Shown: positions 1 through 64,000 of the stretch, piece by piece
How positions within the stretch are numbered: the stretch's first letter is position 1
Layout of the letters: each line of letters opens with the position of its first letter
Source of the DNA: Candidatus Bathyarchaeota archaeon
Lineage (GTDB): Archaea; Thermoproteota; Bathyarchaeia; Bathyarchaeales; Bathycorpusculaceae
Length of the DNA stretch: 64,000 bases
Assembly (NCBI GenBank): GCA_026014735.1
Contig: JAOZHT010000001.1
Coordinates: forward strand, 992,001-1,056,000
Direction of reading: 5' to 3'
Made by a program: the position numbers and the translations under genes
The notes under the pieces: model-generated
What the model was told of the DNA's origin: nothing
Seen by the model: only the letters and a program-made list of their open reading frames with translations
Databases searched by the model: none

Positions 1-2
1 AT

Positions 3-971
3 TTAGGCAGCGCGGACTCTGCACGCCTGAACATGGAGTACTATGAGCTATGCAACCCCGTCTTTGCCGTGCAGGGCGACAACATCTTTGATTTACAGGT
101 CAAAAAACTCTTTGATTTTCACAGGGAAAAAGAAGCCTGCCTCACCATTGTGCTGCGGGAGGTCGATAACGTGGAGGGCTTTGGCATCGCGGACCTTGAC
201 AAGGACGGGCGAATTATGCGTTTCGTCGAGAAACCATTGCCTAAAGATGCCCCCAGTAACCTTGCTAACACGGGGCTGTATGTGATTTCGCCGGAAGTGA
301 AAAAAATCTTCAAAGAGAAGGGCGTGCAGCAAATCATCAAAGAAAAGAACCGCCTGGACTTCGGCTACGACTTCATCCCCTACGTTATCGAGTCGGGGCG
401 TCCAGTGTACGGCTACACGCTTAAGGGCAGCTGGTTTGATGTGGGTACACCTAAGAATTATTTGGAAGCCATGAAGAACCTGCTGCATGGCGGCTTCTCG
501 ACGCTTCAGGATTTCGGCGGCAGATTAAGCGGTGAGGGCATGGTTTGGGTTCAGGGTGAAAGCAACGACTCCGAGAAGCGTCGCCAGGAAATCATAAATA
601 AGATTAAGCAGGGCAAGATTGAGATTGAAGGCGCCGTGTTGATTGGGCGGCACTGCGAAATCGAGGATGGCGTACGCATCGTAAACAGCTGCATCGATAA
701 TTTCACGCGGATCGGCAAGAACGCGGTTATCAGTAACTCAGCGATCATGGACCGAGTCACGATTGGCGACAACGCGGAGGTGCATGACAGCATCATCGGG
801 CGTCATGTTGCAATAAATAGTTCCTGCCGCTGCCCCACAAGGGTTTCGGCGGTCAGCGTTATAGCAGATGATGTCACCTTGGAGGAAGGCTGTAACTTGA
901 CGGCGTCAAAGGTGTATCCGCATCAGCGCATCCGAGGCGAATTCCAGAACCAAACCGTAATCGCAAACTAA
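3..971 (+). CDS. Sugar-1-phosphate nucleotidyltransferase with left-handed beta-helix tail, 5' truncated
   Basis: The frame is open to the left edge of the window, so the N-terminus with the GxGTRL-type nucleotide loop lies outside it. What remains is the second half of the Rossmann-like catalytic domain: a GDN stretch that normally binds the sugar nucleotide and metal, VEKP, NTGLYV and WFDVGTPKNYLEA, all typical of glucose-1-phosphate or mannose-1-phosphate nucleotidyltransferases. From about residue 200 of the visible part the protein has hexapeptide-type repeats (AVLIGRHCEIEDGVRI, SCIDNFTRIGKNAVI) that form a left-handed beta-helix, as in GlmU-like and GDP-mannose pyrophosphorylase-like archaeal enzymes. 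It would make an activated sugar for glycan or glycolipid synthesis in the cytoplasm. The sugar and nucleotide cannot be decided without the N-terminus. It converges on and overlaps endA by 4 bases. Confidence 0.85.
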   Translation, partial: LGSADSARLNMEYYELCNPVFAVQGDNIFDLQVKKLFDFHREKEACLTIVLREVDNVEGFGIADLDKDGRIMRFVEKPLPKDAPSNLANTGLYVISPEVKKIFKEKGVQQIIKEKNRLDFGYDFIPYVIESGRPVYGYTLKGSWFDVGTPKNYLEAMKNLLHGGFSTLQDFGGRLSGEGMVWVQGESNDSEKRRQEIINKIKQGKIEIEGAVLIGRHCEIEDGVRIVNSCIDNFTRIGKNAVISNSAIMDRVTIGDNAEVHDSIIGRHVAINSSCRCPTRVSAVSVIADDVTLEEGCNLTASKVYPHQRIRGEFQNQTVIAN

Positions 972-1522
972 GCCTTAAACCACTTAAACATCAGATACTG
1001 AATCCGCTTCGAGGACAAGTCAGGCACCGCGATGATGAAGCGTTTACGCACAGTCGTGGCTAAGCGCCCGTTCTTGACGATTTCTGTAGCGGATATGTCG
1101 CTTCCCGCCCGCTTAACCGTCACCATGTAGGGCGCATGCTCAACGCCTGGGCCATACTTGTAAACGGCGAAGTCCACGCCGAATTTGATGCCGGGCGTCA
1201 CAATTAAGCCGCTGTCGCGCAAATCATGATAAACCGCATATTTCTCTTCGAATTCATCGTAGAGCTGCTTGGCTTTCTGCCGCAGCTTTTCGAGGCTCAC
1301 TTCGGCTCCAGTGGGGTTTTCGTAGATTTCGATTTTCTCGGTCTCCGCCAAGTAAAGCCCCTCCATAAGGTCCAAAACCAGCGGCACGTCGAATTCGGGG
1401 ATTTTAGGTTTAGGGATACCGACGGGTTTGCCGTAGTAGGCGGTTTTGTAGAGGTCAGAGCCTTCGGTGGAGTTCCATACGACAAGGAAGTTTTCGAGGA
1501 GTTCCACTTTGATTTTTGCCAT
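968..1522 (-). CDS. endA: tRNA-splicing endonuclease, catalytic subunit
   Basis: This 184-residue protein matches the archaeal tRNA-intron endonuclease family, which cuts pre-tRNA at bulge-helix-bulge motifs. The C-terminal catalytic domain keeps all three residues expected of the active site: Tyr121 (FAVYKYGPG), His129 (VEHAPYMV) and Lys160 (VRKRFIIAVP). Residues 1-75 correspond to the N-terminal structural domain. The length is that of a single-unit subunit rather than the fused two-unit type. A second, related gene at 14165-14725 lacks the catalytic His, which fits the two-subunit (alpha-beta)2 enzyme known from Crenarchaeota. The gene lies 9 bases downstream of the DUF47 gene in the same direction, probably in one transcript with it. 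Start is ATG at 1522. Confidence 0.93.
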   Translation of the reverse strand: MAKIKVELLENFLVVWNSTEGSDLYKTAYYGKPVGIPKPKIPEFDVPLVLDLMEGLYLAETEKIEIYENPTGAEVSLEKLRQKAKQLYDEFEEKYAVYHDLRDSGLIVTPGIKFGVDFAVYKYGPGVEHAPYMVTVKRAGSDISATEIVKNGRLATTVRKRFIIAVPDLSSKRIQYLMFKWFKA

Positions 1523-1531
1523 TGAAGGCGC

Positions 1532-2191
1532 CTACATGATGAAGGAAACCAGTCGTGCAGCATCCGCGGCGTCCTCGGCTTTGTCAGCGGAGTTCTCCAG
1601 CAACTGCAGAACGTCGCGTAGCAGGAGCAATGCAGGGATATCGATTTTGCTGGCAAGCACCTTTATGGTTAAGGCTCGGTACTGGTCGTCCACGATGCGC
1701 TCGGCGATTTCGACGTCTTTGGCGCGTTCCAGGGTTTTTTGGCTGCCGTAGTTGAGCACCATCATGGTTTCCCGGAGCTTCAGAACGGAGTCGAGTACTG
1801 CCAGGGAGAGTTTAAGGAGGTCTTTTTTGACTTCTGGTGGTATAGCCCAGTTGTGCTCCATGATTTCTACAAGGTAATATGCTATGCCCTCGCTGAAGTC
1901 AGCGATTTCGCTTGAAAGATTGGTGAATCGGAGGAAGTCTTCGCGGGCGTAGAGGATAGCGCCGATTTCGGCGAGTTCCTGGCTTACCATGCGCCGGGCT
2001 TTCACCACTTCTTCTTCGCCTGCTTTGATTTCGCTGAACAGTTTACGGACGCTTTCTTTGTCTCCGCTTGCGAAATACTCGACGAGTTGAGGGATTTTCC
2101 TTGACACGTCAACTACTTTGCGTAGGTTGTCTTGGCAGGCGTTTAATGCTCTGCGCTTAACACGTTCTTCTGTTTCTGATGGAAGTACCAA
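1532..2191 (-). CDS. PhoU-like DUF47 family protein
   Basis: The 219-residue protein is almost entirely helical and matches the DUF47/TIGR00153 family of PhoU-like proteins, with regularly spaced acidic helices (for example the final LENSADKAEDAADAARL helix). Family members often sit beside Pit-type phosphate transporters and are thought to control phosphate uptake through metal-bridged helical bundles. No transporter gene is adjacent here; the neighbours are glyS upstream and endA downstream on the same strand. The start is read as TTG at 2191, preceded by a GGGGGA ribosome-binding sequence; no ATG is better placed. Function beyond family membership is inference. Confidence 0.8.
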   Translation of the reverse strand: MVLPSETEERVKRRALNACQDNLRKVVDVSRKIPQLVEYFASGDKESVRKLFSEIKAGEEEVVKARRMVSQELAEIGAILYAREDFLRFTNLSSEIADFSEGIAYYLVEIMEHNWAIPPEVKKDLLKLSLAVLDSVLKLRETMMVLNYGSQKTLERAKDVEIAERIVDDQYRALTIKVLASKIDIPALLLLRDVLQLLENSADKAEDAADAARLVSFIM

Positions 2192-2266
2192 TAACTTTCC
2201 CCCGCTCTAACAGTCCCAGATTTATACCATGTAAGGTTGCACTTGTTCATTAAAAAAGGTAGCTGC

Positions 2267-4039
2267 TCAAGTTTTTATTTGGCTCCCTAAGTCCTCGAAA
2301 TTTGCTTTGCACTCAAAGTATCGGTGAAGCAGCGATGGCAAATCAGCGACTGGGGTGCGGACTTGCTGCCAGCTGTCGCGGTCGCGGATCGTAACGGTGC
2401 CCTTCTCGAGCGTATCATAGTCTATAGTTATGCCCAGCTGAACGCCTGCTTCGTCTGCGCGGGCGTAGCGTCTGCCTATGCTGCCGGTTTCGTCGTAGTC
2501 AGTCATGAAGCCCTCGCAGGCCAGTTGACGCTGGATTTCGCGGGCTTTACAGTCTAAACCGTCTTTGCCCATCAGTGGGTAAATGCCGACTTGGATGGGT
2601 GCTATGCTGCGGGGGAAACTCATCACGACACGGTCATCTTTAAGGCCATACGCATATTCTAAGGCGATGTAGAAGAGGCGGTCGCAGCCAAAACTGGGCT
2701 CCACCACATGGGGCACAAAGCGTTTGCCACGCACCGTGGTTTTCTGCATGCCGATTTCCAGGTGCTCAGCGAAAACCTGGTAGCCCTCCACCATGACGCT
2801 GCCCTTCTCGCGAAGTTCATCGGCGATTTGCTGCGCAGGGACTTTGGCGATTGCCGCCGCAACTTTGCCTGCTTCACCCTTAAAGACGGGTCCCAGCTTA
2901 GCCAAAATAGGCTTCACCGTAAGTTCTTCGGTTTCCACTGGGTTTTTGAATTCCTTGTAAACAGTCATGTCTACGCCGCTGGCTTTCATGTGGCAGGACA
3001 GGTCAAAATCGGTGCGGTACGCGTGGCCTGAAACCTCAACCCAGCCCCAGCGATCAACGAGGACTTCCTGGTCGAAGCTTTGGCTGCTGTAGTGGGCTTT
3101 CTCCCATGTGAGTTTCTCTAGGAACCGCTGCTTCTCCGCGGGGACACCAAGCTCAGTGAGGAGCCGTTTTGCCTGCGCCATAAAGAAGGCTTGCCATTCA
3201 CTGCGGATAACGCCCTTGTCGAGTGCCTCCCGCACGGTGAAGAGCGTGACGTCCTCGCATTCCTTGAGCCGCGTGTCACAGAGCAGAATAGGCAGCACCT
3301 CGTCTTGGACTTCGCAGAGGCGGTCGCATGTGGCTTCTTCTGGGTCAAAGAAGAACTCAAGGTCAGCAATCGTGAATTCTCTTAGGCGAATCAGGCCTTG
3401 CCGCGGCGAAATCTCGTTTCGCAGTGCCTTGCCGATGTTGATGCAGCCAAACGGCAGCTTCTCGCGGGCAACGTTGTAGAGGCGGTTGAACTCCACAAAG
3501 ATGTTCTGTGCCGCTTCGGGTCTGCCGTAGCCTACTGAGCCCGCGTAGGGGCCGATGGTGGTTTCGAACATGGTGAGGTAACGTGTGGGTTCGCCGAAGG
3601 TGCCTTTGCAGTCGGGGCAGACGATTTCGTGATGCACCAGTTCCTCATTGATTTCTTCAAGGCTCATTTTTTCTGCTTCGGCGCTGCTGATGCCCTTGTC
3701 TTCGAGCAAATGATCCGCGCGGAAGCGTGTGTGGCATTTCTGGCACTCCACCATGGGCTCCTTGAAATGCGCCACGTGCCCCGACGCCTCAAAAACCTTG
3801 GCGGGGGTGATAACTGAGGATTCCATCTCGAAGATACCGATTTTTTTGACAAAAAGCTCCCGCAGCCTCGCCTCCACGTTCTGTTTGAGGCGTGCGCCGA
3901 GGGGGCCGTAAGTGACAAAGCCGCCGCTGCCGCCATAGATTTCAAAGCTGCTCCAGAAGAAGCCGCGGCGCTTAGCGAGTTCGTTGACTGCGACGAATTT
4001 ATCGCACACTGGTTTGCTACATTTAACTTCGCTGCTCAA
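2267..4039 (-). CDS. glyS: Glycyl-tRNA synthetase (alpha2, class II)
   Basis: This 590-residue class II synthetase charges tRNA-Gly. The N-terminal catalytic part contains RGFFWSSFEIYGGSGGFVTYGPLG, typical of the eukaryotic/archaeal alpha2 GlyRS, and a zinc-type Cys cluster CQKCHTRFRADH with a partner CPDCKGTFGEP. Motif 2 is RNEISPRQGLIRLREFT and motif 3 lies in the VVEPSFGCDRLFYIALE region. The last 110 residues form the anticodon-binding domain (PIQVGIYPLMGKDG to the end). The length is usual for the family. The start is read as TTG at 4039 because the upstream ATG is in another frame. An AT-rich, 285-base gene-free stretch separates it from the divergent gene at 4325. Confidence 0.97.
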   Translation of the reverse strand: MSSEVKCSKPVCDKFVAVNELAKRRGFFWSSFEIYGGSGGFVTYGPLGARLKQNVEARLRELFVKKIGIFEMESSVITPAKVFEASGHVAHFKEPMVECQKCHTRFRADHLLEDKGISSAEAEKMSLEEINEELVHHEIVCPDCKGTFGEPTRYLTMFETTIGPYAGSVGYGRPEAAQNIFVEFNRLYNVAREKLPFGCINIGKALRNEISPRQGLIRLREFTIADLEFFFDPEEATCDRLCEVQDEVLPILLCDTRLKECEDVTLFTVREALDKGVIRSEWQAFFMAQAKRLLTELGVPAEKQRFLEKLTWEKAHYSSQSFDQEVLVDRWGWVEVSGHAYRTDFDLSCHMKASGVDMTVYKEFKNPVETEELTVKPILAKLGPVFKGEAGKVAAAIAKVPAQQIADELREKGSVMVEGYQVFAEHLEIGMQKTTVRGKRFVPHVVEPSFGCDRLFYIALEYAYGLKDDRVVMSFPRSIAPIQVGIYPLMGKDGLDCKAREIQRQLACEGFMTDYDETGSIGRRYARADEAGVQLGITIDYDTLEKGTVTIRDRDSWQQVRTPVADLPSLLHRYFECKANFEDLGSQIKT

Positions 4040-4324
4040 AGCACATTACCTGTTTTATCAACTTAGAAAGGATTAACAATTAAAACATTACCGTTTAAAA
4101 TTAACTTACTATTGTCTCGTTGTTTAAGGTGAGACATGATCTTTATGAGGGGTCACCCCTATTCTTGGTTATATTGAGTATTGTACATACTTACAGTTTT
4201 AATAATGGTCGATTATGCAGGTAAATGTTGATAAAGTTTAGGCGAAAGCAATAATATACTTCTCTAATTAATAATCCAAAATTTCTTAAGTAATCAAGCA
4301 GTAAGTATCCAAAATGGTGCTGAC

Positions 4325-6688
4325 TTGCCTGCATACTCACAAATTAAAATCGAACGTTTAAAAAGAAAAGTCTCGCCATACCTTCAAAAAGCTAAGGATC
4401 TTTATGAAAGTGGTCATTTCGAAGCTGCGGAAAGAGAAATCAGACACGCCAAAAAAGAATTGTCGAAGGAGAATGCCGCACCTCCAATATTAATGATTCA
4501 TATTGCAAAGCTCTTAAATAATATAGGTAATGGTTACACTCAGTCAGAAAAGTTTGAAGAATCTTTTAACTGCCTCTCGAAAGCGTTTGAACTCATGTTA
4601 ACTTATAAAGCAAGCACACAAAACATACGACTCACGTTTAGCAATTTAATTAACCCTGCCTTATTCTGTTGTGAATTTGATTACTTAAAGGACAAAATTA
4701 AGTATCTTTCTGAAATACCAATGCCTAAAGAGTTTAAGGATTTATTATTACGGACAAGCAAATCTATAAAAAATTTGGAAAATAATGAACCTGATGTTAA
4801 AATCACTCCTCCAGAATGTTGCGGTTCACAATCGACTAAAAGACTTTGTGATTACATTTACATGCCTAACGCTTTGGAAAGAGTGCCTGTTCAATTGGGA
4901 ATCGACTTGTCCCTTTTTGATCATCAAACACTCTCTTGTTCGATTTCAATTGAACCCGATAAAGGCGTGAAGATTTCCGATGTTTATAAAACAGATAGTT
5001 GGAAAAAATTCGGTCTTTCCGAAGCTAAGCAGAAAAAGCAGTTCACACCCAACTTAGTTTTGTTCTTGTCAGAAAATGGGCATATTCCTATGAACTCCAT
5101 TAAAGTAAAAAACCAATTTGGACAATCAGTTGATTTTGACTTTAAAGAGGTGTTTGCTGAGGTCACAATTCCTTCGTCATATCCCCGTTTCGGGGGTACA
5201 TTCGGAAGAAAAAGAAGAATACCAAAATTAAAATCTTTTAAATATTTTAGAGGCAAGGCTGGCATTATTGAATGGGAATTAAAGAGCGAGCCTTATTGTG
5301 TAGAATTAAAAGTTAAGAATCTTGAAAAAGTCAAGTCTCCCAGTTGCACATTTTCTATTGCATTAGGCTTTTTAACGCCCTTTAAAACAGTTAACCTTAG
5401 GAATAGCAGTCTCAACATTTCCGAAAAGTTGAAATTAACCGCTTGTTCACAGAAAAGGATACCATACTTCAATGATCAAAAAGAACCAGGTGCTTTCTTT
5501 TCTGTCAGTTTGCCCATTTCTTTATCAGCTAAACAATTTGTAGAAGGTTGGGTACCAAAAAAGATAAGCGGAACCAGTAAATTTGAAATAACAAATCCTT
5601 CAGAAACCATTTACCCTGATTACTCCATTTTTGGTTTGCTTTTAAACTACATTATCATACCTGGAAATAAATCAATCTCAATTACGGAATGGGAGCAACC
5701 AATCCCGACTGGGTTAGCTCACTTTATAATGGATAAGCAATTTGGTTTTCCACCTTTATGTGCATATACCATAGCTAATAACTCTGAGAAAGAGATCATC
5801 ACTGAAATGACAACGGAAATAGAGGGATTTTCCAACAGACAAGAAGATATCAAGCAAGTGCTCCCTTATTCAATAGGAAATATCAACCACACACCCCTGC
5901 TTAATAAGAATGCTATGAAGCTTAGAGACACAAGCCCTGCATCTTTGAAGGCGGCCGTAAGTATAAACGGCAACATTGCACTAAAAAATACTTTTCAAGT
6001 TCAAATGCTTGCTCCGGAAACTATGATTTGGGAGATTCTTAATCCCTTTACCCAAGAAGTTTATAATCTACATGATTTCATTGCAGCATGGGTTACGCCA
6101 CATTGCATGGAAGTTGAAAAGCTAGTTGCTAGAGCAAAGGAAAAACATCCACAGAAACAACTGTTTGGTTATAGTGGTAATTCTCTTCAAGCGGTTGGTA
6201 ATTTATATTCTCAATGTGAAGCCATTTTTTTAGCAGTTAAAGAGACAGGTATTACTTATGTTAATGCATCAAATTGTTTTGGGTGGAATGAACCCTATGC
6301 ATACCAACGTGTAAAACTGCCTACAACTACCCTTATTAGTAGATCAGCTGACTGCATAGATGGTACAGTTCTATTCGCTAGTTTATTAGAGCACGTTGGA
6401 ATCCAGCCAATAATAATACTTCTTCCGAATCATGCTTTGGTAGGCTGGAAAAAAGTAAAGGATTCTATGGATTTTGAGTTCCTTGAGACAACAGTTATTC
6501 CGTCTTGTGATTTTAAGAACGCAATAGAAGCTGCAAAGAAAAGAATCGAGGCAACTCTAGACTACTTTCGAGAAACACATCAACCAATTAGACCCAACTT
6601 GACATTCAATGAAGCGGTGGAAATGCTATATATCCGTATTATAGATGTCGCCAAGATGCGAGAAAAAAAGGTTTTCCCTAGAAGCTAA
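4325..6688 (+). CDS. AT-rich TPR and transglutaminase-like protein, probably foreign
   Basis: This 787-residue protein stands out by much lower G+C and Lys/Asn-rich composition than its neighbours. Residues 1-165 look like TPR-type paired helices (AKDLYESGHFEAAEREI; FEESFNCLSKAFELM). The middle 450 residues are beta-rich and unfamiliar. The C-terminal 170 residues resemble a transglutaminase-like cysteine protease fold: Cys677 in SADCIDGTVLFASLLEHVG and His703 in LPNHALVGWKK are the likely catalytic pair, and an acidic residue near 720 could be the third member. No signal peptide or membrane segment is visible, so it is probably cytoplasmic. The start is read as TTG with no clear ribosome-binding site. 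Similar catalytic modules occur in large accessory and defence-related proteins, but no partner gene is adjacent. Role unknown. Confidence 0.75.
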   Translation: MPAYSQIKIERLKRKVSPYLQKAKDLYESGHFEAAEREIRHAKKELSKENAAPPILMIHIAKLLNNIGNGYTQSEKFEESFNCLSKAFELMLTYKASTQNIRLTFSNLINPALFCCEFDYLKDKIKYLSEIPMPKEFKDLLLRTSKSIKNLENNEPDVKITPPECCGSQSTKRLCDYIYMPNALERVPVQLGIDLSLFDHQTLSCSISIEPDKGVKISDVYKTDSWKKFGLSEAKQKKQFTPNLVLFLSENGHIPMNSIKVKNQFGQSVDFDFKEVFAEVTIPSSYPRFGGTFGRKRRIPKLKSFKYFRGKAGIIEWELKSEPYCVELKVKNLEKVKSPSCTFSIALGFLTPFKTVNLRNSSLNISEKLKLTACSQKRIPYFNDQKEPGAFFSVSLPISLSAKQFVEGWVPKKISGTSKFEITNPSETIYPDYSIFGLLLNYIIIPGNKSISITEWEQPIPTGLAHFIMDKQFGFPPLCAYTIANNSEKEIITEMTTEIEGFSNRQEDIKQVLPYSIGNINHTPLLNKNAMKLRDTSPASLKAAVSINGNIALKNTFQVQMLAPETMIWEILNPFTQEVYNLHDFIAAWVTPHCMEVEKLVARAKEKHPQKQLFGYSGNSLQAVGNLYSQCEAIFLAVKETGITYVNASNCFGWNEPYAYQRVKLPTTTLISRSADCIDGTVLFASLLEHVGIQPIIILLPNHALVGWKKVKDSMDFEFLETTVIPSCDFKNAIEAAKKRIEATLDYFRETHQPIRPNLTFNEAVEMLYIRIIDVAKMREKKVFPRS

Positions 6689-6755
6689 GAAGCAAAAAAG
6701 GTTTATCAGCTCTTTTTGCAATTTCAAGAAAGATTTCAGCCAAGAAATCGCTTTT

Positions 6756-7469
6756 CTATCTTAGGTAGTTTATGTTTATGTTTGGTGTGGCTGCCAACGC
6801 GGGTTTTGCCAGTAGCTCTACGAAGCGGAAGCCTTTGGTGGGGTGATACAGGTTGGCGGATGCGCTTCCCCGCACAATCCATGCCGTGTCCAAGCCCATT
6901 TCGGTTCCCGCCGCCGCATAAACCAGCTCGCCCTCGGGGATTGCGCCTGCGTCGGTTGCCATCAAAACCGCCTCCATGCACACCAGTGTTCCCGGCGAAA
7001 TAAGCTCAAGCGTCTTGGCGGCGATGTCAAGAGGCGTTGTTGTGCGCAAATGGATGCGCATCGAGAAGCTTGGCCCAAAAAACGGTATGGTGCCGCGGAT
7101 GATGGGCACGCCTAGCGCGTCGAGTTTTGCCTTGTTTTCTTCGGTGACGCTTAGCGGGACGCGTTCGAGGCGGCGTTTCTGCCATTCTTCGCGGCGGGCT
7201 TTGAGTTCGGGGATTTTGTCGAATAAGTCGGCGTTTTGGGGGTTGACTTCCCAGAACATACCCTGCGGGCAGGTGACGCATATGATTTTGCGGTTTTTTA
7301 TTTGCTCGGCGGCGCGGACGGCGCTGTCGCCCGTCACGGACGCTACTACCAAAAACTCAAGCGGTTGTGGTGCATCCTGTAGGATAGTTAGGGTTTGGTC
7401 TGTGTTTACGGGTCCAGGTCGCTCAAATACCTTCAAGATAGCCATCTCTACAGCGTGATATAGAAGCAT
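6756..7469 (-). CDS. Pyruvate kinase C-terminal alpha/beta domain-like protein
   Basis: The 237-residue protein resembles the stand-alone archaeal proteins related to the regulatory C-terminal domain of pyruvate kinase. Visible hallmarks are EFLVVASVTGDSAVRAAE near residue 37, IICVTCPQGMF near 61, and the glycine-rich IPEGELVYAAAGTEMGLDTAW near 175. There is no catalytic TIM barrel, so it cannot be a pyruvate kinase. The role of the family is not established; small-molecule binding is a reasonable guess. Two starts are possible, at 7469 or at the internal ATG at 7445 (MAILKVF), which looks the more natural protein start. It is convergent with the gene at 4325 and divergent from the membrane protein at 7593. 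Confidence 0.75.
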   Translation of the reverse strand: MLLYHAVEMAILKVFERPGPVNTDQTLTILQDAPQPLEFLVVASVTGDSAVRAAEQIKNRKIICVTCPQGMFWEVNPQNADLFDKIPELKARREEWQKRRLERVPLSVTEENKAKLDALGVPIIRGTIPFFGPSFSMRIHLRTTTPLDIAAKTLELISPGTLVCMEAVLMATDAGAIPEGELVYAAAGTEMGLDTAWIVRGSASANLYHPTKGFRFVELLAKPALAATPNININYLR

Positions 7470-7592
7470 CTTGATTTAAAAGCTATTCAAGTCATCGCTT
7501 GAGCAATTAATGGTGCTGCCAGCATGTTTCTTTACTGTTTGAGCATAGATGGGATTTAAAAAGATGAAACGTACTTTTGGCAGGATAGCACT

Positions 7593-8315
7593 ATGTTTAG
7601 TAATCCTGAAAAAAGAACCGCAGTTATTTGGCTGTGCGCTTCGGTTGTGTGCTTAATACTGATTTTCTTTCCGGGCTTAGTAGGTATTGATGGATTTGAC
7701 GGCGGCTTCGCTATTTCATTTGTCTGTTTATTCTTGGCGGTTTCTGGTCTTTTTGTATCTGCATTATTTTTTGATCACGCGGGCAAACTTGATAGGTTAT
7801 TATTCGGTGAAGGCCTGATAGCGCATTGGGTTTATGACCGGCAAGAGTGGGAACGCTTTGCCAAAATAGACCACGTTGAAGATAAGGCTGAAAAAAGAGG
7901 GCTTTTTCTTGTGGTAGCAGCGTTTGCATTGTTTTTCGGGTTTTTATTCTGGATATTAGACTCCGATGCTGGATTCATAGTGTTCTTGGCAATGCTGGGG
8001 CTGACTGGATTAGTCGGGGTTGTTTGGCAGCTGTCATCTTGGAGCGGACTAAATCATAATCTAGCTGGAACACCTGAAACCTACGTCAGCAAAGACGCAC
8101 TCTACCTTAATCGCAGGCTCTACGTTTTCCACGACTTCTTAACTAAACTTGATAAAGTTTCTATAAGCGAAAAAAACGGCTGCTTATTCTTGGTATTTAG
8201 ATACTCCGCGCTCAGTAGGACAGGTACTACTGGGTATTCCACCCGAGTTTTGGTGCCTTCCGGTCCGGGACAAAAAGAAGTAGCCGAGCAAGTGATGAAG
8301 CAGATAAAGGGCTAA
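7593..8315 (+). CDS. Membrane protein of unknown function, four predicted segments
   Basis: I do not recognise a family. The 240-residue product has two hydrophobic segments near residues 10-30 and 40-62, a polar stretch, two more near 105-125 and 128-148, and a soluble C-terminal domain of about 85 residues. That tail alternates beta-type sequence (DALYLNRRLYVF, KVSISEKNGCLFLVFRY) and resembles PH-like domains that follow membrane helices in other prokaryotic proteins. It begins with ATG and ends about 30 bases before the dispersed repeat at 8346. Confidence 0.7.
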   Translation: MFSNPEKRTAVIWLCASVVCLILIFFPGLVGIDGFDGGFAISFVCLFLAVSGLFVSALFFDHAGKLDRLLFGEGLIAHWVYDRQEWERFAKIDHVEDKAEKRGLFLVVAAFALFFGFLFWILDSDAGFIVFLAMLGLTGLVGVVWQLSSWSGLNHNLAGTPETYVSKDALYLNRRLYVFHDFLTKLDKVSISEKNGCLFLVFRYSALSRTGTTGYSTRVLVPSGPGQKEVAEQVMKQIKG

Positions 8316-8345
8316 TCAGCCGTTCTTTCTCTCAAAACGCTGCGA

Positions 8346-8470
8346 TTCTGCTTGTAGAATCCACAAACAGTTTTCAGTTTGCCCTAAGGCCATTTGCCAA
8401 AAAACGTTGTTTTCCATAAACCGGGTGAGTTTGGGGATAAATAGAGTCCCTGCTAAAAAGAAAAACAAAG
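8346..8470 (+). repeat. Dispersed intergenic repeat, copy 1 (diverged)
   Basis: This roughly 125-bp stretch aligns along its whole length with copies at 25583-25714 (+) and 50565-50697 (-). Shared blocks in order are TTCTGCTTGT, CCACAA, a TTTGC/TTTTC block, GCCNTAAGGCC, CCAAAAAACGTTGTTTT, ATAANCCG and a purine-rich block followed by GTCCC. It is the least conserved copy and has lost the terminal stem that pairs GTTGTTG with CAACAAC in the other two. It is noncoding in all frames. Confidence 0.7.
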
Positions 8471-8603
8471 ATCGACCGGCTTTTTATAAGGGGAGGGAGG
8501 TGGTGGTGGAGCAAAAGACGTTTGGGGTATAGGGAAGCGTCAGCTGAATCTACACTTCGTCTCGGTTTAGGAGCAAATGCACAGTTCCTAGACCTATAAC
8601 GCT

Positions 8604-8656
8604 GCAGATGCCTAACCTGTCAATGGGTGTGTTTACATCTGCTGGGTTTTTTGGTT
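8604..8656 (+). other. Hairpin followed by a T run in a 460-base gene-free region
   Basis: GCAGATG (8604-8610) pairs with CATCTGC (8636-8642), leaving a 25-base loop, and a run of six T follows. This could be the 3' end of a small RNA or a transcription terminator. The whole gap 8316-8776 has no credible ORF; it holds the repeat copy, this hairpin and a duplicated promoter-like element. Confidence 0.35.
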
Positions 8657-8671
8657 GCCTAAGCTGCTTTT

Positions 8672-8717
8672 GTTGAGCCTATAAATAGAGGGGGGGTAGA
8701 GCTGGCAGAGCAACAGA
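8672..8717 (+). promoter_or_regulatory. TATA-type promoter element, duplicated at 31799-31844
   Basis: The core TATAAATA box (8681-8688) is followed by a run of seven G and TAGAG. A 28-base block containing all of this is identical in the reverse-strand copy at 31799-31844, and after six variable bases a further ten (GAGCAACAGA) are identical at the same spacing. Transcription would start about 25 bases after the TATA box, inside the conserved GAGCAACAGA, giving a leader of about 65 bases before the flavodoxin gene. Confidence 0.6.
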
Positions 8718-8776
8718 GCCATCAAAGGCGCAGGATATAGGAAGGTTATATTAAGCAAGCAGGCACATTTTCATCT

Positions 8777-9190
8777 ATGAACACCTGTGTTGTATTTTTC
8801 TCCCGCACCGGAAACACCAAACGCTTCGCCCAAGCCATCGCCCAAGCCGCAAACGCAAAGCTGCTTGATTTAGCCCAAATCCAGCCCGATGCCCTATCAA
8901 GCTATGACATGATCATTTTAGGAACCCCCGTGGAGGGAGCAAGCCCCGCCAAGGAAACCGCAGCCTTCATCGCAAACATCCCGCCTGCCCAAAACAGAAA
9001 AGCCATCCTCTTTGCCACTTATCGCGTATTTGGCAACGAACGCTCCATGAAAGCCATCGAGAAAGTCCTCGCTGAGAAGGGCTACGAAACGGTTCTGAAG
9101 GTATCCAAGAAGGGCATGAAACCTGAGCAGCCAGCCGACTTCAATAAAGAAGTAGCGCAGATAAAAGCTGAACTCGAAAAACAAAAATAA
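8777..9190 (+). CDS. Flavodoxin-like FMN protein
   Basis: The 137-residue protein has the flavodoxin fold. SRTGNTKRFA at residues 9-18 is the phosphate-binding loop for FMN, and MIILGTPVEGASP near residue 45 is the first isoalloxazine-contact loop. It is a single-domain cytoplasmic electron carrier, shorter than NAD(P)H:quinone oxidoreductases of the WrbA type. It has its own likely promoter at 8672-8717, the same element that occurs at 31.8 kb. The small Cys-rich gene at 9230 converges on it. Confidence 0.88.
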   Translation: MNTCVVFFSRTGNTKRFAQAIAQAANAKLLDLAQIQPDALSSYDMIILGTPVEGASPAKETAAFIANIPPAQNRKAILFATYRVFGNERSMKAIEKVLAEKGYETVLKVSKKGMKPEQPADFNKEVAQIKAELEKQK

Positions 9191-9229
9191 AAATGCAGAA
9201 AAAAAGTCTGCGAATGAAAAACTACTGAT

Positions 9230-9355
9230 TTATTGCCCATCGATTAGGTGGGCTGTGCCGTCTGGGCAGTAGACTTTTTCGCCTATATCGGTTACGCCGA
9301 AGCGTCTGCTACATGCCTTCATCTGAGAGCATCCATCGCAATCTCGCGATAACAT
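9230..9355 (-). CDS. Small Cys-rich protein, 41 residues
   Basis: This ORF begins with ATG at 9355, 11 bases after a perfect AGGAGG ribosome-binding sequence (9367-9372), which is the main reason to believe it. The product contains DCDGCSQMKAC near the start and VYCPDGT later, giving four cysteines (6, 9, 15 and 30) in a CX2CX5CX14C pattern suited to zinc or an iron-sulfur cluster. It has no signal peptide. It could be a small metal-binding or redox partner of the convergent flavodoxin, but that is inference. I do not recognise the family. Confidence 0.65.
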   Translation of the reverse strand: MLSRDCDGCSQMKACSRRFGVTDIGEKVYCPDGTAHLIDGQ

Positions 9356-9538
9356 CCTGTTTTTTTCCTCCTGTGATTATGATTCTGGGCAACGCTGTTT
9401 GATCAGCATTCGACTGATTCACGGGTAAGCCAGTTGTCCAAGATAAAGCTATATGGAAGGCAAGTTGCTTCTTTTAAACCTTGTTATCGGCAGATACACC
9501 AGTCTAAAACAGGAAAAGAGAGCAGCAGCCCCTAGCCG

Positions 9539-10060
9539 CTAAAAACGCTCGTAACGCACAATAGCCTCAGCGGGTTTTCGGGGCCTAGGCAACGGCGACT
9601 CATCAGGATAACCCACAGGAATCAAAGCAACAGGACGCATATCCGAGGGCGCATGGATTACTCTGCGGACATCATCCTCCCGGAAAGCGCCAATCCAGCA
9701 TGTCCCCAGCCCCAGCGAAACCGCCGTTAAAAGAATATTCTCGATGGCTGCCGCAGTATCCTGATAGCAGTAAAGAGTTAAACCGCGTTCACCATAGTTT
9801 CCGGCAGCATCCTTGAGATCCACGCAGACCACAATCACAGCTGAGGCATCCTCGAGGCATTTTTGGCCAAAAGCCGCCACAGAGAGCCCATGCTTAATCT
9901 CCGCATTAACACAAACAACAAAGCGCCAGGGTTGACCGTTGCCGGCTGAGGGAGCATGCCGTGCAGCTTCAATAAGCCGCCCCATGGCATCAGCAGGTAA
10001 CTCCCGATTTTTGTAGGCACGGATGCTTCGCCGATTCATAATTGCCTCTTCTAACTCCAT
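9539..10060 (-). CDS. Nitroreductase-family flavoprotein
   Basis: The 173-residue protein matches the FMN-dependent nitroreductase family. The N-terminus has the FMN-binding NRRSIRAYKNRELP, followed by ARHAPSAGNGQPWRF near residue 34; the second half has TAAAIENILLTAVSLGLGTCWIGAF, and near the C-terminus LIPVGYPDESP. Such proteins reduce nitro compounds, quinones or other acceptors with NAD(P)H; the true substrate cannot be read from sequence. The ATG at 10060 gives a usual start. Confidence 0.92.
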   Translation of the reverse strand: MELEEAIMNRRSIRAYKNRELPADAMGRLIEAARHAPSAGNGQPWRFVVCVNAEIKHGLSVAAFGQKCLEDASAVIVVCVDLKDAAGNYGERGLTLYCYQDTAAAIENILLTAVSLGLGTCWIGAFREDDVRRVIHAPSDMRPVALIPVGYPDESPLPRPRKPAEAIVRYERF

Positions 10061-10164
10061 AAAGTATCCTCTAGTAATGATTTGTTTGAGGAGCTAAAAA
10101 CCGTTTGTTTCAACCGCTAAGAGCAAGCGGAAGAGACATAAGTTTCTGTGGCTGATTTGTGTGT

Positions 10165-10224
10165 TGGATGATGAGCACTAGAGCAGAGCGAAAGCGATGA
10201 ATAGGCTCGACGGGCGAACTGACA
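10165..10224 (+). ncRNA. C/D box sRNA, candidate guide for 16S rRNA Cm1402
   Basis: Box C is GATGATGA (10167-10174), box C' is CGATGA (10195-10200) and box D is CTGA (10219-10222); the D' box is degenerate. The 18-base guide before box D contains GACGGGCG (10209-10216), the exact complement of the universal 16S rRNA sequence CGCCCGTC (E. coli 1400-1407). Counting five bases upstream from box D, the modified nucleotide would be C1402, a position known to carry a 2'-O-methyl group in bacteria. The two guide bases nearest box D do not pair. The enzyme partners, Nop5 and fibrillarin, are at 48-50 kb. It lies 90 bases before the eL22 gene. Confidence 0.6.
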
Positions 10225-10314
10225 TAGACATAAGCGGAAAACTTATCAATGCAGTAGCTGTGAAAAAAGCATCAAACCCAGAAAACGATGCAGCGTAATC
10301 GAGGTGAAACAAGT

Positions 10315-10593
10315 ATGGTTGAAATGAAAGTCAATGCTTCCGAACTTAAAGCCGACGAAAATAAACTGGTGGAGAAACTCGCTGATTTCCTTAAGGAGAA
10401 AACAGGCGGAGAAGTCGCCACCGAAGGCAAAACCGTCACGGTTAAAGGTGAAGGTGAAGCGCTCAGCAAAAAATATGTGCGGATAGTGGTTAAAAAGTTC
10501 CTGCATAAGCATGAGTTATCGGACACCTTCAAGGTCATCGGCGAAGAGGAAGCCCTGAAAATTAAGGAACGTAAAATCGATGAGGAAGATTAA
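10315..10593 (+). CDS. Ribosomal protein eL22
   Basis: The 92-residue protein resembles eukaryotic ribosomal protein L22e (eL22). The best match is the C-terminal half: SKKYVRIVVKKFLHKHEL, then FKVIGEEEALKIKERKI and a final acidic tail, mirroring the [20 protein letters not shown] region and acidic end of L22e. The start is ATG at 10315, set by a GAGGTG ribosome-binding sequence at 10301-10306; the longer frame from 10288 is rejected. eL22 is absent from many archaea and known from a few lineages near the eukaryote branch, so its presence is informative. The product would bind the large subunit. Confidence 0.75.
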   Translation: MVEMKVNASELKADENKLVEKLADFLKEKTGGEVATEGKTVTVKGEGEALSKKYVRIVVKKFLHKHELSDTFKVIGEEEALKIKERKIDEED

Positions 10594-10671
10594 TCCCTTC
10601 TTCTTTAAATTTTAGACCAATCATATTTTCTGCAGTATTAGCAATGGTTTTTTGCTGTCTAATCATTGAAC

Positions 10672-10709
10672 GGGCTGTTCGTAAGCGTAGCATTAAATCA
10701 AAACAGCCC
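10672..10709 (+). other. Hairpin between eL22 and a small membrane gene
   Basis: GGGCTGTT (10672-10679) pairs perfectly with AACAGCCC (10702-10709) across 22 bases. It may end the eL22 transcript or regulate the following small gene. No poly-T tract follows directly. Confidence 0.3.
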
Positions 10710-10748
10710 CTAATGGTAACTGTAAACAAAGCAACAGAGGTTTAAGGT

Positions 10749-10922
10749 TTGAGCCATAGAAACTGGACCGTTGGAGGCATCGTTCTAATAGTCGCTTTAA
10801 TAGCAGTGATGCTTTTCGCCTCCGTCTACACCGCCCTGCAAGCAATCAACCCTCTGGCTGCCCTAACCGCCGCATTAGTCGCGCTAATCGGCATAGTCTG
10901 GTTCAAAAAAACAGCCAGCTAA
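10749..10922 (+). CDS. Small two-helix membrane protein, 57 residues
   Basis: The frame starts at TTG (10749) with an AGAGG ribosome-binding sequence eight bases earlier (10736-10740). The product has two hydrophobic helices, about residues 7-29 (GGIVLIVALIAVMLFASVY) and 34-52 (LAALTAALVALIGIVWF), separated by a short polar turn, and ends with Lys-Lys. Hydrophobic composition, codon use and ribosome-binding site all support a real gene. Family and role are unknown. Confidence 0.6.
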   Translation: MSHRNWTVGGIVLIVALIAVMLFASVYTALQAINPLAALTAALVALIGIVWFKKTAS

Positions 10923-10987
10923 AAGCGCCTCAGCTAAATAGCCAAAGACACGATTGTTAGGGCGCTTGCTCAACCAACCAAAGTTAG

Positions 10988-12262
10988 CTAATTTTTTATT
11001 TGCCGAACTAAACTATCGATGGACACGGTACTCTGCGTTCGACCCGCCAAATCCTTAAGCACCACCGCGCCCTCACCCAGCTCACGCTCCCCCACGATGA
11101 CAGCAAAATCAACCCCGCGTTTATCCGCGTCCTCCAACGCCTTACCCATCCTGCGCCCCATAACCTCGAAGTCCACCGGGATGCCTTCCGCGCGGAGCTG
11201 CTGAGCGATTTTAAGCGCCGCCGCCTTGAGGTTCTCATTGATTGTAACCACCGCAACGGTTTTCTGGGCTTTAACGCTGGATCGGGCACCCTGGGTTTGA
11301 AGCGCAATAGCTACTCGGTCTATGCCATGTGCGCAGCCAACTGCCGGTGTGGATTCGCCGCCGAAAACCTCGATAAGCCGATCATATCGTCCACCCCCGC
11401 CTAAAGCGATCTCCAACTCGGGAATGTAGACTTCAAAGATCATACCCGTGTAGTATTCGAGTCCACGGGCAAACGCAGGCTCCACCGTAACATGGAGATC
11501 AGCGCTAGCGGTGATGAACTCGAGGATTTCTTGCAGGTTCTGTGCCGCGGCTTGGGCGCTGGGGTAATCGGCAACGTAGGCTTTGATTTTCTCCACGGTT
11601 TCCCGCCAGTCCTTGCCCGCCAACTCTATGAGCCCCGCCAGCATCCTGCGGCACTGCGCAGACTCCACAAGCTCAAGGGCTTTATCGTATTCTTTTTTGT
11701 CCATGCGCTGAAACACGGCGTTCTGGGTTCTCTCGTCTACGCCATCTTGGCTAAGGATGCCCCGGATAACGCCGATGTGCCCCACCTTAAAGGCGTAGCC
11801 CGAAAGCCCAAGCGACGCCATAAGCGTGTTGGTAAGCAGCACGATTTCCGCGTCCGCCTCTGGTTTGGCTGAGCCCATCAACTCAAAGTTGGATTGCCAG
11901 AATTCGCGGTAGCGTCCACGCTGTGGCTCATCATAGCGGTAAACGGTGCCCACAGAGAAGAGACGAAGCGGCTTAGGGTCGTTTCTAAGCGATGTCGTAA
12001 CTAACCGTGCGATTGAGGCAGTGAATTCCGGGCGTAGCGCCACCTGACGCTCACCGAGATCTTTGAAGATGAACATGCGCTGGCGGATTTCCTCGCCGCT
12101 TTTTGCGCTTAGCAGCTCCAGCGGCTCCACATGTGGAGTGATGACTTCTCGGAAGCCATAGAGGCCTGCGGTTTGTCTGGCGTTTGCTATGATAGCGGCG
12201 AAGGTTTGGGCTTCTTCACCGATTAAGTCGCGCATTCCGCGGACAGGTTGGAAAGCTGGCAT
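10988..12262 (-). CDS. hisS: Histidyl-tRNA synthetase
   Basis: The 424-residue class II synthetase charges tRNA-His. Motif 2 is in RQVALRPEFTASIARLV followed by the RYDEPQRGRYREFWQ loop that contacts ATP and the tRNA acceptor. The His-specific signature ARGLEYYTGMIFEVY occurs near residue 270, motif 3 is in GGGGRYDRLIEVFGG, and the anticodon-binding domain covers the last 95 residues. Length and domain order are those of free-standing HisRS, not the HisZ paralogue. ATG at 12262 is the start. Confidence 0.97.
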   Translation of the reverse strand: MPAFQPVRGMRDLIGEEAQTFAAIIANARQTAGLYGFREVITPHVEPLELLSAKSGEEIRQRMFIFKDLGERQVALRPEFTASIARLVTTSLRNDPKPLRLFSVGTVYRYDEPQRGRYREFWQSNFELMGSAKPEADAEIVLLTNTLMASLGLSGYAFKVGHIGVIRGILSQDGVDERTQNAVFQRMDKKEYDKALELVESAQCRRMLAGLIELAGKDWRETVEKIKAYVADYPSAQAAAQNLQEILEFITASADLHVTVEPAFARGLEYYTGMIFEVYIPELEIALGGGGRYDRLIEVFGGESTPAVGCAHGIDRVAIALQTQGARSSVKAQKTVAVVTINENLKAAALKIAQQLRAEGIPVDFEVMGRRMGKALEDADKRGVDFAVIVGERELGEGAVVLKDLAGRTQSTVSIDSLVRQIKN

Positions 12263-12377
12263 ACTGATCTCTTCTAAATAACATAGAGATGGCGGTTGTT
12301 CTTTTAAAACTCTCGGCGGAGTAAGCCTTAACCATCAGGGGGCAAGAATACATTGGCTCTTTTATCGTCTTTTAGTG

Positions 12378-13190
12378 TTAAATCTCGCGCTTTTTTTGTG
12401 CTTCTACTTCCAGCCTCATCATACCCAAATGGATAAGCCCATCATTCCCTGCGGGGTGCTCCTTAAGATAATGGTTCACTATAGCCTCTACAAAGCCCTC
12501 GCGTTTTTCAGGCGGCACACGCTCAGTAAAGGGCAGCCAAGTCGTACGCACCCACCCCGCCATGCCCTCAGCGCTGGGGAACTTCATGTCCCGCGGGAAC
12601 AGCTCCACACGCACCGGATCCAGCCCAGCATCAACCAAAAGCGCACGGTACTCTTCCGCGTCCAAAAAGGCATAGGGAAAAGCAAAGCCTTCAAAGTAGC
12701 TCCGCCAAGGCTCCATCACACGCAACTCATCGAGGATATCAAGCACTGCTTTGGCGTTGCCCCTGCCTGCCATCTGAAACAGCAGCCGCCCCCTAGGCTT
12801 AAGGGCTCTGTGCACGCCTGCCAAAACAGCTTTTTGGTCAACTATCCAGTGCAGCGCCGCATTCGAGAAAGCTAAATCAAATTCCTCGCTAAAGCTGAGG
12901 CTTCGTGCATCCATCAACTGGAAGGATAGGTTTGGATGCTGCTGGCCCGGGAAGCTGGTTTTGGCGAGGTTAATCATCTGCGCTGAGCTGTCGATACCTA
13001 CTGCGCTACCGTGGGGGAGACAACCTGCGAGTTCAGCAGTGATTTTTCCGTCGCCGCATCCGATGTCTAAGAGGCGCTCGTCTCCGCATAGTTTTAGTTT
13101 GGGAATTAACTCCTGTGCCCACTGGTACTGATTTTGGGAGTTTTTCGCGTAGTCTCTTGCATTCCATGAGTATTTGTTGGTTGATGCCAT
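12378..13190 (-). CDS. Class I SAM-dependent methyltransferase, Tam-like
   Basis: The start is taken at ATG 13190 (MASTNKYSW), giving 270 residues; the frame is open for 53 codons further but that extension is low in family-like sequence. Motif I is LLDIGCGDGKITAELAG, followed by VGIDSSAQMI (motif II) and FDLAFSNAALHWI (post-motif). The N-terminal WNARDYAKNSQNQYQWAQELI and the HWI signature resemble trans-aconitate 2-methyltransferase and related methyltransferases. The substrate is unknown. It is divergent from the gene at 13416. Confidence 0.85.
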   Translation of the reverse strand: MASTNKYSWNARDYAKNSQNQYQWAQELIPKLKLCGDERLLDIGCGDGKITAELAGCLPHGSAVGIDSSAQMINLAKTSFPGQQHPNLSFQLMDARSLSFSEEFDLAFSNAALHWIVDQKAVLAGVHRALKPRGRLLFQMAGRGNAKAVLDILDELRVMEPWRSYFEGFAFPYAFLDAEEYRALLVDAGLDPVRVELFPRDMKFPSAEGMAGWVRTTWLPFTERVPPEKREGFVEAIVNHYLKEHPAGNDGLIHLGMMRLEVEAQKKREI

Positions 13191-13415
13191 AGCGGTTGCC
13201 CCTATTGAGGCAGTTTGTTTTACCCTAAATAACTTGCTGTGGAGGAATAACGTTTGAGAGATCACTTTTTCTATGCTCAGTTGACTTTCCGTCGCCATTT
13301 TAGCCTGCGAATATGGTCTATGCGGGGAGGAAGCGGCATTTTCCTGCAAAATTATTTAAGGCAAACCATACAATAGCCTCTATTAGTCGAGGAAACGTTT
13401 AGGACGGTTAATGCT

Positions 13416-14168
13416 ATGCAGTCTCTGAGTAAAAAAGCAGCAGCTAAATGGCTGGCAATCTGTGTTGTTATAGTGTTTCTGCTTGGAGTTTTACCGATTA
13501 ATGTTCAATGTCAAGATGAAGGCGACGATGACAGCGGAGACGACGGAGACATTGGTGGAGGCGGTGGTGGTGGTGGCGTTACTATCCCCACAGGTACCCC
13601 TACTGCCTCTCCAACCGCTACAACTTCACCCACCGCAAAGCCTTCTGCGCAAGATTCTGACGACTCAGATGACGAGGATAGCGGTTTCATTCATCGAATC
13701 ACCCCGGCGAAATCAAACACTCTCAAGGTGGACTTCGGATTAATCGGGGAAATAGCTCTGATTATCCTTCTGGTGGTGGGCGGATTAGTCGGAGGAGTTA
13801 TGGTTATGAAGCGTCGGGGAACCAGCGAGAAGTCCCTGCGCAAAATGTCTTATGCGGATTATCAAGCTTGGGTTATCAAGAAAATGCGTGGAACCGCCGC
13901 TTCCTCGATGGATACTTCCCGCGGAATCGACGGATTCTCCTCTGTCGGTTACCCTCTCTCCATTAAGCAAACCGACAGCGTGGGCATGCGTGACATCGAC
14001 CTCTTCGCCTCTTCGGTTGCACGAAAGAAAGCCCGCAACGGCGTCATAGTCGCCTTCGGGTTTAGCCCCGACGCTATCAGAGGCAAAGTGCGCGCACGAA
14101 GCAGCTATGGTCTAGACATTCAGATGATGACTGTCCAGGATTTGCTGATGAGCCAAAACGCCATTTAA
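13416..14168 (+). CDS. Membrane-anchored protein with Mrr/restriction-endonuclease-like C-terminal domain
   Basis: This 250-residue protein has an N-terminal hydrophobic segment (residues 11-29, signal peptide or anchor), an acidic and Gly/Thr/Pro-rich linker including eight consecutive Gly, a second hydrophobic segment at about 108-130, and a C-terminal domain. That domain (ARKKARNGVIVAFGFSPDA, then LDIQMMTVQDLL) resembles the final strand-helix-strand part of Mrr-like nuclease domains found at the end of many archaeal DNA methylases. The obvious PD-(D/E)XK catalytic residues are not visible, so it may be a binding module. An outward, Asp-rich linker and an inward nuclease-like domain would be the topology if the first segment is a signal peptide. 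Confidence 0.6.
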   Translation: MQSLSKKAAAKWLAICVVIVFLLGVLPINVQCQDEGDDDSGDDGDIGGGGGGGGVTIPTGTPTASPTATTSPTAKPSAQDSDDSDDEDSGFIHRITPAKSNTLKVDFGLIGEIALIILLVVGGLVGGVMVMKRRGTSEKSLRKMSYADYQAWVIKKMRGTAASSMDTSRGIDGFSSVGYPLSIKQTDSVGMRDIDLFASSVARKKARNGVIVAFGFSPDAIRGKVRARSSYGLDIQMMTVQDLLMSQNAI

Positions 14169-14725
14169 ACGGGGAAATGCAACTCGCCAACAGAATAGTA
14201 GACGATTTCGCCGCGGCGGTTCATAACCGCCAAAACTAGCTCTTTCTTTTGGCTCTGGCACTTCGAGAGTGCATCGGCTAAGTCGTTGATGGGCAGCGGC
14301 TTGCCTTCCTGTGTTCCTAAAATAAGGTAAGGCGCAGTGTCTTTACCATAAGAACCCCGCTCGTAGATGCGGAAATCTATGCCCACCCCAAAGCCCTCTC
14401 TTACCACGTATCCGCGGCTGCGAAGGTCCCGGTAAATAAGGTAGTTAACCCATGCATTCTCGTTTTGCATTCCGTAGAGGTGTAGCAGAGCCTGAAAATC
14501 CACGGCGGCGCCATCTTTGTCTTTAACATCCAGCATACCTTTGTCCTGCAAGTAGAGCGCTTCAAAGAAGGTTAACGTGAAGACTTTGCCCTCGGATGCA
14601 CCGTAGCCTCTGCTGGTAAGCTGATCGATGCTGCTTTGCTCCGCAACCACTATACCCTTTTCGGCGAGTGTACCGCATGTTTTGAATTCAACTGGCTGGG
14701 GCTTCTTTTGTTCGCTCATCTGCAA
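14165..14725 (-). CDS. tRNA-splicing endonuclease, structural (non-catalytic) subunit
   Basis: The 186-residue protein aligns with EndA at 968-1522 over its C-terminal domain: YRDLRSRGYVVREGFGVGIDFRIYERG parallels the DLRDSGLIVTPGIKFGVDFAVYKYG region. Tyr121 is kept but the catalytic His is replaced by Thr130 (KDTAPYLI versus VEHAPYMV), while a Lys-Lys pair remains at the position of the catalytic Lys. This fits the structural beta subunit of a heterotetrameric endonuclease. The two genes are 13 kb apart. It ends inside the last 4 bases of the convergent gene at 13416. Confidence 0.8.
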   Translation of the reverse strand: MQMSEQKKPQPVEFKTCGTLAEKGIVVAEQSSIDQLTSRGYGASEGKVFTLTFFEALYLQDKGMLDVKDKDGAAVDFQALLHLYGMQNENAWVNYLIYRDLRSRGYVVREGFGVGIDFRIYERGSYGKDTAPYLILGTQEGKPLPINDLADALSKCQSQKKELVLAVMNRRGEIVYYSVGELHFPV

Positions 14726-14817
14726 TTCACTATGAAGGCTTGATTTGGGCGCTTCGGCTCATATACGTTATGCCTCGGCAACCTTATTTGCTGTGCGGTG
14801 GCCGTGGAAAAAGGGGT

Positions 14818-15843
14818 TTAAAGGGGAAAGGTGGGGCTGAATTTTTTGTAGTCCTTTTTAGTGAAGACACCGCTCTCAGTTATGATGCCTGCCACGTACC
14901 TGAGCGGTGTCGCGTCAAAGGCGGGGTTATAGACGGCGACTCCATTAGGCGCGGTTTGCTGGCAGCCCACATGCGTAACTTCCTCAGGGTTGCGTTCCTC
15001 AATCTCTACATCGGCGGCTTTTCTGGTTAAGTCAAAAGTGGATTTTGGGGCGGCGACATAGAATGGGATGCCGTGTTCATGCGCCAGCACAGCGACGCCG
15101 TAGGTGCCGATTTTGTTGAATACCGCGTCCTGCACAATGCGGTCGGCGCCCACCACCACCTTGTCAACGAGGCCCTTGCTCATAACATGTGCTGCCATAT
15201 TATCGGTGATTAAGGTAACGGGGATGCCGTCGCGTTTCAGCTCATAAGCGGTTAAGCGTGCGCCCTGCAGTAGCGGACGGGTTTCGTCGGCGATAACCTT
15301 GATTTTTTTTCCCTGCTCCCATGCGGCTCTAACAACACCTAATGCGGTGCCGTATTCAACTGCGCAGAGTTCCCCGGCGTTACAGTGGGTTAGTATAGTG
15401 TCCCCGTCGTCGATTAGAATGGCGCCGTTTTTGCCTAAAGCATGGTTGTTGGCGGCGTCTTCGTCGGCGATTGCTTGGGCTTCCGCGATAACTGCGGCTT
15501 TAATCGGCTCCACTCCACTCTGGGTAGATTTGGCTTTGGCTAAGACCCTGTCGACGCCCCAGAACAGGTTCACTGCGGTGGGTCGTTGACGCTTGATAAG
15601 GGTGCCTGCCGCGTCGAGTTCAACTAGGAGTTGGCTGGGGGTTTTTGCAGTGGAATTGTACGCGGCGATGGCTATGCCAAAACCTGCGGCTGCACCTAGA
15701 AGCGGCGCGCCGCGGATTCGGAGCACCTTTATGGCTTCCGCCATCTGCTCGACGGATTTTATTGTTAAGGTGACTTCTTGGAGGGGCAGCTTGGTTTGGT
15801 CGGGGGTAATTACTGATCCGTTCTGCCATTTAATCATCCGCAT
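14818..15843 (-). CDS. mtnA: S-methyl-5-thioribose-1-phosphate isomerase family protein
   Basis: The 341-residue protein belongs to the eIF2B-like sugar-phosphate isomerases. It has IRGAPLLGAAAGFG at residues 43-56, the catalytic Cys154 in LTHCNAGELC and catalytic Asp234 in VVVGADRIVQDAVFNKIGTY, and DETRPLLQGARLTA. These fit MtnA of methionine salvage, which converts methylthioribose-1-phosphate to the ribulose form. Related archaeal enzymes act on ribose-1,5-bisphosphate in the AMP pathway; the CNAG/GARLTA pattern and the length favour MtnA. No other salvage gene is nearby. Confidence 0.88.
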   Translation of the reverse strand: MRMIKWQNGSVITPDQTKLPLQEVTLTIKSVEQMAEAIKVLRIRGAPLLGAAAGFGIAIAAYNSTAKTPSQLLVELDAAGTLIKRQRPTAVNLFWGVDRVLAKAKSTQSGVEPIKAAVIAEAQAIADEDAANNHALGKNGAILIDDGDTILTHCNAGELCAVEYGTALGVVRAAWEQGKKIKVIADETRPLLQGARLTAYELKRDGIPVTLITDNMAAHVMSKGLVDKVVVGADRIVQDAVFNKIGTYGVAVLAHEHGIPFYVAAPKSTFDLTRKAADVEIEERNPEEVTHVGCQQTAPNGVAVYNPAFDATPLRYVAGIITESGVFTKKDYKKFSPTFPL

Positions 15844-15935
15844 CTAAATTTGCCTCGTCAGTGAGCTTAGTTGTGATGATGGTGTTAAAGTTTTTGGAGT
15901 CCCCATTCGGCGTAGGCACAAGCAATAGGCATTGG

Positions 15936-16805
15936 CTAAAGCTTTCTCCGAGGCATTTTTGTCATTAAAACGATGGCCAAGGCAACAAGGAAGCAAATTG
16001 CTGCCGCAATAATCAGCAAGGTAACAGTGTTTTCCTTAACAAAGGCTACTGCCGCCGCTAAGAAACTTAAAGGGTCATCTTGAGGCGCCGGAGAACCCTT
16101 CGAGACAGGCGCATATTCGAATACTATGTCAGCGGGCAGGGTGATTGTGTTTGTTTGGGGCGTGGGCGGTGAACCTTCATTAAGCCAATTAAACAGAATT
16201 GCGAGGCCGTACAGGTCTAAGGTTGATATTTGATTCTCTGAAAAAATCAGGTCGTTGGATGGGTACATTAAATCGTCGGTGCTGTTGCTGTGTCCCAAGC
16301 CAAGGGCATGTCCAAACTCGTGCATTGCCACATTCATCATTCCATCGGTGTTAAATGATAGGGTTTGCGATGTCGTAGCCAACGTGATTACGCAGTGGTC
16401 TATGTTATTGGAGGATGTAGGGTAAGTGGTGGTTCGGCCTAGCACCAAGTTATTCTCGTGGGGGATTGTTTGTGCAAAAATAAAGTAAACGTCATATCCG
16501 TCCGTGGCTTGCTGGGAAACGGTGAAATCAAAAGTTAAACTCGACAGATAGGAATAATCAGGGTACTTCTCGGTGAAGAAATCTATCGCGCTTTTCCAAT
16601 TAGCCAGCGTATTGGTCGTTGCATTCAAGAATTCAGGTTGCCACCAGCTTTCGTTGGAGGCTTCGATGATTTGAATGTCTAATGCGGATTTGTTCCATCG
16701 GATGGTTGAGATATCTAAATTAGCCGTACCTTGCGGGGATTGGGCTTGTACTAAAAAAACCGGCGTTACTAAAAGAACAATGGCAAAAATAACTAAGGGT
16801 TTCAT
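15936..16805 (-). CDS. Secreted matrixin-like zinc metalloprotease with C-terminal anchor
   Basis: The 289-residue protein starts with a signal peptide (residues 1-22, cleavage near VQAQS). The zinc site is HEFGHALGLGH, the extended HExxHxxGxxH of metzincins, followed by DLMYP, which supplies the Met-turn typical of matrixins (M10). After the catalytic domain come a Pro/Thr-rich stretch and a hydrophobic segment (about 262-283) ending in RRKL, so it is probably anchored on the outside of the membrane. The catalytic domain lies roughly at residues 30-205. A role in surface protein processing or peptide use is inference. Confidence 0.88.
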   Translation of the reverse strand: MKPLVIFAIVLLVTPVFLVQAQSPQGTANLDISTIRWNKSALDIQIIEASNESWWQPEFLNATTNTLANWKSAIDFFTEKYPDYSYLSSLTFDFTVSQQATDGYDVYFIFAQTIPHENNLVLGRTTTYPTSSNNIDHCVITLATTSQTLSFNTDGMMNVAMHEFGHALGLGHSNSTDDLMYPSNDLIFSENQISTLDLYGLAILFNWLNEGSPPTPQTNTITLPADIVFEYAPVSKGSPAPQDDPLSFLAAAVAFVKENTVTLLIIAAAICFLVALAIVLMTKMPRRKL

Positions 16806-16856
16806 AAATATGGTTAGGTAAAAGAAAAATAAAAACTGTCACATGCAGCTTTAACC

Positions 16857-17603
16857 TTAAGAGTCAAAGGGGGATTTTAGGTGGGTAACCACTTCGATGG
16901 GGCTATCCTGACCTGGCTTTAGCCGCTTCCTCCATTCCTCACCCACCGCAATCAGCGAGAAGATGCCGGAAACCTCAGCTTTAGATTTCTTAACCAGATT
17001 TACCAGTGCCTCCTGGGTTTCGCCGCTCTTAATCATGTCATCCACAACAAGGACACTGTCGCGTTTCTTGATAGCGTCCTTGGGGATGTAGAGGGTCACG
17101 GTGACGCCGCTGTCGCGTCCGAGAATGTAGGTTTCCTCCAAAAACGCGCGGACGCCCACTTCCTTGTTACGCTTAGCCACGATGAGGTTCACGCCCAACG
17201 CGTTGGCAACCATGGTTGCTAGGGGTATGCCGTCTACGGCGGCGGTTAGGATTTTGGTGACCCGTTTTCCCGCGAAGTTGGCGAGGGCGTGGTTGGCTGC
17301 TTGCTGGAGGATGTTGTAGTCACCGACGATTTCGGTGTTGTCGAAGTAGCCGATGTCGTCGAATTTTATGCGGCTGCGGAGTTCCGCTTCTAAGCCGACG
17401 AGTTTGGTGAGGACCCGCCAGAGCTGTTTTGCCCGGGTGGTGTTGGGGAGCACGTGGCCCTTGGCGTAGCGGCTTAGGACGGTTACGGGTAAGCCTGTTT
17501 TGGAGGCTAACTCGCGGTAGGTTATGTTGCGCTTGTACTTTGCAGTACGTAGAAGTTCTATGGTCATTAATCGTAGTTTTAGGTCTTCTGCGTGTGTGCT
17601 CAA
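16857..17603 (-). CDS. GfcR-type transcription regulator, HTH plus phosphoribosyltransferase fold
   Basis: The 248-residue protein fuses an N-terminal helix-turn-helix (NITYRELASKTGLPVTVLSRYAKGH, residues 25-52) to a type I phosphoribosyltransferase domain. The PRPP loop is VLVVDDMIKSGETQ near residue 194. This architecture is that of the archaeal orotate phosphoribosyltransferase-like regulators (COG0856), of which GfcR controls sugar degradation in haloarchaea. It probably binds a phosphorylated ligand rather than making OMP. The promoter region contains TATATGTATAAT and a partly palindromic stretch around 17623-17640, a candidate autoregulatory site. ATG at 17603 is the start. Confidence 0.87.
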   Translation of the reverse strand: MSTHAEDLKLRLMTIELLRTAKYKRNITYRELASKTGLPVTVLSRYAKGHVLPNTTRAKQLWRVLTKLVGLEAELRSRIKFDDIGYFDNTEIVGDYNILQQAANHALANFAGKRVTKILTAAVDGIPLATMVANALGVNLIVAKRNKEVGVRAFLEETYILGRDSGVTVTLYIPKDAIKKRDSVLVVDDMIKSGETQEALVNLVKKSKAEVSGIFSLIAVGEEWRKRLKPGQDSPIEVVTHLKSPFDS

Positions 17604-17749
17604 CTTACCTTTTCTCCAAGTTCATTATACATATATGAGGCAATTAACGGATGGTGAACTAATATAACATCTTGAAGATTTATAACTTTCCGTTAAAAAC
17701 CCATTCAACAATAAGAAAGCAAGCGTCAAGCCCAACGGAAGCTAAATAT

Positions 17750-18115
17750 CTAAAACTTAGTGAAAAAAACCATATTGCCCTCTTTGAAGCCGCGGAGCAA
17801 TTCACAGTGACGCAGAACCGAAAACTCCCGCTCAAACTCCGACGGCGAAAGCTTTAAGGTTTGCATAAGTTCCTCTCGGCTGATACGGCCCTTCGCCACC
17901 ACCAGAGTGTAGATTTCTTTCTGCCGCTCACTAAGCCCCTCGGTTCCAGTCTGCCCAAGCTGCTTACGCACCATAAGAGTCGAGGAGACCGCGGTGGGGT
18001 CACAGGTTTTGGGTGGATTTATCAGGTCAAAGCAGCAGTCCTCGCATAAAGTTTTTCCCTGATAGCTGGCAACTTCGGTCTCAGATATCTCGCTACCGCA
18101 TCGTTCACACTTCAT
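17750..18115 (-). CDS. Zinc-ribbon and winged-helix protein
   Basis: The 121-residue protein has an N-terminal zinc ribbon with Cys3, Cys6, Cys24 and Cys27 (MKCERCGSEI and TLCEDCCFDL), followed by a winged-helix-like half (LSERQKEIYTLVVAKGRISREELMQTL, then EREFSVLRHCELL). It is probably a small DNA-binding regulator or a transcription-related adaptor. Similar fused proteins are common in Bathyarchaeia-type genomes, as I recall, without assigned function. It ends 147 bases upstream of the GfcR-type gene start on the same strand. Confidence 0.7.
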   Translation of the reverse strand: MKCERCGSEISETEVASYQGKTLCEDCCFDLINPPKTCDPTAVSSTLMVRKQLGQTGTEGLSERQKEIYTLVVAKGRISREELMQTLKLSPSEFEREFSVLRHCELLRGFKEGNMVFFTKF

Positions 18116-18258
18116 CTATCTCGCCTTAAGTGCCCATATGGATTAACCGCTTATTTTCCTTTCGCAGGAACACATGAAAAAATATAGGTTTTTTAATGCA
18201 ACCGCTAATGCTATAGCAAAGAGGGGAAAATGGGACGCAGCGACTCCAGAGGTTATTC

Positions 18259-18783
18259 ATTATCGCACTCTTCGGCTCAATCATCTTCGTTGCAAACATG
18301 TTCCTCCCGCCGCCACTTAACTACCTCATGATAGTCATCCAAGCCGTGCTCCTCGCGTTAAGCGCGCTCTTCATTCACCGCGTCGGCGCCATGTATGTCG
18401 GAGCCGTCGGCGGCTTACTTACGGCGCTGGTCAGCCCCGCGCTAGGTCCCTTCACGTTCTTCTTCGCGTTCCTCTACGGCGTCTACGTAGACCTCTCCCT
18501 TTACATCTTTAGAATAAGAGGCTCCAAGCAGGGCGTTAACCGCAACCGCCTCATAGCAGCCATGGCAGTCAGCACGCTGCTCATAGCGGTTTCCAGCTAT
18601 GCCGCCTTCGCAGCCTCCCCAGAAATAGTCGCCAACTACGGCTTAACCTACGTGAGCCTCTTTATCCAACGAAGCCCCATGCTAGACATACTTGTCCTGT
18701 TTATGGGTCCAGCAGTGGGTTCGGTGGCTGGCTACGCGGCAGCGTATCTATGGAACAAGTACCTGCGTCACATCAGCGTTTAA
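18259..18783 (+). CDS. Multi-helix membrane protein, start not at an ordinary codon
   Basis: The first ATG (18298) would cut off a clear hydrophobic stretch encoded in the same frame (LFIIALFGSIIFVAN), and no ATG, GTG or TTG precedes it before the in-frame stop. An AGAGG sequence at 18248-18252 is followed after six bases by ATT at 18259, which may be the real start. The alternative is a one-base frameshift from an ATG at 18230. The product has about five transmembrane helices and resembles small permease subunits of the ECF S-component type only in outline (Gly-rich, PPPLNYLMIVIQA and a conserved-looking ALGPFTFFFAFLYGVYVD). Function unknown. Confidence 0.65.
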   Translation: MIALFGSIIFVANMFLPPPLNYLMIVIQAVLLALSALFIHRVGAMYVGAVGGLLTALVSPALGPFTFFFAFLYGVYVDLSLYIFRIRGSKQGVNRNRLIAAMAVSTLLIAVSSYAAFAASPEIVANYGLTYVSLFIQRSPMLDILVLFMGPAVGSVAGYAAAYLWNKYLRHISV

Positions 18784-19055
18784 GCCTCTTTGGAGAAGGC
18801 TTTGATTTGCTCATCCACCAGCTTGGCGATCATAAGGTTAGATATGTAAACGCATTTTACCCCAAGTAGCTGGGCGAGCTCGGCGGGTTTCTGGTCCTGA
18901 GTCACCAGCAGCAAACCATGCTTTTCTGCGTATTCCACGACGGCGCGGTCTTTGGCTGCTTTTAAACCCGCTTCCTGCGCAGTCACCACTTGGTAGCCCA
19001 GCGCCTCAAAATACTCCTTTAATCCTGCATACATCTCGTCAAGTAGAAGCTTCAT
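18780..19055 (-). CDS. DUF5615-type PIN-like protein
   Basis: The 91-residue protein matches the short PIN-like DUF5615 family: MKLLLDEMYAGLKEYFEALG at the start, then VVTAQEAGLKAAKDRAVVEYA and LLLVTQDQKPAEL. Asp6, the Asp in KAAKDRAV and Asp54 would be the metal-binding acidic residues. Such proteins are often the toxin half of toxin-antitoxin pairs or belong to an uncharacterised nuclease group. No antitoxin-like gene adjoins it, so a stand-alone nuclease is equally possible. Confidence 0.78.
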   Translation of the reverse strand: MKLLLDEMYAGLKEYFEALGYQVVTAQEAGLKAAKDRAVVEYAEKHGLLLVTQDQKPAELAQLLGVKCVYISNLMIAKLVDEQIKAFSKEA

Positions 19056-19107
19056 ATCTCTCTGCTTTCAAATTGAGAATACAAGATATTTAGGGTTTCT
19101 GCAGGGT

Positions 19108-19746
19108 TTAGTCAATGAGCAATAGAGCAAAGGAATCCGCGTTTTTGGTGAAGGGAAACTTGTATTCTATGCCTGCGTTAGCTGCGGTTTTCTTCACGTT
19201 CACTCCCAAAGCATCCTCTGACATCCGCATCAGTTCAGGGTGCCGGCAGATGCCAGTATCAGTGCTACAGGTTTCGCAGAGTTGACAATGCCCAGAGATG
19301 AAGGATATGGCGAGGCTGTAGCCCTGCTTCATCGCGGCTTTCTCGAGATCCACGACGGATTGGAGCATGGTGCGTTTGCTGTCTTTCCAGTCCTGCCAGA
19401 ACTTGGCGGCTTTCTCCTTGATGTCGGCGGGCACGTTTGGGTCGGTTTGGTAAGTCATGAGGTGCTTGTAGACTTCGGGTTCAGCAGTAGCGGTGGTGGT
19501 GAACTTCATAAACATCGCATAACTGTATTCGCCGACGATTTTGCGGAACTGCTCAGCGGTGGGAGTGTAAGGTGGGCAGGCGAGGGTTTGGCCGTAGTAT
19601 TTACAGCCAACCTTACATTTTAGAGGCACCCGATCTTCGACAACAACGTGTGCGGCGGGAACGATTTTTGCTTCTGCGGCACCCATCTCGAGGGCTAATT
19701 TAACGAGGAAACCGAATTTTTCTGCGTCACTTTGAGCGGACATCAC
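19108..19746 (-). CDS. DUF2284 metal-binding protein
   Basis: The 212-residue protein matches DUF2284, a family of predicted metal-binding proteins. It has two Cys clusters: CKVGCKYYGQTLACPPYTP near residue 44 and CQLCETCSTDTGICRHPE near residue 155. The seven to eight cysteines would hold an iron-sulfur cluster or zinc. The fold and role are unknown to me; family members are frequent in anaerobes. The start is ATG at 19746, with a second Met directly after it. Confidence 0.85.
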   Translation of the reverse strand: MMSAQSDAEKFGFLVKLALEMGAAEAKIVPAAHVVVEDRVPLKCKVGCKYYGQTLACPPYTPTAEQFRKIVGEYSYAMFMKFTTTATAEPEVYKHLMTYQTDPNVPADIKEKAAKFWQDWKDSKRTMLQSVVDLEKAAMKQGYSLAISFISGHCQLCETCSTDTGICRHPELMRMSEDALGVNVKKTAANAGIEYKFPFTKNADSFALLLID

Positions 19747-19818
19747 TATTCACTCGCTTTCTGGGCTTGAATGAAGCTTTTGATATAAAGATTTAGCAGC
19801 AAGAGGCGAAATTGCATG

Positions 19819-20766
19819 TTATGGTCGGTAGCCGCTGAGTGTGCAAAGCGCCAGCGCCATCGCCGTCATGTCCGCGGTGGTGCCGGGGTTGTAGTCGTTG
19901 CCTGCTGTGCGGAGTTTTTTGTCAAACGCAATCAGGCACTCTTTGCCCTGGGCTGTTTCGACGCCGCCTAACTCAAGGATTTCTTTTGCGCCCACGGAGA
20001 CCTCTTGGGCTTTTTCTAAGCCAACTTTACGCGAGATAAATGTGTCGGGGTGTTCTGAGAGCACTTTTAGGAAGGTGTTGACGATGGAGCTGTTTAGGTC
20101 TTTATGTTTTAGTTCATTCATGAGGTAAGGGTAGGCTAAATCGAAGGTTATTGGGAAATTGTTGACCCATTCGCTGCAGATGTCATCGTAGGCTGAGGCG
20201 ATTCTGAAAACCTCCAGCAACGTAACGTTCTCGGCCATCAGGCGTTTTTTGGAGTTTTGGTCCTTCACGTTTAGGTCCGGTGCACCGTTGAGTCCGCTGG
20301 GCTTGGCGATTTCGATGGCTTCATACACGCCCACGGCATCCCGAGCGGTTGATTCTTTGATTACGGCATCGAGGTTTCGGCGGAGCACTCCAAAATCCAA
20401 TCGGTAACTGCTATCAGAAGGCGTCATACCTGCCGCAACAGCCAAAGGCGCAAAAAGCATAATTGTACCCAAAAGCGTGTTGCCGCCATGCTGCCAAGCA
20501 TCTATGTCTGCGATGCCCCACCTGATGAGTTCCCCAAGCCCCGCCTCTGAGAGACCACGTTTTTTCTGTGCAATCTCTATGCCTCTTGCGGCGCCCTCTT
20601 GGAAGCTGGGTCCCGCCGCTATAGAGGAAGCCAGAAAATGCTCGCACCGGGTGCCTTCAAAATCCACCACTAGGTTGACGTTTCCAGGTTTGTCTGCGCT
20701 TACTTCAAGAACTATGGCAAGCTGCAAGCATCGGCTGATGTGCTGTGCCTTTTGGAGGCTGCTCAT
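19819..20766 (-). CDS. CitG/MdcB-like triphosphoribosyl-dephospho-CoA synthase family protein
   Basis: The 315-residue protein belongs to the COG1767 family. Visible features are the N-terminal EVSADKPGNVN, then KKRGLSEAGLGELIRWGI, HGGNTLLGTIMLFAPLA, and the C-terminal DYNPGTTADMTAMALALC. In bacteria the enzyme makes the prosthetic-group precursor of citrate or malonate lyase from dephospho-CoA and ATP. Archaeal homologues exist without these lyases, so the product here may serve another cofactor pathway. No acyl carrier protein gene is near. Confidence 0.8.
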   Translation of the reverse strand: MSSLQKAQHISRCLQLAIVLEVSADKPGNVNLVVDFEGTRCEHFLASSIAAGPSFQEGAARGIEIAQKKRGLSEAGLGELIRWGIADIDAWQHGGNTLLGTIMLFAPLAVAAGMTPSDSSYRLDFGVLRRNLDAVIKESTARDAVGVYEAIEIAKPSGLNGAPDLNVKDQNSKKRLMAENVTLLEVFRIASAYDDICSEWVNNFPITFDLAYPYLMNELKHKDLNSSIVNTFLKVLSEHPDTFISRKVGLEKAQEVSVGAKEILELGGVETAQGKECLIAFDKKLRTAGNDYNPGTTADMTAMALALCTLSGYRP

Positions 20767-20862
20767 TTTTATGCACCGTTCTATTACGGTAAAAAAAAAC
20801 CCTTATTAACGTTATGTAAAAAACTACACACAATTGAAGCAACTTACAAGGGCGCAGGGTAA

Positions 20863-21879
20863 ATGCAGGCACGTGAAGGAGACCTCATAAAAACACAAAA
20901 CGGCGTAGTCTTCGATGTAAAAGGCACCACTCACCCGCCAAACCGCATCGTGGCGTTTCCACGCTTCATCCCTGACAAGGCAGGCAACAGAAAAAGCGGC
21001 GACGTCACCTACGGAAAAGTCTACAGCCTCCAAGACCGCTTCCGCTACCTCCAAGAAAACACTCCTGAACTAGTCGTCTATGACCATGTTTTCGGCGAAA
21101 CCCTCTGCGAAGTCCCCGTCGAGCAAATAACCGAGGTTTACCATCCAAACCAGAAGCTTGCCCAGCTTCGAAACGCAGAAACCCGCAGTCCCCTCGAAGA
21201 AAAAGCCTACCGCCTAGCAGCCGCCCTCAAAGACAAAGCAGACATCCCCTGGGACGCCATCGGCATCTCCGGCTCCATCATGGCCGGGTTAACCACCGCC
21301 ACCTCCGACATCGACCCCCTCGTCTACGGCATCGAAAACAGCCGCAAAGCCTACCGTGCATTGCAGGAGCTGCGAGAAAGGGAGGGATCAGGTTTTAAGG
21401 CGTATACGCAGTCGGAGCTGCGTGCGCTTTATGATTTCCGCGTCAAGGATACCCAGATGAGCTTTGAGGATTTTGCTTTGGTGGAGTCACGCAAGGCATT
21501 TCAAGGCATGTTCATGGGTGTTGATTACTTCATACGATTCCTAAAAGACTGGAACGAATCCACCGAGCAGTACGGCGATTTATGCTACCAGAACAGCGGC
21601 TACCTCAAAATCCAGGCGGAAATCGCCGACGACGCCCAGGCGCTCTTTACGCCATGCAGCTACAAGCTTAAAAACGTGAAAGTTCTCTGCGGAGAGGAGT
21701 TGGCGCCGATTGCGGAGGTGGCCTCGTTCCGCGGCAGGTTCTGTATGCAAACCACCGTCGGCGAGTGCATTGAGGCACAGGGCAAAGCTGAGTTGGTTAC
21801 AGAAAAGAAAAACGGCAAAAAACATTACCGCCTAATTTTAGGCAACAAACCCCAAGACTACATGGTTTTGGCTCATTAG
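20863..21879 (+). CDS. Archaeal nucleotidyltransferase-fold protein, paralogue 1 of 3
   Basis: This 338-residue protein contains a Pol-beta-type nucleotidyltransferase motif, GISGSIMAGLTTATSDIDPLVYG (about residues 138-160), with the GS and DxD needed for metal and nucleotide binding. A N-terminal domain of about 110 residues (LIKTQNGVVFDVKGTTHPPNRIVAFPRF) and a C-terminal beta-rich region (VGECIEAQGKAELV) are shared with the next two genes. It resembles archaeal predicted nucleotidyltransferases of COG1665. Target unknown; a nucleic acid end or a protein is possible. It converges on paralogue 2 with a 4-base overlap. Confidence 0.78.
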   Translation: MQAREGDLIKTQNGVVFDVKGTTHPPNRIVAFPRFIPDKAGNRKSGDVTYGKVYSLQDRFRYLQENTPELVVYDHVFGETLCEVPVEQITEVYHPNQKLAQLRNAETRSPLEEKAYRLAAALKDKADIPWDAIGISGSIMAGLTTATSDIDPLVYGIENSRKAYRALQELREREGSGFKAYTQSELRALYDFRVKDTQMSFEDFALVESRKAFQGMFMGVDYFIRFLKDWNESTEQYGDLCYQNSGYLKIQAEIADDAQALFTPCSYKLKNVKVLCGEELAPIAEVASFRGRFCMQTTVGECIEAQGKAELVTEKKNGKKHYRLILGNKPQDYMVLAH

Positions 21880-22949
21880 TGCAGGGCTTTTAGGACCTGC
21901 TCGTAGTAGCGGGGACAATACGTCAACGTTACCTGCAGGCTGCCGCCGAGGGGGGATTGAACTTCTTCAAGGTTGCCCTCCACGATGATGGTTTCGTCGC
22001 GTTGCACTTGCTGGCGGAACTCCTCCATGTAACTAAAAACCCGCAGTGCCTCAATTGCCTCGCGGGGACCGCTAAGGACCTCCAGCGGCTCGATGCCGTA
22101 GACTGAAGGTATGAAAGGGCCATTGTCGTCGGCTGTCACCCGCGCTTTAAGCTTCACCCAGCCCCTCTGTACTATCCGCGCGTCTGGGTTGTATTCGTTT
22201 TGGATTTCGCTCCAGTCCTTGACGGGTTCAAACTCGGCTTTTATTATTCTGCCGCTGTGCGCGCGGTCATCATAGAGGCCGTAGATGTATTTGCGGCGTT
22301 GATGCCAGACAAAATCGGGAACAGTGAAGTTCTTGAAGAGCCAAGTCTTACCCGCCATAGCGTCTTCCGAGGCGAATTCGTTGGTAAGTCCCGAGGCGGG
22401 GTCGCTGTAGAGTTGGCGGTTAGCCTCGACGATTCGGCGGTTTTCGGCTTTACCGTAGATGGTGAAGTCGATGTCACTGTATTTTGGATGATGGAACCCA
22501 TGGAGCATCGAGCCAAAGACGCCGAAGCTTTCCGCTGAGACTCCGGATTTAGATGTGGCTATGCCTAAAACTCTCTCCATGGCAGCTAAAAGACTATCAG
22601 TCGGACCCTGCCTGAGCAGCGTCTGCAACCTTGGCTGCGGCTGCCGCGCCTCCGCAATGAGGTTTTCGGGGACGCCAACGAGTTTTAGCCCCAGCATCTT
22701 ATGCTCAACAAGGTATTGCGGGTACTTTTTGGCGACGAGTTTCATGCCTTCGTCGTTGTAGAATTTGTAGAAGAGCTCGCTTCTGCCCTCGCGTGGCGCA
22801 CGGGGGTCTTTGGATTGGAAGATTTTGCTGCTGGCGTATTCGGCGTCGCAGATGTACGCGGCGGATGGGTGACTGTAGCCGAAGACGCGGAAGATTATGC
22901 CCTCGGCGGATTGGATGGCGTCGCGGTCGCGTAGCTTTAGGTTGGCCAT
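21876..22949 (-). CDS. Archaeal nucleotidyltransferase-fold protein, paralogue 2 of 3
   Basis: The 357-residue protein has the same layout as its neighbours: N-terminal [22 protein letters not shown], then the catalytic motif [24 protein letters not shown] with GS and DxD kept, and a C-terminal beta domain ([15 protein letters not shown]). The 13-base overlap with paralogue 3 indicates translational coupling, so 2 and 3 are one transcription unit. The three copies differ strongly from each other, so the duplications are old or diverged for different substrates. Confidence 0.78.
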
Positions 22950-24031
22950 ATGTACTCTTCTTCCGAAGTGGCGGTTCCAACGACAACCTGATAGAAGCTG
23001 CTGCCGTCGTGGGTGGATTGGGCTTTCTCTAGGGTGCCTGCCACCTTGATCTGCTGGCCCATGCGGGCTACGTTGCGGTAGCAGCCGATGTTTGAAACGA
23101 CCTGCAAGGGTACTTTGTCGAGTTCAAGCTCAGATTGGGCATCTTGGGGTTTGTAGTTGCTGATTTTATAGATTGCCGGGCGATACATGGTTTGGGTGTC
23201 ATCGCAGACGGTAGCCCAAAACCGCACAGGTAGAAGCGCAGTGTAGGTGTAGTCGCCGTATTGCCCCTTGATTTCGTCGGGTTTTTTGGTGGCGTTGTAC
23301 ATCCAGATTTTGCCCTTGTATTTGCCTACGAAGTGACGTGCGGCTTCGATGCGGTTGCCCGCGATGTAGCTGAAAGTGCCCTGGTTAACGAGCCTTTGGA
23401 TGGTTTCTTCGACTCGGCGGAAATTCTCGGTGCCATACACCACAAAGTCGATGTCGCTTTCCTGGGAATGCATCTCAAGCGCTGTGGAGCCATGCAACCC
23501 CAGATCCACGTAGGGAACACCGGATTCCTTGTGGACTAAACTAACGATTTCAAGCGCCATCTGCTGGAAGGAATCGGGGTTTTTTAGGTTTTGAAGCCAG
23601 ACAAGGCGGTCTTTTGGGACAAACACCTGCTCGATTTTATCCAGCGGCGCCGTGATGAGTTCTTTGCTGCGTGTCTCATCATAGAAGAGGTACTTGGGGA
23701 AGTTTTTGCGGAAGGCCTCGATGAAGGTTTGGTAGTTTTTGGCGGTGTAGAGTTTCTCGGCGCGGAAAAGCTGGCTGGTAAGCGGGTTTGTGCCGAATTT
23801 CCATGTGCGGCTGAGCATTTCGACGTTGAAGAGGTCTTTGTATTTGGCGGGGATATATTTGAGGAAGGCAAAGACGCGGTCGTCGGGGTGCTCGTACCCA
23901 AACGTGTTCATGATAAAACCGTCGGTGGTGACGAATGTGTCGCCGTCGGCTGGAACCCAGATTGATGCTTCTTCCAAAGTCTGCACCGCCCAACTAAGCT
24001 TGAATAAACCTAAAAAAGCTATTGCAGCCAA
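22937..24031 (-). CDS. Archaeal nucleotidyltransferase-fold protein, paralogue 3 of 3
   Basis: This 364-residue frame is the largest of the three. The catalytic motif is [23 protein letters not shown], again with GS and DxD. The first 20-25 residues ([17 protein letters not shown]) do not match the other paralogues, so the real start may be an internal GTG or TTG just before [11 protein letters not shown], the point where similarity begins. Its C-terminal segment ([16 protein letters not shown]) matches the beta domain of the other two. It lies at the head of the two-gene unit 3-2. Confidence 0.75.
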
Positions 24032-24084
24032 CCCAGCGAAAACCCTTTGAAAACTATTTTAACTGTACAGTCTAAGATACAGCT

Positions 24085-24603
24085 ATGCTCCTGACGGCTC
24101 TTAGCAACTCACTGCATTCGAAGCGCTTTTGGATTTGGCAAATCGGCGGCGCCGCCGTCTACGCTGTACCCGTGCTGATTCGCCTTGTCTCCGGAAACGT
24201 GCTTTTGCCTGTGCTAAGCTGGTTTGCGGTTCCATGGGTTGATCACTTTATCCCCGGCAACCTCGTCGAGAAGGTCTTGGTGAATGCTTTCTTCCCCGGT
24301 GGCGCTGGGGCGGTTGCGGGGGAAGTTTTTTTCCAAAACCTTTACGGCCAAACCGATACTTGGCGGGGTAAATATGGGCGGCGATTGGCGGGGGCGCTTA
24401 CGTGGGTGACTGCTTGGTCGCTGTTCCAGCTTTGGGGTAACATGCAAAACATCGTGGGTTCCTATGGCGGTAACCTGTTTGAGTATCCGATGGTGTTTCC
24501 GCTGAATTTCTTGTTGGCGGCGCTCTCGATTTTCACGCCTGATGTGGTGGGTTACCTGAAGCGGGGGCTTGTGGGTATATCTCGGGAAAAGTTGGTTGTT
24601 TGA
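24085..24603 (+). CDS. Membrane protein of unknown function
   Basis: The 172-residue protein has hydrophobic segments near residues 15-35, 38-55, 108-125 and 138-155, with a conserved-looking polar loop between the second and third (PGGAGAVAGEVFFQNLYG). I do not recognise a family. It is divergent from nucleotidyltransferase paralogue 3, sharing the 53-base region between them, and has a normal ATG start. Confidence 0.65.
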   Translation: MLLTALSNSLHSKRFWIWQIGGAAVYAVPVLIRLVSGNVLLPVLSWFAVPWVDHFIPGNLVEKVLVNAFFPGGAGAVAGEVFFQNLYGQTDTWRGKYGRRLAGALTWVTAWSLFQLWGNMQNIVGSYGGNLFEYPMVFPLNFLLAALSIFTPDVVGYLKRGLVGISREKLVV

Positions 24604-24697
24604 TTTGGAGCGGCAGGTTGAGCTAAGTGCCGTTGATCTAGAACTTATCTCTATGAGCGGGATATTTTTATTTTGGAAGATAGATTTTTAAGTAAGC

Positions 24698-25531
24698 GTG
24701 AAGTTAGATGGAATCATGGGCTCCAAGCTTGAAAGCGCTGGAGACCGTGCGAACAGCTTCTACCAGAGCGAGTATGTGGAGTTCACTTTGGCGATAGGTT
24801 GCCCAGTGAATTGTCACAAGTTCTGCCCCCAAGAAGTGCTGCTCAAAAACTACGGAAAAGCAGATAGGCAGTTAACGCCTGAAAACTTCAAAATCATGCT
24901 TTCGCACGTTCCTAAGCGCGTCGCTATAGACTTTTCAGGGTTCTGTGAACCATGCGTGAACCCCGCGTTTGCTGAGATGGCAAAATACGCCTACAAGGAA
25001 GGCTACCGAATCCACGTCGCCACCACCCTGCAGGGCGCATCCAACCAAACAGTCAAAGACCTACTGGACTTGCAATACGAGGGATTTGTGCTGCATCTGC
25101 CAGACGGCAAAAACGCGTACTTCAAAATCAACGAAGAATACAAAAACAATCTCTTCTGCGTGATGCAAGGCATACCCAACGTGCAGTACATCACCATGAA
25201 CGACCTCTTTATCAGTAACCAGAGGGAAAAAATCTGCCGCGGCGAACTGCCCAAGGCAAGAAGGGTCGGTGTATGCCGCAAAACCCGCACGCCCCAGTTT
25301 GTGATTATGCCTGATGGCCGCGTGCAGAGCTGCGATATGGATTTTTCGCTTAAGTACACATTAGGTAACCTGCTAAAGGATGACTATGACACGTTGGTTA
25401 AGCGTTTTAAGTCTCAGCAGCGCAGCTACGAGATGTGCCATTACTGCACCAAGTATTATCCGGTTGATAAGTACCTCATGTACAGTGTAGGCAATAGCTT
25501 GGGCCTGTTTAGCAGAGGAAAATGGATTTAA
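24698..25531 (+). CDS. Radical SAM protein with SPASM-like C-terminus and unusual Cys spacing
   Basis: The 277-residue protein has the radical SAM cluster motif CPVNCHKFCPQ at Cys35, Cys39 and Cys43, i.e. CX3CX3C rather than the standard CX3CX2C; the DNA reads cleanly through it. The SAM-binding glycine-type region DFSGFCEPCVNPAFAEM follows. The C-terminus has a SPASM-like set of cysteines (VCRKTRTPQFVIMPDGRVQSC, CHYC) that would hold at least one more cluster. Proteins of this look occur in glycan and peptide modification loci. The start is GTG at 24698 or ATG at 24716. Confidence 0.82.
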   Translation: MKLDGIMGSKLESAGDRANSFYQSEYVEFTLAIGCPVNCHKFCPQEVLLKNYGKADRQLTPENFKIMLSHVPKRVAIDFSGFCEPCVNPAFAEMAKYAYKEGYRIHVATTLQGASNQTVKDLLDLQYEGFVLHLPDGKNAYFKINEEYKNNLFCVMQGIPNVQYITMNDLFISNQREKICRGELPKARRVGVCRKTRTPQFVIMPDGRVQSCDMDFSLKYTLGNLLKDDYDTLVKRFKSQQRSYEMCHYCTKYYPVDKYLMYSVGNSLGLFSRGKWI

Positions 25532-25582
25532 CTGCCAGCCGCAGTTTTCTCCCTCCCTTGGCAGTAGATCAAATTTTTGATT

Positions 25583-25714
25583 TTCTGCTTGTAGGTTTCT
25601 CCACAACCTGTTTGCAATGTGCCTTAAAGCCCGTTTCCAAAAAGCGTTGTTTTAGATAATCCGCTGGTTGTTGTTGAGTAAAGAGGGGTCCCCCACAACA
25701 ACTATAGAAAACAG
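25583..25714 (+). repeat. Dispersed intergenic repeat, copy 2
   Basis: This 132-bp copy lies between two convergent gene ends. Its best match is the reverse-strand copy at 50565-50697, from TTCTGCTTGT at the left to AAAACAG at the right. A GGTTGTTGTTG stretch (25666-25676) pairs with CACAACAAC (25694-25702) around a loop containing AAAGAGGGGTCCC; the stem is kept in copy 3. No ORF runs through it. Confidence 0.8.
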
Positions 25715-25756
25715 CATACCGTTAAAGAATACCAGTCCTCCAGTGTGTGCAGAACG

Positions 25757-26266
25757 TTAAGGTTTTCTTTGGAAAATTTTTTCAAGCAAACTCCATTTCC
25801 CCGCTACCGCAAGCTTGCTTTTAAGCGGTTCAGCCGCCACCATCAACCCCAGCAGCACCCATGACTGCTCAGGACTGGGAATAAACTTTGATGCGCATTC
25901 ATCACTTAGAATCCAAAAAACTGATCGACGCCCCAAAATCAAGCGTAGCTCCTTGATCTCGTCATAGGTGTAGTAGCAACTTTTTTTGCTCAACCTAAGC
26001 AGGTCATCAAGGGGCATCCTGTTTATCTCCGCTTCAATCTCCGCCATGTCCTGTTTGGGCTGCGTAGCTCCATCGCTGGGTGCTGGCATACCGAAAGCTG
26101 CGGGAATCGCCGAAAGCGACCTGTAAGAGTCGGATTCATTGCGGCTCATTTTGCCCAAACAAACAATAGCGATGCGGTTCTCGGTAATGTAGAGGTCATA
26201 GCGGTTTTTGGGGTCGGTTGATAAAATGACATCTTGGATGATCCCTAACCTTTTCTCGACTGACAT
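25757..26266 (-). CDS. Hypothetical protein, 169 residues
   Basis: I do not recognise a family. The N-terminus (RLGIIQDVILSTDPKNRYDLYITENRIAIVCLG) looks like a PH-like beta domain in which a membrane or ligand-binding strand pair precedes a helix. The rest is helical and charged (IEAEINRMPLDDLLRLSKKSCYYTYDEIKELRLI). There is no signal peptide or clear transmembrane helix. The gene is separated from the upstream dispersed repeat by about 40 bases and starts at ATG 26266. Confidence 0.65.
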   Translation of the reverse strand: MSVEKRLGIIQDVILSTDPKNRYDLYITENRIAIVCLGKMSRNESDSYRSLSAIPAAFGMPAPSDGATQPKQDMAEIEAEINRMPLDDLLRLSKKSCYYTYDEIKELRLILGRRSVFWILSDECASKFIPSPEQSWVLLGLMVAAEPLKSKLAVAGKWSLLEKIFQRKP

Positions 26267-26487
26267 GTTTAGCCCTAAGCTGTAATCTGTTTGATGAATT
26301 TTAAGGGTTTACCTATTACAGGAAAGTACAATAGCACAAAACAACCTGAGTTTGACAAGTCCCTGCATCTACAGGGAAAGCGGTAGGCGTTTTTTATCGC
26401 CTTTTAACCTAGATTTTTGTTCACATGGGGAGAAATTAAATATACCTAAACAGCCGCTACACTGTGTAACATCGGAGGCACCGCAAA

Positions 26488-27189
26488 ATCATATCACCAC
26501 TCGAACAGGTTGTCTTAGTTGCAATAGAAGTATTCGCGGCGATCCTTTGCTTTGTTCTTGTATGGTTCTTAATTAAACCCTACCGAGTAACTGGAGAAGG
26601 CCGCTACATCGGTCTACCTCTTGGATTTGGCTTTCTAGGGGCAACCTACGTGATTGCGGCTGTTGCACATTCATACCCGATTTTCATGGACCCAAGTGTC
26701 TCAGTTGATAATTTAACTTGGTTTCAACTTCTTGCAAGGCCATTCGCTTTTGCTTTCTTGACTTTCACATATTATTTCTCGAAGAAGCCCTCAAAATACA
26801 CGCGACTTATTTGGGATGCAATCTTGAGTGGGTTACTTGTGATTTTGTCCTCACTTGCGGTTTTAATCTTTATCGGCCCACAATTCTCGCTTAGCGATTA
26901 CAATTTTCTGTTCTTATACGTCAGGATCTTTAGCATAATCTGCCTCACCTACATCGCCATCCATACCCTTCGGAGTCACTTGCAGGCACAGAATTCTAAA
27001 ACCATACTGACGCCCCTTGGATTCATGTTCCTTGCATTCAGTCAGTACTCCCTGATGACTTGGGTATTCTACCCCGCTAACAGAGTTCCTTTTTACGGTG
27101 GAGTGGTGCTTCGATTTGTAGGCTTGATTCTATTCCTAATTATCGCTTATCGAAGTTTTCATAAACCACAAAACAGGAGCTTTCAATGA
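26488..27189 (+). CDS. Seven-helix-type membrane protein starting at ATC or ATA
   Basis: The only ordinary start (GTG 26650) would remove two hydrophobic segments encoded upstream in the same frame. A GGAGG ribosome-binding sequence (26474-26478) stands nine bases before ATC (26488) and twelve before ATA (26491); no ATG, GTG or TTG occurs in frame upstream of 26650. From ATC the product is 233 residues with about seven membrane helices. The stop overlaps the start of the winged-helix gene by ATGA (27186-27189), so the two are translationally coupled. The pairing of a membrane protein with a small winged-helix protein suggests sensing, but function is unknown. Confidence 0.65.
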   Translation: MISPLEQVVLVAIEVFAAILCFVLVWFLIKPYRVTGEGRYIGLPLGFGFLGATYVIAAVAHSYPIFMDPSVSVDNLTWFQLLARPFAFAFLTFTYYFSKKPSKYTRLIWDAILSGLLVILSSLAVLIFIGPQFSLSDYNFLFLYVRIFSIICLTYIAIHTLRSHLQAQNSKTILTPLGFMFLAFSQYSLMTWVFYPANRVPFYGGVVLRFVGLILFLIIAYRSFHKPQNRSFQ

Positions 27190-27464
27190 GAATAGCCAAA
27201 AGAAACAAAATGAAAATTTATGGCGATCTTTTGTCTATTCTTAACGCTGCAAACTGTAACTCTGAAAAAATTGTCCTAACGCATGTTCAAATAAAAATGA
27301 AGGTTCCCTTTGATCGTTTGAAGGGGTACTTATCGGACTTAGAGGGACTCCAACTGATCGAGGACCAAACATCATATAAGCTCACCGCGAAAGGCATGCA
27401 ATACCTCGAGGAGTATCGGGCGGTTCTTGATTTTATGGAACGTATGGGCATAGCCTACCGCTAA
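27186..27464 (+). CDS. Small winged-helix regulator
   Basis: The 92-residue protein has the winged-helix fold: helix 1 IYGDLLSILNAANC, recognition region VQIKMKVPFDRLKGYLSDLEGLQLI, then the wing YKLTAKGMQYLEEY. It resembles the small archaeal wHTH proteins common in Thaumarchaeota and Bathyarchaeia-type genomes. It overlaps the preceding membrane-protein gene by four bases, which implies the two work together, for example as a regulator bound near the membrane. Confidence 0.78.
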   Translation: MRIAKRNKMKIYGDLLSILNAANCNSEKIVLTHVQIKMKVPFDRLKGYLSDLEGLQLIEDQTSYKLTAKGMQYLEEYRAVLDFMERMGIAYR

Positions 27465-27521
27465 AATAAATTAGCGTATAGCAGCTTACGCCGTTCTTCA
27501 GGCAGTAATTAGATAAGTGTT

Positions 27522-27599
27522 TGGTGGACGAGGCGGGATTTGAACCCGCGACCTCCACGATGCCAACGTGGCGATCATACCAGGCTGATCTACTCGCCC
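27522..27599 (-). tRNA. tRNA-Ala (anticodon GGC), CCA encoded
   Basis: The cloverleaf is complete without an intron. The acceptor stem pairs GGGCGAG (27593-27599, read on the minus strand) with CTCGTCC and contains the G3:U70 pair that marks alanine tRNAs. The anticodon loop is TTGGCAT with anticodon GGC, and the T arm contains GGTTCAAATCC. A73 is followed by an encoded CCA (27522-27524). An AT-rich element TTATTAAATG near 27635-27644 is a likely TATA box. Confidence 0.95.
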
Positions 27600-27604
27600 A
27601 GCTT

Positions 27605-28030
27605 TTTGCCTGGCTTCTGAACTCTATCCCGACTCATTTAATAAGCATTTCTTCTTGCCCGCGTCGTTTAGGTTGAGACGAACCCAAAATGGACGTGGAA
27701 TGTCCAGGCGGCGGCTGGCAGCGGCACCCCTTCTTTAGCCGATTCGGAGGCTTATGCGTTTAATATTGACCTTTGAACTTTTTAGGTGATTTTATCAAGG
27801 CTTCTGTGTCCTGTTGAGTCAGCTTGGTTTTTGGGTTCGATTGACCATTTAGGCAAGTGAACCTTTAAGGACTGAGGGGCCCTTTATGCGCTAAACAATT
27901 AGCCAGAGCAGGTAGCTTGCGCCTGACATATGCCCTGTCTGTTTAGCTATGCCTCAACAAACGTGAAGGTTTGCCGGAAGAATTTTGTTTTTTGAACTTT
28001 TTGATGTTGATTCATAGTTTTTCTCGGGCA
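27605..28030. other. Gene-free region of about 430 bases between tRNA-Ala and the polyferredoxin
   Basis: No ORF or known RNA is recognised. Possible structure: a local hairpin TGGAC/GTCCA near 27690-27706 and GCTAAACA (27890-27897) pairing with TGTTTAGC (27938-27947) across about 45 bases. A small RNA cannot be excluded. Confidence 0.4.
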
Positions 28031-28041
28031 ATATTTATAAC
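28031..28041 (+). promoter_or_regulatory. TATA box for the polyferredoxin-HdrA operon
   Basis: ATATTTATAAC stands about 85 bases before the first possible start codon and would start transcription near 28060. Confidence 0.5.
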
Positions 28042-28118
28042 ATAAGGTAAACATTTCACAGTGCATTCAGGGTTCCTCGTCGCGTGATGTTGAGTTAAAC
28101 CACGCAAAAACGTCCACG

Positions 28119-29063
28119 GTGAAAATCATGCCGTTTCAAGCTTTAAAGAAAAATGCGGCAGACACTTTATGTTTAGAGTGGAGAATGCAAGTTAAAGAAT
28201 ACAAGTTAACCCTCGACAAAACACGATGTGTCGGCTGCCAAATTTGTACCCTAGCCTGTCCCAAGCAAGCTATAACTACAATAAAACAGTCAAAACGCTC
28301 TGGGAAGGCGCAAAAGGTCCAGCTAGACATTGACCAAACAAAATGTAACTTCTGTGGAATATGCGATATAACCTGTCCTTACGGCGCAGTAAAGGTAACC
28401 CAGAATGGCAGCCACATCCTCTCAGTTCTGGCAAAAGACAGCTACCCCCAGCTTCTCCGTGACATCCAAATTGACACCCATAAATGCGACAAAACATGCG
28501 TGGAATGCGAAGATACATGCCCCTTGAACCTGATCAAAGTCTCCAAAGTGGGGTTTGACGGCAACCCCGTAACGGATGTCTCTGCACTCTCTCCAATGGG
28601 GCAGAAACGTGTGCAAGTCAGCATCAACATCGACAAGGAGCATTGCCCCACCTGCCGGGCATGCGAATTCAAATGTCACCCCGGAGCAATCCGCGTTAAA
28701 AAAGCCTTTGAAGGCAGAATCAGCATTAACCCAGAGAAGTGCCCACCGAACTGCCAAGAATGCCTCGATGTATGCCCAATAGCAGGCACGCTTATGCGGG
28801 GCGAGGATGGAAAGGTTTACGTTAACGAGTTAACCTGCACCTACTGCGGCGCATGCAAAAACGTTTGTCCAGTAGAGGAGGCGCTCGTTGTGAAACGAAC
28901 CAAGGTCAACCACACTGAAGTTCATTCTGGCGCCTGGAATAAAACCCTCGAGCGCATAACTAGCCCATCAGATGCGGTGAAAGAGTTTAAGGCGCATGCA
29001 GCTAAACATCGCCTCGAGTTGGTTGAGAACCGCTTTGTGGTTGAAGAGATGAAGAAGAAATGA
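28119..29063 (+). CDS. Polyferredoxin with six [4Fe-4S] motifs
   Basis: The 314-residue protein contains six Cys-rich cluster motifs in order: CVGCQICTLACPKQAI, CNFCGICDITCPYGAV, CDKTCVECEDTCPLNLI, CPTCRACEFKCHPGAI, CPPNCQECLDVCPIAGT and CTYCGACKNVCPVEEAL. It is a soluble electron wire like the polyferredoxins attached to hydrogenases and formylmethanofuran dehydrogenases. It overlaps hdrA by four bases (ATGA, 29060-29063), so the two are coupled, and it probably passes electrons to or from HdrA. Start is GTG 28119 or ATG 28128; a GTG has a weak ribosome-binding site. Confidence 0.88.
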   Translation: MKIMPFQALKKNAADTLCLEWRMQVKEYKLTLDKTRCVGCQICTLACPKQAITTIKQSKRSGKAQKVQLDIDQTKCNFCGICDITCPYGAVKVTQNGSHILSVLAKDSYPQLLRDIQIDTHKCDKTCVECEDTCPLNLIKVSKVGFDGNPVTDVSALSPMGQKRVQVSINIDKEHCPTCRACEFKCHPGAIRVKKAFEGRISINPEKCPPNCQECLDVCPIAGTLMRGEDGKVYVNELTCTYCGACKNVCPVEEALVVKRTKVNHTEVHSGAWNKTLERITSPSDAVKEFKAHAAKHRLELVENRFVVEEMKKK

Positions 29064-31492
29064 GCAGCAACCCATTAACGCCCCCTAAACCTGAAGAGCT
29101 CCGTGTCGGAGTCTTCGTTTGTCACTGTGGATTAAACATCGCTGGCACAGTGGATGTTCATGCAGTCGCAGAATATGCCAAAACCATCCCTGATGTGGCG
29201 TTTGTGAAGGAGAACCGCTACACCTGCGCTGACCCTGGACAAGAGGAAATCCGCAAAGCTATCCGGCTGCATAAGCTCAACCGCGTGGTTATCGCTGCTT
29301 GTTCTCCACGTATGCATGAACCCACTTTCCGGCGAACCGTCAGCGAAGCTGGGTTGAACCCGTATCTTTATGAGATGGCTAACATCCGTGAATTCGCGTC
29401 CTGGTGCCACCAAAGCGACCCTGCCGCAGCAACTGAACGTGCCAAGGACGCCGTGAAGATGGCTGTTGCTAAGGTTCGCTTGATGCAGCCTCTGCAGACC
29501 ATCGAGGTGCCCGTCACCAACAAGGCGCTTATCATCGGGGGTGGAATCGCAGGGATGAATGCTGCGCTGGATCTTGCTGAGCAGGGCTTTAAGGTTTACA
29601 TGCTTGAGAATACCCAAAGTATTGGCGGGCACATGGCGGCGTTGGACAAAACTTTTCCCACGCTGGACTGCAGCATATGCATCGAGGGGCCAAAGATGGT
29701 GGACTGCGCACGCCACCCCAACATCACGATTTTTGCCAACAGTGAACTGCTTAAATGCGAAGGCTACATCGGCAACTTTAAGGTTACCCTGCGCAAAAAC
29801 CCCCGCTATGTTATCCCAGAGAAATGCACCGGCTGCGGCGAATGCAAGGACTCCTGCCCCATCGAGTACCCCAACGAATGGGACATGAACCTTGGCACCC
29901 GCAAAGCCATATCGGTTCCCTTTGACCAGACTGTGCCATTAATTTACAGCGTTAACCGTGACTACTGCATCGAATGCTTCAAATGCGTTGATGCCTGCGG
30001 TGCACGTGACGCAATTGACTTTGACCAGAAACCCGAGGAAGTCACAGTCGATGTGGGCGCCATCATCGTCTCCACGGGCTTTGACATTTATTTGCCCTAT
30101 GACATGCCGCTTTTGGGCTACGGCAAATACCCCAACGTCGTCACCAGCATGGAATTCGAGCGGCTCATATTAGCTGCTGGACCCACAGGCGGCAAAGTCA
30201 TCCGCCAATCCGACGGGCAGAAACCCCACCGAATCGCCTTTATCCAGTGTGTGGGAAGCCGCGACAAGCAGCATTACCCCTACTGCTGCAACTTTGGCTG
30301 TATGTACACGCTCAAGCATGTTGTGCAGCTTAAGGAGAAGTACAAGGAGGATGTGGAGGTCTATGTTTTCTACATGGATATCCGCAGTCCAGGCAAGGGT
30401 TATGAGGAATTCTATGATCGTGCACGTGAACGCGGCGTCAACTTTATCCGTGGCAGAGTAAGCCGCATCGACGAAGACCCCACAACGCACAATTTGACGG
30501 TGCACAGTGAGGATTCGCTTTTGGGGCAACCCATCGAGGTTGAAGCTGACATGGTGGTGCTTGCAACCGCCGCCATACCCAAGAAGGGCAGTGAAGAAGT
30601 CGCACGTATCCTTAACTTGAGCCGGGATGCCAACGGCTTTTTCATGGAGGCGCATCCTAAACTTAAACCGATGGATGCTCCCACCGACGGTGTCTTCTAT
30701 GCGGGTTCATGCGTTGGCCTTAAAGATATTCCTGCCAGCGTCTCGCAGGGAAGCGGCGCAGCTTCACGTGCAGCCACGGTAATTAGTAAGCCGAAGTGGA
30801 AGATTGAACCCATCATCAGCGTCGTAGACCCAGAAAAATGCAAGCAATGCGGTCTTTGCGTGGATAAATGTCCCTACGGCGCCATCCGCCAAGAGAAAGG
30901 GCAACCTGCCCAAATCATAACTGCAAGCTGCCATGGCTGCGGAACCTGCGTTGCCGAATGTCCCTCACATGCCATCACCCAGATGCACTTCACAGATGCC
31001 CAAATTCTAGCGCAGATCCAAGCGGCACTCCAAGATAAGCCTGAAGAGAAAATCCTTGCCATACTCTGCAACTGGTGCAGCTACGCTGGCGCCGACTTGG
31101 CAGGTATCAGCCGATGCGACTATCCTGCAAGTGTCCGTGCGATCCGTGTGATGTGCAGCGGTAGGGTTGCGCGGGAGTTCGTGTTGGAGGCGCTGCGGCT
31201 TGGTGCTGGTGCGGTGCTGGTTGGAGCATGCCACTTGCCCTATGACTGCCATTACATCAGCGGCAACTACAAGATGAAGGATCGCACTGACGCACTCAAA
31301 GCTATGCTGATTAAGCTGGGCATGAGTTCGGAGCGGTTCCGTGTCGAATACGTTTCGGCAGCAGAGGGCATCCATTACGCTGAGGTCATTCGGGAAATCG
31401 ATAGCCAACGCAAGGCGCTTGGTAAAGAAAAAATCCAGGCGGAAACCGCTAAGCTTAAGCCGTTCCTCGAGAACATGCTTAAACGCAAATAG
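29060..31492 (+). CDS. hdrA: HdrA fused to MvhD-like domain
   Basis: The 810-residue protein is a heterodisulfide reductase subunit A with an added C-terminal domain. The N-terminus has VFVCHCGLNIAG, then the FAD-binding GGGIAGMNAALDLAEQG near residue 155. Cluster motifs follow: CTGCGECKDSCP, CIECFKCVDACG, CKQCGLCVDKCPYGAI and CHGCGTCVAECPSHAI. The last 150 residues match MvhD (ILCNWCSYAGADLAG, VLVGACHLPYDCHYISGN), which in methanogens links HdrA to a hydrogenase or formate dehydrogenase. The fusion therefore joins the bifurcating flavin subunit with its electron-input subunit. HdrB and HdrC are not in the window. It is translated from an ATG overlapping the polyferredoxin stop. Confidence 0.95.
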   Translation: MSSNPLTPPKPEELRVGVFVCHCGLNIAGTVDVHAVAEYAKTIPDVAFVKENRYTCADPGQEEIRKAIRLHKLNRVVIAACSPRMHEPTFRRTVSEAGLNPYLYEMANIREFASWCHQSDPAAATERAKDAVKMAVAKVRLMQPLQTIEVPVTNKALIIGGGIAGMNAALDLAEQGFKVYMLENTQSIGGHMAALDKTFPTLDCSICIEGPKMVDCARHPNITIFANSELLKCEGYIGNFKVTLRKNPRYVIPEKCTGCGECKDSCPIEYPNEWDMNLGTRKAISVPFDQTVPLIYSVNRDYCIECFKCVDACGARDAIDFDQKPEEVTVDVGAIIVSTGFDIYLPYDMPLLGYGKYPNVVTSMEFERLILAAGPTGGKVIRQSDGQKPHRIAFIQCVGSRDKQHYPYCCNFGCMYTLKHVVQLKEKYKEDVEVYVFYMDIRSPGKGYEEFYDRARERGVNFIRGRVSRIDEDPTTHNLTVHSEDSLLGQPIEVEADMVVLATAAIPKKGSEEVARILNLSRDANGFFMEAHPKLKPMDAPTDGVFYAGSCVGLKDIPASVSQGSGAASRAATVISKPKWKIEPIISVVDPEKCKQCGLCVDKCPYGAIRQEKGQPAQIITASCHGCGTCVAECPSHAITQMHFTDAQILAQIQAALQDKPEEKILAILCNWCSYAGADLAGISRCDYPASVRAIRVMCSGRVAREFVLEALRLGAGAVLVGACHLPYDCHYISGNYKMKDRTDALKAMLIKLGMSSERFRVEYVSAAEGIHYAEVIREIDSQRKALGKEKIQAETAKLKPFLENMLKRK

Positions 31493-31584
31493 CCCCTTTT
31501 TCTTTTCTGCTCTTTTTAAATTCCAGAGAACGTTCTGGCTGCGGAACGCTGTTTTGTGACGTTTTAGGAAATTAGACATTGTTT

Positions 31585-31633
31585 GTCAAGAAACCTTGAC
31601 TAACTTTTCGCGGCTTAGTCAAGAAACCTTGAC
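31585..31633. repeat. Two copies of a 16-bp palindrome with inverted flanks
   Basis: GTCAAGAAACCTTGAC occurs at 31585-31600 and again at 31618-31633, 33 bases centre to centre (about three helical turns). Each copy is a 6-bp inverted repeat around AAAC. The flanking TTT/TAA of the first copy mirror TTA/AAA of the second, so the pair also forms one large inverted repeat. This looks like an operator for a dimeric regulator or a cruciform. Nearest genes are hdrA upstream and a surface protein about 470 bases downstream. Confidence 0.6.
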
Positions 31634-31672
31634 AAAAAAGCATTTAACACATCTCAAACTCTTTGGATTATT

Positions 31673-31748
31673 GGTTAAGCATGAACACAACCAAAAAAAT
31701 AAACTGCCATGCCGCTGTTTCTTCTCTTTTTAGTGTTCATGCTTAACC
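31673..31748. repeat. Perfect 16-bp inverted repeat with 44-base spacer
   Basis: GGTTAAGCATGAACAC (31673-31688) is the exact reverse complement of the segment at 31733-31748. The arms enclose a short ORF on the minus strand. The structure may be a stable RNA hairpin or the remnant of a small mobile element; no target-site duplication is evident. Confidence 0.65.
31675..31740 (-). CDS. Possible 21-residue peptide under a duplicated promoter
   Basis: ATG at 31740 is preceded, six bases away, by AGGAGGG (31747-31753) and, upstream, by the TATA-type element at 31799-31844. The predicted peptide begins MNTKKRRNSG and has one cysteine. Both its start and stop fall within the arms of the inverted repeat, which could mask the ribosome-binding site in RNA. 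Translation is supported only by the ribosome-binding site and promoter, so the call is tentative. Confidence 0.3.
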   Translation of the reverse strand: MNTKKRRNSGMAVYFFGCVHA

Positions 31749-31798
31749 CTCCTAAACAAAACCGCTTCAGTGCCCAAGCCTTGCAGATGCGCTAGACA

Positions 31799-31844
31799 TC
31801 TGTTGCTCGCCACACTCTACCCCCCCTCTATTTATAGGCTCAGC
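31799..31844 (-). promoter_or_regulatory. TATA-type promoter element, copy of the one at 8672-8717
   Basis: The TATAAATA box (31829-31836, minus strand) with the seven-G run and TAGAG is identical to the flavodoxin promoter over 28 bases, and the GAGCAACAGA block lies at the same distance. It would drive a transcript leftward through the short ORF and the inverted repeats. Confidence 0.55.
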
Positions 31845-32023
31845 GAATGCAATGTTTTCTGCCCTAAAACTAGGCAGGTGCAGTGTCTGCGCCGGAGTTT
31901 TTGGGCGCCTGCAGTTTTCTTGGCTGTAGCGGCATGCATGTGCTTCTGTACCTGCCTGCAATTTGGCGGCTGACCCCGTTGCTTTCCAAAACGCCCCCAT
32001 TAAAGGAGGCTACATCTTAAGTG

Positions 32024-32042
32024 GGCAACCACAAGGGTTGCC
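32024..32042. other. Small hairpin in the 614-base gene-free region after hdrA
   Basis: GGCAACC (32024-32030) pairs with GGTTGCC (32036-32042) around ACAAG. The whole region 31493-32106 lacks convincing genes and contains the palindrome pair, the inverted repeat, the duplicated promoter and this hairpin. Confidence 0.35.
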
Positions 32043-32071
32043 GCCGACTGAGTTCTTAGGCTTCACTGCGT

Positions 32072-32082
32072 AAATTATATAA
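32072..32082 (+). promoter_or_regulatory. TATA box for the surface protein, leaderless transcript likely
   Basis: AAATTATATAA ends 24 bases before the ATG at 32107. With the usual spacing transcription would begin at or next to the start codon, and no ribosome-binding sequence is present. Confidence 0.55.
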
Positions 32083-32106
32083 CCGAACCAACCAATTAAT
32101 TCAATT

Positions 32107-33393
32107 ATGGCAAAGATAGGTAAGTATCTCTTACTATTCGTAATTCTAGCCTTAGTAGTATCAAGTCAAATAATAATCATACCCACTATTGCTCAATCAA
32201 TTCCTAAACCATCAATACCTGAATTCAGCCTGAACGTTGCTAATCAGAATGATGGAGCCCCGACTAACATAGAGATTACCATAAGAAACCAGCCTTTCTC
32301 CTCTTCCATTGATACAAGCGGCAACAATACAAATCTATACTACAACGTCGGATTCAAAGGTCATTACGCAGACGTTTGGAATTACTACCCAGCGAATCGT
32401 ACTTCAAGTTATATTGTTGCCTCAACCACTGATTACACTACTATAACTTTTGCTTTAGGCAGTTCTCCATTAGGTGCTGTTCCCGCAGGCGGTCAAGTGG
32501 ATTTTCAAGTACAGGCTCTAATAGGACACGATATTAAAATTTCTTCCAATCTTTACGAGTTTGCTGGGGAGACAAGCTACTGGAGCAGCACTCAAACATT
32601 AACCATGCCTGAAGCTTCTTCAAATTCTCCTACTCCAACAACATCCCCCCTAACATCAACACAGGTTTCTATCTCCGTAGACACCTCATCAGCAACAGTG
32701 GGTGCATCAGTTAATATTAGTGGAAAACTCAATGACTCAAATGGGAACCCTCTTTCCAGCAAAGCAGTTACTCTATCTTATACTCTTGTAGGAAGCAGTA
32801 ACATAGTTCCTATTGGTTCAGATACCACAAACACAGATGGAGAATACGCAATTCAATGGGTCAATACAGCTTCTGGGACGTTTACCTTAACAGTTGAGTG
32901 GAGTGGAGACAGCGTTTATCAGCCCTCAAGGAACAGTATAACGCTTAATTTTCTGCCGTACCAGAACCATAATATCTTTTTGGTTGAATCAAACAGTACC
33001 GTTACAGGATTTGCCTATAACAGTACAAACTCCGAGCTTTCGTTCACCGTTACTGGAGCTTCGGATACAACAGGCTACGTTAAAATGACTCTATCTAAAA
33101 GCCTAACATCTAATCCAGAAAATATTAAAGTATATTTGGACGGCAATCAGCTAAACTATTTAGTCACGTCAAACGCTGATTCATGGCAGTTAACATTCAA
33201 TTATCACCACAGCGCACATTTTATAACTATAGCTTTGCAGTCTGCATCGTCAACCTTGTTTTTCCAAACCCAACTTGGAGAATTAGTCATAATTGGAGTA
33301 GCTATCGTCATATCAATCGCGGTAGTTTTAATTGCGCTGAGAAAACGCAAAAAAAATTTAGGCAGAACAAACGACAGCTTGAATAAAGAATAA
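32107..33393 (+). CDS. Surface protein with Ig-like domain and C-terminal anchor
   Basis: The 428-residue protein has a signal peptide (hydrophobic residues 7-25, likely cleavage after TIAQS), a beta-rich first domain with several Asn-X-Ser/Thr sites, a Ser/Thr/Pro linker (SNSPTPTTSPLTSTQ, about residues 173-187), then an Ig-like domain of the bacterial Ig/YkwD type (VSISVDTSSATVGASVNISGKL to ITLNF, about 190-285), a third beta domain, and a membrane helix (LGELVIIGVAIVISIAVVLIAL) with a basic cytoplasmic tail. It is probably exposed on the cell surface. Similar designs recur in Bathyarchaeia-type genomes; function unknown. Confidence 0.82.
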   Translation: MAKIGKYLLLFVILALVVSSQIIIIPTIAQSIPKPSIPEFSLNVANQNDGAPTNIEITIRNQPFSSSIDTSGNNTNLYYNVGFKGHYADVWNYYPANRTSSYIVASTTDYTTITFALGSSPLGAVPAGGQVDFQVQALIGHDIKISSNLYEFAGETSYWSSTQTLTMPEASSNSPTPTTSPLTSTQVSISVDTSSATVGASVNISGKLNDSNGNPLSSKAVTLSYTLVGSSNIVPIGSDTTNTDGEYAIQWVNTASGTFTLTVEWSGDSVYQPSRNSITLNFLPYQNHNIFLVESNSTVTGFAYNSTNSELSFTVTGASDTTGYVKMTLSKSLTSNPENIKVYLDGNQLNYLVTSNADSWQLTFNYHHSAHFITIALQSASSTLFFQTQLGELVIIGVAIVISIAVVLIALRKRKKNLGRTNDSLNKE

Positions 33394-33704
33394 AACAAAA
33401 CTGTGAAAATCATAAACAGGAATGTGGTTTTTTCTCATGTTTACTTAACAGCGATAGTCCTTCTTAAGAATAAATGACTTTACAAATGCTTATAACTAGA
33501 GACTTGGCGTAGAAGAATTAGGATTAACAAGAAATCGTAGCACCAAAAATTACTTTGCCCTAAGGCTGGAACGGCGAACTCATCCCTCGGAGAATATGCC
33601 GCATCCAGACACAAAGCCGAACCCGCAAAAGAAACAAAAAAAATTTGATTAACCAACAGATTGAAACAAAAAAATTTTGGGGTAAGCCAGAAGGCTTACG
33701 CGGT
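33394..33704. other. Gene-free region between two convergent genes
   Basis: I see no ORF or RNA with support in these 311 bases; it separates the 3' ends of the surface protein and glutamine synthetase 1. Confidence 0.4.
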
Positions 33705-35069
33705 TTAGAGTCGTTTGATGTAGCGGTTGACTTCCCATTCGGTGACTTGTGTGCGGTAGAGGTCCCATTCGTGGCGTTTCTCTTTGAGGAAGTTCTCGAA
33801 GGTCACTGGACCCAACGTTTCACGCATCAACTCGCTTGATTCAAGCTCATCGAGGGCTTCCTTGAGGTTCTCAGGCAACGAGACGATTCCGCGTGCCTTG
33901 CGTTCCTCATAGCTCATGTGGTAAACGTTTAGTTCCACAGCGTCTCCGGGGTCAATGTGGTTTTTGATGCCGTCAAGGCCAGTGGCAAGCAGCACCGCGA
34001 ATTGCAGGTAGGGGTTGCCGGCGCCGTCGGGGCAGCGGATTTCCATGCGTGCAGCGTGTTTGCGTCCGCCGAAGTTGGGTACGCGGATGAGGGGGCTGCG
34101 GTTTTTGTGTGCCCATGCAAGGTAGACGGGTGCTTCGTAGCCGGGGACAAGCCGCTTGTAGCTGTTTGGCCAGCTGTTGAGGACCGCTGCCATCTTGCGT
34201 CCATGGGCGAGTTGGCCGCCGATGTAGTGGCGTGCAAGATCAGAGAGGTAGCCGTTCTTTGCGTCGTCTGCATAGAAGAGGTTCTGGGTCATGTCTTTGT
34301 TCCACAGACTCTGGTGAGTGTGCATGCCGCTTCCGTTGATGCCCTGGAATGGTTTAGGCATATAGGTTGCGACGTAGCCGTTGCGTGCCGCCACAACTTT
34401 GCCGCACATCTTCATGGTGATTGCGCGGTCAGCGGTTTCAATTGCCTCGCCATACTTGAAATCGATTTCGTTCTGGCCCAGCGCAACCTCGTGGTGGCTG
34501 ATTTCGATCTCGATGCCGAAAGCCTCAGCGGTGTCAGCGATTTCGCGGCGCAAATCATCAGTTAAGTCTCCGGGGTGGAAATCAAAGTACCCTGCCAAGT
34601 CAATGGGGGTTGGTAAGCCGCCGTTTTCTGCTTCCTTAACTATGAAAAACTCCAGTTCAGGAGCGCAGATGAAGGTGTAGCCTGCATTCGAGGCTTTGTC
34701 GACTGCGCGTTCAAGGATGTAGCGTGGGTCGCCTTCGAAGCGTTTGTTCTGGGGAGTGTAGACATCGCAGATTAAGCGTGCGCTGGATTTCTCTTTTGGT
34801 CTCCAAGGCAGCACCGCGAAGGTGCTTGGATCCGGGAAGAGAACCATGTCTGATTCTTCGATTGGGCGGTATCCGGTGATGGATGAGCCGTCGAAGGATT
34901 GGCCGTTCTCAAATATGCTTTCTATGTTCTTGGAGCTGACGGCTAAGTTCTTTATGAAGCCGTTTATGTCAGTGAACTGTAACCTGACAAACTTTACTTC
35001 CTGTTCTTGAATTTGTTGAATAACTTTTGTTACCTGTTCTTTCCACATTGCGTTTTTGAAGTTTTTCAT
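33705..35069 (-). CDS. glnA: Glutamine synthetase 1
   Basis: This 454-residue type I glutamine synthetase condenses glutamate and ammonia at the expense of ATP. The N-terminal beta-grasp has VRLQFTDINGFIKNL and NGQSFDGSSITGY; the catalytic domain contains APELEFFIV, GQNEIDFKYG, GINGSGMHTHQSL, the RLVPGYEAPVYLAWAHKNRS loop and RCPDGAGNPYLQFA. All glutamate and histidine metal ligands of the family are in place. Length is usual for the short archaeal GS. It is likely transcribed from the AACATATTTAAG TATA region at 35131-35142. A second, diverged copy is at 36973. Confidence 0.96.
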   Translation of the reverse strand: MKNFKNAMWKEQVTKVIQQIQEQEVKFVRLQFTDINGFIKNLAVSSKNIESIFENGQSFDGSSITGYRPIEESDMVLFPDPSTFAVLPWRPKEKSSARLICDVYTPQNKRFEGDPRYILERAVDKASNAGYTFICAPELEFFIVKEAENGGLPTPIDLAGYFDFHPGDLTDDLRREIADTAEAFGIEIEISHHEVALGQNEIDFKYGEAIETADRAITMKMCGKVVAARNGYVATYMPKPFQGINGSGMHTHQSLWNKDMTQNLFYADDAKNGYLSDLARHYIGGQLAHGRKMAAVLNSWPNSYKRLVPGYEAPVYLAWAHKNRSPLIRVPNFGGRKHAARMEIRCPDGAGNPYLQFAVLLATGLDGIKNHIDPGDAVELNVYHMSYEERKARGIVSLPENLKEALDELESSELMRETLGPVTFENFLKEKRHEWDLYRTQVTEWEVNRYIKRL

Positions 35070-35130
35070 GTTCTTTCCATGCCTCGCTCTCTAGCGCCAC
35101 ATTACAGTGAATAGATAGCAAATATCCATG

Positions 35131-35142
35131 AACATATTTAAG
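35131..35142 (-). promoter_or_regulatory. TATA region of glutamine synthetase 1
   Basis: The twelve bases AACATATTTAAG (minus-strand reading CTTAAATATGTT) are identical to those upstream of glutamine synthetase 2 at 38483-38494, and the next four bases differ at only one position. The start codon lies 61 bases further, so a leader of about 35 bases is expected. Confidence 0.55.
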
Positions 35143-35517
35143 TTTTAGTGAGCCCTCCACGAATTCTGGATAACTATCCACAATAGCAGGCATCCATTGA
35201 AAATTTAAACAATAAAACCCCAAAAAATTATACAATGATCGCAGCTGCAGAACCGAAGGAGAGAAAAAAATGTGCAAAAGTGAGATAAACTATCTATTTT
35301 GCAGATATTTGTCCAGTATAGGCGCTTCAGTACATCGCTACGAATTAGCGGATGAATTACCCCAAACAAGCAAAACCCAACAGCTAAACAATGCTAAAGA
35401 ACGGAAACCAAACTTGTTATCAGACCTCTGGGCTGGCCTCCGCAGGCAATGATTTGTCGGCGATAGAGGCCAAAAGATGTTAACAAAAACGGAAGGGGAT
35501 GCACCTCGGTTAAAACA
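35143..35517. other. Gene-poor region upstream of glutamine synthetase 1
   Basis: A 60-codon plus-strand ORF (35270-35452) has no recognisable features, ribosome-binding site or composition in its favour. Nothing else is seen. Confidence 0.35.
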
Positions 35518-36045
35518 TTAATCTGGAATATTAAGCTCACCTGTTTTAGCAGCTTGATATAGTTTGGTCCATTGTGCAATTTCTTTTCTACTAGCAAAAA
35601 ACACTCCGAAAGCTATAGCTGCATAAACCGAGGTAACGACTGCCGCAAGCACCAGGGAGAAATATTGGGATTGCGGTCCAAAATAGACGCTTGCGCTCTC
35701 ATCAAACGTTAACAAAAGCCAATATTCATCAACAATAAACCCTAAGCCCACCCCGAAGAGCACATGTTGAACCCTAACAATCCAGACGCCCTCAAAAAAA
35801 GTAAGCATCAACCCCACCGCTAACAAAACAAACCCATAGTTGAAATGGTGCAGATGAATGTTGTAACCCCACAGCTCAAAGAATAAACCCGTCCCCGGGG
35901 AAAGATAAGTGAACAGTTTGGAGCCCCAAAGGGTTGCAGTGAAAGAGATTAATCCGATAAACGGCGCCTCACGTCTAAGCGCAAGCTTATGCATTAGGCT
36001 TTCGCGGATTTCACGTTTTATCTGTTGCTTGTTATAGTCGCTCAA
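35518..36045 (-). CDS. Membrane protein with HxHH motif
   Basis: The 175-residue protein has about five hydrophobic segments. A HLHHFNYGFVLL stretch gives His64, His66 and His67 at a membrane boundary, and another pair of polar residues (GFIVDEYWLLL, Asp106 and Glu107) falls inside a later helix, with His94 between. This could form a metal or heme-like site in the membrane, but I do not recognise the family. Start is ATG at 36045; the gene lies between the two glutamine synthetases, with no evidence that it acts with them. Confidence 0.68.
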   Translation of the reverse strand: MSDYNKQQIKREIRESLMHKLALRREAPFIGLISFTATLWGSKLFTYLSPGTGLFFELWGYNIHLHHFNYGFVLLAVGLMLTFFEGVWIVRVQHVLFGVGLGFIVDEYWLLLTFDESASVYFGPQSQYFSLVLAAVVTSVYAAIAFGVFFASRKEIAQWTKLYQAAKTGELNIPD

Positions 36046-36228
36046 AAAACCTACTTCTCACGTAAGCCTACAACCATTCAAGCCGAGAACTATTCATAAA
36101 GGTATGCTGTTGCTTTTTAACAGTTACAAAGAAAGAGAATCAAGAAAACCAGATGTAACCTGCCAACCCAGCAGGAACCTTAAAAAAAGAGAGCTAAACT
36201 ATTTCTCTTTCATTTAGCTGCCTCTTGA

Positions 36229-36600
36229 CTATTTTTTAATGTATATATTTCCCGTCGCAACCGCTGTGAACCCGTTGCTTGTGATTGTGAAGTAGTCATC
36301 TCTGGGTACGTTGAATACGCTGTATGTGCCTTCAAGGGTTGTTGCGTTGACTAGGTTCCAGGTGCCCGTGTAGCTGCTAAATGTAGCGGTACCATTCTCG
36401 TAGAGCACTATGGTGTATCCGTCTCCGGTTGAAGTCTGCTGAACATATGTGCCAGCCATATCGGGCAAAGCCGGCGTTAATCCGCCTGAATTTGCAGAAT
36501 AAACTACGGCTACACCGACAACCACTATTAAAACAATCGCTAAAACCACGATGTACAGTTTGTTTTTACTCTTTTTTGAAATTTTTTCAGGTTCGCCCAC
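36229..36600 (-). CDS. Small membrane-anchored beta protein
   Basis: The 123-residue protein has a charged N-terminus (GEPEKISKKSKNK), one membrane helix (YIVVLAIVLIVVVGVAVVY, about residues 16-34), and an outside domain of about 85 residues made of alternating strands (AGTYVQQTSTGDGYTIVLYENGTATF; GTWNLVNATTLEGTY). The GTATF...GTWNL pattern resembles short lipocalin-like repeats seen in secreted small proteins. It is likely exposed outside the membrane. Function unknown. Confidence 0.7.
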   Translation of the reverse strand: MGEPEKISKKSKNKLYIVVLAIVLIVVVGVAVVYSANSGGLTPALPDMAGTYVQQTSTGDGYTIVLYENGTATFSSYTGTWNLVNATTLEGTYSVFNVPRDDYFTITSNGFTAVATGNIYIKK

Positions 36601-36972
36601 TTCTCATTTCTCCATAATTGTACTGCTTGCTTGCTTACCACCGGTATATTTAAAAGATTTTTGGATATTGCTTTGAATAAAATATGCTTTGGACAACGAT
36701 ATTTTAATTTTTATGCACCAAAAAGGTTTTGGAAATCAAATGGTCAAGTAGATGTTTTACAAAACCATGATACTCAAAGTGGCTATTTCGAGGTAGCGAT
36801 AGGGGGTAAACAGCGCAGGCTCGACAGCGTCCAAGGTTGATCTTTCAATTACCTATCCATTTCATGTGGGCTAAACGCAACAACTGAAAAATTGGGGCTA
36901 ACTGTAATCAAACAAGTTTAAATGAAAAAATGAAAATGGGGGTTGGGGTTGGAACCGTGAATATACCCCAAC
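36601..36972. other. Gene-free region between a membrane protein and glutamine synthetase 2
   Basis: A 69-codon plus-strand ORF (36631-36840) is not supported by a ribosome-binding site or recognisable sequence. No RNA gene is seen. Confidence 0.35.
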
Positions 36973-38445
36973 TTAGTAGTCTAGGTACTTCATTATTTCC
37001 CAGGGGGAAACATAGAGGCAGTACTGGTTCCAGTCGTTGGTCTTCAAGTCGATGAAGGCATCAAACACGTGGCTGCCCAAGGCATCCTTAAGCACGCTGT
37101 CGCTTTCCAATGCATCCAGCGCATCCTTAAGGGTGGTTGGAAGCTCCTTGATGCCCAGTTCCCGACGTTTAGCCTTGCTGAGTTTGTAGACATCCTCATC
37201 TATGGGGTCTCCGGGCTCAAGTTTCTTCTTGATGCCATCTAAACCAGCCATCATCAGGCAAGCGAAAGCCAAATACGGGTTGCATGTGGGGTCCACGCCG
37301 CGGTATTCAACGCGTTTCTGAGCAGCAAACCCAGCGCCTTTATAGTAAAGCGGTATTCGGCACAGGGCACTGCGGTTTCGTCGGCTCCAAAGCACATAGA
37401 TGGGGGCTTCAAAGCCGGGCACCAACCGTTTATAGCTGCTAACAGTTGGGCAGCAGATCGCCGTTAAAGCCCGTGCATGCTCCAAAAGTCCACCCACGTA
37501 GTAGCGTCCGATCTGGCTCAGTTCAGCGTAATCGTCCTCTCCATCGTACATCACGTTGGTTTTGCCCTTCCACAGCGAAGAATGCACGTGCATGCCGCTG
37601 GCGTTATCCAAGTAGATGGGTTTAGGCATAAACGTGGCGATTAAACCATGTTTCTTTGCGATGTTTTTGGCGACAAACTTGAAGTACAAGGCGCGGTCGG
37701 CTGTGTCGAGGAGCTCGCCGTATTTGTAGTCGATTTCAACCTGCCCGACGGTGGCGACTTCGTGATGGTGCTTCTCGATGGTTAAGCCAAAGTAGTCCTC
37801 AAGAATCTGGCTGACCTCGTTACGGTAAGCAACGGTGGTGTCCTCGGGGGGCGTACGGTAGTAGGCTTCTTTGGGGCGAAGAATGAATCCTCCGGGGGTA
37901 ACCTCGGGCGATCCGGGAACCACGCGTGGTGCACCCCATGCGTCTCCTTCTCCGCCTTTAGGTGCAGCCCAAAGGTCCCAGGTGAGTTTGGTGGGGTCGA
38001 TTGAGGTGAAGACGAAGTGTTCAAGCTCCGGCGCAAAGATGCCGGTGTAACCCATGTCCTGGGCGGCTTTTATGGCGCGTTTGGCGACGTATCCTCGGGG
38101 GCAGGTGACTGAGGGTTCGGTTCCGCCGAATGCTTCCAGCGAGTCGCCTAGGATGATGGCGCTTTTCTGGTTGGGGTCGGTTTCCCAGGGCATGATGGCG
38201 AGGGTTTTGGGGTCGGGCATAAAGATCATGTCGGATTCTTCGATGGATTTGAAGCCGCGGACGGATGAGCCGTCAAAGCCTATACCCTCGGTGAAGGCTG
38301 CTCCGTTTAGGTATTCCCTGGCTGGCAGGACCATGTCTTGGAGTATGCCTCTAACATCGACGAATGCTGAGTGTACCCAGCGGATGTTGTTTGTCTTGAG
38401 AGTTTCTATCGCTTTACTTACTTGTGCGTCCATTATTTTCACCAT
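36973..38445 (-). CDS. Glutamine synthetase 2, longer paralogue
   Basis: This glutamine synthetase-family protein is 490 residues from the ATG at 38445; the open frame reaches 38472, but the TATA region at 38483-38494 would place the transcription start near 38465, inside that extension. It keeps IGFDGSSVRGF, APELEHFVF, GQVEIDYKYGE, LDNASGMHVHSSL, RLVPGFEAPIYVLWSRRNRS and CNPYLAFACLMMAG. Compared with copy 1 it has a longer insertion of roughly 25-30 residues around 165-195 (DAWGAPRVVPGSPEVTPGGF). The active-site Arg motif VEYRGVDPTCNP is slightly altered. It may have a different substrate or a regulatory role. Confidence 0.9.
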   Translation of the reverse strand: MVKIMDAQVSKAIETLKTNNIRWVHSAFVDVRGILQDMVLPAREYLNGAAFTEGIGFDGSSVRGFKSIEESDMIFMPDPKTLAIMPWETDPNQKSAIILGDSLEAFGGTEPSVTCPRGYVAKRAIKAAQDMGYTGIFAPELEHFVFTSIDPTKLTWDLWAAPKGGEGDAWGAPRVVPGSPEVTPGGFILRPKEAYYRTPPEDTTVAYRNEVSQILEDYFGLTIEKHHHEVATVGQVEIDYKYGELLDTADRALYFKFVAKNIAKKHGLIATFMPKPIYLDNASGMHVHSSLWKGKTNVMYDGEDDYAELSQIGRYYVGGLLEHARALTAICCPTVSSYKRLVPGFEAPIYVLWSRRNRSALCRIPLYYKGAGFAAQKRVEYRGVDPTCNPYLAFACLMMAGLDGIKKKLEPGDPIDEDVYKLSKAKRRELGIKELPTTLKDALDALESDSVLKDALGSHVFDAFIDLKTNDWNQYCLYVSPWEIMKYLDY

Positions 38446-38482
38446 AGCATATTCATATGTTTGGGAAAGCACTTAAAACATA

Positions 38483-38494
38483 AACATATTTAAG
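38483..38494 (-). promoter_or_regulatory. TATA region of glutamine synthetase 2
   Basis: AACATATTTAAG (minus-strand CTTAAATATGTT) is identical to the promoter region of glutamine synthetase 1, so the two genes may respond to the same regulator or simply share a strong TATA motif. Confidence 0.5.
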
Positions 38495-38606
38495 CCTATC
38501 TACAAAAACCCTGAATAACTGTTCATGAAGTCAGCCAGTCACCCAAGCCGCAAACAAAACATCCAAGAACCAACAAAAAAACCCGACAACTGTCCAACCC
38601 GCAACC

Positions 38607-39074
38607 CTACTTCTCCCGACGCAGAAAATCGCCAACATCCACCACATTACGCACCGCAACCTCCCCCTCAGCACCGCCAAAACCAGCCATCACCATGCCA
38701 AACCCTAAGCACTCCCCAAACTCGTTAAGCACCAAAGTTGCCTCACCCTTCCGAGTGGACCCAAACACCTTCAATACGCCCTTGACAAAAACGTCCCTGC
38801 CGCAGATGAAAAGCCAAGCCGTCCTCGAATCCACAACCACGCGGTTACCGCCCTGCGCAGCTAACATGGAGAGGAGGTTGAAGCTGGGGAAAAACTTGCC
38901 CTCTTTGGCTTTGCCCAAGTAGAGGCCGGCGACAAAGAAGCTGTCTTTTAGCAGCGGTTTGAGGTTGGCGTTGACGAGGTAGAAGCGCCCGTTCTTCTCC
39001 ACTAATAGGTCTGTTTCCAGGATGATTTGGATGCCGAATCGCTGGGCAAAAGACTTTATGGCTTTAGCCTTCAT
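38607..39074 (-). CDS. NIP7-like ribosome biogenesis protein with PUA domain
   Basis: The 155-residue protein resembles archaeal NIP7/UPF0113 proteins. The N-terminal half has LLVEKNGRFYLVN and GLYLGKAKEGKFFPSFNLLSML; the C-terminal half is a PUA-like RNA-binding domain (AWLFICGRDVFVKGVLKVFG, VLNEFGECLGFG). It would help assemble the large ribosomal subunit. It overlaps the upstream methyltransferase gene by four bases (39071-39074), so the two are coupled. Confidence 0.85.
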   Translation of the reverse strand: MKAKAIKSFAQRFGIQIILETDLLVEKNGRFYLVNANLKPLLKDSFFVAGLYLGKAKEGKFFPSFNLLSMLAAQGGNRVVVDSRTAWLFICGRDVFVKGVLKVFGSTRKGEATLVLNEFGECLGFGMVMAGFGGAEGEVAVRNVVDVGDFLRREK

Positions 39075-39961
39075 GGCTGCGGACTCCGTTTTTTGAGTTT
39101 AGCGACAAAAAAGCCCTGGGTCTGGTCAGGCCAGATGCGGCGGCAATTTGCCACTGAAGAGTCAAGGTGCTTGCCGAAGACCTCCAGCAAACCTTCGCTT
39201 CCAAAACAGCTAATCGGCTCGATTGATAGATTGAGGTTACGGATTGCCCAATCCATATTTAACTCGTCTTCTTCAGGCTCCAGCGAACAAGTCGAGTAAA
39301 CGAGTTCGCCTTGGCTGCTGAGGCACTCCGCGGCGGCTTTAAGCAGCTCTTTTTGCACTGCAGCGTTGCGTTCCACATCCTTTAGTGTGCGGTTACTAAA
39401 CCAGTTTCTGTCTGCGGCAAAGTTGCCCGAGCAGGGCGCATCCAGCAGAACCCTGTCGAATTTGACGCCTAGACTGGGTGCCTGCCGCGCATCCAAGAGG
39501 TAAACCACCGTGTTGGCGACGTGGCAGCGTTCCAGCTGGTTACCAAGCGCGGTTAAGCGGCGTTTATCAACGTCAAGGGCGATGATGGCGCCGGTGTTTG
39601 CCATTGAATCGGCAAGCTGCACGGTTTTTCCACCCGGCGCAGCGGCGCAATCAAGCACCTTTTTGCCCTTTAAACCCGAAAACACCGAGACGGATAGCTG
39701 AGCGGCGGCTTCCTGAATAGAGTAGAGCCCCAGCAGGTACTCGGCGGTTGCGCCCGCGGAAACCTTGGAGTCCACAACCCAGTAGCCGTCGGTGAGGAAG
39801 GGGATTTTCTGCAGCTGCACGCCCAGAGTGGCTAGGCGCCCGATGAGGTTTTTGCCTTTTGCGTTTTGGTTGTTTATGCGGATGGCTTGGCGGGGCTTAG
39901 CCTCTTTAGGTATCCAGCCTAATTGGCGGTACCGGTTTTGGAAGAACTCTTTACCTGACAT
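39071..39961 (-). CDS. RsmB/NSUN-family RNA m5C methyltransferase
   Basis: The 296-residue protein is a SAM-dependent cytosine-5 RNA methyltransferase. Motif I is VLDCAAAPGGKTVQLA (about residues 109-124), the DAPCSGNFAADRNWF motif carries one catalytic Cys, and STCSLEPEEDELNMDWAI carries the second. It probably modifies tRNA or rRNA, and the coupled NIP7-like gene favours a ribosomal target, though archaeal Trm4-like enzymes act on tRNA. The N-terminal region to residue 80 is the usual recognition part of the family. Confidence 0.93.
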   Translation of the reverse strand: MSGKEFFQNRYRQLGWIPKEAKPRQAIRINNQNAKGKNLIGRLATLGVQLQKIPFLTDGYWVVDSKVSAGATAEYLLGLYSIQEAAAQLSVSVFSGLKGKKVLDCAAAPGGKTVQLADSMANTGAIIALDVDKRRLTALGNQLERCHVANTVVYLLDARQAPSLGVKFDRVLLDAPCSGNFAADRNWFSNRTLKDVERNAAVQKELLKAAAECLSSQGELVYSTCSLEPEEDELNMDWAIRNLNLSIEPISCFGSEGLLEVFGKHLDSSVANCRRIWPDQTQGFFVAKLKKRSPQP

Positions 39962-40031
39962 CAGCCCAAAGTAACAGTGAAGTGTCTAAAAGCTTTTAGG
40001 GAAAGAGGCTATCTTAACAGAGTGACCCAAA

Positions 40032-40439
40032 ATGTCTAAAATTGTCCGTGTAGGCGTAACTTTCCCCCCTGACTTGCTCAAAGACTTCGACGACATAATC
40101 GGAAAAATGGGCTATGAAAGCCGCAGCAAAGCAATCCAAGACGCCGTAAGACTCTACGTTTCAGAGCGCAAGTGGCTGCAGGAAGAAGAAGCAGACCAAA
40201 CAGGCGTCATATTGATGATTTACGATCATGAAACACGGGGTCTGGAGAGCGATTTAACCGATTCGCAGCATCACCACACCGACCTCATCTCCTCCACGAT
40301 GCATATTCACCTCGGCGAACATGACTGCTTAGAAGTCATAGCGGTGAAGGGAAAAGGCTCCGAGATACGTCACCTCAGCGATGATTTAACCACGCGGCGA
40401 GGAGTAAAAATCCTCAAATCCATGATTGTCTCGATTTAA
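40032..40439 (+). CDS. nikR: Nickel-responsive regulator NikR
   Basis: The 135-residue protein has an N-terminal ribbon-helix-helix (VRVGVTFPPDLLKDFDDII, MGYESRSKAIQDAVRLYV) and a C-terminal ACT-like metal-binding domain. The square-planar nickel ligands are present: His80, His91, His93 and Cys99 (QHHHTDLISSTMHIHLGEHDCLEV region). It would repress nickel uptake when nickel is sufficient, fitting a cell with nickel enzymes. No nickel transporter is adjacent, so its targets are elsewhere. It is convergent with nadA. Confidence 0.95.
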   Translation: MSKIVRVGVTFPPDLLKDFDDIIGKMGYESRSKAIQDAVRLYVSERKWLQEEEADQTGVILMIYDHETRGLESDLTDSQHHHTDLISSTMHIHLGEHDCLEVIAVKGKGSEIRHLSDDLTTRRGVKILKSMIVSI

Positions 40440-41347
40440 GCCTTCACCTTAAACATACGCTCCAATGAGGCACGGGCTTTCTCCGCCACCGCATCAGGAA
40501 CCGCAACCACATACTTTTCTTCCTTAAGCGAAGCGTAGACTCTGTCAAGCGTGGTGAGTTTCATGTTGGGGCAGATGGCGCCTTCGTAAGCAAGATAGAA
40601 TTTCTTGTCAGGGTTCTCCCTGCGCAGCCGATGCAGAATCCCCTCTTCGGTTCCGACAATGAATTCTTTAGCGTCTGATTCTTTGGCGTAGCGGCACATC
40701 TTTGAAGTGCTGCCGATGAAGTCTGAGCTGGCACGCATCTCCCTGCTGCATTCGGGGTGTGTTATAACCTCCGCTTTGGGATGCTGCATCTTGAGGACCT
40801 TTACGTCTTCAGGCTGAAACAGCAGATGCGTGGGACAGAAACCGTTGGCGGGGATGGAAATCAGGGTTTTGCCCGTTTTCTCCGCCACGTACTCGGCGAG
40901 GTTCTTGTCGGGTCCGAACAGCACGGTTTGGGCGCTAAGTGAATTTACAACTTCGACGGCGTTAGCGCTGGTGCAGCATACATCAGCCTCAGCCTTGCAG
41001 GCAGCCAGGGTATTCACGTAGAGGACCACCGGCGCGTCTGGATACTGCTTTTTCGCACGTTTAATTTCGTCGACGGTTAGCATCTGCGCCATGGGGCACC
41101 GTGCACCCGGACAGGGCAGAAGCACCTTCTTGGAGGGGTTAATTATCGCCGCGGACTCCGCCATGAAGTCCACCGCGCAGAAGACGATGAGTTCGGCTTC
41201 TTTTTCTTGGCTGGCTTTGCGGCTGAGCTCTATGCTGTCGCCTACGTAGTCAGCTATGTCTTGGATTTCTGGGCGCTGATAGTTATGTGCCAGTATAATG
41301 GCTTTTTTCTCTTTTTTAAGATCTTGGATTTTCTGCTTTAAATCCAT
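40436..41347 (-). CDS. nadA: Quinolinate synthase
   Basis: The 303-residue enzyme condenses iminoaspartate and dihydroxyacetone phosphate to quinolinate in NAD synthesis. The three cysteines that hold the [4Fe-4S] cluster are Cys84 (PGARCPMAQML), Cys171 (NGFCPTHLLF) and Cys259 (GAICPNMKL), at the spacing of archaeal NadA. Other signatures are ILAHNYQRPEIQDIADYVGDS and VNTLAACKAEADVCCTSANA. The partner genes for aspartate oxidation and quinolinate phosphoribosyl transfer are not in the window. ATG at 41347 is the start. Confidence 0.96.
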   Translation of the reverse strand: MDLKQKIQDLKKEKKAIILAHNYQRPEIQDIADYVGDSIELSRKASQEKEAELIVFCAVDFMAESAAIINPSKKVLLPCPGARCPMAQMLTVDEIKRAKKQYPDAPVVLYVNTLAACKAEADVCCTSANAVEVVNSLSAQTVLFGPDKNLAEYVAEKTGKTLISIPANGFCPTHLLFQPEDVKVLKMQHPKAEVITHPECSREMRASSDFIGSTSKMCRYAKESDAKEFIVGTEEGILHRLRRENPDKKFYLAYEGAICPNMKLTTLDRVYASLKEEKYVVAVPDAVAEKARASLERMFKVKA

Positions 41348-41650
41348 GTTTCAGACCAGGTAGAGTGTGTGGAGAGAAACTGGATTAGTATGAGATATAA
41401 TCTTTTACCTTCCAATGTGGCGCTTTCACCTTAAATCCCCCTAAAACAAGAGATTTCCTTAACAGTAAAGAGGCCAAAGCATTTTTTATAGGACCGGCTA
41501 CACAGACGCGTCAGTGTTGGAGCGGGACTATGGGTTGGCTGCGGCTAGTTGCTGCTTGTGACTACATTATGTTACAACAAAGCTCTATATCCTGACAGCT
41601 TCAATATAGGAATATATTCTCTTTCCCAAAGACGGCTGATGTGTTAGGCG
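41348..41650. other. Gene-free region upstream of nadA and the receiver gene
   Basis: These 303 bases hold the divergent promoters only; an AT-rich element ATAGGAATATATTC near 41605-41620 may serve the receiver gene. Nothing else is seen. Confidence 0.4.
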
Positions 41651-41659
41651 GTGAGTTGC

Positions 41660-42037
41660 TTGGGCAAAAAAATTTTAATCGTAGACTCAGATACGCGGAC
41701 CTCAAAATCGTTTAGCGACGTCTTCATCAAAGAAGGCTTCCAAGTCAGCATAGCCCACTATCCCCTTCAAGCCCAAGAGCTTCTGCAGCATAACAGCTAC
41801 GACTGCGTGCTGATGAGCTTTAGCCACCCCGCAACCATCGGACGCGACCTACTGGTTTTCTCTCAGCAGTCCCTTCCCAACGCCTTAACCATAGTTCTAA
41901 ACGATTTTCCCACCGTGGAAAGCGCGATTGAAGCCATCGAATGCGGCTCCGATGCGATGTTTGCTAAGCCAGTGAACTTGAAGTTACTGCTGAAAGTCAT
42001 ACGGGAAAAAACCGCTTGTACCCAACCGCCAAGTTAG
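41660..42037 (+). CDS. Degenerate response-regulator receiver
   Basis: The protein is read from TTG 41660 (GKKILIVDSDTRTSKSF), 125 residues; an upstream GTG at 41651 is possible. It has the receiver fold, with acidic residues in ILIVDSDT, a normal Lys in AMFAKPVNL, and LTIVLNDFPTVESAIEAIECGSDAMF. The phosphorylated Asp is missing: YDCVLMSFSHP has Ser where Asp is expected. It is a pseudo-receiver that cannot be phosphorylated in the usual way and may act by protein contact. No kinase gene is adjacent. It converges on the small gene at 42034. Confidence 0.85.
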   Translation: MGKKILIVDSDTRTSKSFSDVFIKEGFQVSIAHYPLQAQELLQHNSYDCVLMSFSHPATIGRDLLVFSQQSLPNALTIVLNDFPTVESAIEAIECGSDAMFAKPVNLKLLLKVIREKTACTQPPS

Positions 42038-42282
42038 GCGTTAGAAAAAATTACCCAGAAATCCTTCTCGTTTTTAATATCAAGCCTACGCTTCTGCAGG
42101 AGTTCAGTTAGGATTTTCATGTCAGCTTGACTGAGTTCCACGCTTAGGGTAAGGCTGTACTGTTGCGGCTGACCAGCTTTTTCGGGCAGGGGATTTAGCC
42201 AGGTGGCTGCTACCGCGAGGTTTTCACCGAATATGTCCTGTAGCTCTTTTAGGAAGTCCACTGCTTCTTTGCGGTCGATTAT
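42034..42282 (-). CDS. Small hypothetical protein, start at ATA likely
   Basis: The frame has GTG at 42261, but a more natural amphipathic N-terminus (DRKEAVDFLKEL) is encoded upstream of it. GGGGGAAAC stands directly before an in-frame ATA at 42282, with no ATG, GTG or TTG upstream of 42261 in that frame. From ATA the product is 82 residues, alpha-beta in character (AVAATWLNPL; YSLTLSVELSQADMKILTELLQKRRL). The family is unknown to me. It overlaps the end of the receiver gene by four bases. Confidence 0.55.
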   Translation of the reverse strand: MIDRKEAVDFLKELQDIFGENLAVAATWLNPLPEKAGQPQQYSLTLSVELSQADMKILTELLQKRRLDIKNEKDFWVIFSNA

Positions 42283-42382
42283 GTTTCCCCCAGCCTTCTT
42301 CGGGTCAAAGACTCTTAAAAGGTTTTTCTAACTTCCCGCCTTCCGCCCAAGGCGGTTAAGCAAGCAACTACAGGATCAGTAG

Positions 42383-43375
<993 letters not shown>

Positions 43376-43377
43376 AC

Positions 43378-45597
43378 CTAAGTTGAGTTGAATCGGTCGA
43401 ATGCGGTTAGGTTGCTCATGGAGCCGCAAGATGGGCATTTATGCAGGGTGCCAAAGTAGTTTTTCTTGCAGTTGCCACAGAAGCTTACCGCGCGGTTATA
43501 GCTGAAGAATTCGCTGGCTTGGTTGTCGATGATTCGCTTCGTTAAATCCAGAAGGGCATCTGCGCTGTATTCGCCGTCGCCCTCCAATTCGAGAATGTCA
43601 AGGCTGCCTCCGCCTAAAAGGCCCTTGGTGAGCTGCGCATTCTCCACGGTGCCGACGGGAGCAAGCAGGGTCGGGGCAGGCTTGATTTGGAGGCGCTTAA
43701 GCGTGCTGTAGTAGGGTTTGTCGCGGGTGCCTGAAAACTTGACTTTGGCTACGCCGAAGCGTTCAATATCCAATTGTGCAAGGCGCTCGGCGGCTTCGCG
43801 GTTGCCCAAGATGGCGGGGTAGAGGCGTTTGCCGTATTTTCTGCCCAGCTTCTGCCGAAACGCAAGCAGTCCAGCGATGACTTCCTCGGCGAACTGGCGG
43901 GTCTCCGGGGCACTGATGGCTTTGCCCGTGAAGGCTTCAGCGGCTTCACAGAACCCCGCCAAATTCACGATACGCGAGCAATGCTCCAAGCGGAAGTACA
44001 CGTCTCCGTTGGATTTCTGGAGCAGAAACGGAAGCGAGTTTTTGCCGAATTGCTTAAGCGCGTTGTTCTTGATGCCTAAGGCGCGGGCGGAAAGCTCAAA
44101 GCGCTCCTTGAAGATGTCGAGGAACTTGTTTTTGTCGCCCTCGCATTCCAAAACGATGCGGGGCAAATTGATGGTGACGCAGCCAAGGCAGCCGGTGCGC
44201 AACGTGTCGGTTTCCCAGTCGCCTGTGAGGTCAGATGAGAATTTAACGCCTGAAGACGAGTAAGCCCAGTTCTCCGCGTCCCTTTTGGTTAGGTTAGCAA
44301 AGTAGGGGGCTCCGCCCTGCGCCGCCAACCTGTGAGCTTTAAGCAGCAGCACACGGGCGGCTTCGTCTTCGAAGGCGCTGGGGGTGACTCGTATGATGAG
44401 TTTGGGGTTAAGCAACGGTTTTTTGGCGTTCTCCTCAAGAAAAACATCCAAAATCAGGGACGCTAAAAGGCGGCTCTCCACCGCGTAGTCGCCGTATTTA
44501 CCCACTGATTTGCCAGCTGGACCGAAGGCTTCTTTCTCCGCGGTGGACTTAGAAACATCCAGCTCCAACCCCAAGGCTGCATCGACATGCTGGTTGAGGT
44601 TAAGTATGAAGAGCCGCAGGTTCTCTTTAAGTTTGGCTACGTCATTACCCCTCGCGAATGGCGCCAGCGAGAGGTTGAAGTAGTTGAAGGCTTGGCTGCG
44701 GCTGGTTTCTCGGCTGGCATGCAAGAGCACGTTGAAGGCGGTGCAGAGGGCAGATTTGAAGTCGGTGGGAGGCGCCATCTGGGCCTGCTGGGCAACGTCG
44801 GGTTGGATACCGTGTACAAAGAAGTAGCGCAGTTCATGCACGACTTCGCTGGGTTTAAGCAGCCATGTGCCGAGGCTGTCGATGTGGATGGCGCCGCTCA
44901 GATGCGCATCAGAGATGTCGCGTGGAAAAATGTTAAGCAGGGTATACTCGCTTATCACTGCTTGCCCCGCGCGGCTGATGGCAACGCTGCAATCGAGGTC
45001 GGCGTCTCGGGACTCAATCAGGACGGTAACTTCATGCACAGGCATCCCCACACGCGTGAGTTTATGGCGGTAGTCCTCATAGCCCTTCTCGACGAGGATA
45101 CCGTTCACGACTTCGCGGATAAGTGAAGCAGTAAGATACTTGGTTTTGGATTTCACCAATCGCTTCTCGGTTTCTTTAGCGGCTTTCTGCGCCAACTCCG
45201 CAGGCACCTTGGCTTCTTTGATGAGGGAATTAGCGATTTTGTTGGCGTCAAACTCCTCCAACGTCAGATGCGAAGTCCGCACAAGCATACCTTTAGGCTT
45301 GACGGCTTTCTTTTCAACGCGGTCCGCCACATCCAAAACCATCTTGCCAAGGTCAGTAAGGTAATACTTTTTGGATTCCACATCCGCCTCCACCAACCCG
45401 GCTTTAAGGAGAAACTTGAGGTGATAAGCGAATCTGCCTGCGTCTCGGCTGGGATTCATCTTGAGCTGCGCCATAAGTTCGCTGTAGCTGAGGGCGCTTT
45501 TGTCAAAGAGCCAATTTAGAATCTGCAGACGCATCGGTGAGGATACGGCTTTAAGAACCTTGACGCCGCGGCTGCGAGTTGGCTGAGCATTAACCAT
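43378..45597 (-). CDS. Winged helix - ATP cone - NrdD-like protein lacking the radical glycine
   Basis: This 739-residue protein has an ArsR-like winged helix at about residues 10-90 (SSPMRLQILNWLF, MNPSRDAGRFAYHLKFLLKAGLVEAD), an ATP-cone domain at about 100-195 (HLTLEEFDANKIANSLIKEAKV, TASLIREVVNGILVEKGYEDY), and an anaerobic ribonucleotide reductase (NrdD)-like body with RTGCLGCVTINLPRI. The zinc site Cys707, 710, 721, 724 is present, but the protein ends 15 residues later. The glycyl-radical motif (RVTGY-type) is missing: the last residues DRFNST align with it with Ser at the radical position. Downstream DNA holds only pyrB, so no lost tail exists. It may be a nucleotide-sensing regulator rather than an enzyme. 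No NrdG activase is adjacent. Confidence 0.85.
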   Translation of the reverse strand: MVNAQPTRSRGVKVLKAVSSPMRLQILNWLFDKSALSYSELMAQLKMNPSRDAGRFAYHLKFLLKAGLVEADVESKKYYLTDLGKMVLDVADRVEKKAVKPKGMLVRTSHLTLEEFDANKIANSLIKEAKVPAELAQKAAKETEKRLVKSKTKYLTASLIREVVNGILVEKGYEDYRHKLTRVGMPVHEVTVLIESRDADLDCSVAISRAGQAVISEYTLLNIFPRDISDAHLSGAIHIDSLGTWLLKPSEVVHELRYFFVHGIQPDVAQQAQMAPPTDFKSALCTAFNVLLHASRETSRSQAFNYFNLSLAPFARGNDVAKLKENLRLFILNLNQHVDAALGLELDVSKSTAEKEAFGPAGKSVGKYGDYAVESRLLASLILDVFLEENAKKPLLNPKLIIRVTPSAFEDEAARVLLLKAHRLAAQGGAPYFANLTKRDAENWAYSSSGVKFSSDLTGDWETDTLRTGCLGCVTINLPRIVLECEGDKNKFLDIFKERFELSARALGIKNNALKQFGKNSLPFLLQKSNGDVYFRLEHCSRIVNLAGFCEAAEAFTGKAISAPETRQFAEEVIAGLLAFRQKLGRKYGKRLYPAILGNREAAERLAQLDIERFGVAKVKFSGTRDKPYYSTLKRLQIKPAPTLLAPVGTVENAQLTKGLLGGGSLDILELEGDGEYSADALLDLTKRIIDNQASEFFSYNRAVSFCGNCKKNYFGTLHKCPSCGSMSNLTAFDRFNST

Positions 45598-45703
45598 AAG
45601 CTGTCTCTCCCTTTGCGCCCAAATGTGTGGTGCTCTACCTATTATTCCACTGGAGAGTTTAAACTTAACGAAAAAACACGGCTAACGCTGTGGTGTTTGA
45701 CGT

Positions 45704-46750
45704 TCAGGCGGGGCAGGGCTGCTGCTGGCTGATGCAGTGCAGGGTACCAAAACCGTAGACGAGGTCCTTGCAGCATATGCCGACGACTTTGCGGGTGGGA
45801 AACATCTCCTGCAGAATCGCCAGCGCCTTTTCATCGTTGGGGTCATCAAAGACGGGCACCAGCACTTTGGTGTTGCCGATGTAGAAGTTGGTGTAGCTGG
45901 CGGGTAACTGTTCGCCTTCGTCGCTGACGACTTTAGGCATTGGCAGCTTGATGACGCGGAGTTTGTGGCCGTCCTGGTCAGTGGCATCGCAGAGAACCGC
46001 ATAGTTTTCCTGCAGAGCCCCAAAATCCGCTTCGCCGGCGTCATCTTGGTAGGCACAGACCACAGTGCGCGGATCGACGAACCTTGCCAAATCATCTATG
46101 TGCCCGTCGGTGTCGTCACCGAGGATGCCGCGTTTAAGCCAGATGAAGTGGGTGACGCCCAGAAAATCGGAGAGGTACTGCTCGATTCGCTCTTTAGTCA
46201 GGTCAGGGTTGCGGTTGCTGTTTAGCAGGCACTGCTCAGTCGTAAGCAGGGTGCCTTCGCCGTTGACGTCTATGCTGCCGCCCTCCAAAACGATGCCGGG
46301 CCTAAAACAGCGCAGCTTCATTTTTTGGTTGATGAATGCAGGGATTTCTTTGTCTTTTAGCAGCGTCTCATATTTTTCGCCCCAGCTGTTAAAGTCCCAA
46401 TGAATCATTGCTAGCTCGTGGCGGGGGTTGCGGACAAAGATCGGGCCGTAGTCGCGGAACCACACATCCGCATAATCCGTGACGTAGATATCTACTTTGG
46501 AGAGGTCGATTCCTGCGGCCTGAAAGAGGCGGAGGACCTTTTTCTTGGTAGGTTCATCTATGACAAAGAGGTTCACGTGCTCGCTTTCATGGATTTCCCC
46601 AACGATCTGCACGTAGGTAGCTTCCACCTTCTCGACGCGGTCGGGGAAAGTTGTGGGGTCATAGGGCCAAGCCAGCCAAATCGCGTCGTGGCGCTGCCAC
46701 TCGGCGGGCATGTAGAAGCCCAGTTTGCGGCATTCATTTGGGCTATTCAT
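45704..46750 (-). CDS. aguA: Agmatine deiminase
   Basis: The 348-residue protein is a guanidino-group-modifying enzyme of the porphyromonas-type peptidylarginine deiminase fold. It has the substrate WLAWPYDPTTFPDRVEKVEATY, then VWFRDYGPIFVRN, VLEGGSIDVNGEGTLLTTEQCLLN, LGDDTDGHIDDLARFV and the catalytic Cys339 in GTLHCISQQQPCPA. It converts agmatine to N-carbamoylputrescine. The next gene (aguB) completes the route and overlaps it by eight bases, so the pair is coupled. Such genes are bacterial-type and rare in archaea. Confidence 0.96.
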   Translation of the reverse strand: MNSPNECRKLGFYMPAEWQRHDAIWLAWPYDPTTFPDRVEKVEATYVQIVGEIHESEHVNLFVIDEPTKKKVLRLFQAAGIDLSKVDIYVTDYADVWFRDYGPIFVRNPRHELAMIHWDFNSWGEKYETLLKDKEIPAFINQKMKLRCFRPGIVLEGGSIDVNGEGTLLTTEQCLLNSNRNPDLTKERIEQYLSDFLGVTHFIWLKRGILGDDTDGHIDDLARFVDPRTVVCAYQDDAGEADFGALQENYAVLCDATDQDGHKLRVIKLPMPKVVSDEGEQLPASYTNFYIGNTKVLVPVFDDPNDEKALAILQEMFPTRKVVGICCKDLVYGFGTLHCISQQQPCPA

Positions 46751-47633
46751 CGTTGGTATCCGCCTGCTTCTCGGTGAGTTTCTGGTAGATGTCGGGGCGG
46801 CGGTTTCGCAGAAAACCCCAGCCCTCCTGGATCTGCCGATTCATAGCCAAATCAACCTTGACGATTAGCACTTCCTCCTGGGTTGTGCTGGCTTCTGCGA
46901 GAACCTTGCCGAATGCGTCACAGACAAAGCTGCCGCCCCAAAACTCCAACTCGCCTTCCTCGCCGACGCGGTTCACCGCCGCCACATGCACCCCGTTTGC
47001 GATGGCGTGGCTGCGCTGCACGGTTCGCCATGCATCATGCCAGTCGCCGTCCGCCGACGTATAACCTTTGACGTAGCCGATTGCCGTGGGATAGAGGAGG
47101 ATTTCCGCGCCCTGCAACGTATTGATGCGGGCGGCTTCGGGGAACCACTGGTCATAGCAGATGAGCACCCCGATTTTGGCGCAGCCCACATCGTAGACCC
47201 GGTAGGGCTCAGTGCCCGCTTCAAAATAGTTCTTCTCGTAAAAATATGGGTCGTAGGGCACGTGGATTTTACGGTAAACCCCAAGTATTTTGCCGTCGAC
47301 GCCGATGACTGCGGCGGAATTGTAGAATTTGCCGTCGCTGCCCTTCTCAAAAAGCGGCGCAACAATGACGACGCCATGCTGCTTTGCCAGTTTGCATAGG
47401 GCATCGGTGGATTCGCCGGGAATGGTCTCCGCCAAACCTGCCACGTCACGGTGCTCCTCTTGGGGGAAGTACTGTGTGCGGTAGAGTTCCTGCAGGCAGA
47501 TGATTTGGGCGCCTTGATGGGCGGCTTGCTCGATCATGCGCAGGGTCTTGTGCATGTTCTCCGCTATGTTTTCTGAGGCTGCGGTTTGGATTAAGGCGAC
47601 TGTGACGGTTTTGGGGGGGTTTAAGTTGGCTAT
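46743..47633 (-). CDS. aguB: N-carbamoylputrescine amidase, start at ATA likely
   Basis: The nitrilase-fold enzyme hydrolyses N-carbamoylputrescine to putrescine. Catalytic residues are seen: Glu in CLQELYRTQYF, Lys in YRKIHVPYDP, and Cys in GVLICYDQWFPEAARI. The ATG at 47555 (MHKTLRM) would remove the first conserved strand of the family; the same frame continues upstream with TVTVALIQTAASENIAEN, and no ATG, GTG or TTG precedes it. AAGGATGG (47641-47648) stands seven bases before an in-frame ATA at 47633, giving 296 residues, the usual length. Only this start fits the family. Confidence 0.93.
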   Translation of the reverse strand: MANLNPPKTVTVALIQTAASENIAENMHKTLRMIEQAAHQGAQIICLQELYRTQYFPQEEHRDVAGLAETIPGESTDALCKLAKQHGVVIVAPLFEKGSDGKFYNSAAVIGVDGKILGVYRKIHVPYDPYFYEKNYFEAGTEPYRVYDVGCAKIGVLICYDQWFPEAARINTLQGAEILLYPTAIGYVKGYTSADGDWHDAWRTVQRSHAIANGVHVAAVNRVGEEGELEFWGGSFVCDAFGKVLAEASTTQEEVLIVKVDLAMNRQIQEGWGFLRNRRPDIYQKLTEKQADTNDE

Positions 47634-47737
47634 TTGGGTTCCATCCTTGGTTTGAACTATTACCTGCGCCGTATTAACTTTTTTGAAGCATACTCAAAGA
47701 AAAAAGGTTCCTGCAACCCTGCGGCTTTTAGAAATCG

Positions 47738-48310
47738 GTGTATTTCATGCATAATTTTCAAGCAATAGCAAATTATAAAACAAAGCAGACGCTAACTGTA
47801 CTGAGGCACCGAAAAATAGCAAATATCCAAAAGTACACTCGCTTAAACGCAAATAACAGGCTGCTATATTTGGCATTTCCAATATTGGCTTTTTTGAATG
47901 GCGCTAATTCACCAGCGGCTTTTTCTTATTCCGTTGCCCTGTTCGCTGCGGGGCTGGCCTTGTGGTCTTCAGTTGCCTTCTTGAAGGAAAAGAGGAAAAT
48001 GCGAATTCTCCAAGCACAAGGCAGCTATAAGCCAAATCCGCCTAAACTGCTATCTTTGTTTTTGGTTTTCGCACTTATAGGTAGTCTGCTTATTATTCTT
48101 GCTTTAAGCGCCTTCGCCTTTGAGGAGTTACATGCTTATTTGTTTGTCTTTAATTTCTTTACACCCATAATAATCGCGGAGATTTTTGTGCCTGCTACTT
48201 ACGCCTACCTCTGGCAACGCAGAAACAAACGCATCCTCTACCTCTCAGGCGAACTCCTATATCCCTACCCCTACATCAACATCGCCGCTGGCAAAGAAAC
48301 TATTTATTAA
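47738..48310 (+). CDS. Membrane protein of unknown function
   Basis: The 190-residue protein is read from GTG 47738 with the ATG at 47747 as an alternative. After a charged N-terminal 45 residues it has hydrophobic segments near 42-60, 63-80, 105-127 and 130-155. The composition is more AT-rich than its neighbours. I do not recognise a family. It ends about 40 bases before Nop5 and on the same strand. Confidence 0.6.
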   Translation: MYFMHNFQAIANYKTKQTLTVLRHRKIANIQKYTRLNANNRLLYLAFPILAFLNGANSPAAFSYSVALFAAGLALWSSVAFLKEKRKMRILQAQGSYKPNPPKLLSLFLVFALIGSLLIILALSAFAFEELHAYLFVFNFFTPIIIAEIFVPATYAYLWQRRNKRILYLSGELLYPYPYINIAAGKETIY

Positions 48311-48353
48311 CTAAAGGCGTTGACAATACATACGTTTACTGGGGCATAGAGAT

Positions 48354-49820
48354 ATGAAAGCATTCATTGTACAGTTTCCCTTCGGCGTCGCAGCATTCGA
48401 CGACAAAAACCAGCTTGTCGAAAAAGCGCTTTTTCCCAAAAAACCGCAGGCGGCAGCCAAGAGCCTGCTACGCGCTGAACAGGGAAAACTCAGCGACCAA
48501 ACCACCTCGCTAATTTCACTGCTCAAAAACGCTGGCTACGACGTGTATGTCTTTGCAGATGCCGCCCTCGCTCAGGAGGCACACCGCAAACTCGAAGTAT
48601 CAACCGAAGTAACCAAGCCCGCGGAAGCAGCCGTCCTGAATGGACGCATGAGCGAAGTTGCGTTGGAGGCAGGTTTCGCCGTCGACGAATCCGAGTTAGG
48701 CGTGTGGAACCGTAACGTCGCCATGGAACTCAGCAAGCTCCGCATTAAGGGCGCAACCATGAAACGTGACCTCATCGTTTCGCAGGGCATCCAAACCCTC
48801 GACAGCCTCGACCAGACCGTTAACCTCTTTATGGGCAGGCTCCGCGAGTGGTATGGCGTCTACTTCCCCGAGCTTGATCGCCTCGTAGAGAAACACGAGA
48901 CCTACGCTCGCCTCGTCATGAACATAGGCGACAAAGAAAGCTACACCCAAGACGCATTAGATGCAGAAAACATCCCCAAGGACCGCGCAGAGAACATCAT
49001 CAAAGCCGCGGAGAACTCCATGGGCGCAGATGTTGGCGGCGCAGATTTGGTGCAGGTTCAAGCCTTAGCTAAAGATGTGCTGGCATTCTATGAACTGCGC
49101 AAGAGCATGGAGGACTACGTGGACCGCACCATGGAGGAGATGGCGCCTAACGTCCGAGCAGTCGCTGGGGCACTTCTTGGGGCACGCCTAATCTCGCTTG
49201 CAGGCAGCCTGCAGAATCTTGCGATGCGTCCCGCAAGCACCATTCAGGTTCTCGGCGCAGAGAAAGCTCTTTTCCGCTCACTGAAAACTGGCGCGCGACC
49301 CCCCAAGCACGGATTGATTTTCCAGCATACGCTACTGCATGATGCGAAGCGTTGGCAGCGGGGAAAGATCGCGCGGGTCATCGCGGGCAAACTTGCCATA
49401 GCCGCACGCGCCGACATGTTCGGTCAAGGACACTACATAGGCGACGACTTGAAAGCAGAGATTAACAAGCGTATAGAGGAAATCCACGAGAAATACAAAG
49501 AGCCACCGCCGCCAAAAGAAGCTGCACCAAGACCGCCACGGGAAGGAGGTTTTGACCGCCGACGCAGCGGAGAACGCCGATTTGACCGCGGCAGAGACAG
49601 ACGTTCTGAAGGGGGCGAGCACCGCTTCTCATATCGTGTGCCTTCTCGAGAGGGACAAAACCAACCCATCCGCCAAACCCCAGAGGTTCCTCAGACGGAA
49701 GGAGCGCCTAAAGATAACCAACAGCGCCCACTCACGCCGAAACCTCCACATGCGGGTCCACCTAAAGGCGGCAAACGTAGGCGCAAGCAGTGGAGAGACA
49801 AGCGTGCCCGTCAGAGTTAA
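48354..49820 (+). CDS. Nop5 (archaeal Nop56/58), C/D box sRNP core protein
   Basis: The 488-residue protein assembles with L7Ae, fibrillarin and C/D box sRNAs for 2'-O-methylation of rRNA. The NOP domain is recognisable in RVRAVAGALLGARLISLAGSLQNLAMRPASTIQVLGAEKALFRSL, and the coiled-coil and N-terminal domains precede it. The C-terminal tail (from about residue 400) is charged and low-complexity with RGG-like and Arg/Asp repeats (DRRRSGERRFDRGRDRRSEGGE), longer than many archaeal homologues. It overlaps the fibrillarin gene by 17 bases. Confidence 0.95.
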   Translation: MKAFIVQFPFGVAAFDDKNQLVEKALFPKKPQAAAKSLLRAEQGKLSDQTTSLISLLKNAGYDVYVFADAALAQEAHRKLEVSTEVTKPAEAAVLNGRMSEVALEAGFAVDESELGVWNRNVAMELSKLRIKGATMKRDLIVSQGIQTLDSLDQTVNLFMGRLREWYGVYFPELDRLVEKHETYARLVMNIGDKESYTQDALDAENIPKDRAENIIKAAENSMGADVGGADLVQVQALAKDVLAFYELRKSMEDYVDRTMEEMAPNVRAVAGALLGARLISLAGSLQNLAMRPASTIQVLGAEKALFRSLKTGARPPKHGLIFQHTLLHDAKRWQRGKIARVIAGKLAIAARADMFGQGHYIGDDLKAEINKRIEEIHEKYKEPPPPKEAAPRPPREGGFDRRRSGERRFDRGRDRRSEGGEHRFSYRVPSREGQNQPIRQTPEVPQTEGAPKDNQQRPLTPKPPHAGPPKGGKRRRKQWRDKRARQS

Positions 49821-50502
49821 ACCCAACGATAAATTCAGTGAAATCTACCAAATCTTGCTTGAAGACGGCGCCAAGCGGCTAGGAACCAAAAACCTTACGC
49901 CAGGCCGCAACGTCTACGGTGAGCGCCTCGTCAAATACAGACGTGTAGAATACCGCGTCTGGGATGCTTTCCGCAGCAAGCTTGCAGGCGCCATAATCAA
50001 GGGCGTCCAGAACGTCCCCATTCAACCCGGTTTTAAGGTGCTTTATTTGGGCGCGGCTTCGGGAACTACCCCCAGCCACGTCAGCGACATCGTGGGGGAA
50101 ACGGGGCATGTGTACTGCGTCGAGTTCGCCCAGCGCAGCCTGCGCGATTTAGTTAACAACGTCGCCGCTTACCGCAATAACATAACGCCTATGCTTGAGG
50201 ACGCGCGAATGCCCGAACGCTACGCCATGTTTATCCCGGGTAAAGTGGACACCGTCTACTGCGATGTGGCGCAGCCTGAACAGGCAAAGCTGCTCGCCGA
50301 CAACGCCGATGCTTTCCTTAAAGATGAAGGATGGATTATGCTTGCCTGCAAATCCCAAAGCATCGACGTCACTATGGCGCCTGAAGCAGTCTACAAACAG
50401 GAAGCCGGCGTGCTGCGTAAACGGGGTTTTGACGTGAAGGAAATCGTGCCGCTGGACCCCTACGATAAGGCGCATGCCATGATTGTGGCGCAGAAAACCT
50501 AG
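49804..50502 (+). CDS. flpA: Fibrillarin-like rRNA 2'-O-methyltransferase
   Basis: The start is GTG 49804 with a GGAGAG ribosome-binding sequence six bases before it, giving 232 residues; the longer frame from 49552 is antisense to sense within nop5 and is rejected. The protein has KYRRVEYRVWDAFRSKLAGAI, motif I VLYLGAASGTTPSHVSDIVG, VYCVEFAQRSLRDLV, VDTVYCDVAQPEQAKLL and IMLACKSQSIDVT. It is the catalytic subunit of the C/D box particle whose guide is probably at 10165. Co-transcribed with nop5. Confidence 0.96.
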   Translation: MPVRVKPNDKFSEIYQILLEDGAKRLGTKNLTPGRNVYGERLVKYRRVEYRVWDAFRSKLAGAIIKGVQNVPIQPGFKVLYLGAASGTTPSHVSDIVGETGHVYCVEFAQRSLRDLVNNVAAYRNNITPMLEDARMPERYAMFIPGKVDTVYCDVAQPEQAKLLADNADAFLKDEGWIMLACKSQSIDVTMAPEAVYKQEAGVLRKRGFDVKEIVPLDPYDKAHAMIVAQKT

Positions 50503-50564
50503 CGCGCCAAGACGGCAAACCTCTTTTTTGGGAAAATCAGCCTATTTATGGCAGGTTAAGAATA

Positions 50565-50697
50565 CTGTTTTTGTTTAGTTGTTGTGGATGATCCCTCTTT
50601 ACACAACAACAACCTGCGGATTGAGTAAAACAACCCGTTTCGGCGTCGGGCGCTGGGGCATATTGCAGATTGGTTGTGGAGCAAACCACAAGCAGAA
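50565..50697 (-). repeat. Dispersed intergenic repeat, copy 3
   Basis: This 133-bp copy is the reverse-strand match of copy 2 at 25583-25714. Shared blocks are TTCTGCTTGT, CTCCACAACC, TGCAATNTGCC, GGTTGTTGTTG, GTAAAGAGGG, CCACAACAACTA and AAAACAG; the terminal hairpin stem is intact. It sits between flpA and rnhB in a 382-base gene-free region (50503-50884). Further right is a G-rich stretch (50769-50779) with a seven-G run that resembles the duplicated promoter only loosely. Confidence 0.8.
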
Positions 50698-50884
50698 CAA
50701 CAAAAAATTGGTTTACTGATAGGATGGGGAGAAGGCGGTGGATCAGCAGCTGCCGCTATGTCTCTAAGAAGGGGGGGATAGCGTTGATAGAGCACAATCA
50801 TTTCAGTAGAATCGCCATGCTATAGGCTAACAACGCTGATTTTGGAAAGCATTATAGGTTGGAATTCCAAAGCCATCGTAGGAT

Positions 50885-51565
50885 GTGAAGGTGATGTTGG
50901 TTGCGGGAGTCGACGAGGCAGGCCGGGGATGCGTGATTGGCCCCTTAGTGGTAGCTGGCGTCGCCGTGCACTCCGATAACCTTACGCAGCTAACGGCGCT
51001 AGGCGTCAAGGACTCCAAGCTGCTCACCCCCAAAAAGCGTGAAGCCCTCTACCCCGAAATCCTCAAACTAACACAGCGCCACCACGTCGTCAAGGTTTTG
51101 CCCTACCGCATCGACAAAGCCGTCCGCAGCACCAAAACCCTCTACAAACTCAACCGCCTCGAAGCCCAAACCATGGCAGAAATCCTTGAGGAACTCAAAC
51201 CCGACGAGGCATACGTTGACGCAGCAGACGTGATTGCTGAACGCTTTGGCCTCCACATCCAAGAGTGCTTAACCACAAAAACCTCCATTATATCCCAGCA
51301 TAAAGCTGACCGTACCTTCCCCGTGGTGTCCGCCGCCTCCATCATCGCCAAGGTGGAACGCGACCGCGAAATCGAGTTGCTCAGAGCAAAGTACGGCGAC
51401 TTCGGCAGCGGCTACCTCACCGACGAAAAAATCCTGGGTTTCCTGAGGAAGCTCCTAACTGAGAATGGGGGCTTCTATCCGAGTTGTGTTCGCAAATCTT
51501 GGGAGCCTGCTAGGCGGGTGAAGGCTGAGTTTGGGTTTAGTCAAAAAAAGCTTGGGCAAGCTTAA
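50885..51565 (+). CDS. rnhB: Ribonuclease HII
   Basis: The 226-residue enzyme cleaves RNA in RNA-DNA hybrids. The active-site acidic residues are in AGVDEAGRGCVIGPLV (Asp and Glu), VKDSKLLTPKKRE and YVDAAD; the family motif KADRTFPVVSAASIIAKVERD is intact. The start is GTG 50885, with ATG 50894 as an equally sound alternative. Length is usual for archaeal RNase HII. Confidence 0.96.
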   Translation: MKVMLVAGVDEAGRGCVIGPLVVAGVAVHSDNLTQLTALGVKDSKLLTPKKREALYPEILKLTQRHHVVKVLPYRIDKAVRSTKTLYKLNRLEAQTMAEILEELKPDEAYVDAADVIAERFGLHIQECLTTKTSIISQHKADRTFPVVSAASIIAKVERDREIELLRAKYGDFGSGYLTDEKILGFLRKLLTENGGFYPSCVRKSWEPARRVKAEFGFSQKKLGQA

Positions 51566-51659
51566 ATTATTGTGTTTTGTAGCGTCAAAAAGGCTACAAT
51601 TTATAAAGATGGTTAACTTACTTAATGATTGAAACAGCTGGTTTTACGGCGGAAAATCG

Positions 51660-53342
51660 ATGAGTGAAAAAGACGTAACTAGGTTCCTTCAGATTCTGGG
51701 TTTATCGAAGCGGGAAATCCAAGTTTACATGTTCCTCGCCAAGAGCGGCGTGCAATCCACAAGCTTCGTGGCTAAGCGCCTAAAGATGGAGCGTGTGCAG
51801 GCATACCGTACCTTCAAGAAACTCCAGGAAAAGGGCTTCATTGAAGCCACCCTTGAGCGACCAACCCGATTCACCATCGTGCCCTTCTCAGCGTTAGTAG
51901 ACAACTTTATCACTGCCAAAAAAAACGAGGTTACCAACCTAAGCGAGCAGAAACAGAACCTGCTCACCGCCTGGCAATCCATCAGCGCACCCGAATCTGA
52001 GTACCCCGTCGCAAAATTCTCCATTATAACGGGTAAAAAGAAAATCCATTCAAAAATGCTTAACATGATTGAGGAATCAAAATCCGAAGTCATCGTCCTC
52101 ACGACGGCGCTGGGTATAATCCAGGAGGACATCGCCGGCATTTTCGACGCCGCCATCGCGCCCTCGCAGGACCGCAACGTGCAGGTCCAAATCATCACCG
52201 ACATCTCCATGGATAACTACAAAGTGGTAGAACGCATCGATCGAAACATCAGCGATGACAGTCTCAACATTAAACTCCGTCACGTCACCATGAACTCCAA
52301 GTTCTTTCCCCGTTTCCTCATAAAAGACGAGGAAGAAGCTATCCTGTATGCGCCCTTCGGCAACGAAGCCTCCGTGCTTAACCTCGAAGATGAGGGCCTC
52401 TGGATTAACGACAAAATGTTCATTTCAGTTCTCAAAGCGTTCTTTGTGCAGATGTGGCAGAGCGGTATCGAAGCGGAAAGGCGCATCGATGAACTGAAAA
52501 GCGGTGTCCCCATCGGCGAAACCGTGGTGATTAAGGATCCTGATGAGGCATGGCAGAAAGTCACCAAGGTTCTAGACATGGCTAAAGAAGATGTGGTCAT
52601 AATCACGTCTTCGCAGAGTATCAATCGCTTCGCTGAGGATGACCCGCTGCTTGAATACTTCAAGAAAGGCCTCAATGTCCGTTTAATGGCATCCATCGAT
52701 TTAGATAACCTTGAGCCCGCCCAGAAGCTAGCTAAGAACTACGAGGTCAAACATGTCCCCATCAGCTACCTAACCATGATGCTGGTGGATGGCAAACACC
52801 TCTTCATGTTTAAGATGCCGCCGCTAAGCGACTTTGGCGTCGAATCCGCCTTCTACTTAGTGGACACCTTCTACAGCACAGACCCCAGCCAAATCGAGCG
52901 GGTAAGCGAAATGCTCGACGACATCTGGAAACGCGGCATAGACATAACCGAAATCAGCAGCCAAGCGGGAACCAAGCTGCCTCAGGTGGAGCTGGAAGCC
53001 GATGCCACCATAGCTGACAGCGTGGATAGGATGCTGCAGAACAACGTAACCACCATCCTGATAGTTAAGAACAGTGAGCCGCTGGGAGTTCTCAGTGACC
53101 GCGAGGTGCTAAGGGGCATCATCGAGAAACATCATGATCCCCAGAGGACCCGCATAAAAGACCTTGACTACACGCCATTGATAATCCTGGAACAGGATGA
53201 ATCGATGGTTACGGCTATGAAGATGATGACTAAAAAGGGCTTTAAACGTGCAGCGATGGTTAAAAATGGGCAGCTCATAGGGATGCTTACTGAGGAAGCC
53301 GCCAAAAAAGCCGCGGTGCAGATGAAAGCCAAAGCAACCTAG
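51660..53342 (+). CDS. TrmB-type regulator fused to a CBS pair
   Basis: The 560-residue protein begins with a TrmB winged helix (residues 1-75; LGLSKREIQVYMFLAKSGVQSTSFVAKRLKMERVQAYRTFKKL). Two related alpha-beta domains follow, about residues 110-275 and 290-430, resembling the PLD-like sensor domain seen after TrmB helices (IHSKMLNMIEESKSEVIVLTTAL and VLDMAKEDVVIITSSQSI are parallel units). The C-terminal 130 residues are a CBS pair (ATIADSVDRMLQNNVTTILIVKN; MVTAMKMMTKKGFKRAAMVKNG), which typically binds adenine nucleotides. The set suggests a regulator that combines ligand and nucleotide sensing. No target is adjacent. Confidence 0.85.
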   Translation: MSEKDVTRFLQILGLSKREIQVYMFLAKSGVQSTSFVAKRLKMERVQAYRTFKKLQEKGFIEATLERPTRFTIVPFSALVDNFITAKKNEVTNLSEQKQNLLTAWQSISAPESEYPVAKFSIITGKKKIHSKMLNMIEESKSEVIVLTTALGIIQEDIAGIFDAAIAPSQDRNVQVQIITDISMDNYKVVERIDRNISDDSLNIKLRHVTMNSKFFPRFLIKDEEEAILYAPFGNEASVLNLEDEGLWINDKMFISVLKAFFVQMWQSGIEAERRIDELKSGVPIGETVVIKDPDEAWQKVTKVLDMAKEDVVIITSSQSINRFAEDDPLLEYFKKGLNVRLMASIDLDNLEPAQKLAKNYEVKHVPISYLTMMLVDGKHLFMFKMPPLSDFGVESAFYLVDTFYSTDPSQIERVSEMLDDIWKRGIDITEISSQAGTKLPQVELEADATIADSVDRMLQNNVTTILIVKNSEPLGVLSDREVLRGIIEKHHDPQRTRIKDLDYTPLIILEQDESMVTAMKMMTKKGFKRAAMVKNGQLIGMLTEEAAKKAAVQMKAKAT

Positions 53343-53409
53343 GCCCCTACATCATTCATTGCGACTTTTTAAAGGCAAAGAATTATTAGCAAACCAACCC
53401 AAGGCATAG

Positions 53410-54105
<696 letters not shown>

Positions 54106-54111
54106 ATCCGC

Positions 54112-55002
54112 GTGAATCGCTTGAAGGTTGAACCAGAATGCGAATCCTGCCTGCTTAGCCGGGCAACAATCCAAACCTACCAGGCCACCACCAACCCTGC
54201 CCTGCGGTTCCGCTGCATAGCCGAAATCACCAAGCTCCTGAACCACGAATTCAAGCCGACCTCCAACGCCGCGGAAATCGGAACAAAACGAGACCGCATC
54301 ATCCGTAAACTCACGGGCTGCGATGACCCCTACAAATTCAACAAGAAGCTAGCCAACGAGAAAGCCCTCAAGCTGCTGCCCCGCGCCAAAAAGTTTGTGG
54401 AGTCAGGCTACAGCCAGCAGGACCGCTTCAAAAAAGCCTGCCTCTGCGCCATCGTCGGCAACATTATGGAGTTTGATGTTCCCGGCCACAAGTTCACGCT
54501 CAATAGCCTCTCGACGGTTATGCGGGAAGCCGCTAAGGACCTTGTCATAGACGACATCGACAAAGCCTACGAGTTGGCAAAGAAGGCGCAGGCTGTGCTG
54601 TATCTGGCGGATAACGCGGGCGAAATTGTTTTCGACACCCTGCTGGTGGAGCAGCTTAAGAACATGGGGCTTAAAGTCACCTACGTTGTGAAAGGCGGCC
54701 CCGTCATCAACGACGCCACAATGGAAGACGCTGAAGTCAGTAACATGGATAAAATCGCCGACGAAGTCATCACCACCGGCTGCGACGCAGTGGGGCTACA
54801 GAAAAAGGAGGCCTCCGCGGAGTTTCTTAAGGCCTACGATCAGGCAGAGCTTGTTTTTGCCAAAGGCATGGGATATGCGGAAACCCTCACTGAATACCAA
54901 CTCACCAAACCGCATCTGCTGCTGTTGCGCACCAAATGCGTACCCGTTGCCAACTACTTCGCTGTGCCCAGAGACAAAAACGTAGCCAAACTACTCCCCT
55001 AA
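54112..55002 (+). CDS. DUF89-family metal-dependent phosphatase
   Basis: The 296-residue protein belongs to the DUF89 group of damage-control phosphatases, which remove phosphate from side-products of sugar metabolism. The N-terminus has a CESC pair (Cys11, Cys14), the centre ADNAGEIVFDTLLVEQL with the metal-binding Asp and Asn, and then VKGGPVINDATMEDA and FAKGMGYAETL. Following tpiA within six bases suggests it acts on sugar-phosphate by-products of that pathway, which is inference. Start is GTG 54112. Confidence 0.88.
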   Translation: MNRLKVEPECESCLLSRATIQTYQATTNPALRFRCIAEITKLLNHEFKPTSNAAEIGTKRDRIIRKLTGCDDPYKFNKKLANEKALKLLPRAKKFVESGYSQQDRFKKACLCAIVGNIMEFDVPGHKFTLNSLSTVMREAAKDLVIDDIDKAYELAKKAQAVLYLADNAGEIVFDTLLVEQLKNMGLKVTYVVKGGPVINDATMEDAEVSNMDKIADEVITTGCDAVGLQKKEASAEFLKAYDQAELVFAKGMGYAETLTEYQLTKPHLLLLRTKCVPVANYFAVPRDKNVAKLLP

Positions 55003-55025
55003 CCCATTTTTGCTGAATTTTACGC

Positions 55026-56054
55026 TTAGGGTGCAACCGCTTTTTTCAGGCTCTCCGCGGCGGCTTCAGGCGGCACCGTGTTGATGTAGATGCCAGTGCT
55101 CTTCTCGAAGCCCGCCCACGTAGCCAGTTTCGGGTAGACTTCGAGGTGCCAGTGGTAGTCGCCCCTGATGGTTTGGTGGATGCCGTAGTTGTAGGGTGGA
55201 TCGTTTAGGAGGCTTTTCAGGGCTGCAAGACTGGTTTTTAGGGTCTGCGCAAGCGTCTTGATTTCGTCTGCGGTGAGGTCGGCGATGTTGGCGCTGTGGC
55301 GTTTGGGGGCTATCCAGAACTCCATCGGGTTAATGCTGGCGTAGGGTGCAAAAACCACGAAGTCGCTGTTCTCAAAAATCAGCCGCGGACCCTTCGCTTC
55401 ACGCGCTATGATGTCGCAGAAGAGGCATCTGCCCTGCTCTTTGCGGTAGGCTTGGAGGGCTTTCTGCTCCTCAGCGATGCACTTGGGAACCATCGGGGTG
55501 GCGATGATTTGGCTGTGCGCATGAGTCATCGATGCCCCTGCTTCTAAGCCGTAGTTGCGGAAAATCGACACGTACGCCACGTAGCTTTTGGCGCTGAGCT
55601 CTCGGAAACGGTCGATGTAGGCGCCCAAGATAAGTTCGACCTGAGAAAGGGGAGCAGTGGAGGGTTCCTCGCCGTGGACGGGGGTTTCAATAACGACTTC
55701 ATGGTGTCCGATGGCGTAGCCGAAATCGTTGCCCTGGAAAACCTGCTCAGTATCCGCCAGCTGCTGGGGTGGGGTGAATGCCGGGTAGAGATTGGGGATA
55801 ACGCGGACCAGCCAATCCTTGGGGCGCTCTCCACCTTGCGGGTCTTGGCTACGAGTTACTTCTCCGTTTTCTTTTTTGATAAGCAGAACGGCAGGCGGCG
55901 TCATGTGCTCGTTTCCTACGCACATGGGGCACGTGGAGTTTTTGGTCGCTGGCGGATGCGGCTTGGCTAAATCGATGGGGCGTTTTGCACGTTCAGTGGC
56001 GATGACGACCCAGCGGTCGAGAAGGTAATCTTTGCGAAGCTCGTTGTAGGGCAT
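55026..56054 (-). CDS. galT: Galactose-1-phosphate uridylyltransferase-like enzyme
   Basis: The start is ATG 56054 (MPYNELRKDYLLDRWVVIATERAKRP), giving 342 residues; the longer frame to 56153 does not match the family. Zinc-type cysteines are in TCPMCVGNEH; the HIT-type motif is in ASMTHAHSQIIATPMVP with the catalytic His-x-His, and RCLFCDIIAREAKGPRLIF and YHWHLEVYPKL supply a further metal site. The enzyme transfers UMP between glucose- and galactose-1-phosphate; related archaeal proteins act on other sugar phosphates. The gene is divergent from the glycosyltransferase. Confidence 0.9.
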   Translation of the reverse strand: MPYNELRKDYLLDRWVVIATERAKRPIDLAKPHPPATKNSTCPMCVGNEHMTPPAVLLIKKENGEVTRSQDPQGGERPKDWLVRVIPNLYPAFTPPQQLADTEQVFQGNDFGYAIGHHEVVIETPVHGEEPSTAPLSQVELILGAYIDRFRELSAKSYVAYVSIFRNYGLEAGASMTHAHSQIIATPMVPKCIAEEQKALQAYRKEQGRCLFCDIIAREAKGPRLIFENSDFVVFAPYASINPMEFWIAPKRHSANIADLTADEIKTLAQTLKTSLAALKSLLNDPPYNYGIHQTIRGDYHWHLEVYPKLATWAGFEKSTGIYINTVPPEAAAESLKKAVAP

Positions 56055-56206
56055 ACAAATCAAGATAGAACAGGACGCCCATGATTTAGGCGTTTCTAAA
56101 TTCGCCTCCATAGGGGTAATTTGCGTAAAATATATTTCGCCGCTGAAATGCATGCTACTAGCGGGCAGTTAGCTATTGAGTGGCATAAACGACTGGGGAG
56201 GGTTGG

Positions 56207-59200
56207 TTGCTAGGTGTGGTTTGCTTCAAAAGAGGCTTAATTGATTACGCGCCGCTTTCGCTGATTTTGTTGGGAGCTGCGCTGGTTGCCTTTTCGATGG
56301 GGCCCTACCAAACTTGGGATACCCAACTTGAGTTCGAAGCCGCCTCCAACGTGGTAAAGATGGGCGTACCCTACGTTGAGGGCTTCGGCGCAGTCATCGA
56401 CGAGCCGCCACTGGGTTACTACCTTGAAGGGCTGCTGTTTAGGGCATTGGGGACCTCGATGACTGTGGGTGTAGGGGCGGTTACTTTTTTCGGGCTGGCT
56501 TGCGTTGCTGTAATCTACTTTCTGGGCAGAGAACTCTTCAGTAGATCCACGGGGGTCTTTGCCGCGGCGCTTCTGAGCTTAAACCCCTGGCACCTTGCAT
56601 TGACCCGCATCTTTCTAATAGACGCTCAGTGCCTCTTCTTTAGTCTGCTCAGCCTCTACGTGGGCGTTTTGGCTATTCGTAGAGACAGCCTTAAACTTGC
56701 TTTGGCAGCGGGGCTTCTTTTTGGCGCGGGCTTCATGACAAAGTTTTATGCAGTATTCGCGCTGATCCCCCTGCTAATATTCTATCTTCACTCAAAACCC
56801 CGGGATGCAAAACGGGCCTCTGCCAAGTTAGCGGCGTTCGCGCTGCCTACCCTTGCGTTTGCGCTGCTTTGGTATCAGGGGGTTTTGGGGCGTTCGCTGC
56901 TTTCAGTTTTTGTCCACAACGACTTCTCAAACACAGTCCCTGCCGCCACGGGTGTGGTTACCTCGCCGTTTTTTGCCGCCAACTTTATGGTGAACTACGG
57001 CTTAGGCTTGTATGTGTTGGCTGCGGCGGCGTTTTCTTTGGTAGTTGGGTTTTGGTTTCGACGGGATTTGTCTAAATCATCTCCGGCTGATTTAGCGTGT
57101 GTGCTGGCGGTGCTTGCTGTTTTGGGTGTTAACACCTATTTAGGCGCCGTTTTGAACCTAAATATTCCCTATATCGGCGCAGTCAAGTATGAATACCAAG
57201 CTTTGCCCTTCTTTGTGTTGCTGGCTGCTTCTCTGGCGGTAAAGGGATCAACTCTTCTTTCTTCAGCTAAACCTATGCTTCCTAAGCGTCGGCTGCCGAT
57301 GGCTTTTGTTGGAGTAGCCGCTGTGCTTCTGCTTGCAGCCGCTTTACTTTCAAGCATAAATTCAACAAACATGGTATCCCAACGCGACTATTTGCAGTAC
57401 CGCGTGGAACCCAACGTCGACTACGGCTACGCATTCTCAACACCTGCCCCCCTGAATAGCCAAAGCCCCCTTATGGCGGTTCAGCTGCTGGGTTTTGGTT
57501 TGGTGCTGGCTGGGCTGCTTTTTGCTTTTAGGCAGAGAGCTTTAGGGTTTGCTTTTATGTTGAAAGGTTTTATATCCCAAGCCGTGGGAATGGTAAACAC
57601 TACCTGCCCCGCTGAGACCATGATTACCCAAACAAGTAACCCCTCTGGAGTTTCTCGGCTGAAAGCTGCCTTAACCAAGTGGCGAGTGGCATTCCTGCTC
57701 TTCGCCCTAGTCTACGGCGCTGTTCTGCTGCTCTGCACCCAGCATTACCCCTTAGAATGGGACGAAGTTGTCCACCTCAACGGCGCCCTTTTTCTGCAAT
57801 CCGGAAACTACAGCAGCTTCATCGACACCGCCTTCTACCCGCCCCTCTTCGATTGCCTAACCGCCCTCTCCTTTAGCGCCTTAGGCATAAGCCTCTTCTC
57901 GGCAAGGCTGCTCTCGGTGCTGTTCGGGGTTCTTGCGCTCTGGCTGGTCTTTGAACTTACCCAAAAAATGTTTGATTCCAAAACCGCCCTGCTCGCCGCG
58001 GTGCTGCTGGCAGTTATGCCCGGCTACTTTTGGCTGTCGCGGATGGCGCTGCTGGAAACCATGCTGCTCTTCTTTATCCTGCTCTCCCTGTTTCTCTTCT
58101 ACCAGTGGCTGCAGACCAAAAAGGACCGCTACGTTTTCTTTGCTGGAGTAGCGGTTGGACTGGGCGTTTTGGCTAAGTACCAGATGGTTGTGGCGCTGGT
58201 GGTTATGGCGGTGAGTTTGCTGTTTCTTGCGAGGGGACAGCTTAAGCGGGCTTTTTTGCGGTTTGCGTTGCTGATAGCTTCAGCGGTGGTGGTTGTGGTG
58301 CCTTGGGCTGCTGCGGCTTATCAAGTGTATGCGTCGGCGCTTTTTAGCCAGTGGCTCTATGCCCTGCAGGTGGGTAACCCCGAGAAACTGGCGTATAGCA
58401 GCCGCTTCCCCGCGCCCATATTCTACCTCATAGATGTGGCATGGCCCTACGAGAGCTTCCACCCCATCTCCATCGTCCTATATGGGCTGGGGTTGGCTGG
58501 GCTGGTTTTTCTATTGCTGCGCCGCCGAAGTGCCGACAAATTCGTCCTCATCTGGTTTGCCTGCATCTACCTCTTCTTCACGTTAATCACAAACAAGGAG
58601 TGGCGTTATGTGCTGCCGCTGTTTCCCGCCTTAGCAATCGCAGCCTCCGCTTTCATTATGTTCCTGTTGGGCAAAATCGGCGGCTGGAAAACAAGCGCGC
58701 GCTTGGAGCGTAAGCGGTTGCGTAAGGTGGCGGCGGCTGGCTTGGCGGTTTTGGTTGCCGGTGGAGTAGCCTACAGCATCTATGAAACTTACTCGGTGGA
58801 ATCCTATTTTGATATCCAAATCAAGTTGGAGCCCGCTACAATCTACGCTATGAACCAAATGCAGAATAACCAGTCCATCCTGGTGCTCTGCCCCTTCAAC
58901 TTCTTCAGCCAAGACATGATACGCTTCTACCTTGCCAAAAACGGCAACGACCAAATCCGTGTCAGCCAATACCCCGCGCAGCCCGTCGATACCTATACGC
59001 CGCAGTTCAACATAACCGAACTCATCGGCCTCTGCAAACAAAACCATGTTAAGTACCTCTTCGCCTACGAAAACGGAGGAACCACTCCATACTATAATAC
59101 TACACTAAATCTTCAGGAAATTTTTGTGCAAATCTATGCTTCAGGCAATTTCAGCGAGATTTCAACGCAAGCCACCTTTGGCGCTAACCCACGCAGGGTA

Positions 59201-59224
59201 ATGGTGCTGACTTTTCTGGGTTAG
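56207..59224 (+). CDS. Double GT39/PMT-type membrane glycosyltransferase
   Basis: The 1005-residue protein fuses two glycosyltransferase 39-like halves. Each begins with an acidic pair near the first helices: TWDTQLEFEAASNVVKMG (residues 37-54) in the first half, and LEWDEVVHLNGALFLQSG (about 519-536) in the second. Each half has multiple transmembrane helices and an additional acidic motif (VIDEPPLGYYLEG; YPPLFDCLTAL). The total is likely more than 20 helices, with an outside C-terminal beta domain from about residue 870. Such enzymes use polyprenyl-phosphate sugars. The start is TTG 56207 behind a GGGGAGGG sequence. It lies divergent from galT. Confidence 0.85.
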   Translation: MLGVVCFKRGLIDYAPLSLILLGAALVAFSMGPYQTWDTQLEFEAASNVVKMGVPYVEGFGAVIDEPPLGYYLEGLLFRALGTSMTVGVGAVTFFGLACVAVIYFLGRELFSRSTGVFAAALLSLNPWHLALTRIFLIDAQCLFFSLLSLYVGVLAIRRDSLKLALAAGLLFGAGFMTKFYAVFALIPLLIFYLHSKPRDAKRASAKLAAFALPTLAFALLWYQGVLGRSLLSVFVHNDFSNTVPAATGVVTSPFFAANFMVNYGLGLYVLAAAAFSLVVGFWFRRDLSKSSPADLACVLAVLAVLGVNTYLGAVLNLNIPYIGAVKYEYQALPFFVLLAASLAVKGSTLLSSAKPMLPKRRLPMAFVGVAAVLLLAAALLSSINSTNMVSQRDYLQYRVEPNVDYGYAFSTPAPLNSQSPLMAVQLLGFGLVLAGLLFAFRQRALGFAFMLKGFISQAVGMVNTTCPAETMITQTSNPSGVSRLKAALTKWRVAFLLFALVYGAVLLLCTQHYPLEWDEVVHLNGALFLQSGNYSSFIDTAFYPPLFDCLTALSFSALGISLFSARLLSVLFGVLALWLVFELTQKMFDSKTALLAAVLLAVMPGYFWLSRMALLETMLLFFILLSLFLFYQWLQTKKDRYVFFAGVAVGLGVLAKYQMVVALVVMAVSLLFLARGQLKRAFLRFALLIASAVVVVVPWAAAAYQVYASALFSQWLYALQVGNPEKLAYSSRFPAPIFYLIDVAWPYESFHPISIVLYGLGLAGLVFLLLRRRSADKFVLIWFACIYLFFTLITNKEWRYVLPLFPALAIAASAFIMFLLGKIGGWKTSARLERKRLRKVAAAGLAVLVAGGVAYSIYETYSVESYFDIQIKLEPATIYAMNQMQNNQSILVLCPFNFFSQDMIRFYLAKNGNDQIRVSQYPAQPVDTYTPQFNITELIGLCKQNHVKYLFAYENGGTTPYYNTTLNLQEIFVQIYASGNFSEISTQATFGANPRRVMVLTFLG

Positions 59225-59391
59225 AATCAGTCGGATTTGCTATTGAGGTATCTTGTCTGAGGCGGCATTCACCCTCAACCCTGTACCCGCCAACTTGATT
59301 AAGAAAGCTATGCTTTACCAAATAAACCCGATTACCCAACCAGAAATCTAATATGGCGATAAAATAGTTTGATAGCATCGCGGGGCAGAAT

Positions 59392-60603
59392 ATGACAGCA
59401 GAGAACGCTTACAGCGCGGATTTTCCATCCGAAGTCATCAGGGAAGGCAAAGTGCAAGTGCTGGTGCCTGACCTTAAAGCCTACGGCGTAACCCCCAGCG
59501 ACTACGCGCCCTCCAAAGCCCCCGTCTTCTATAACCCCGTCATGGAGTTCAACCGCGACCTCTCCGTGCTGGCGCTCAGAGCCTACCGCCACATGATCGG
59601 CCACGACGTAACCATCTGTGAGCCACTCGCCAGCCAAGGCATCCGCGGCATCCGCTATGCCGCAGAAGTCGACGGTGCAGAGGTGCTTATCGGCGACATC
59701 AGTAGCAAAGCCGTTGAAGTTGCCCAGCACAACATAGAATTAAACCAGCTTCAAGAAAAAATAACGCTCAAGCACAGCGACGCCAACCGCACACTCATCC
59801 ACCATGCCTCGCCCAAGAAACGCTTCGATGCAATCGACATCGACCCCTTCGGCACCCCCGCGCCGTATTTGGAGTCGGCGTTTCGCGCCCTCAAAAACAA
59901 GGGGTTGCTGGCGGCGACGGCGACGGATCTCGCGCCCCTCTGTGGCGTCCACGCAAAAGCCTGCCTGCGCAAGTATGGTGGCAAGCCATTGCGCACCGAG
60001 TACTGCCATGAGTTGGCGGTTCGGCTTTTAGCGGGTAGCATGGCGGCGGCTGCGGCAAAGCAGGATGTCGGCATCCAGATTCTGTTCAGTCACAGCAGCG
60101 ACCACTACATCCGCGTCTACGCCCAAATAGGCTACGGTGCCAAACGCGCGGATGAGAGCCTCAAAAGCGTCGGCTACATCCTTAACTGCTTTAGCTGTAT
60201 GCACCGCGAAATCGCCCACAGCCTCTTCGGCTGCCCCACGTGCCATGAATGCGGGTCGCGCATGGATTGGGCAGGGCCGCTTTGGACGGGGAAAATCGCG
60301 GATGAAGCCTTCGTGGAGCAAATGCAGCTGGAAAACCAAACTGCCGCATTTAGGAACCACGCAAAAATCGCCAAGCTCCTCACGCTAATCAAAGCCGAAG
60401 CCACAATGCCCCCAACCTACTACGTCATCGATAAACTCAGTGGAAAACTCGATTTGCCCGCCCCCGCAAACCAAACCTTCCTCTCTGCCCTGCAGCAGTC
60501 AGGTTTTCAAGCTGTGCTTACCCACTTCAACCCAAGGGGCATAAAAACCGACGCCCCAGCATTACACTTACACAAGATTCTTCGGAAACTCGCCGCTCAA
60601 TAA
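59392..60603 (+). CDS. trm1: tRNA (guanine26-N2)-dimethyltransferase
   Basis: The 403-residue protein matches archaeal and eukaryotic Trm1, which converts G26 of tRNA to N2,N2-dimethylguanine. The SAM-binding and catalytic region has EPLASQGIRGIRYAAE, VDGAEVLIGDIS, IDIDPFGTPAPYLESAFRAL and ATATDLAPLCGVHAKACLRKYG. Near residue 260 a zinc-type segment (FSCMHREIAHSLFGCPTCHECGSRMDWAGPLW) is present, and a C-terminal domain follows. ATG 59392 is the start. Confidence 0.96.
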   Translation: MTAENAYSADFPSEVIREGKVQVLVPDLKAYGVTPSDYAPSKAPVFYNPVMEFNRDLSVLALRAYRHMIGHDVTICEPLASQGIRGIRYAAEVDGAEVLIGDISSKAVEVAQHNIELNQLQEKITLKHSDANRTLIHHASPKKRFDAIDIDPFGTPAPYLESAFRALKNKGLLAATATDLAPLCGVHAKACLRKYGGKPLRTEYCHELAVRLLAGSMAAAAAKQDVGIQILFSHSSDHYIRVYAQIGYGAKRADESLKSVGYILNCFSCMHREIAHSLFGCPTCHECGSRMDWAGPLWTGKIADEAFVEQMQLENQTAAFRNHAKIAKLLTLIKAEATMPPTYYVIDKLSGKLDLPAPANQTFLSALQQSGFQAVLTHFNPRGIKTDAPALHLHKILRKLAAQ

Positions 60604-60667
60604 GCAGTACTTGGGTTTTGAGCATAAATTCTTAAGATACCTCAATTAGATATGCGCTATTGAGAAG

Positions 60668-61287
60668 ATGCATTGCCTTAACTATTTCGTACAAATAGCG
60701 TTGGATGACAGGCTCTGTGGTAGATGCGGTGCCGCTGTGAAATCGCAGCTACCCCAAAGCCAAGGCGCTGACGCTGAGAAAGGTAAGCCCGAGTCTAATT
60801 TGTCAATTGCTTTACGTTAGGCGTAGGTGTGGCTTTGTTCGTTGTGGGAATTTTCATAGCTTTAGCCCTCAACAGCTTATACTATCAGCAGATCAGCTAT
60901 TTGGAATCTGAGGGCTTACAGGTAAGCATCTTTTCATCTGGCTTCAATGACATGATTTTCCTAATTGCCACTGGAGCCCTAATTACCATCATGGGCTTAT
61001 CCATGCTGGTGCTGGGCAGTCTAAGCTACTTCAGCAGAACCGTCAGAGAAGGGATGGCGAGAAAAGATACCTCCGCCCGTATAGGCAACGGGTTAATGAC
61101 TGGCGGATTTATTGCTACTGCACTCGGCTCCGCTAACTTAGTAAAACAGTTCTACCGGCAATCCAGCGTAGGCTAGTATGAACCTGTCTTGTACTTTTTC
61201 ATAATTGGGGGCTTAGTAGCAGTTTTCCTCGGCGCGCTTTTAATCCGAAGCTCATACATGCGCAGTCTTGCTGCAACAAAAGTTTAA
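60668..61287 (+). pseudogene. Decayed zinc-ribbon membrane protein (frameshift and in-frame TAG)
   Basis: Three pieces read as one former gene. The first (60668-60820) begins with ATG and encodes a damaged zinc ribbon, MHCLNYFVQIALDDRLCGRCGAAV, in which the second Cys-Gly of the usual CxxCG is replaced. It ends with TAG at 60818 in a different frame from the second piece (60829-61176), a two-helix membrane region beginning LGVGVALFVVGIFIALAL. That piece runs into TAG at 61174-61176 and, in the same frame, continues for 36 codons with a third hydrophobic helix (VLYFFIIGGLVAVFLGALLI) up to TAA at 61285. Zinc-ribbon and membrane architecture is common in archaeal proteins of unknown function. 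Confidence 0.75.
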
Positions 61288-61328
61288 AGGCGAAACCGCT
61301 GTTTCTAACAGTTAAGTAGTGAATAGTC

Positions 61329-62135
61329 ATGAATGACAGAATCGCAGTTATCGGCGCAGGCATGATGGGCAGCGCCATAATCAAGAGCCTCCATAAAGGC
61401 GGCTACGGCGGCAAAATCACAGCCGTCGACATCGCTGTTGAGAAGCTCAAGGAACTCGAAGCGCTGGGTATAGGCGTTTCCACAGATAACCTGTTTGCCG
61501 CCGCACACGCCGACATAGTTTTCGTTATCGTTAAACCCGCTGACGTAGCTAAGGTGCTAAAGGAAATCGAAGGCGAAATCAAGGGCAAACTAGTCATATC
61601 CGTCGCAGCCACGGTGCCCCTGAGTTTCCTTAGAAAGCATGCTTCCGACGCAAAAATCGTGCGGATAATGCCTAACCTCTGCGCGATGGTTCAGGCTTCC
61701 TACACGGCGTTCTGCTGCACCGAAAACGTCACCTCAGCCGACAAAGAAAAAGTCCGCACATTGCTGGGCATGATGGGGAGTTGCGATGAGGTTGACGAGA
61801 AATACATGGATGCCATCACAGCGGTCAGCGGAAGCGGACCAGGCTACATGAGCATCATCATCGAAGCCCTCACATACGCAGGGTTGAAAGTGGGCTTGCC
61901 CCGTAACATCGCCCAAAACTGCGCAGCACAAACCGTGATGGGCACAGGCAAACTCGTCACCGACATGCAGCTTGACCCCGCAAAAATAAAAGACATGACC
62001 ACCACCCCCGGCGGAACAACCATCGAAGCCATCTATCAGATCGAGCAGAGCCAAATCCGACCCGCCATGATACGAGCCATCGAAGAAGCCACCAAAAAAA
62101 GCCAAACCATCCGAGAAAAACTCAACCTCACATAG
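61329..62135 (+). CDS. proC: Pyrroline-5-carboxylate reductase
   Basis: The 268-residue enzyme makes the last step of proline synthesis. The N-terminal Rossmann motif is IAVIGAGMMGSAIIKSL, the dinucleotide domain continues to about residue 165, and the dimer domain carries AVSGSGPGYMSIIIEAL and DMTTTPGGTTIEAI. Length and motifs are those of ProC. It is followed nine bases later by the HAD phosphatase gene. No proA or proB is in the window. Confidence 0.96.
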   Translation: MNDRIAVIGAGMMGSAIIKSLHKGGYGGKITAVDIAVEKLKELEALGIGVSTDNLFAAAHADIVFVIVKPADVAKVLKEIEGEIKGKLVISVAATVPLSFLRKHASDAKIVRIMPNLCAMVQASYTAFCCTENVTSADKEKVRTLLGMMGSCDEVDEKYMDAITAVSGSGPGYMSIIIEALTYAGLKVGLPRNIAQNCAAQTVMGTGKLVTDMQLDPAKIKDMTTTPGGTTIEAIYQIEQSQIRPAMIRAIEEATKKSQTIREKLNLT

Positions 62136-62143
62136 GCCCAGCC

Positions 62144-62800
62144 ATGTTTAACGCGGCAATTTTTGATTGGGACGGCACCTTAGCAGATACAAGACCTGCA
62201 ATCGTGGTTTCCTTCCAGCGGGCACTCAAAGAAATCAGCCTAACCGTCCCCACACAGTACATCGAACGCAGAATCGGCATTGGTGCAGCGGAGACTTTCC
62301 GCGCCATTCTTGAAGCAGCTAACAGGCGGGTAGATGAGAAAGTGGTTAAGCAGCTTGTTGAACGCAAAAGCCAAATCCAGATTCAGCTAGCCGACGAGGT
62401 TGCGCTGTTTGAGGGCACACGGGAGCTGCTGGCGGCGCTTCAGGGCAAAGTGAAGGTGGGGTTGGCGTCGATGAATAACCGCAAAGTCATCATGCATCTG
62501 CTTGAGGTTAAGGGTTTAGCGGACTGCTTCGATGCGGTTTTAACGGTTGAGGCAGTTAGCCGCTCTAAGCCTGACCCCGAGATTTTCCTCCGAACCGCCG
62601 AGCAGTTAAAGGCGGATCCGAGTGCCTGTGTGGTCTTTGAGGACTCGATTTTCGGGGTTAAAGCAGCCAAATCCGCTGGGATGAACTGTGTGGCGGTTAC
62701 AACCGGCGTCTACGGCGGCGAGGAACTTGCCTCCGCAAATCCTGATTTAGTCGTTAAAAACCTGCTGGACCCCCATATTCTCGATTTCGTGCTTAGATGA
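62144..62800 (+). CDS. HAD-family phosphatase (Gph/beta-phosphoglucomutase-like)
   Basis: The 218-residue protein has the HAD core: nucleophile Asp9 in AIFDWDGTLADTR, motif II SMNN near residue 107, Lys in SRSKPDPEIFLRTAEQL, and motif IV VVFEDSIFGVKAAKSAG. The N-terminal cap is the alpha-helical C1 type. It resembles phosphoglycolate phosphatase and beta-phosphoglucomutase; the substrate cannot be read from the sequence. ATG 62144 lies directly after proC, so the pair is one transcription unit. Confidence 0.92.
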   Translation: MFNAAIFDWDGTLADTRPAIVVSFQRALKEISLTVPTQYIERRIGIGAAETFRAILEAANRRVDEKVVKQLVERKSQIQIQLADEVALFEGTRELLAALQGKVKVGLASMNNRKVIMHLLEVKGLADCFDAVLTVEAVSRSKPDPEIFLRTAEQLKADPSACVVFEDSIFGVKAAKSAGMNCVAVTTGVYGGEELASANPDLVVKNLLDPHILDFVLR

Positions 62801-62840
62801 ACTGTTGCTTGTTGTAGTGCACGCGCAGTCACATAGCTTT

Positions 62841-62857
62841 AAACATATTTTAAATAC
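62841..62857 (+). promoter_or_regulatory. TATA region before the 86-residue gene
   Basis: AAACATATTTTAAATAC stands 41 bases before the TTG start at 62898 and resembles the glutamine synthetase promoters in its AACATATTT stretch. Confidence 0.45.
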
Positions 62858-62897
62858 AGTATAGAATGCTCTCAAACACTGAAAGGAAGACCACGTT

Positions 62898-63158
62898 TTG
62901 ACAGAGTCAAACAAAAAAACCGCTCCTATATATCAGGTACTGCTACTCGACAATGACAGCAGCCAAAACGTAGAGGTCCATGAAGCCGAAAACGTTGATT
63001 TCAGCAAAGTAAAAATGCATCTGCAAAGCGGCGGCTCAGTCTTCATCACCAGTCGCGCAACACAGAAGCTTCTGCCCTCTTTTAAGGCGCAGACAAACTA
63101 CAATCGAAGCCGAAAAACGCTTGGAATACTCTTCCATCAGCACCTGAGAAGCCAATGA
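62898..63158 (+). CDS. Small hypothetical protein, 86 residues
   Basis: The frame starts at TTG 62898, 14 bases after GGAAG. The product is mixed alpha-beta and basic (APIYQVLLLDNDSSQNVEV; SGGSVFITSRATQKLLPSF; NRSRKTLGILFHQHL). The Ser-Arg repeats and basic C-terminus suggest nucleic acid or nucleotide contact, but no family is recognised. It is followed by a strong hairpin at 63165-63225. Confidence 0.65.
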   Translation: MTESNKKTAPIYQVLLLDNDSSQNVEVHEAENVDFSKVKMHLQSGGSVFITSRATQKLLPSFKAQTNYNRSRKTLGILFHQHLRSQ

Positions 63159-63164
63159 CCATGT

Positions 63165-63225
63165 AGCGTGCATCCACAGATTCCCTTTACCCCCCTCTCT
63201 CTTCCGAATTTTTTGGGTGCACGCT
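63165..63225 (+). terminator. Long hairpin after the 86-residue gene
   Basis: AGCGTGCATCCA (63165-63176) pairs with TGGGTGCACGCT (63214-63225) through twelve positions, one of them G-U in RNA, around a pyrimidine-rich 37-base loop. It starts seven bases after the stop codon, so a terminator or 3' regulatory element of that gene is likely. Confidence 0.5.
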
Positions 63226-63310
63226 GCACCTGTTAACCTATAATTGCCTTCAAAGTTTTCTGCTGTTGAAACAAATCTCGCCAGTTCTTAATGATCAATA
63301 AAGGAAGGTT

Positions 63311-63328
63311 ACCCCCTATTCTCGGGGT
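63311..63328 (-). terminator. Hairpin after the cation ATPase
   Basis: ACCCC (63311-63315) and GGGGT (63324-63328) form a short stem directly behind the ATPase stop codon on the minus strand. Confidence 0.35.
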
Positions 63329-64000
63329 TTAGTTCTCGCCGGACTTGGCTGTTGCAGTTGCCGTCTTGGTGAAGAATTTACGCACCACCAGCTTACGTAT
63401 TTCCTCGGCGAAGACCACAGCCAACGGCAGCAAGAGCAGATAGAGCCAATCCATCAAGTTCAGTCCCGTAGTGCCGAATACACCCTGCAGCAGCGGCACG
63501 TAGACTAACACGGCTAGTATGGAGAGTTGCGCGATTATGCCCCATATTATCCATTTATTCTTGGCGAGGCTGGCCCTGAAGATGGATTGCTTGCTGGTTC
63601 GGCACGCTAAAACGTTCCCTGCCTGCGCAACAACTATGCCCGCAAACGTCATGGTGACACCATGTATGTAGAGGGGGTCGTTTGCTGCCAGCGGCATACC
63701 AAACTGCCAGCCGCCCATCATCCATGTGCTCAAGCAGCCATAGAGGGCTCCTACGGCGATGATGGAACCGATGTAGAGCGAACGCGCGAAAACTTTGCCT
63801 GTGAAGAGTCGTTCTTTGACGCTTCTTGGCGGCTCCTCCATGATGCCTGCTTCAGGCGGCTCACGGCTCAACGCTAAGCTGGGGATGACGTCTATGGCGA
63901 GGTCAATGACGAGGATTTGCACCACCAGTAACGGTAGCGGAATCGCGAAAACGCTTGTAGATAAAACTGCGAATATAACGTATGGGATGAGCTCTGCCAT
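63329..64000 (-). CDS. P-type cation-transporting ATPase, C-terminal part
   Basis: The frame is open to the right edge, so only the last 223 residues are visible. They match the Cation_ATPase_C region of P2-type calcium or related pumps: after LLVVQILVIDLAIDVIPSLALSREPPE (transmembrane helix 6 region with the ion-binding Asp), a cytoplasmic loop RSVKERLFTGKV, and four more hydrophobic helices ending in a Lys/Thr-rich tail. The nucleotide-binding, phosphorylation and first transmembrane domains lie outside the window, so the transported ion cannot be assigned. Confidence 0.88.
   Translation of the reverse strand: MAELIPYVIFAVLSTSVFAIPLPLLVVQILVIDLAIDVIPSLALSREPPEAGIMEEPPRSVKERLFTGKVFARSLYIGSIIAVGALYGCLSTWMMGGWQFGMPLAANDPLYIHGVTMTFAGIVVAQAGNVLACRTSKQSIFRASLAKNKWIIWGIIAQLSILAVLVYVPLLQGVFGTTGLNLMDWLYLLLLPLAVVFAEEIRKLVVRKFFTKTATATAKSGEN

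Follow-up and report, generated by a model that had tools for sequence, protein, structure and literature searches.

The locus described here lies in a 64,000-nucleotide stretch of a Candidatus Bathyarchaeota genome (the window) and centres on a reverse-strand gene whose product combines an N-terminal winged helix, an ATP-cone and a body related to class III ribonucleotide reductase (RNR). We refer to this protein family as WAN, from winged helix, ATP-cone and NrdD. The gene, its parts and its immediate surroundings are as follows.

43378..45597, reverse strand: WAN gene (winged helix, ATP-cone, apparently dead NrdD), 739 aa plus stop, ATG start, protein end ..DRFNST
45334..45558, reverse strand: ArsR-type winged helix-turn-helix, residues 14-88 (Pfam HTH_5/DUF7347; H-H-H-E-E pattern in the AlphaFold2 model)
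45013..45285, reverse strand: ATP-cone, residues 105-195, predicted nucleotide-sensing domain (Pfam ATP-cone)
44962..45012, reverse strand: linker at the position of the NxN substrate flap of active NrdD, motif lost (family alignment)
44875..44886, reverse strand: HxHD triphosphate-binding motif degenerated to H238-I-D-S (intact in 1/138 WAN)
44845..44847, reverse strand: E251 where NrdD has its second active-site Cys (T4 C79; Cys in 0/138 WAN, 20/20 NrdD)
44245..44250, reverse strand: G450-V451 replacing the finger-loop Cys-Cys that includes the thiyl radical Cys (family alignment)
43426..43479, reverse strand: zinc site C707, C710, C721, C724, retained (kept in 132-133 of 138)
43381..43425, reverse strand: 15-residue tail, ending before the glycyl-radical Gly-Tyr motif (comparison with congeners and NrdD)
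45655..45670, reverse strand: BRE/TATA-like promoter CGTTAAGTTTAAACTC of the WAN gene, conserved and common to f1 relatives
42389..43375, forward strand: pyrB (aspartate carbamoyltransferase), convergent neighbour, kept in the window's family f1

The two same-strand genes next upstream of WAN (window 45704-47555) resemble agmatine deiminase and N-carbamoylputrescine amidase when their sequences are inspected by eye.

The domain order proposed in a preliminary description of this DNA, a winged helix followed by an ATP-cone and a class III RNR-like body, is borne out by Pfam and by AlphaFold2/Foldseek. Above the gathering cut-offs, Pfam assigns DUF7347 to residues 14-89 (32.8 bits), HTH_5/ArsR to residues 20-70 (29.9 bits, cut-off 22), ATP-cone PF03477 to residues 105-177 (30.4 bits) and NRDD to residues 207-732 (197.7 bits). 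The NCBIfam NrdD equivalog scores 209.9 bits, far under its cut-off of 326, and the metalloregulator model NF033788 reaches 32.4 bits, under its cut-off of 55. The NrdR model TIGR00244 gives no match to the protein. The AlphaFold2 model, derived from 44 aligned sequences, has a mean pLDDT of 86.8, and Foldseek retrieves class III RNRs as its top PDB matches (E 2.9e-26). The predicted fold aligns with these at target-normalised TM scores of 0.7-0.76, up to 0.76 for T. maritima NrdD and 0.74 for T4 NrdD. Homology to class III RNR (PF13597, the barrel) is present by sequence as well as in the model. Members from ammonia-oxidizing archaea also exceed the Pfam cut-offs for HTH/DUF7347, ATP-cone and NRDD.

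The winged helix and the cone are the best conserved parts of the protein. Mean major-residue fractions for winged helix, cone and body are 0.73, 0.75 and 0.53 across all WAN members, and 0.82, 0.80 and 0.60 among those of Bathyarchaeia. The recognition-helix region of the winged helix, DAGRFAYHLK, is near-invariant across Bathyarchaeia WAN and ranks among the most conserved stretches. In the cone, V106, R107, I121, L159-E162 and T181-R182 are among the residues common to WAN and active NrdD.

The catalytic positions were compared between 138 aligned WAN members and 20 true NrdD sequences from the same archaea. The equivalent of T4 C79, which is E251 in the window, is Cys in none of the WAN members and in all 20 NrdD, and the first finger-loop Cys is distributed in the same way (0/138 versus 20/20). 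The second finger-loop Cys, which carries the thiyl radical, is found in 24/138 WAN versus 20/20 NrdD, and among WAN relatives its position is taken by Cys, Leu, Val, Phe, Ile, Thr or Ser. The NxN flap and the HxHD motif are substrate-binding features of NrdD (PMC11226230); in WAN the flap is lost and HxHD is intact in a single member, with H-I-D-S in the window. Gly occupies the radical position in 9/138 WAN, never alongside both catalytic Cys, and the 138-member alignment reveals no radical Gly elsewhere in the protein. No member of the alignment has a working catalytic set, whereas the lost motifs exist in nearly all of the compared NrdD rows. Among the features that are kept are the zinc cysteines (132-133 of 138) and the NLPR motif (N in 137/138, R in 136/138).

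The preliminary description had also located the zinc site at Cys707/710/721/724 and the stop 15 residues past C724, before the radical Gly, and both observations are correct; the radical Gly-Tyr is absent. Because about 30 congeners terminate much alike (TLTTFDRFxST), the short C-terminus is not a sequencing error, and a frameshift or missing C-terminus was ruled out on the same grounds. At four f23 loci (L187, L206, L207 and L208) WAN is only about 590-600 aa long and the zinc region is missing at the C-terminus in the alignment, the reductase body being reduced further. The sequence comparison strongly supports the view that WAN is a catalytically dead class III reductase fold, as had been proposed, with losses of catalytic and substrate motifs exceeding those first described.

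Our survey covered genomes of one archaeal phylum. A search for the same domain order, using a winged helix plus cone model, matched 190/299 genomes sampled across the phylum and 140/163 genomes of the class, and full-length WAN matched 88/88 near-complete relatives. Each of the best 80 named matches is a Bathyarchaeia-type record, and several are deposited as Nitrososphaerota or Crenarchaeota. In a phylogenetic tree, one branch parts WAN from NrdD with a support of 100/100, in a topology whose root is not fixed and in which the ammonia-oxidizer sequences sit on long branches. By these comparisons, WAN is old and long conserved in the phylum.

In 12 of the 30 compared Bathyarchaeia genomes, all belonging to families f4, f6 and f7, WAN lies directly upstream of a true nrdD on the same strand, and the same order occurs at f2, f59 and f60 loci. 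The NrdD encoded downstream of WAN is of three types. Some of these loci (L110, L112, L116, L121 and L048) carry a small glutaredoxin-like gene (TIGR02196/02194-like, below cut-off) between WAN and nrdD, which suggests a glutaredoxin-dependent NrdD subtype in those Bathyarchaeia. No RNR gene lies near WAN in the compared genomes of f1, the window's family, or of f8, f9 and f3.

A second type of linkage involves class II RNR. Archaeal AmoA was found in 13/13 tested genomes of families f18, f48 and f45, which we therefore take to be ammonia oxidizers. WAN is directly followed by nrdJ in 38 of the 39 f18 genomes in which both genes were located, the exception lying at a contig end, and in 5/5 f48/f45 genomes. 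The nrdJ next to WAN scores 740 bits with TIGR02504 (cut-off 400), and one Bathyarchaeia-class genome (L197) has the WAN-nrdJ order too. One profile search did not find a true NrdD in these three families; the single NrdD-model match is weak, at the strength expected of WAN, and is taken to be WAN itself. The intergenic gap between WAN and the RNR gene is often about 200-250 nt, and the RNR genes apparently have their own promoter.

These gaps contain conserved elements. In WAN-to-nrdD gaps, TACARAATTTTATAC lies about 15 nt upstream of the BRE/TATA-like sequence CTAAAAATTTTAAGTA. The 15-mer is found with at most one mismatch in 6/6 f6 and f7 representatives, a conservation that the relatedness of the genomes inflates, while in 60 dinucleotide shuffles no 15-mer was common to more than two of the six. 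Some f6 and f7 loci have a further element, ATGTCAATTT, which precedes TACARAATTTTATAC at an identical spacing of 23 nt. The clear gap segments shared by f6 and f7 are TACARAATTTTATAC with the promoter and, in some loci, ATGTCAATTT. In one genome where WAN and nrdD are far apart (G124), TACARAATTTTATAC still precedes the nrdD match by about 230 nt, and another copy lies behind WAN; an extra match (94075) falls in coding DNA and was taken as chance. The nrdD genes of f9 and f8 (L263-L269) have a different conserved AT-rich upstream stretch, TCTAATTTTTTGATAATTAAATTTAAGTTTTTGTA, which cannot be aligned to the f6/f7 element.

Among the ammonia oxidizers, nearly all f18 genomes read carry an inverted-repeat-like element, GKTGTHAA-N5-TTGA, in the WAN-nrdJ gap, and a TATA-like box follows it after roughly 25-45 nt. 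Exact TACARAATTTTATAC usually occurs once per genome, at nrdD, and GKTGTHAA..TTGA is less specific genome-wide, counts that are partly circular because both patterns were read off the same regions. A recurring second match of the ammonia-oxidizer element lies in coding DNA and was taken as chance. The Bathyarchaeia and ammonia-oxidizer elements are different motifs that have only TGTCAA in common.

The arrangement is different in f1, to which the window genome belongs. The only active RNR found in the window genome is encoded by an intact, bacterial-type nrdR-nrdD-nrdG operon (L031:698-3961; G000:C1, about 600.5-603.8 kb) with NrdR-box-like paired palindromes upstream, and no NrdJ was found in this genome. 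The nrdG activase gene belongs to this separate operon and not to that of WAN. The coexistence of a functional NrdD/NrdG pair with the unusual protein, a question raised by the preliminary description, is thus answered in the affirmative. The palindrome pairs that precede nrdR in f1 are located downstream of a TATA-like box; they look like NrdR boxes and are assigned to NrdR, and for this resemblance they were rejected as WAN targets. Neither of the two RNR-linked elements precedes WAN or nrdRDG in f1, and the sole near-match in the window genome lies inside a coding frame and was rejected as an operator. NrdR (TIGR00244 over cut-off) is confined to f1 and one f7 genome, and this limited distribution suggests that the nrdR-nrdD-nrdG operon of f1 was laterally gained. 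The convergent order of pyrB and WAN is kept in at least 72 loci and probably reflects synteny outside the mechanism considered here.

We consider it likely that WAN is a dNTP/ATP-sensing transcription regulator of RNR genes, an archaeal counterpart of bacterial NrdR derived from an inactive class III reductase. In this reading, a class III RNR kept its nucleotide-binding architecture (ATP-cone, barrel and zinc domain), lost catalysis and gained an N-terminal ArsR-type winged helix. In NrdR, the oligomer is determined by adenine nucleotides bound to the cone, and with it the distance between the DNA-binding domains (PMC9110341, PMC12176259). Binding of ATP or dATP to the cone of WAN would similarly change its oligomer and set the spacing of its DNA-binding domains, while the reductase-like body may provide dimerization and perhaps specificity-site reading of other dNTPs. 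This oligomer switch would govern whether the winged helix binds predicted sites that lie close to the nrdD or nrdJ promoter, on its upstream side. The location of the predicted site upstream, not downstream, of the TATA-like box fits either activation or repression. In f1, nrdD would have come under NrdR.

A nucleotide-sensing, NrdR-like transcription factor had already been suggested in the preliminary description. In terms of genomic context it is well supported, by the linkage to RNR genes, the promoter elements and the lack of NrdR in most of these genomes. It fares less well in f1, where WAN is not beside an RNR gene and where a bona fide NrdR and NrdR-like boxes are present. At the biochemical level, DNA binding by WAN, the identity of its sites, the nucleotide sensed and the sign of regulation are what we infer here, and a different regulator could be the one that uses the shared promoter element.

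The genomic linkage would fit equally well a non-catalytic regulatory subunit that assembles with NrdD or NrdJ into mixed oligomers and adjusts their activity allosterically, with the winged helix serving dimerization or protein contact. Retention of the cone and reductase fold is consistent with such a role. However, WAN adjoins two different RNR classes, which makes one conserved subunit contact unlikely, and the strong conservation of the recognition-helix region, the conserved DNA elements at RNR promoters and the apparent presence of a separate promoter for the RNR gene all speak against such a subunit. We regard a subunit as an unlikely identity for WAN. In f1 at least, WAN may instead regulate a different pathway (pyrimidine synthesis and a general growth regulon are examples), with RNR adjacency being secondary; there the conserved neighbour is pyrB, nrdRDG has NrdR-like boxes and no RNR-linked element was found at an RNR gene of the window genome (G000). 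As an account of WAN as a whole this appears improbable: being convergent with WAN, pyrB does not lie behind a promoter region that WAN would regulate, and the linkage to RNR genes is found again in lineages that are far apart and differ in RNR class.

Two further readings concern the protein itself. The retained barrel, NLPR motif and zinc site would suit an enzyme that relies on an external radical or on different chemistry, but the catalytic residues (thiyl Cys, partner Cys and radical Gly) and the substrate motifs (NxN flap and HxHD) have either disappeared or vary, and the finger-loop residue changes freely from one WAN relative to another, leaving this with very little credibility. A decaying nrdD copy or an assembly error would account for a C-terminus that is short compared with NrdD and has almost nothing else to commend it. 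The frame is open in nearly all of the matches listed, WAN is present in every near-complete relative and across the phylum, and the winged helix and cone are conserved; this conservation refutes a pseudogene.

As a putative regulator, WAN shares several features with known systems while differing from each. Like NrdR (TIGR00244), a repressor of RNR genes, it joins an ATP-cone to a DNA-binding domain, its gene commonly adjoins RNR genes and it is predicted to read ATP/dATP. In contrast to NrdR, its DNA-binding domain is a winged helix instead of an N-terminal zinc ribbon, it includes the whole of an inactive NrdD, so that the protein has about 740 aa versus 150 for NrdR, it is archaeal, and the elements linked to it are not NrdR boxes; the window genome encodes both proteins. 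WAN has the homologous ATP-cone, barrel fold and zinc site of NrdD, but lacks the radical Gly, thiyl and partner Cys, NxN flap and HxHD, carries the extra winged helix and occurs in ammonia oxidizers without NrdD. Its N-terminal domain exceeds the family cut-off for ArsR/SmtB (HTH_5; DUF7347), although WAN is not a small stand-alone metal sensor but a 739-residue protein with an RNR-derived effector part. Enzyme-derived transcription regulators such as BirA and PutA combine an enzyme fold with a DNA-binding domain, placing their own pathway under metabolite control, and keep catalysis. WAN, by contrast, stems from a glycyl-radical reductase and has lost its catalytic residues.

In the literature searched, with most subscription papers outside its reach, no description of a winged helix - ATP-cone - NrdD protein was found. 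With somewhat more reserve, we lean towards WAN being an undescribed, phylum-wide family of DNA-binding proteins that use a whole dead RNR to sense dNTPs, control active reductases of two classes and persist in aerobic ammonia oxidizers without NrdD, the anaerobic parent enzyme.

To our knowledge, no dedicated RNR regulator other than NrdR is known. Archaea rarely have NrdR (PMC9110341), in agreement with its distribution here, whereas WAN is phylum-wide. This rarity leaves in question how most archaea balance their dNTP supply against demand through gene regulation, and WAN provides a candidate across much of the phylum, including the ammonia-oxidizing archaea, where such a role is testable. 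In most archaea of the phylum, WAN is probably a sensor that sets the output of DNA precursors. If so, a glycyl-radical reductase would have been reused as a pure sensor, one that may keep the allosteric logic of RNR with its chemistry lost.
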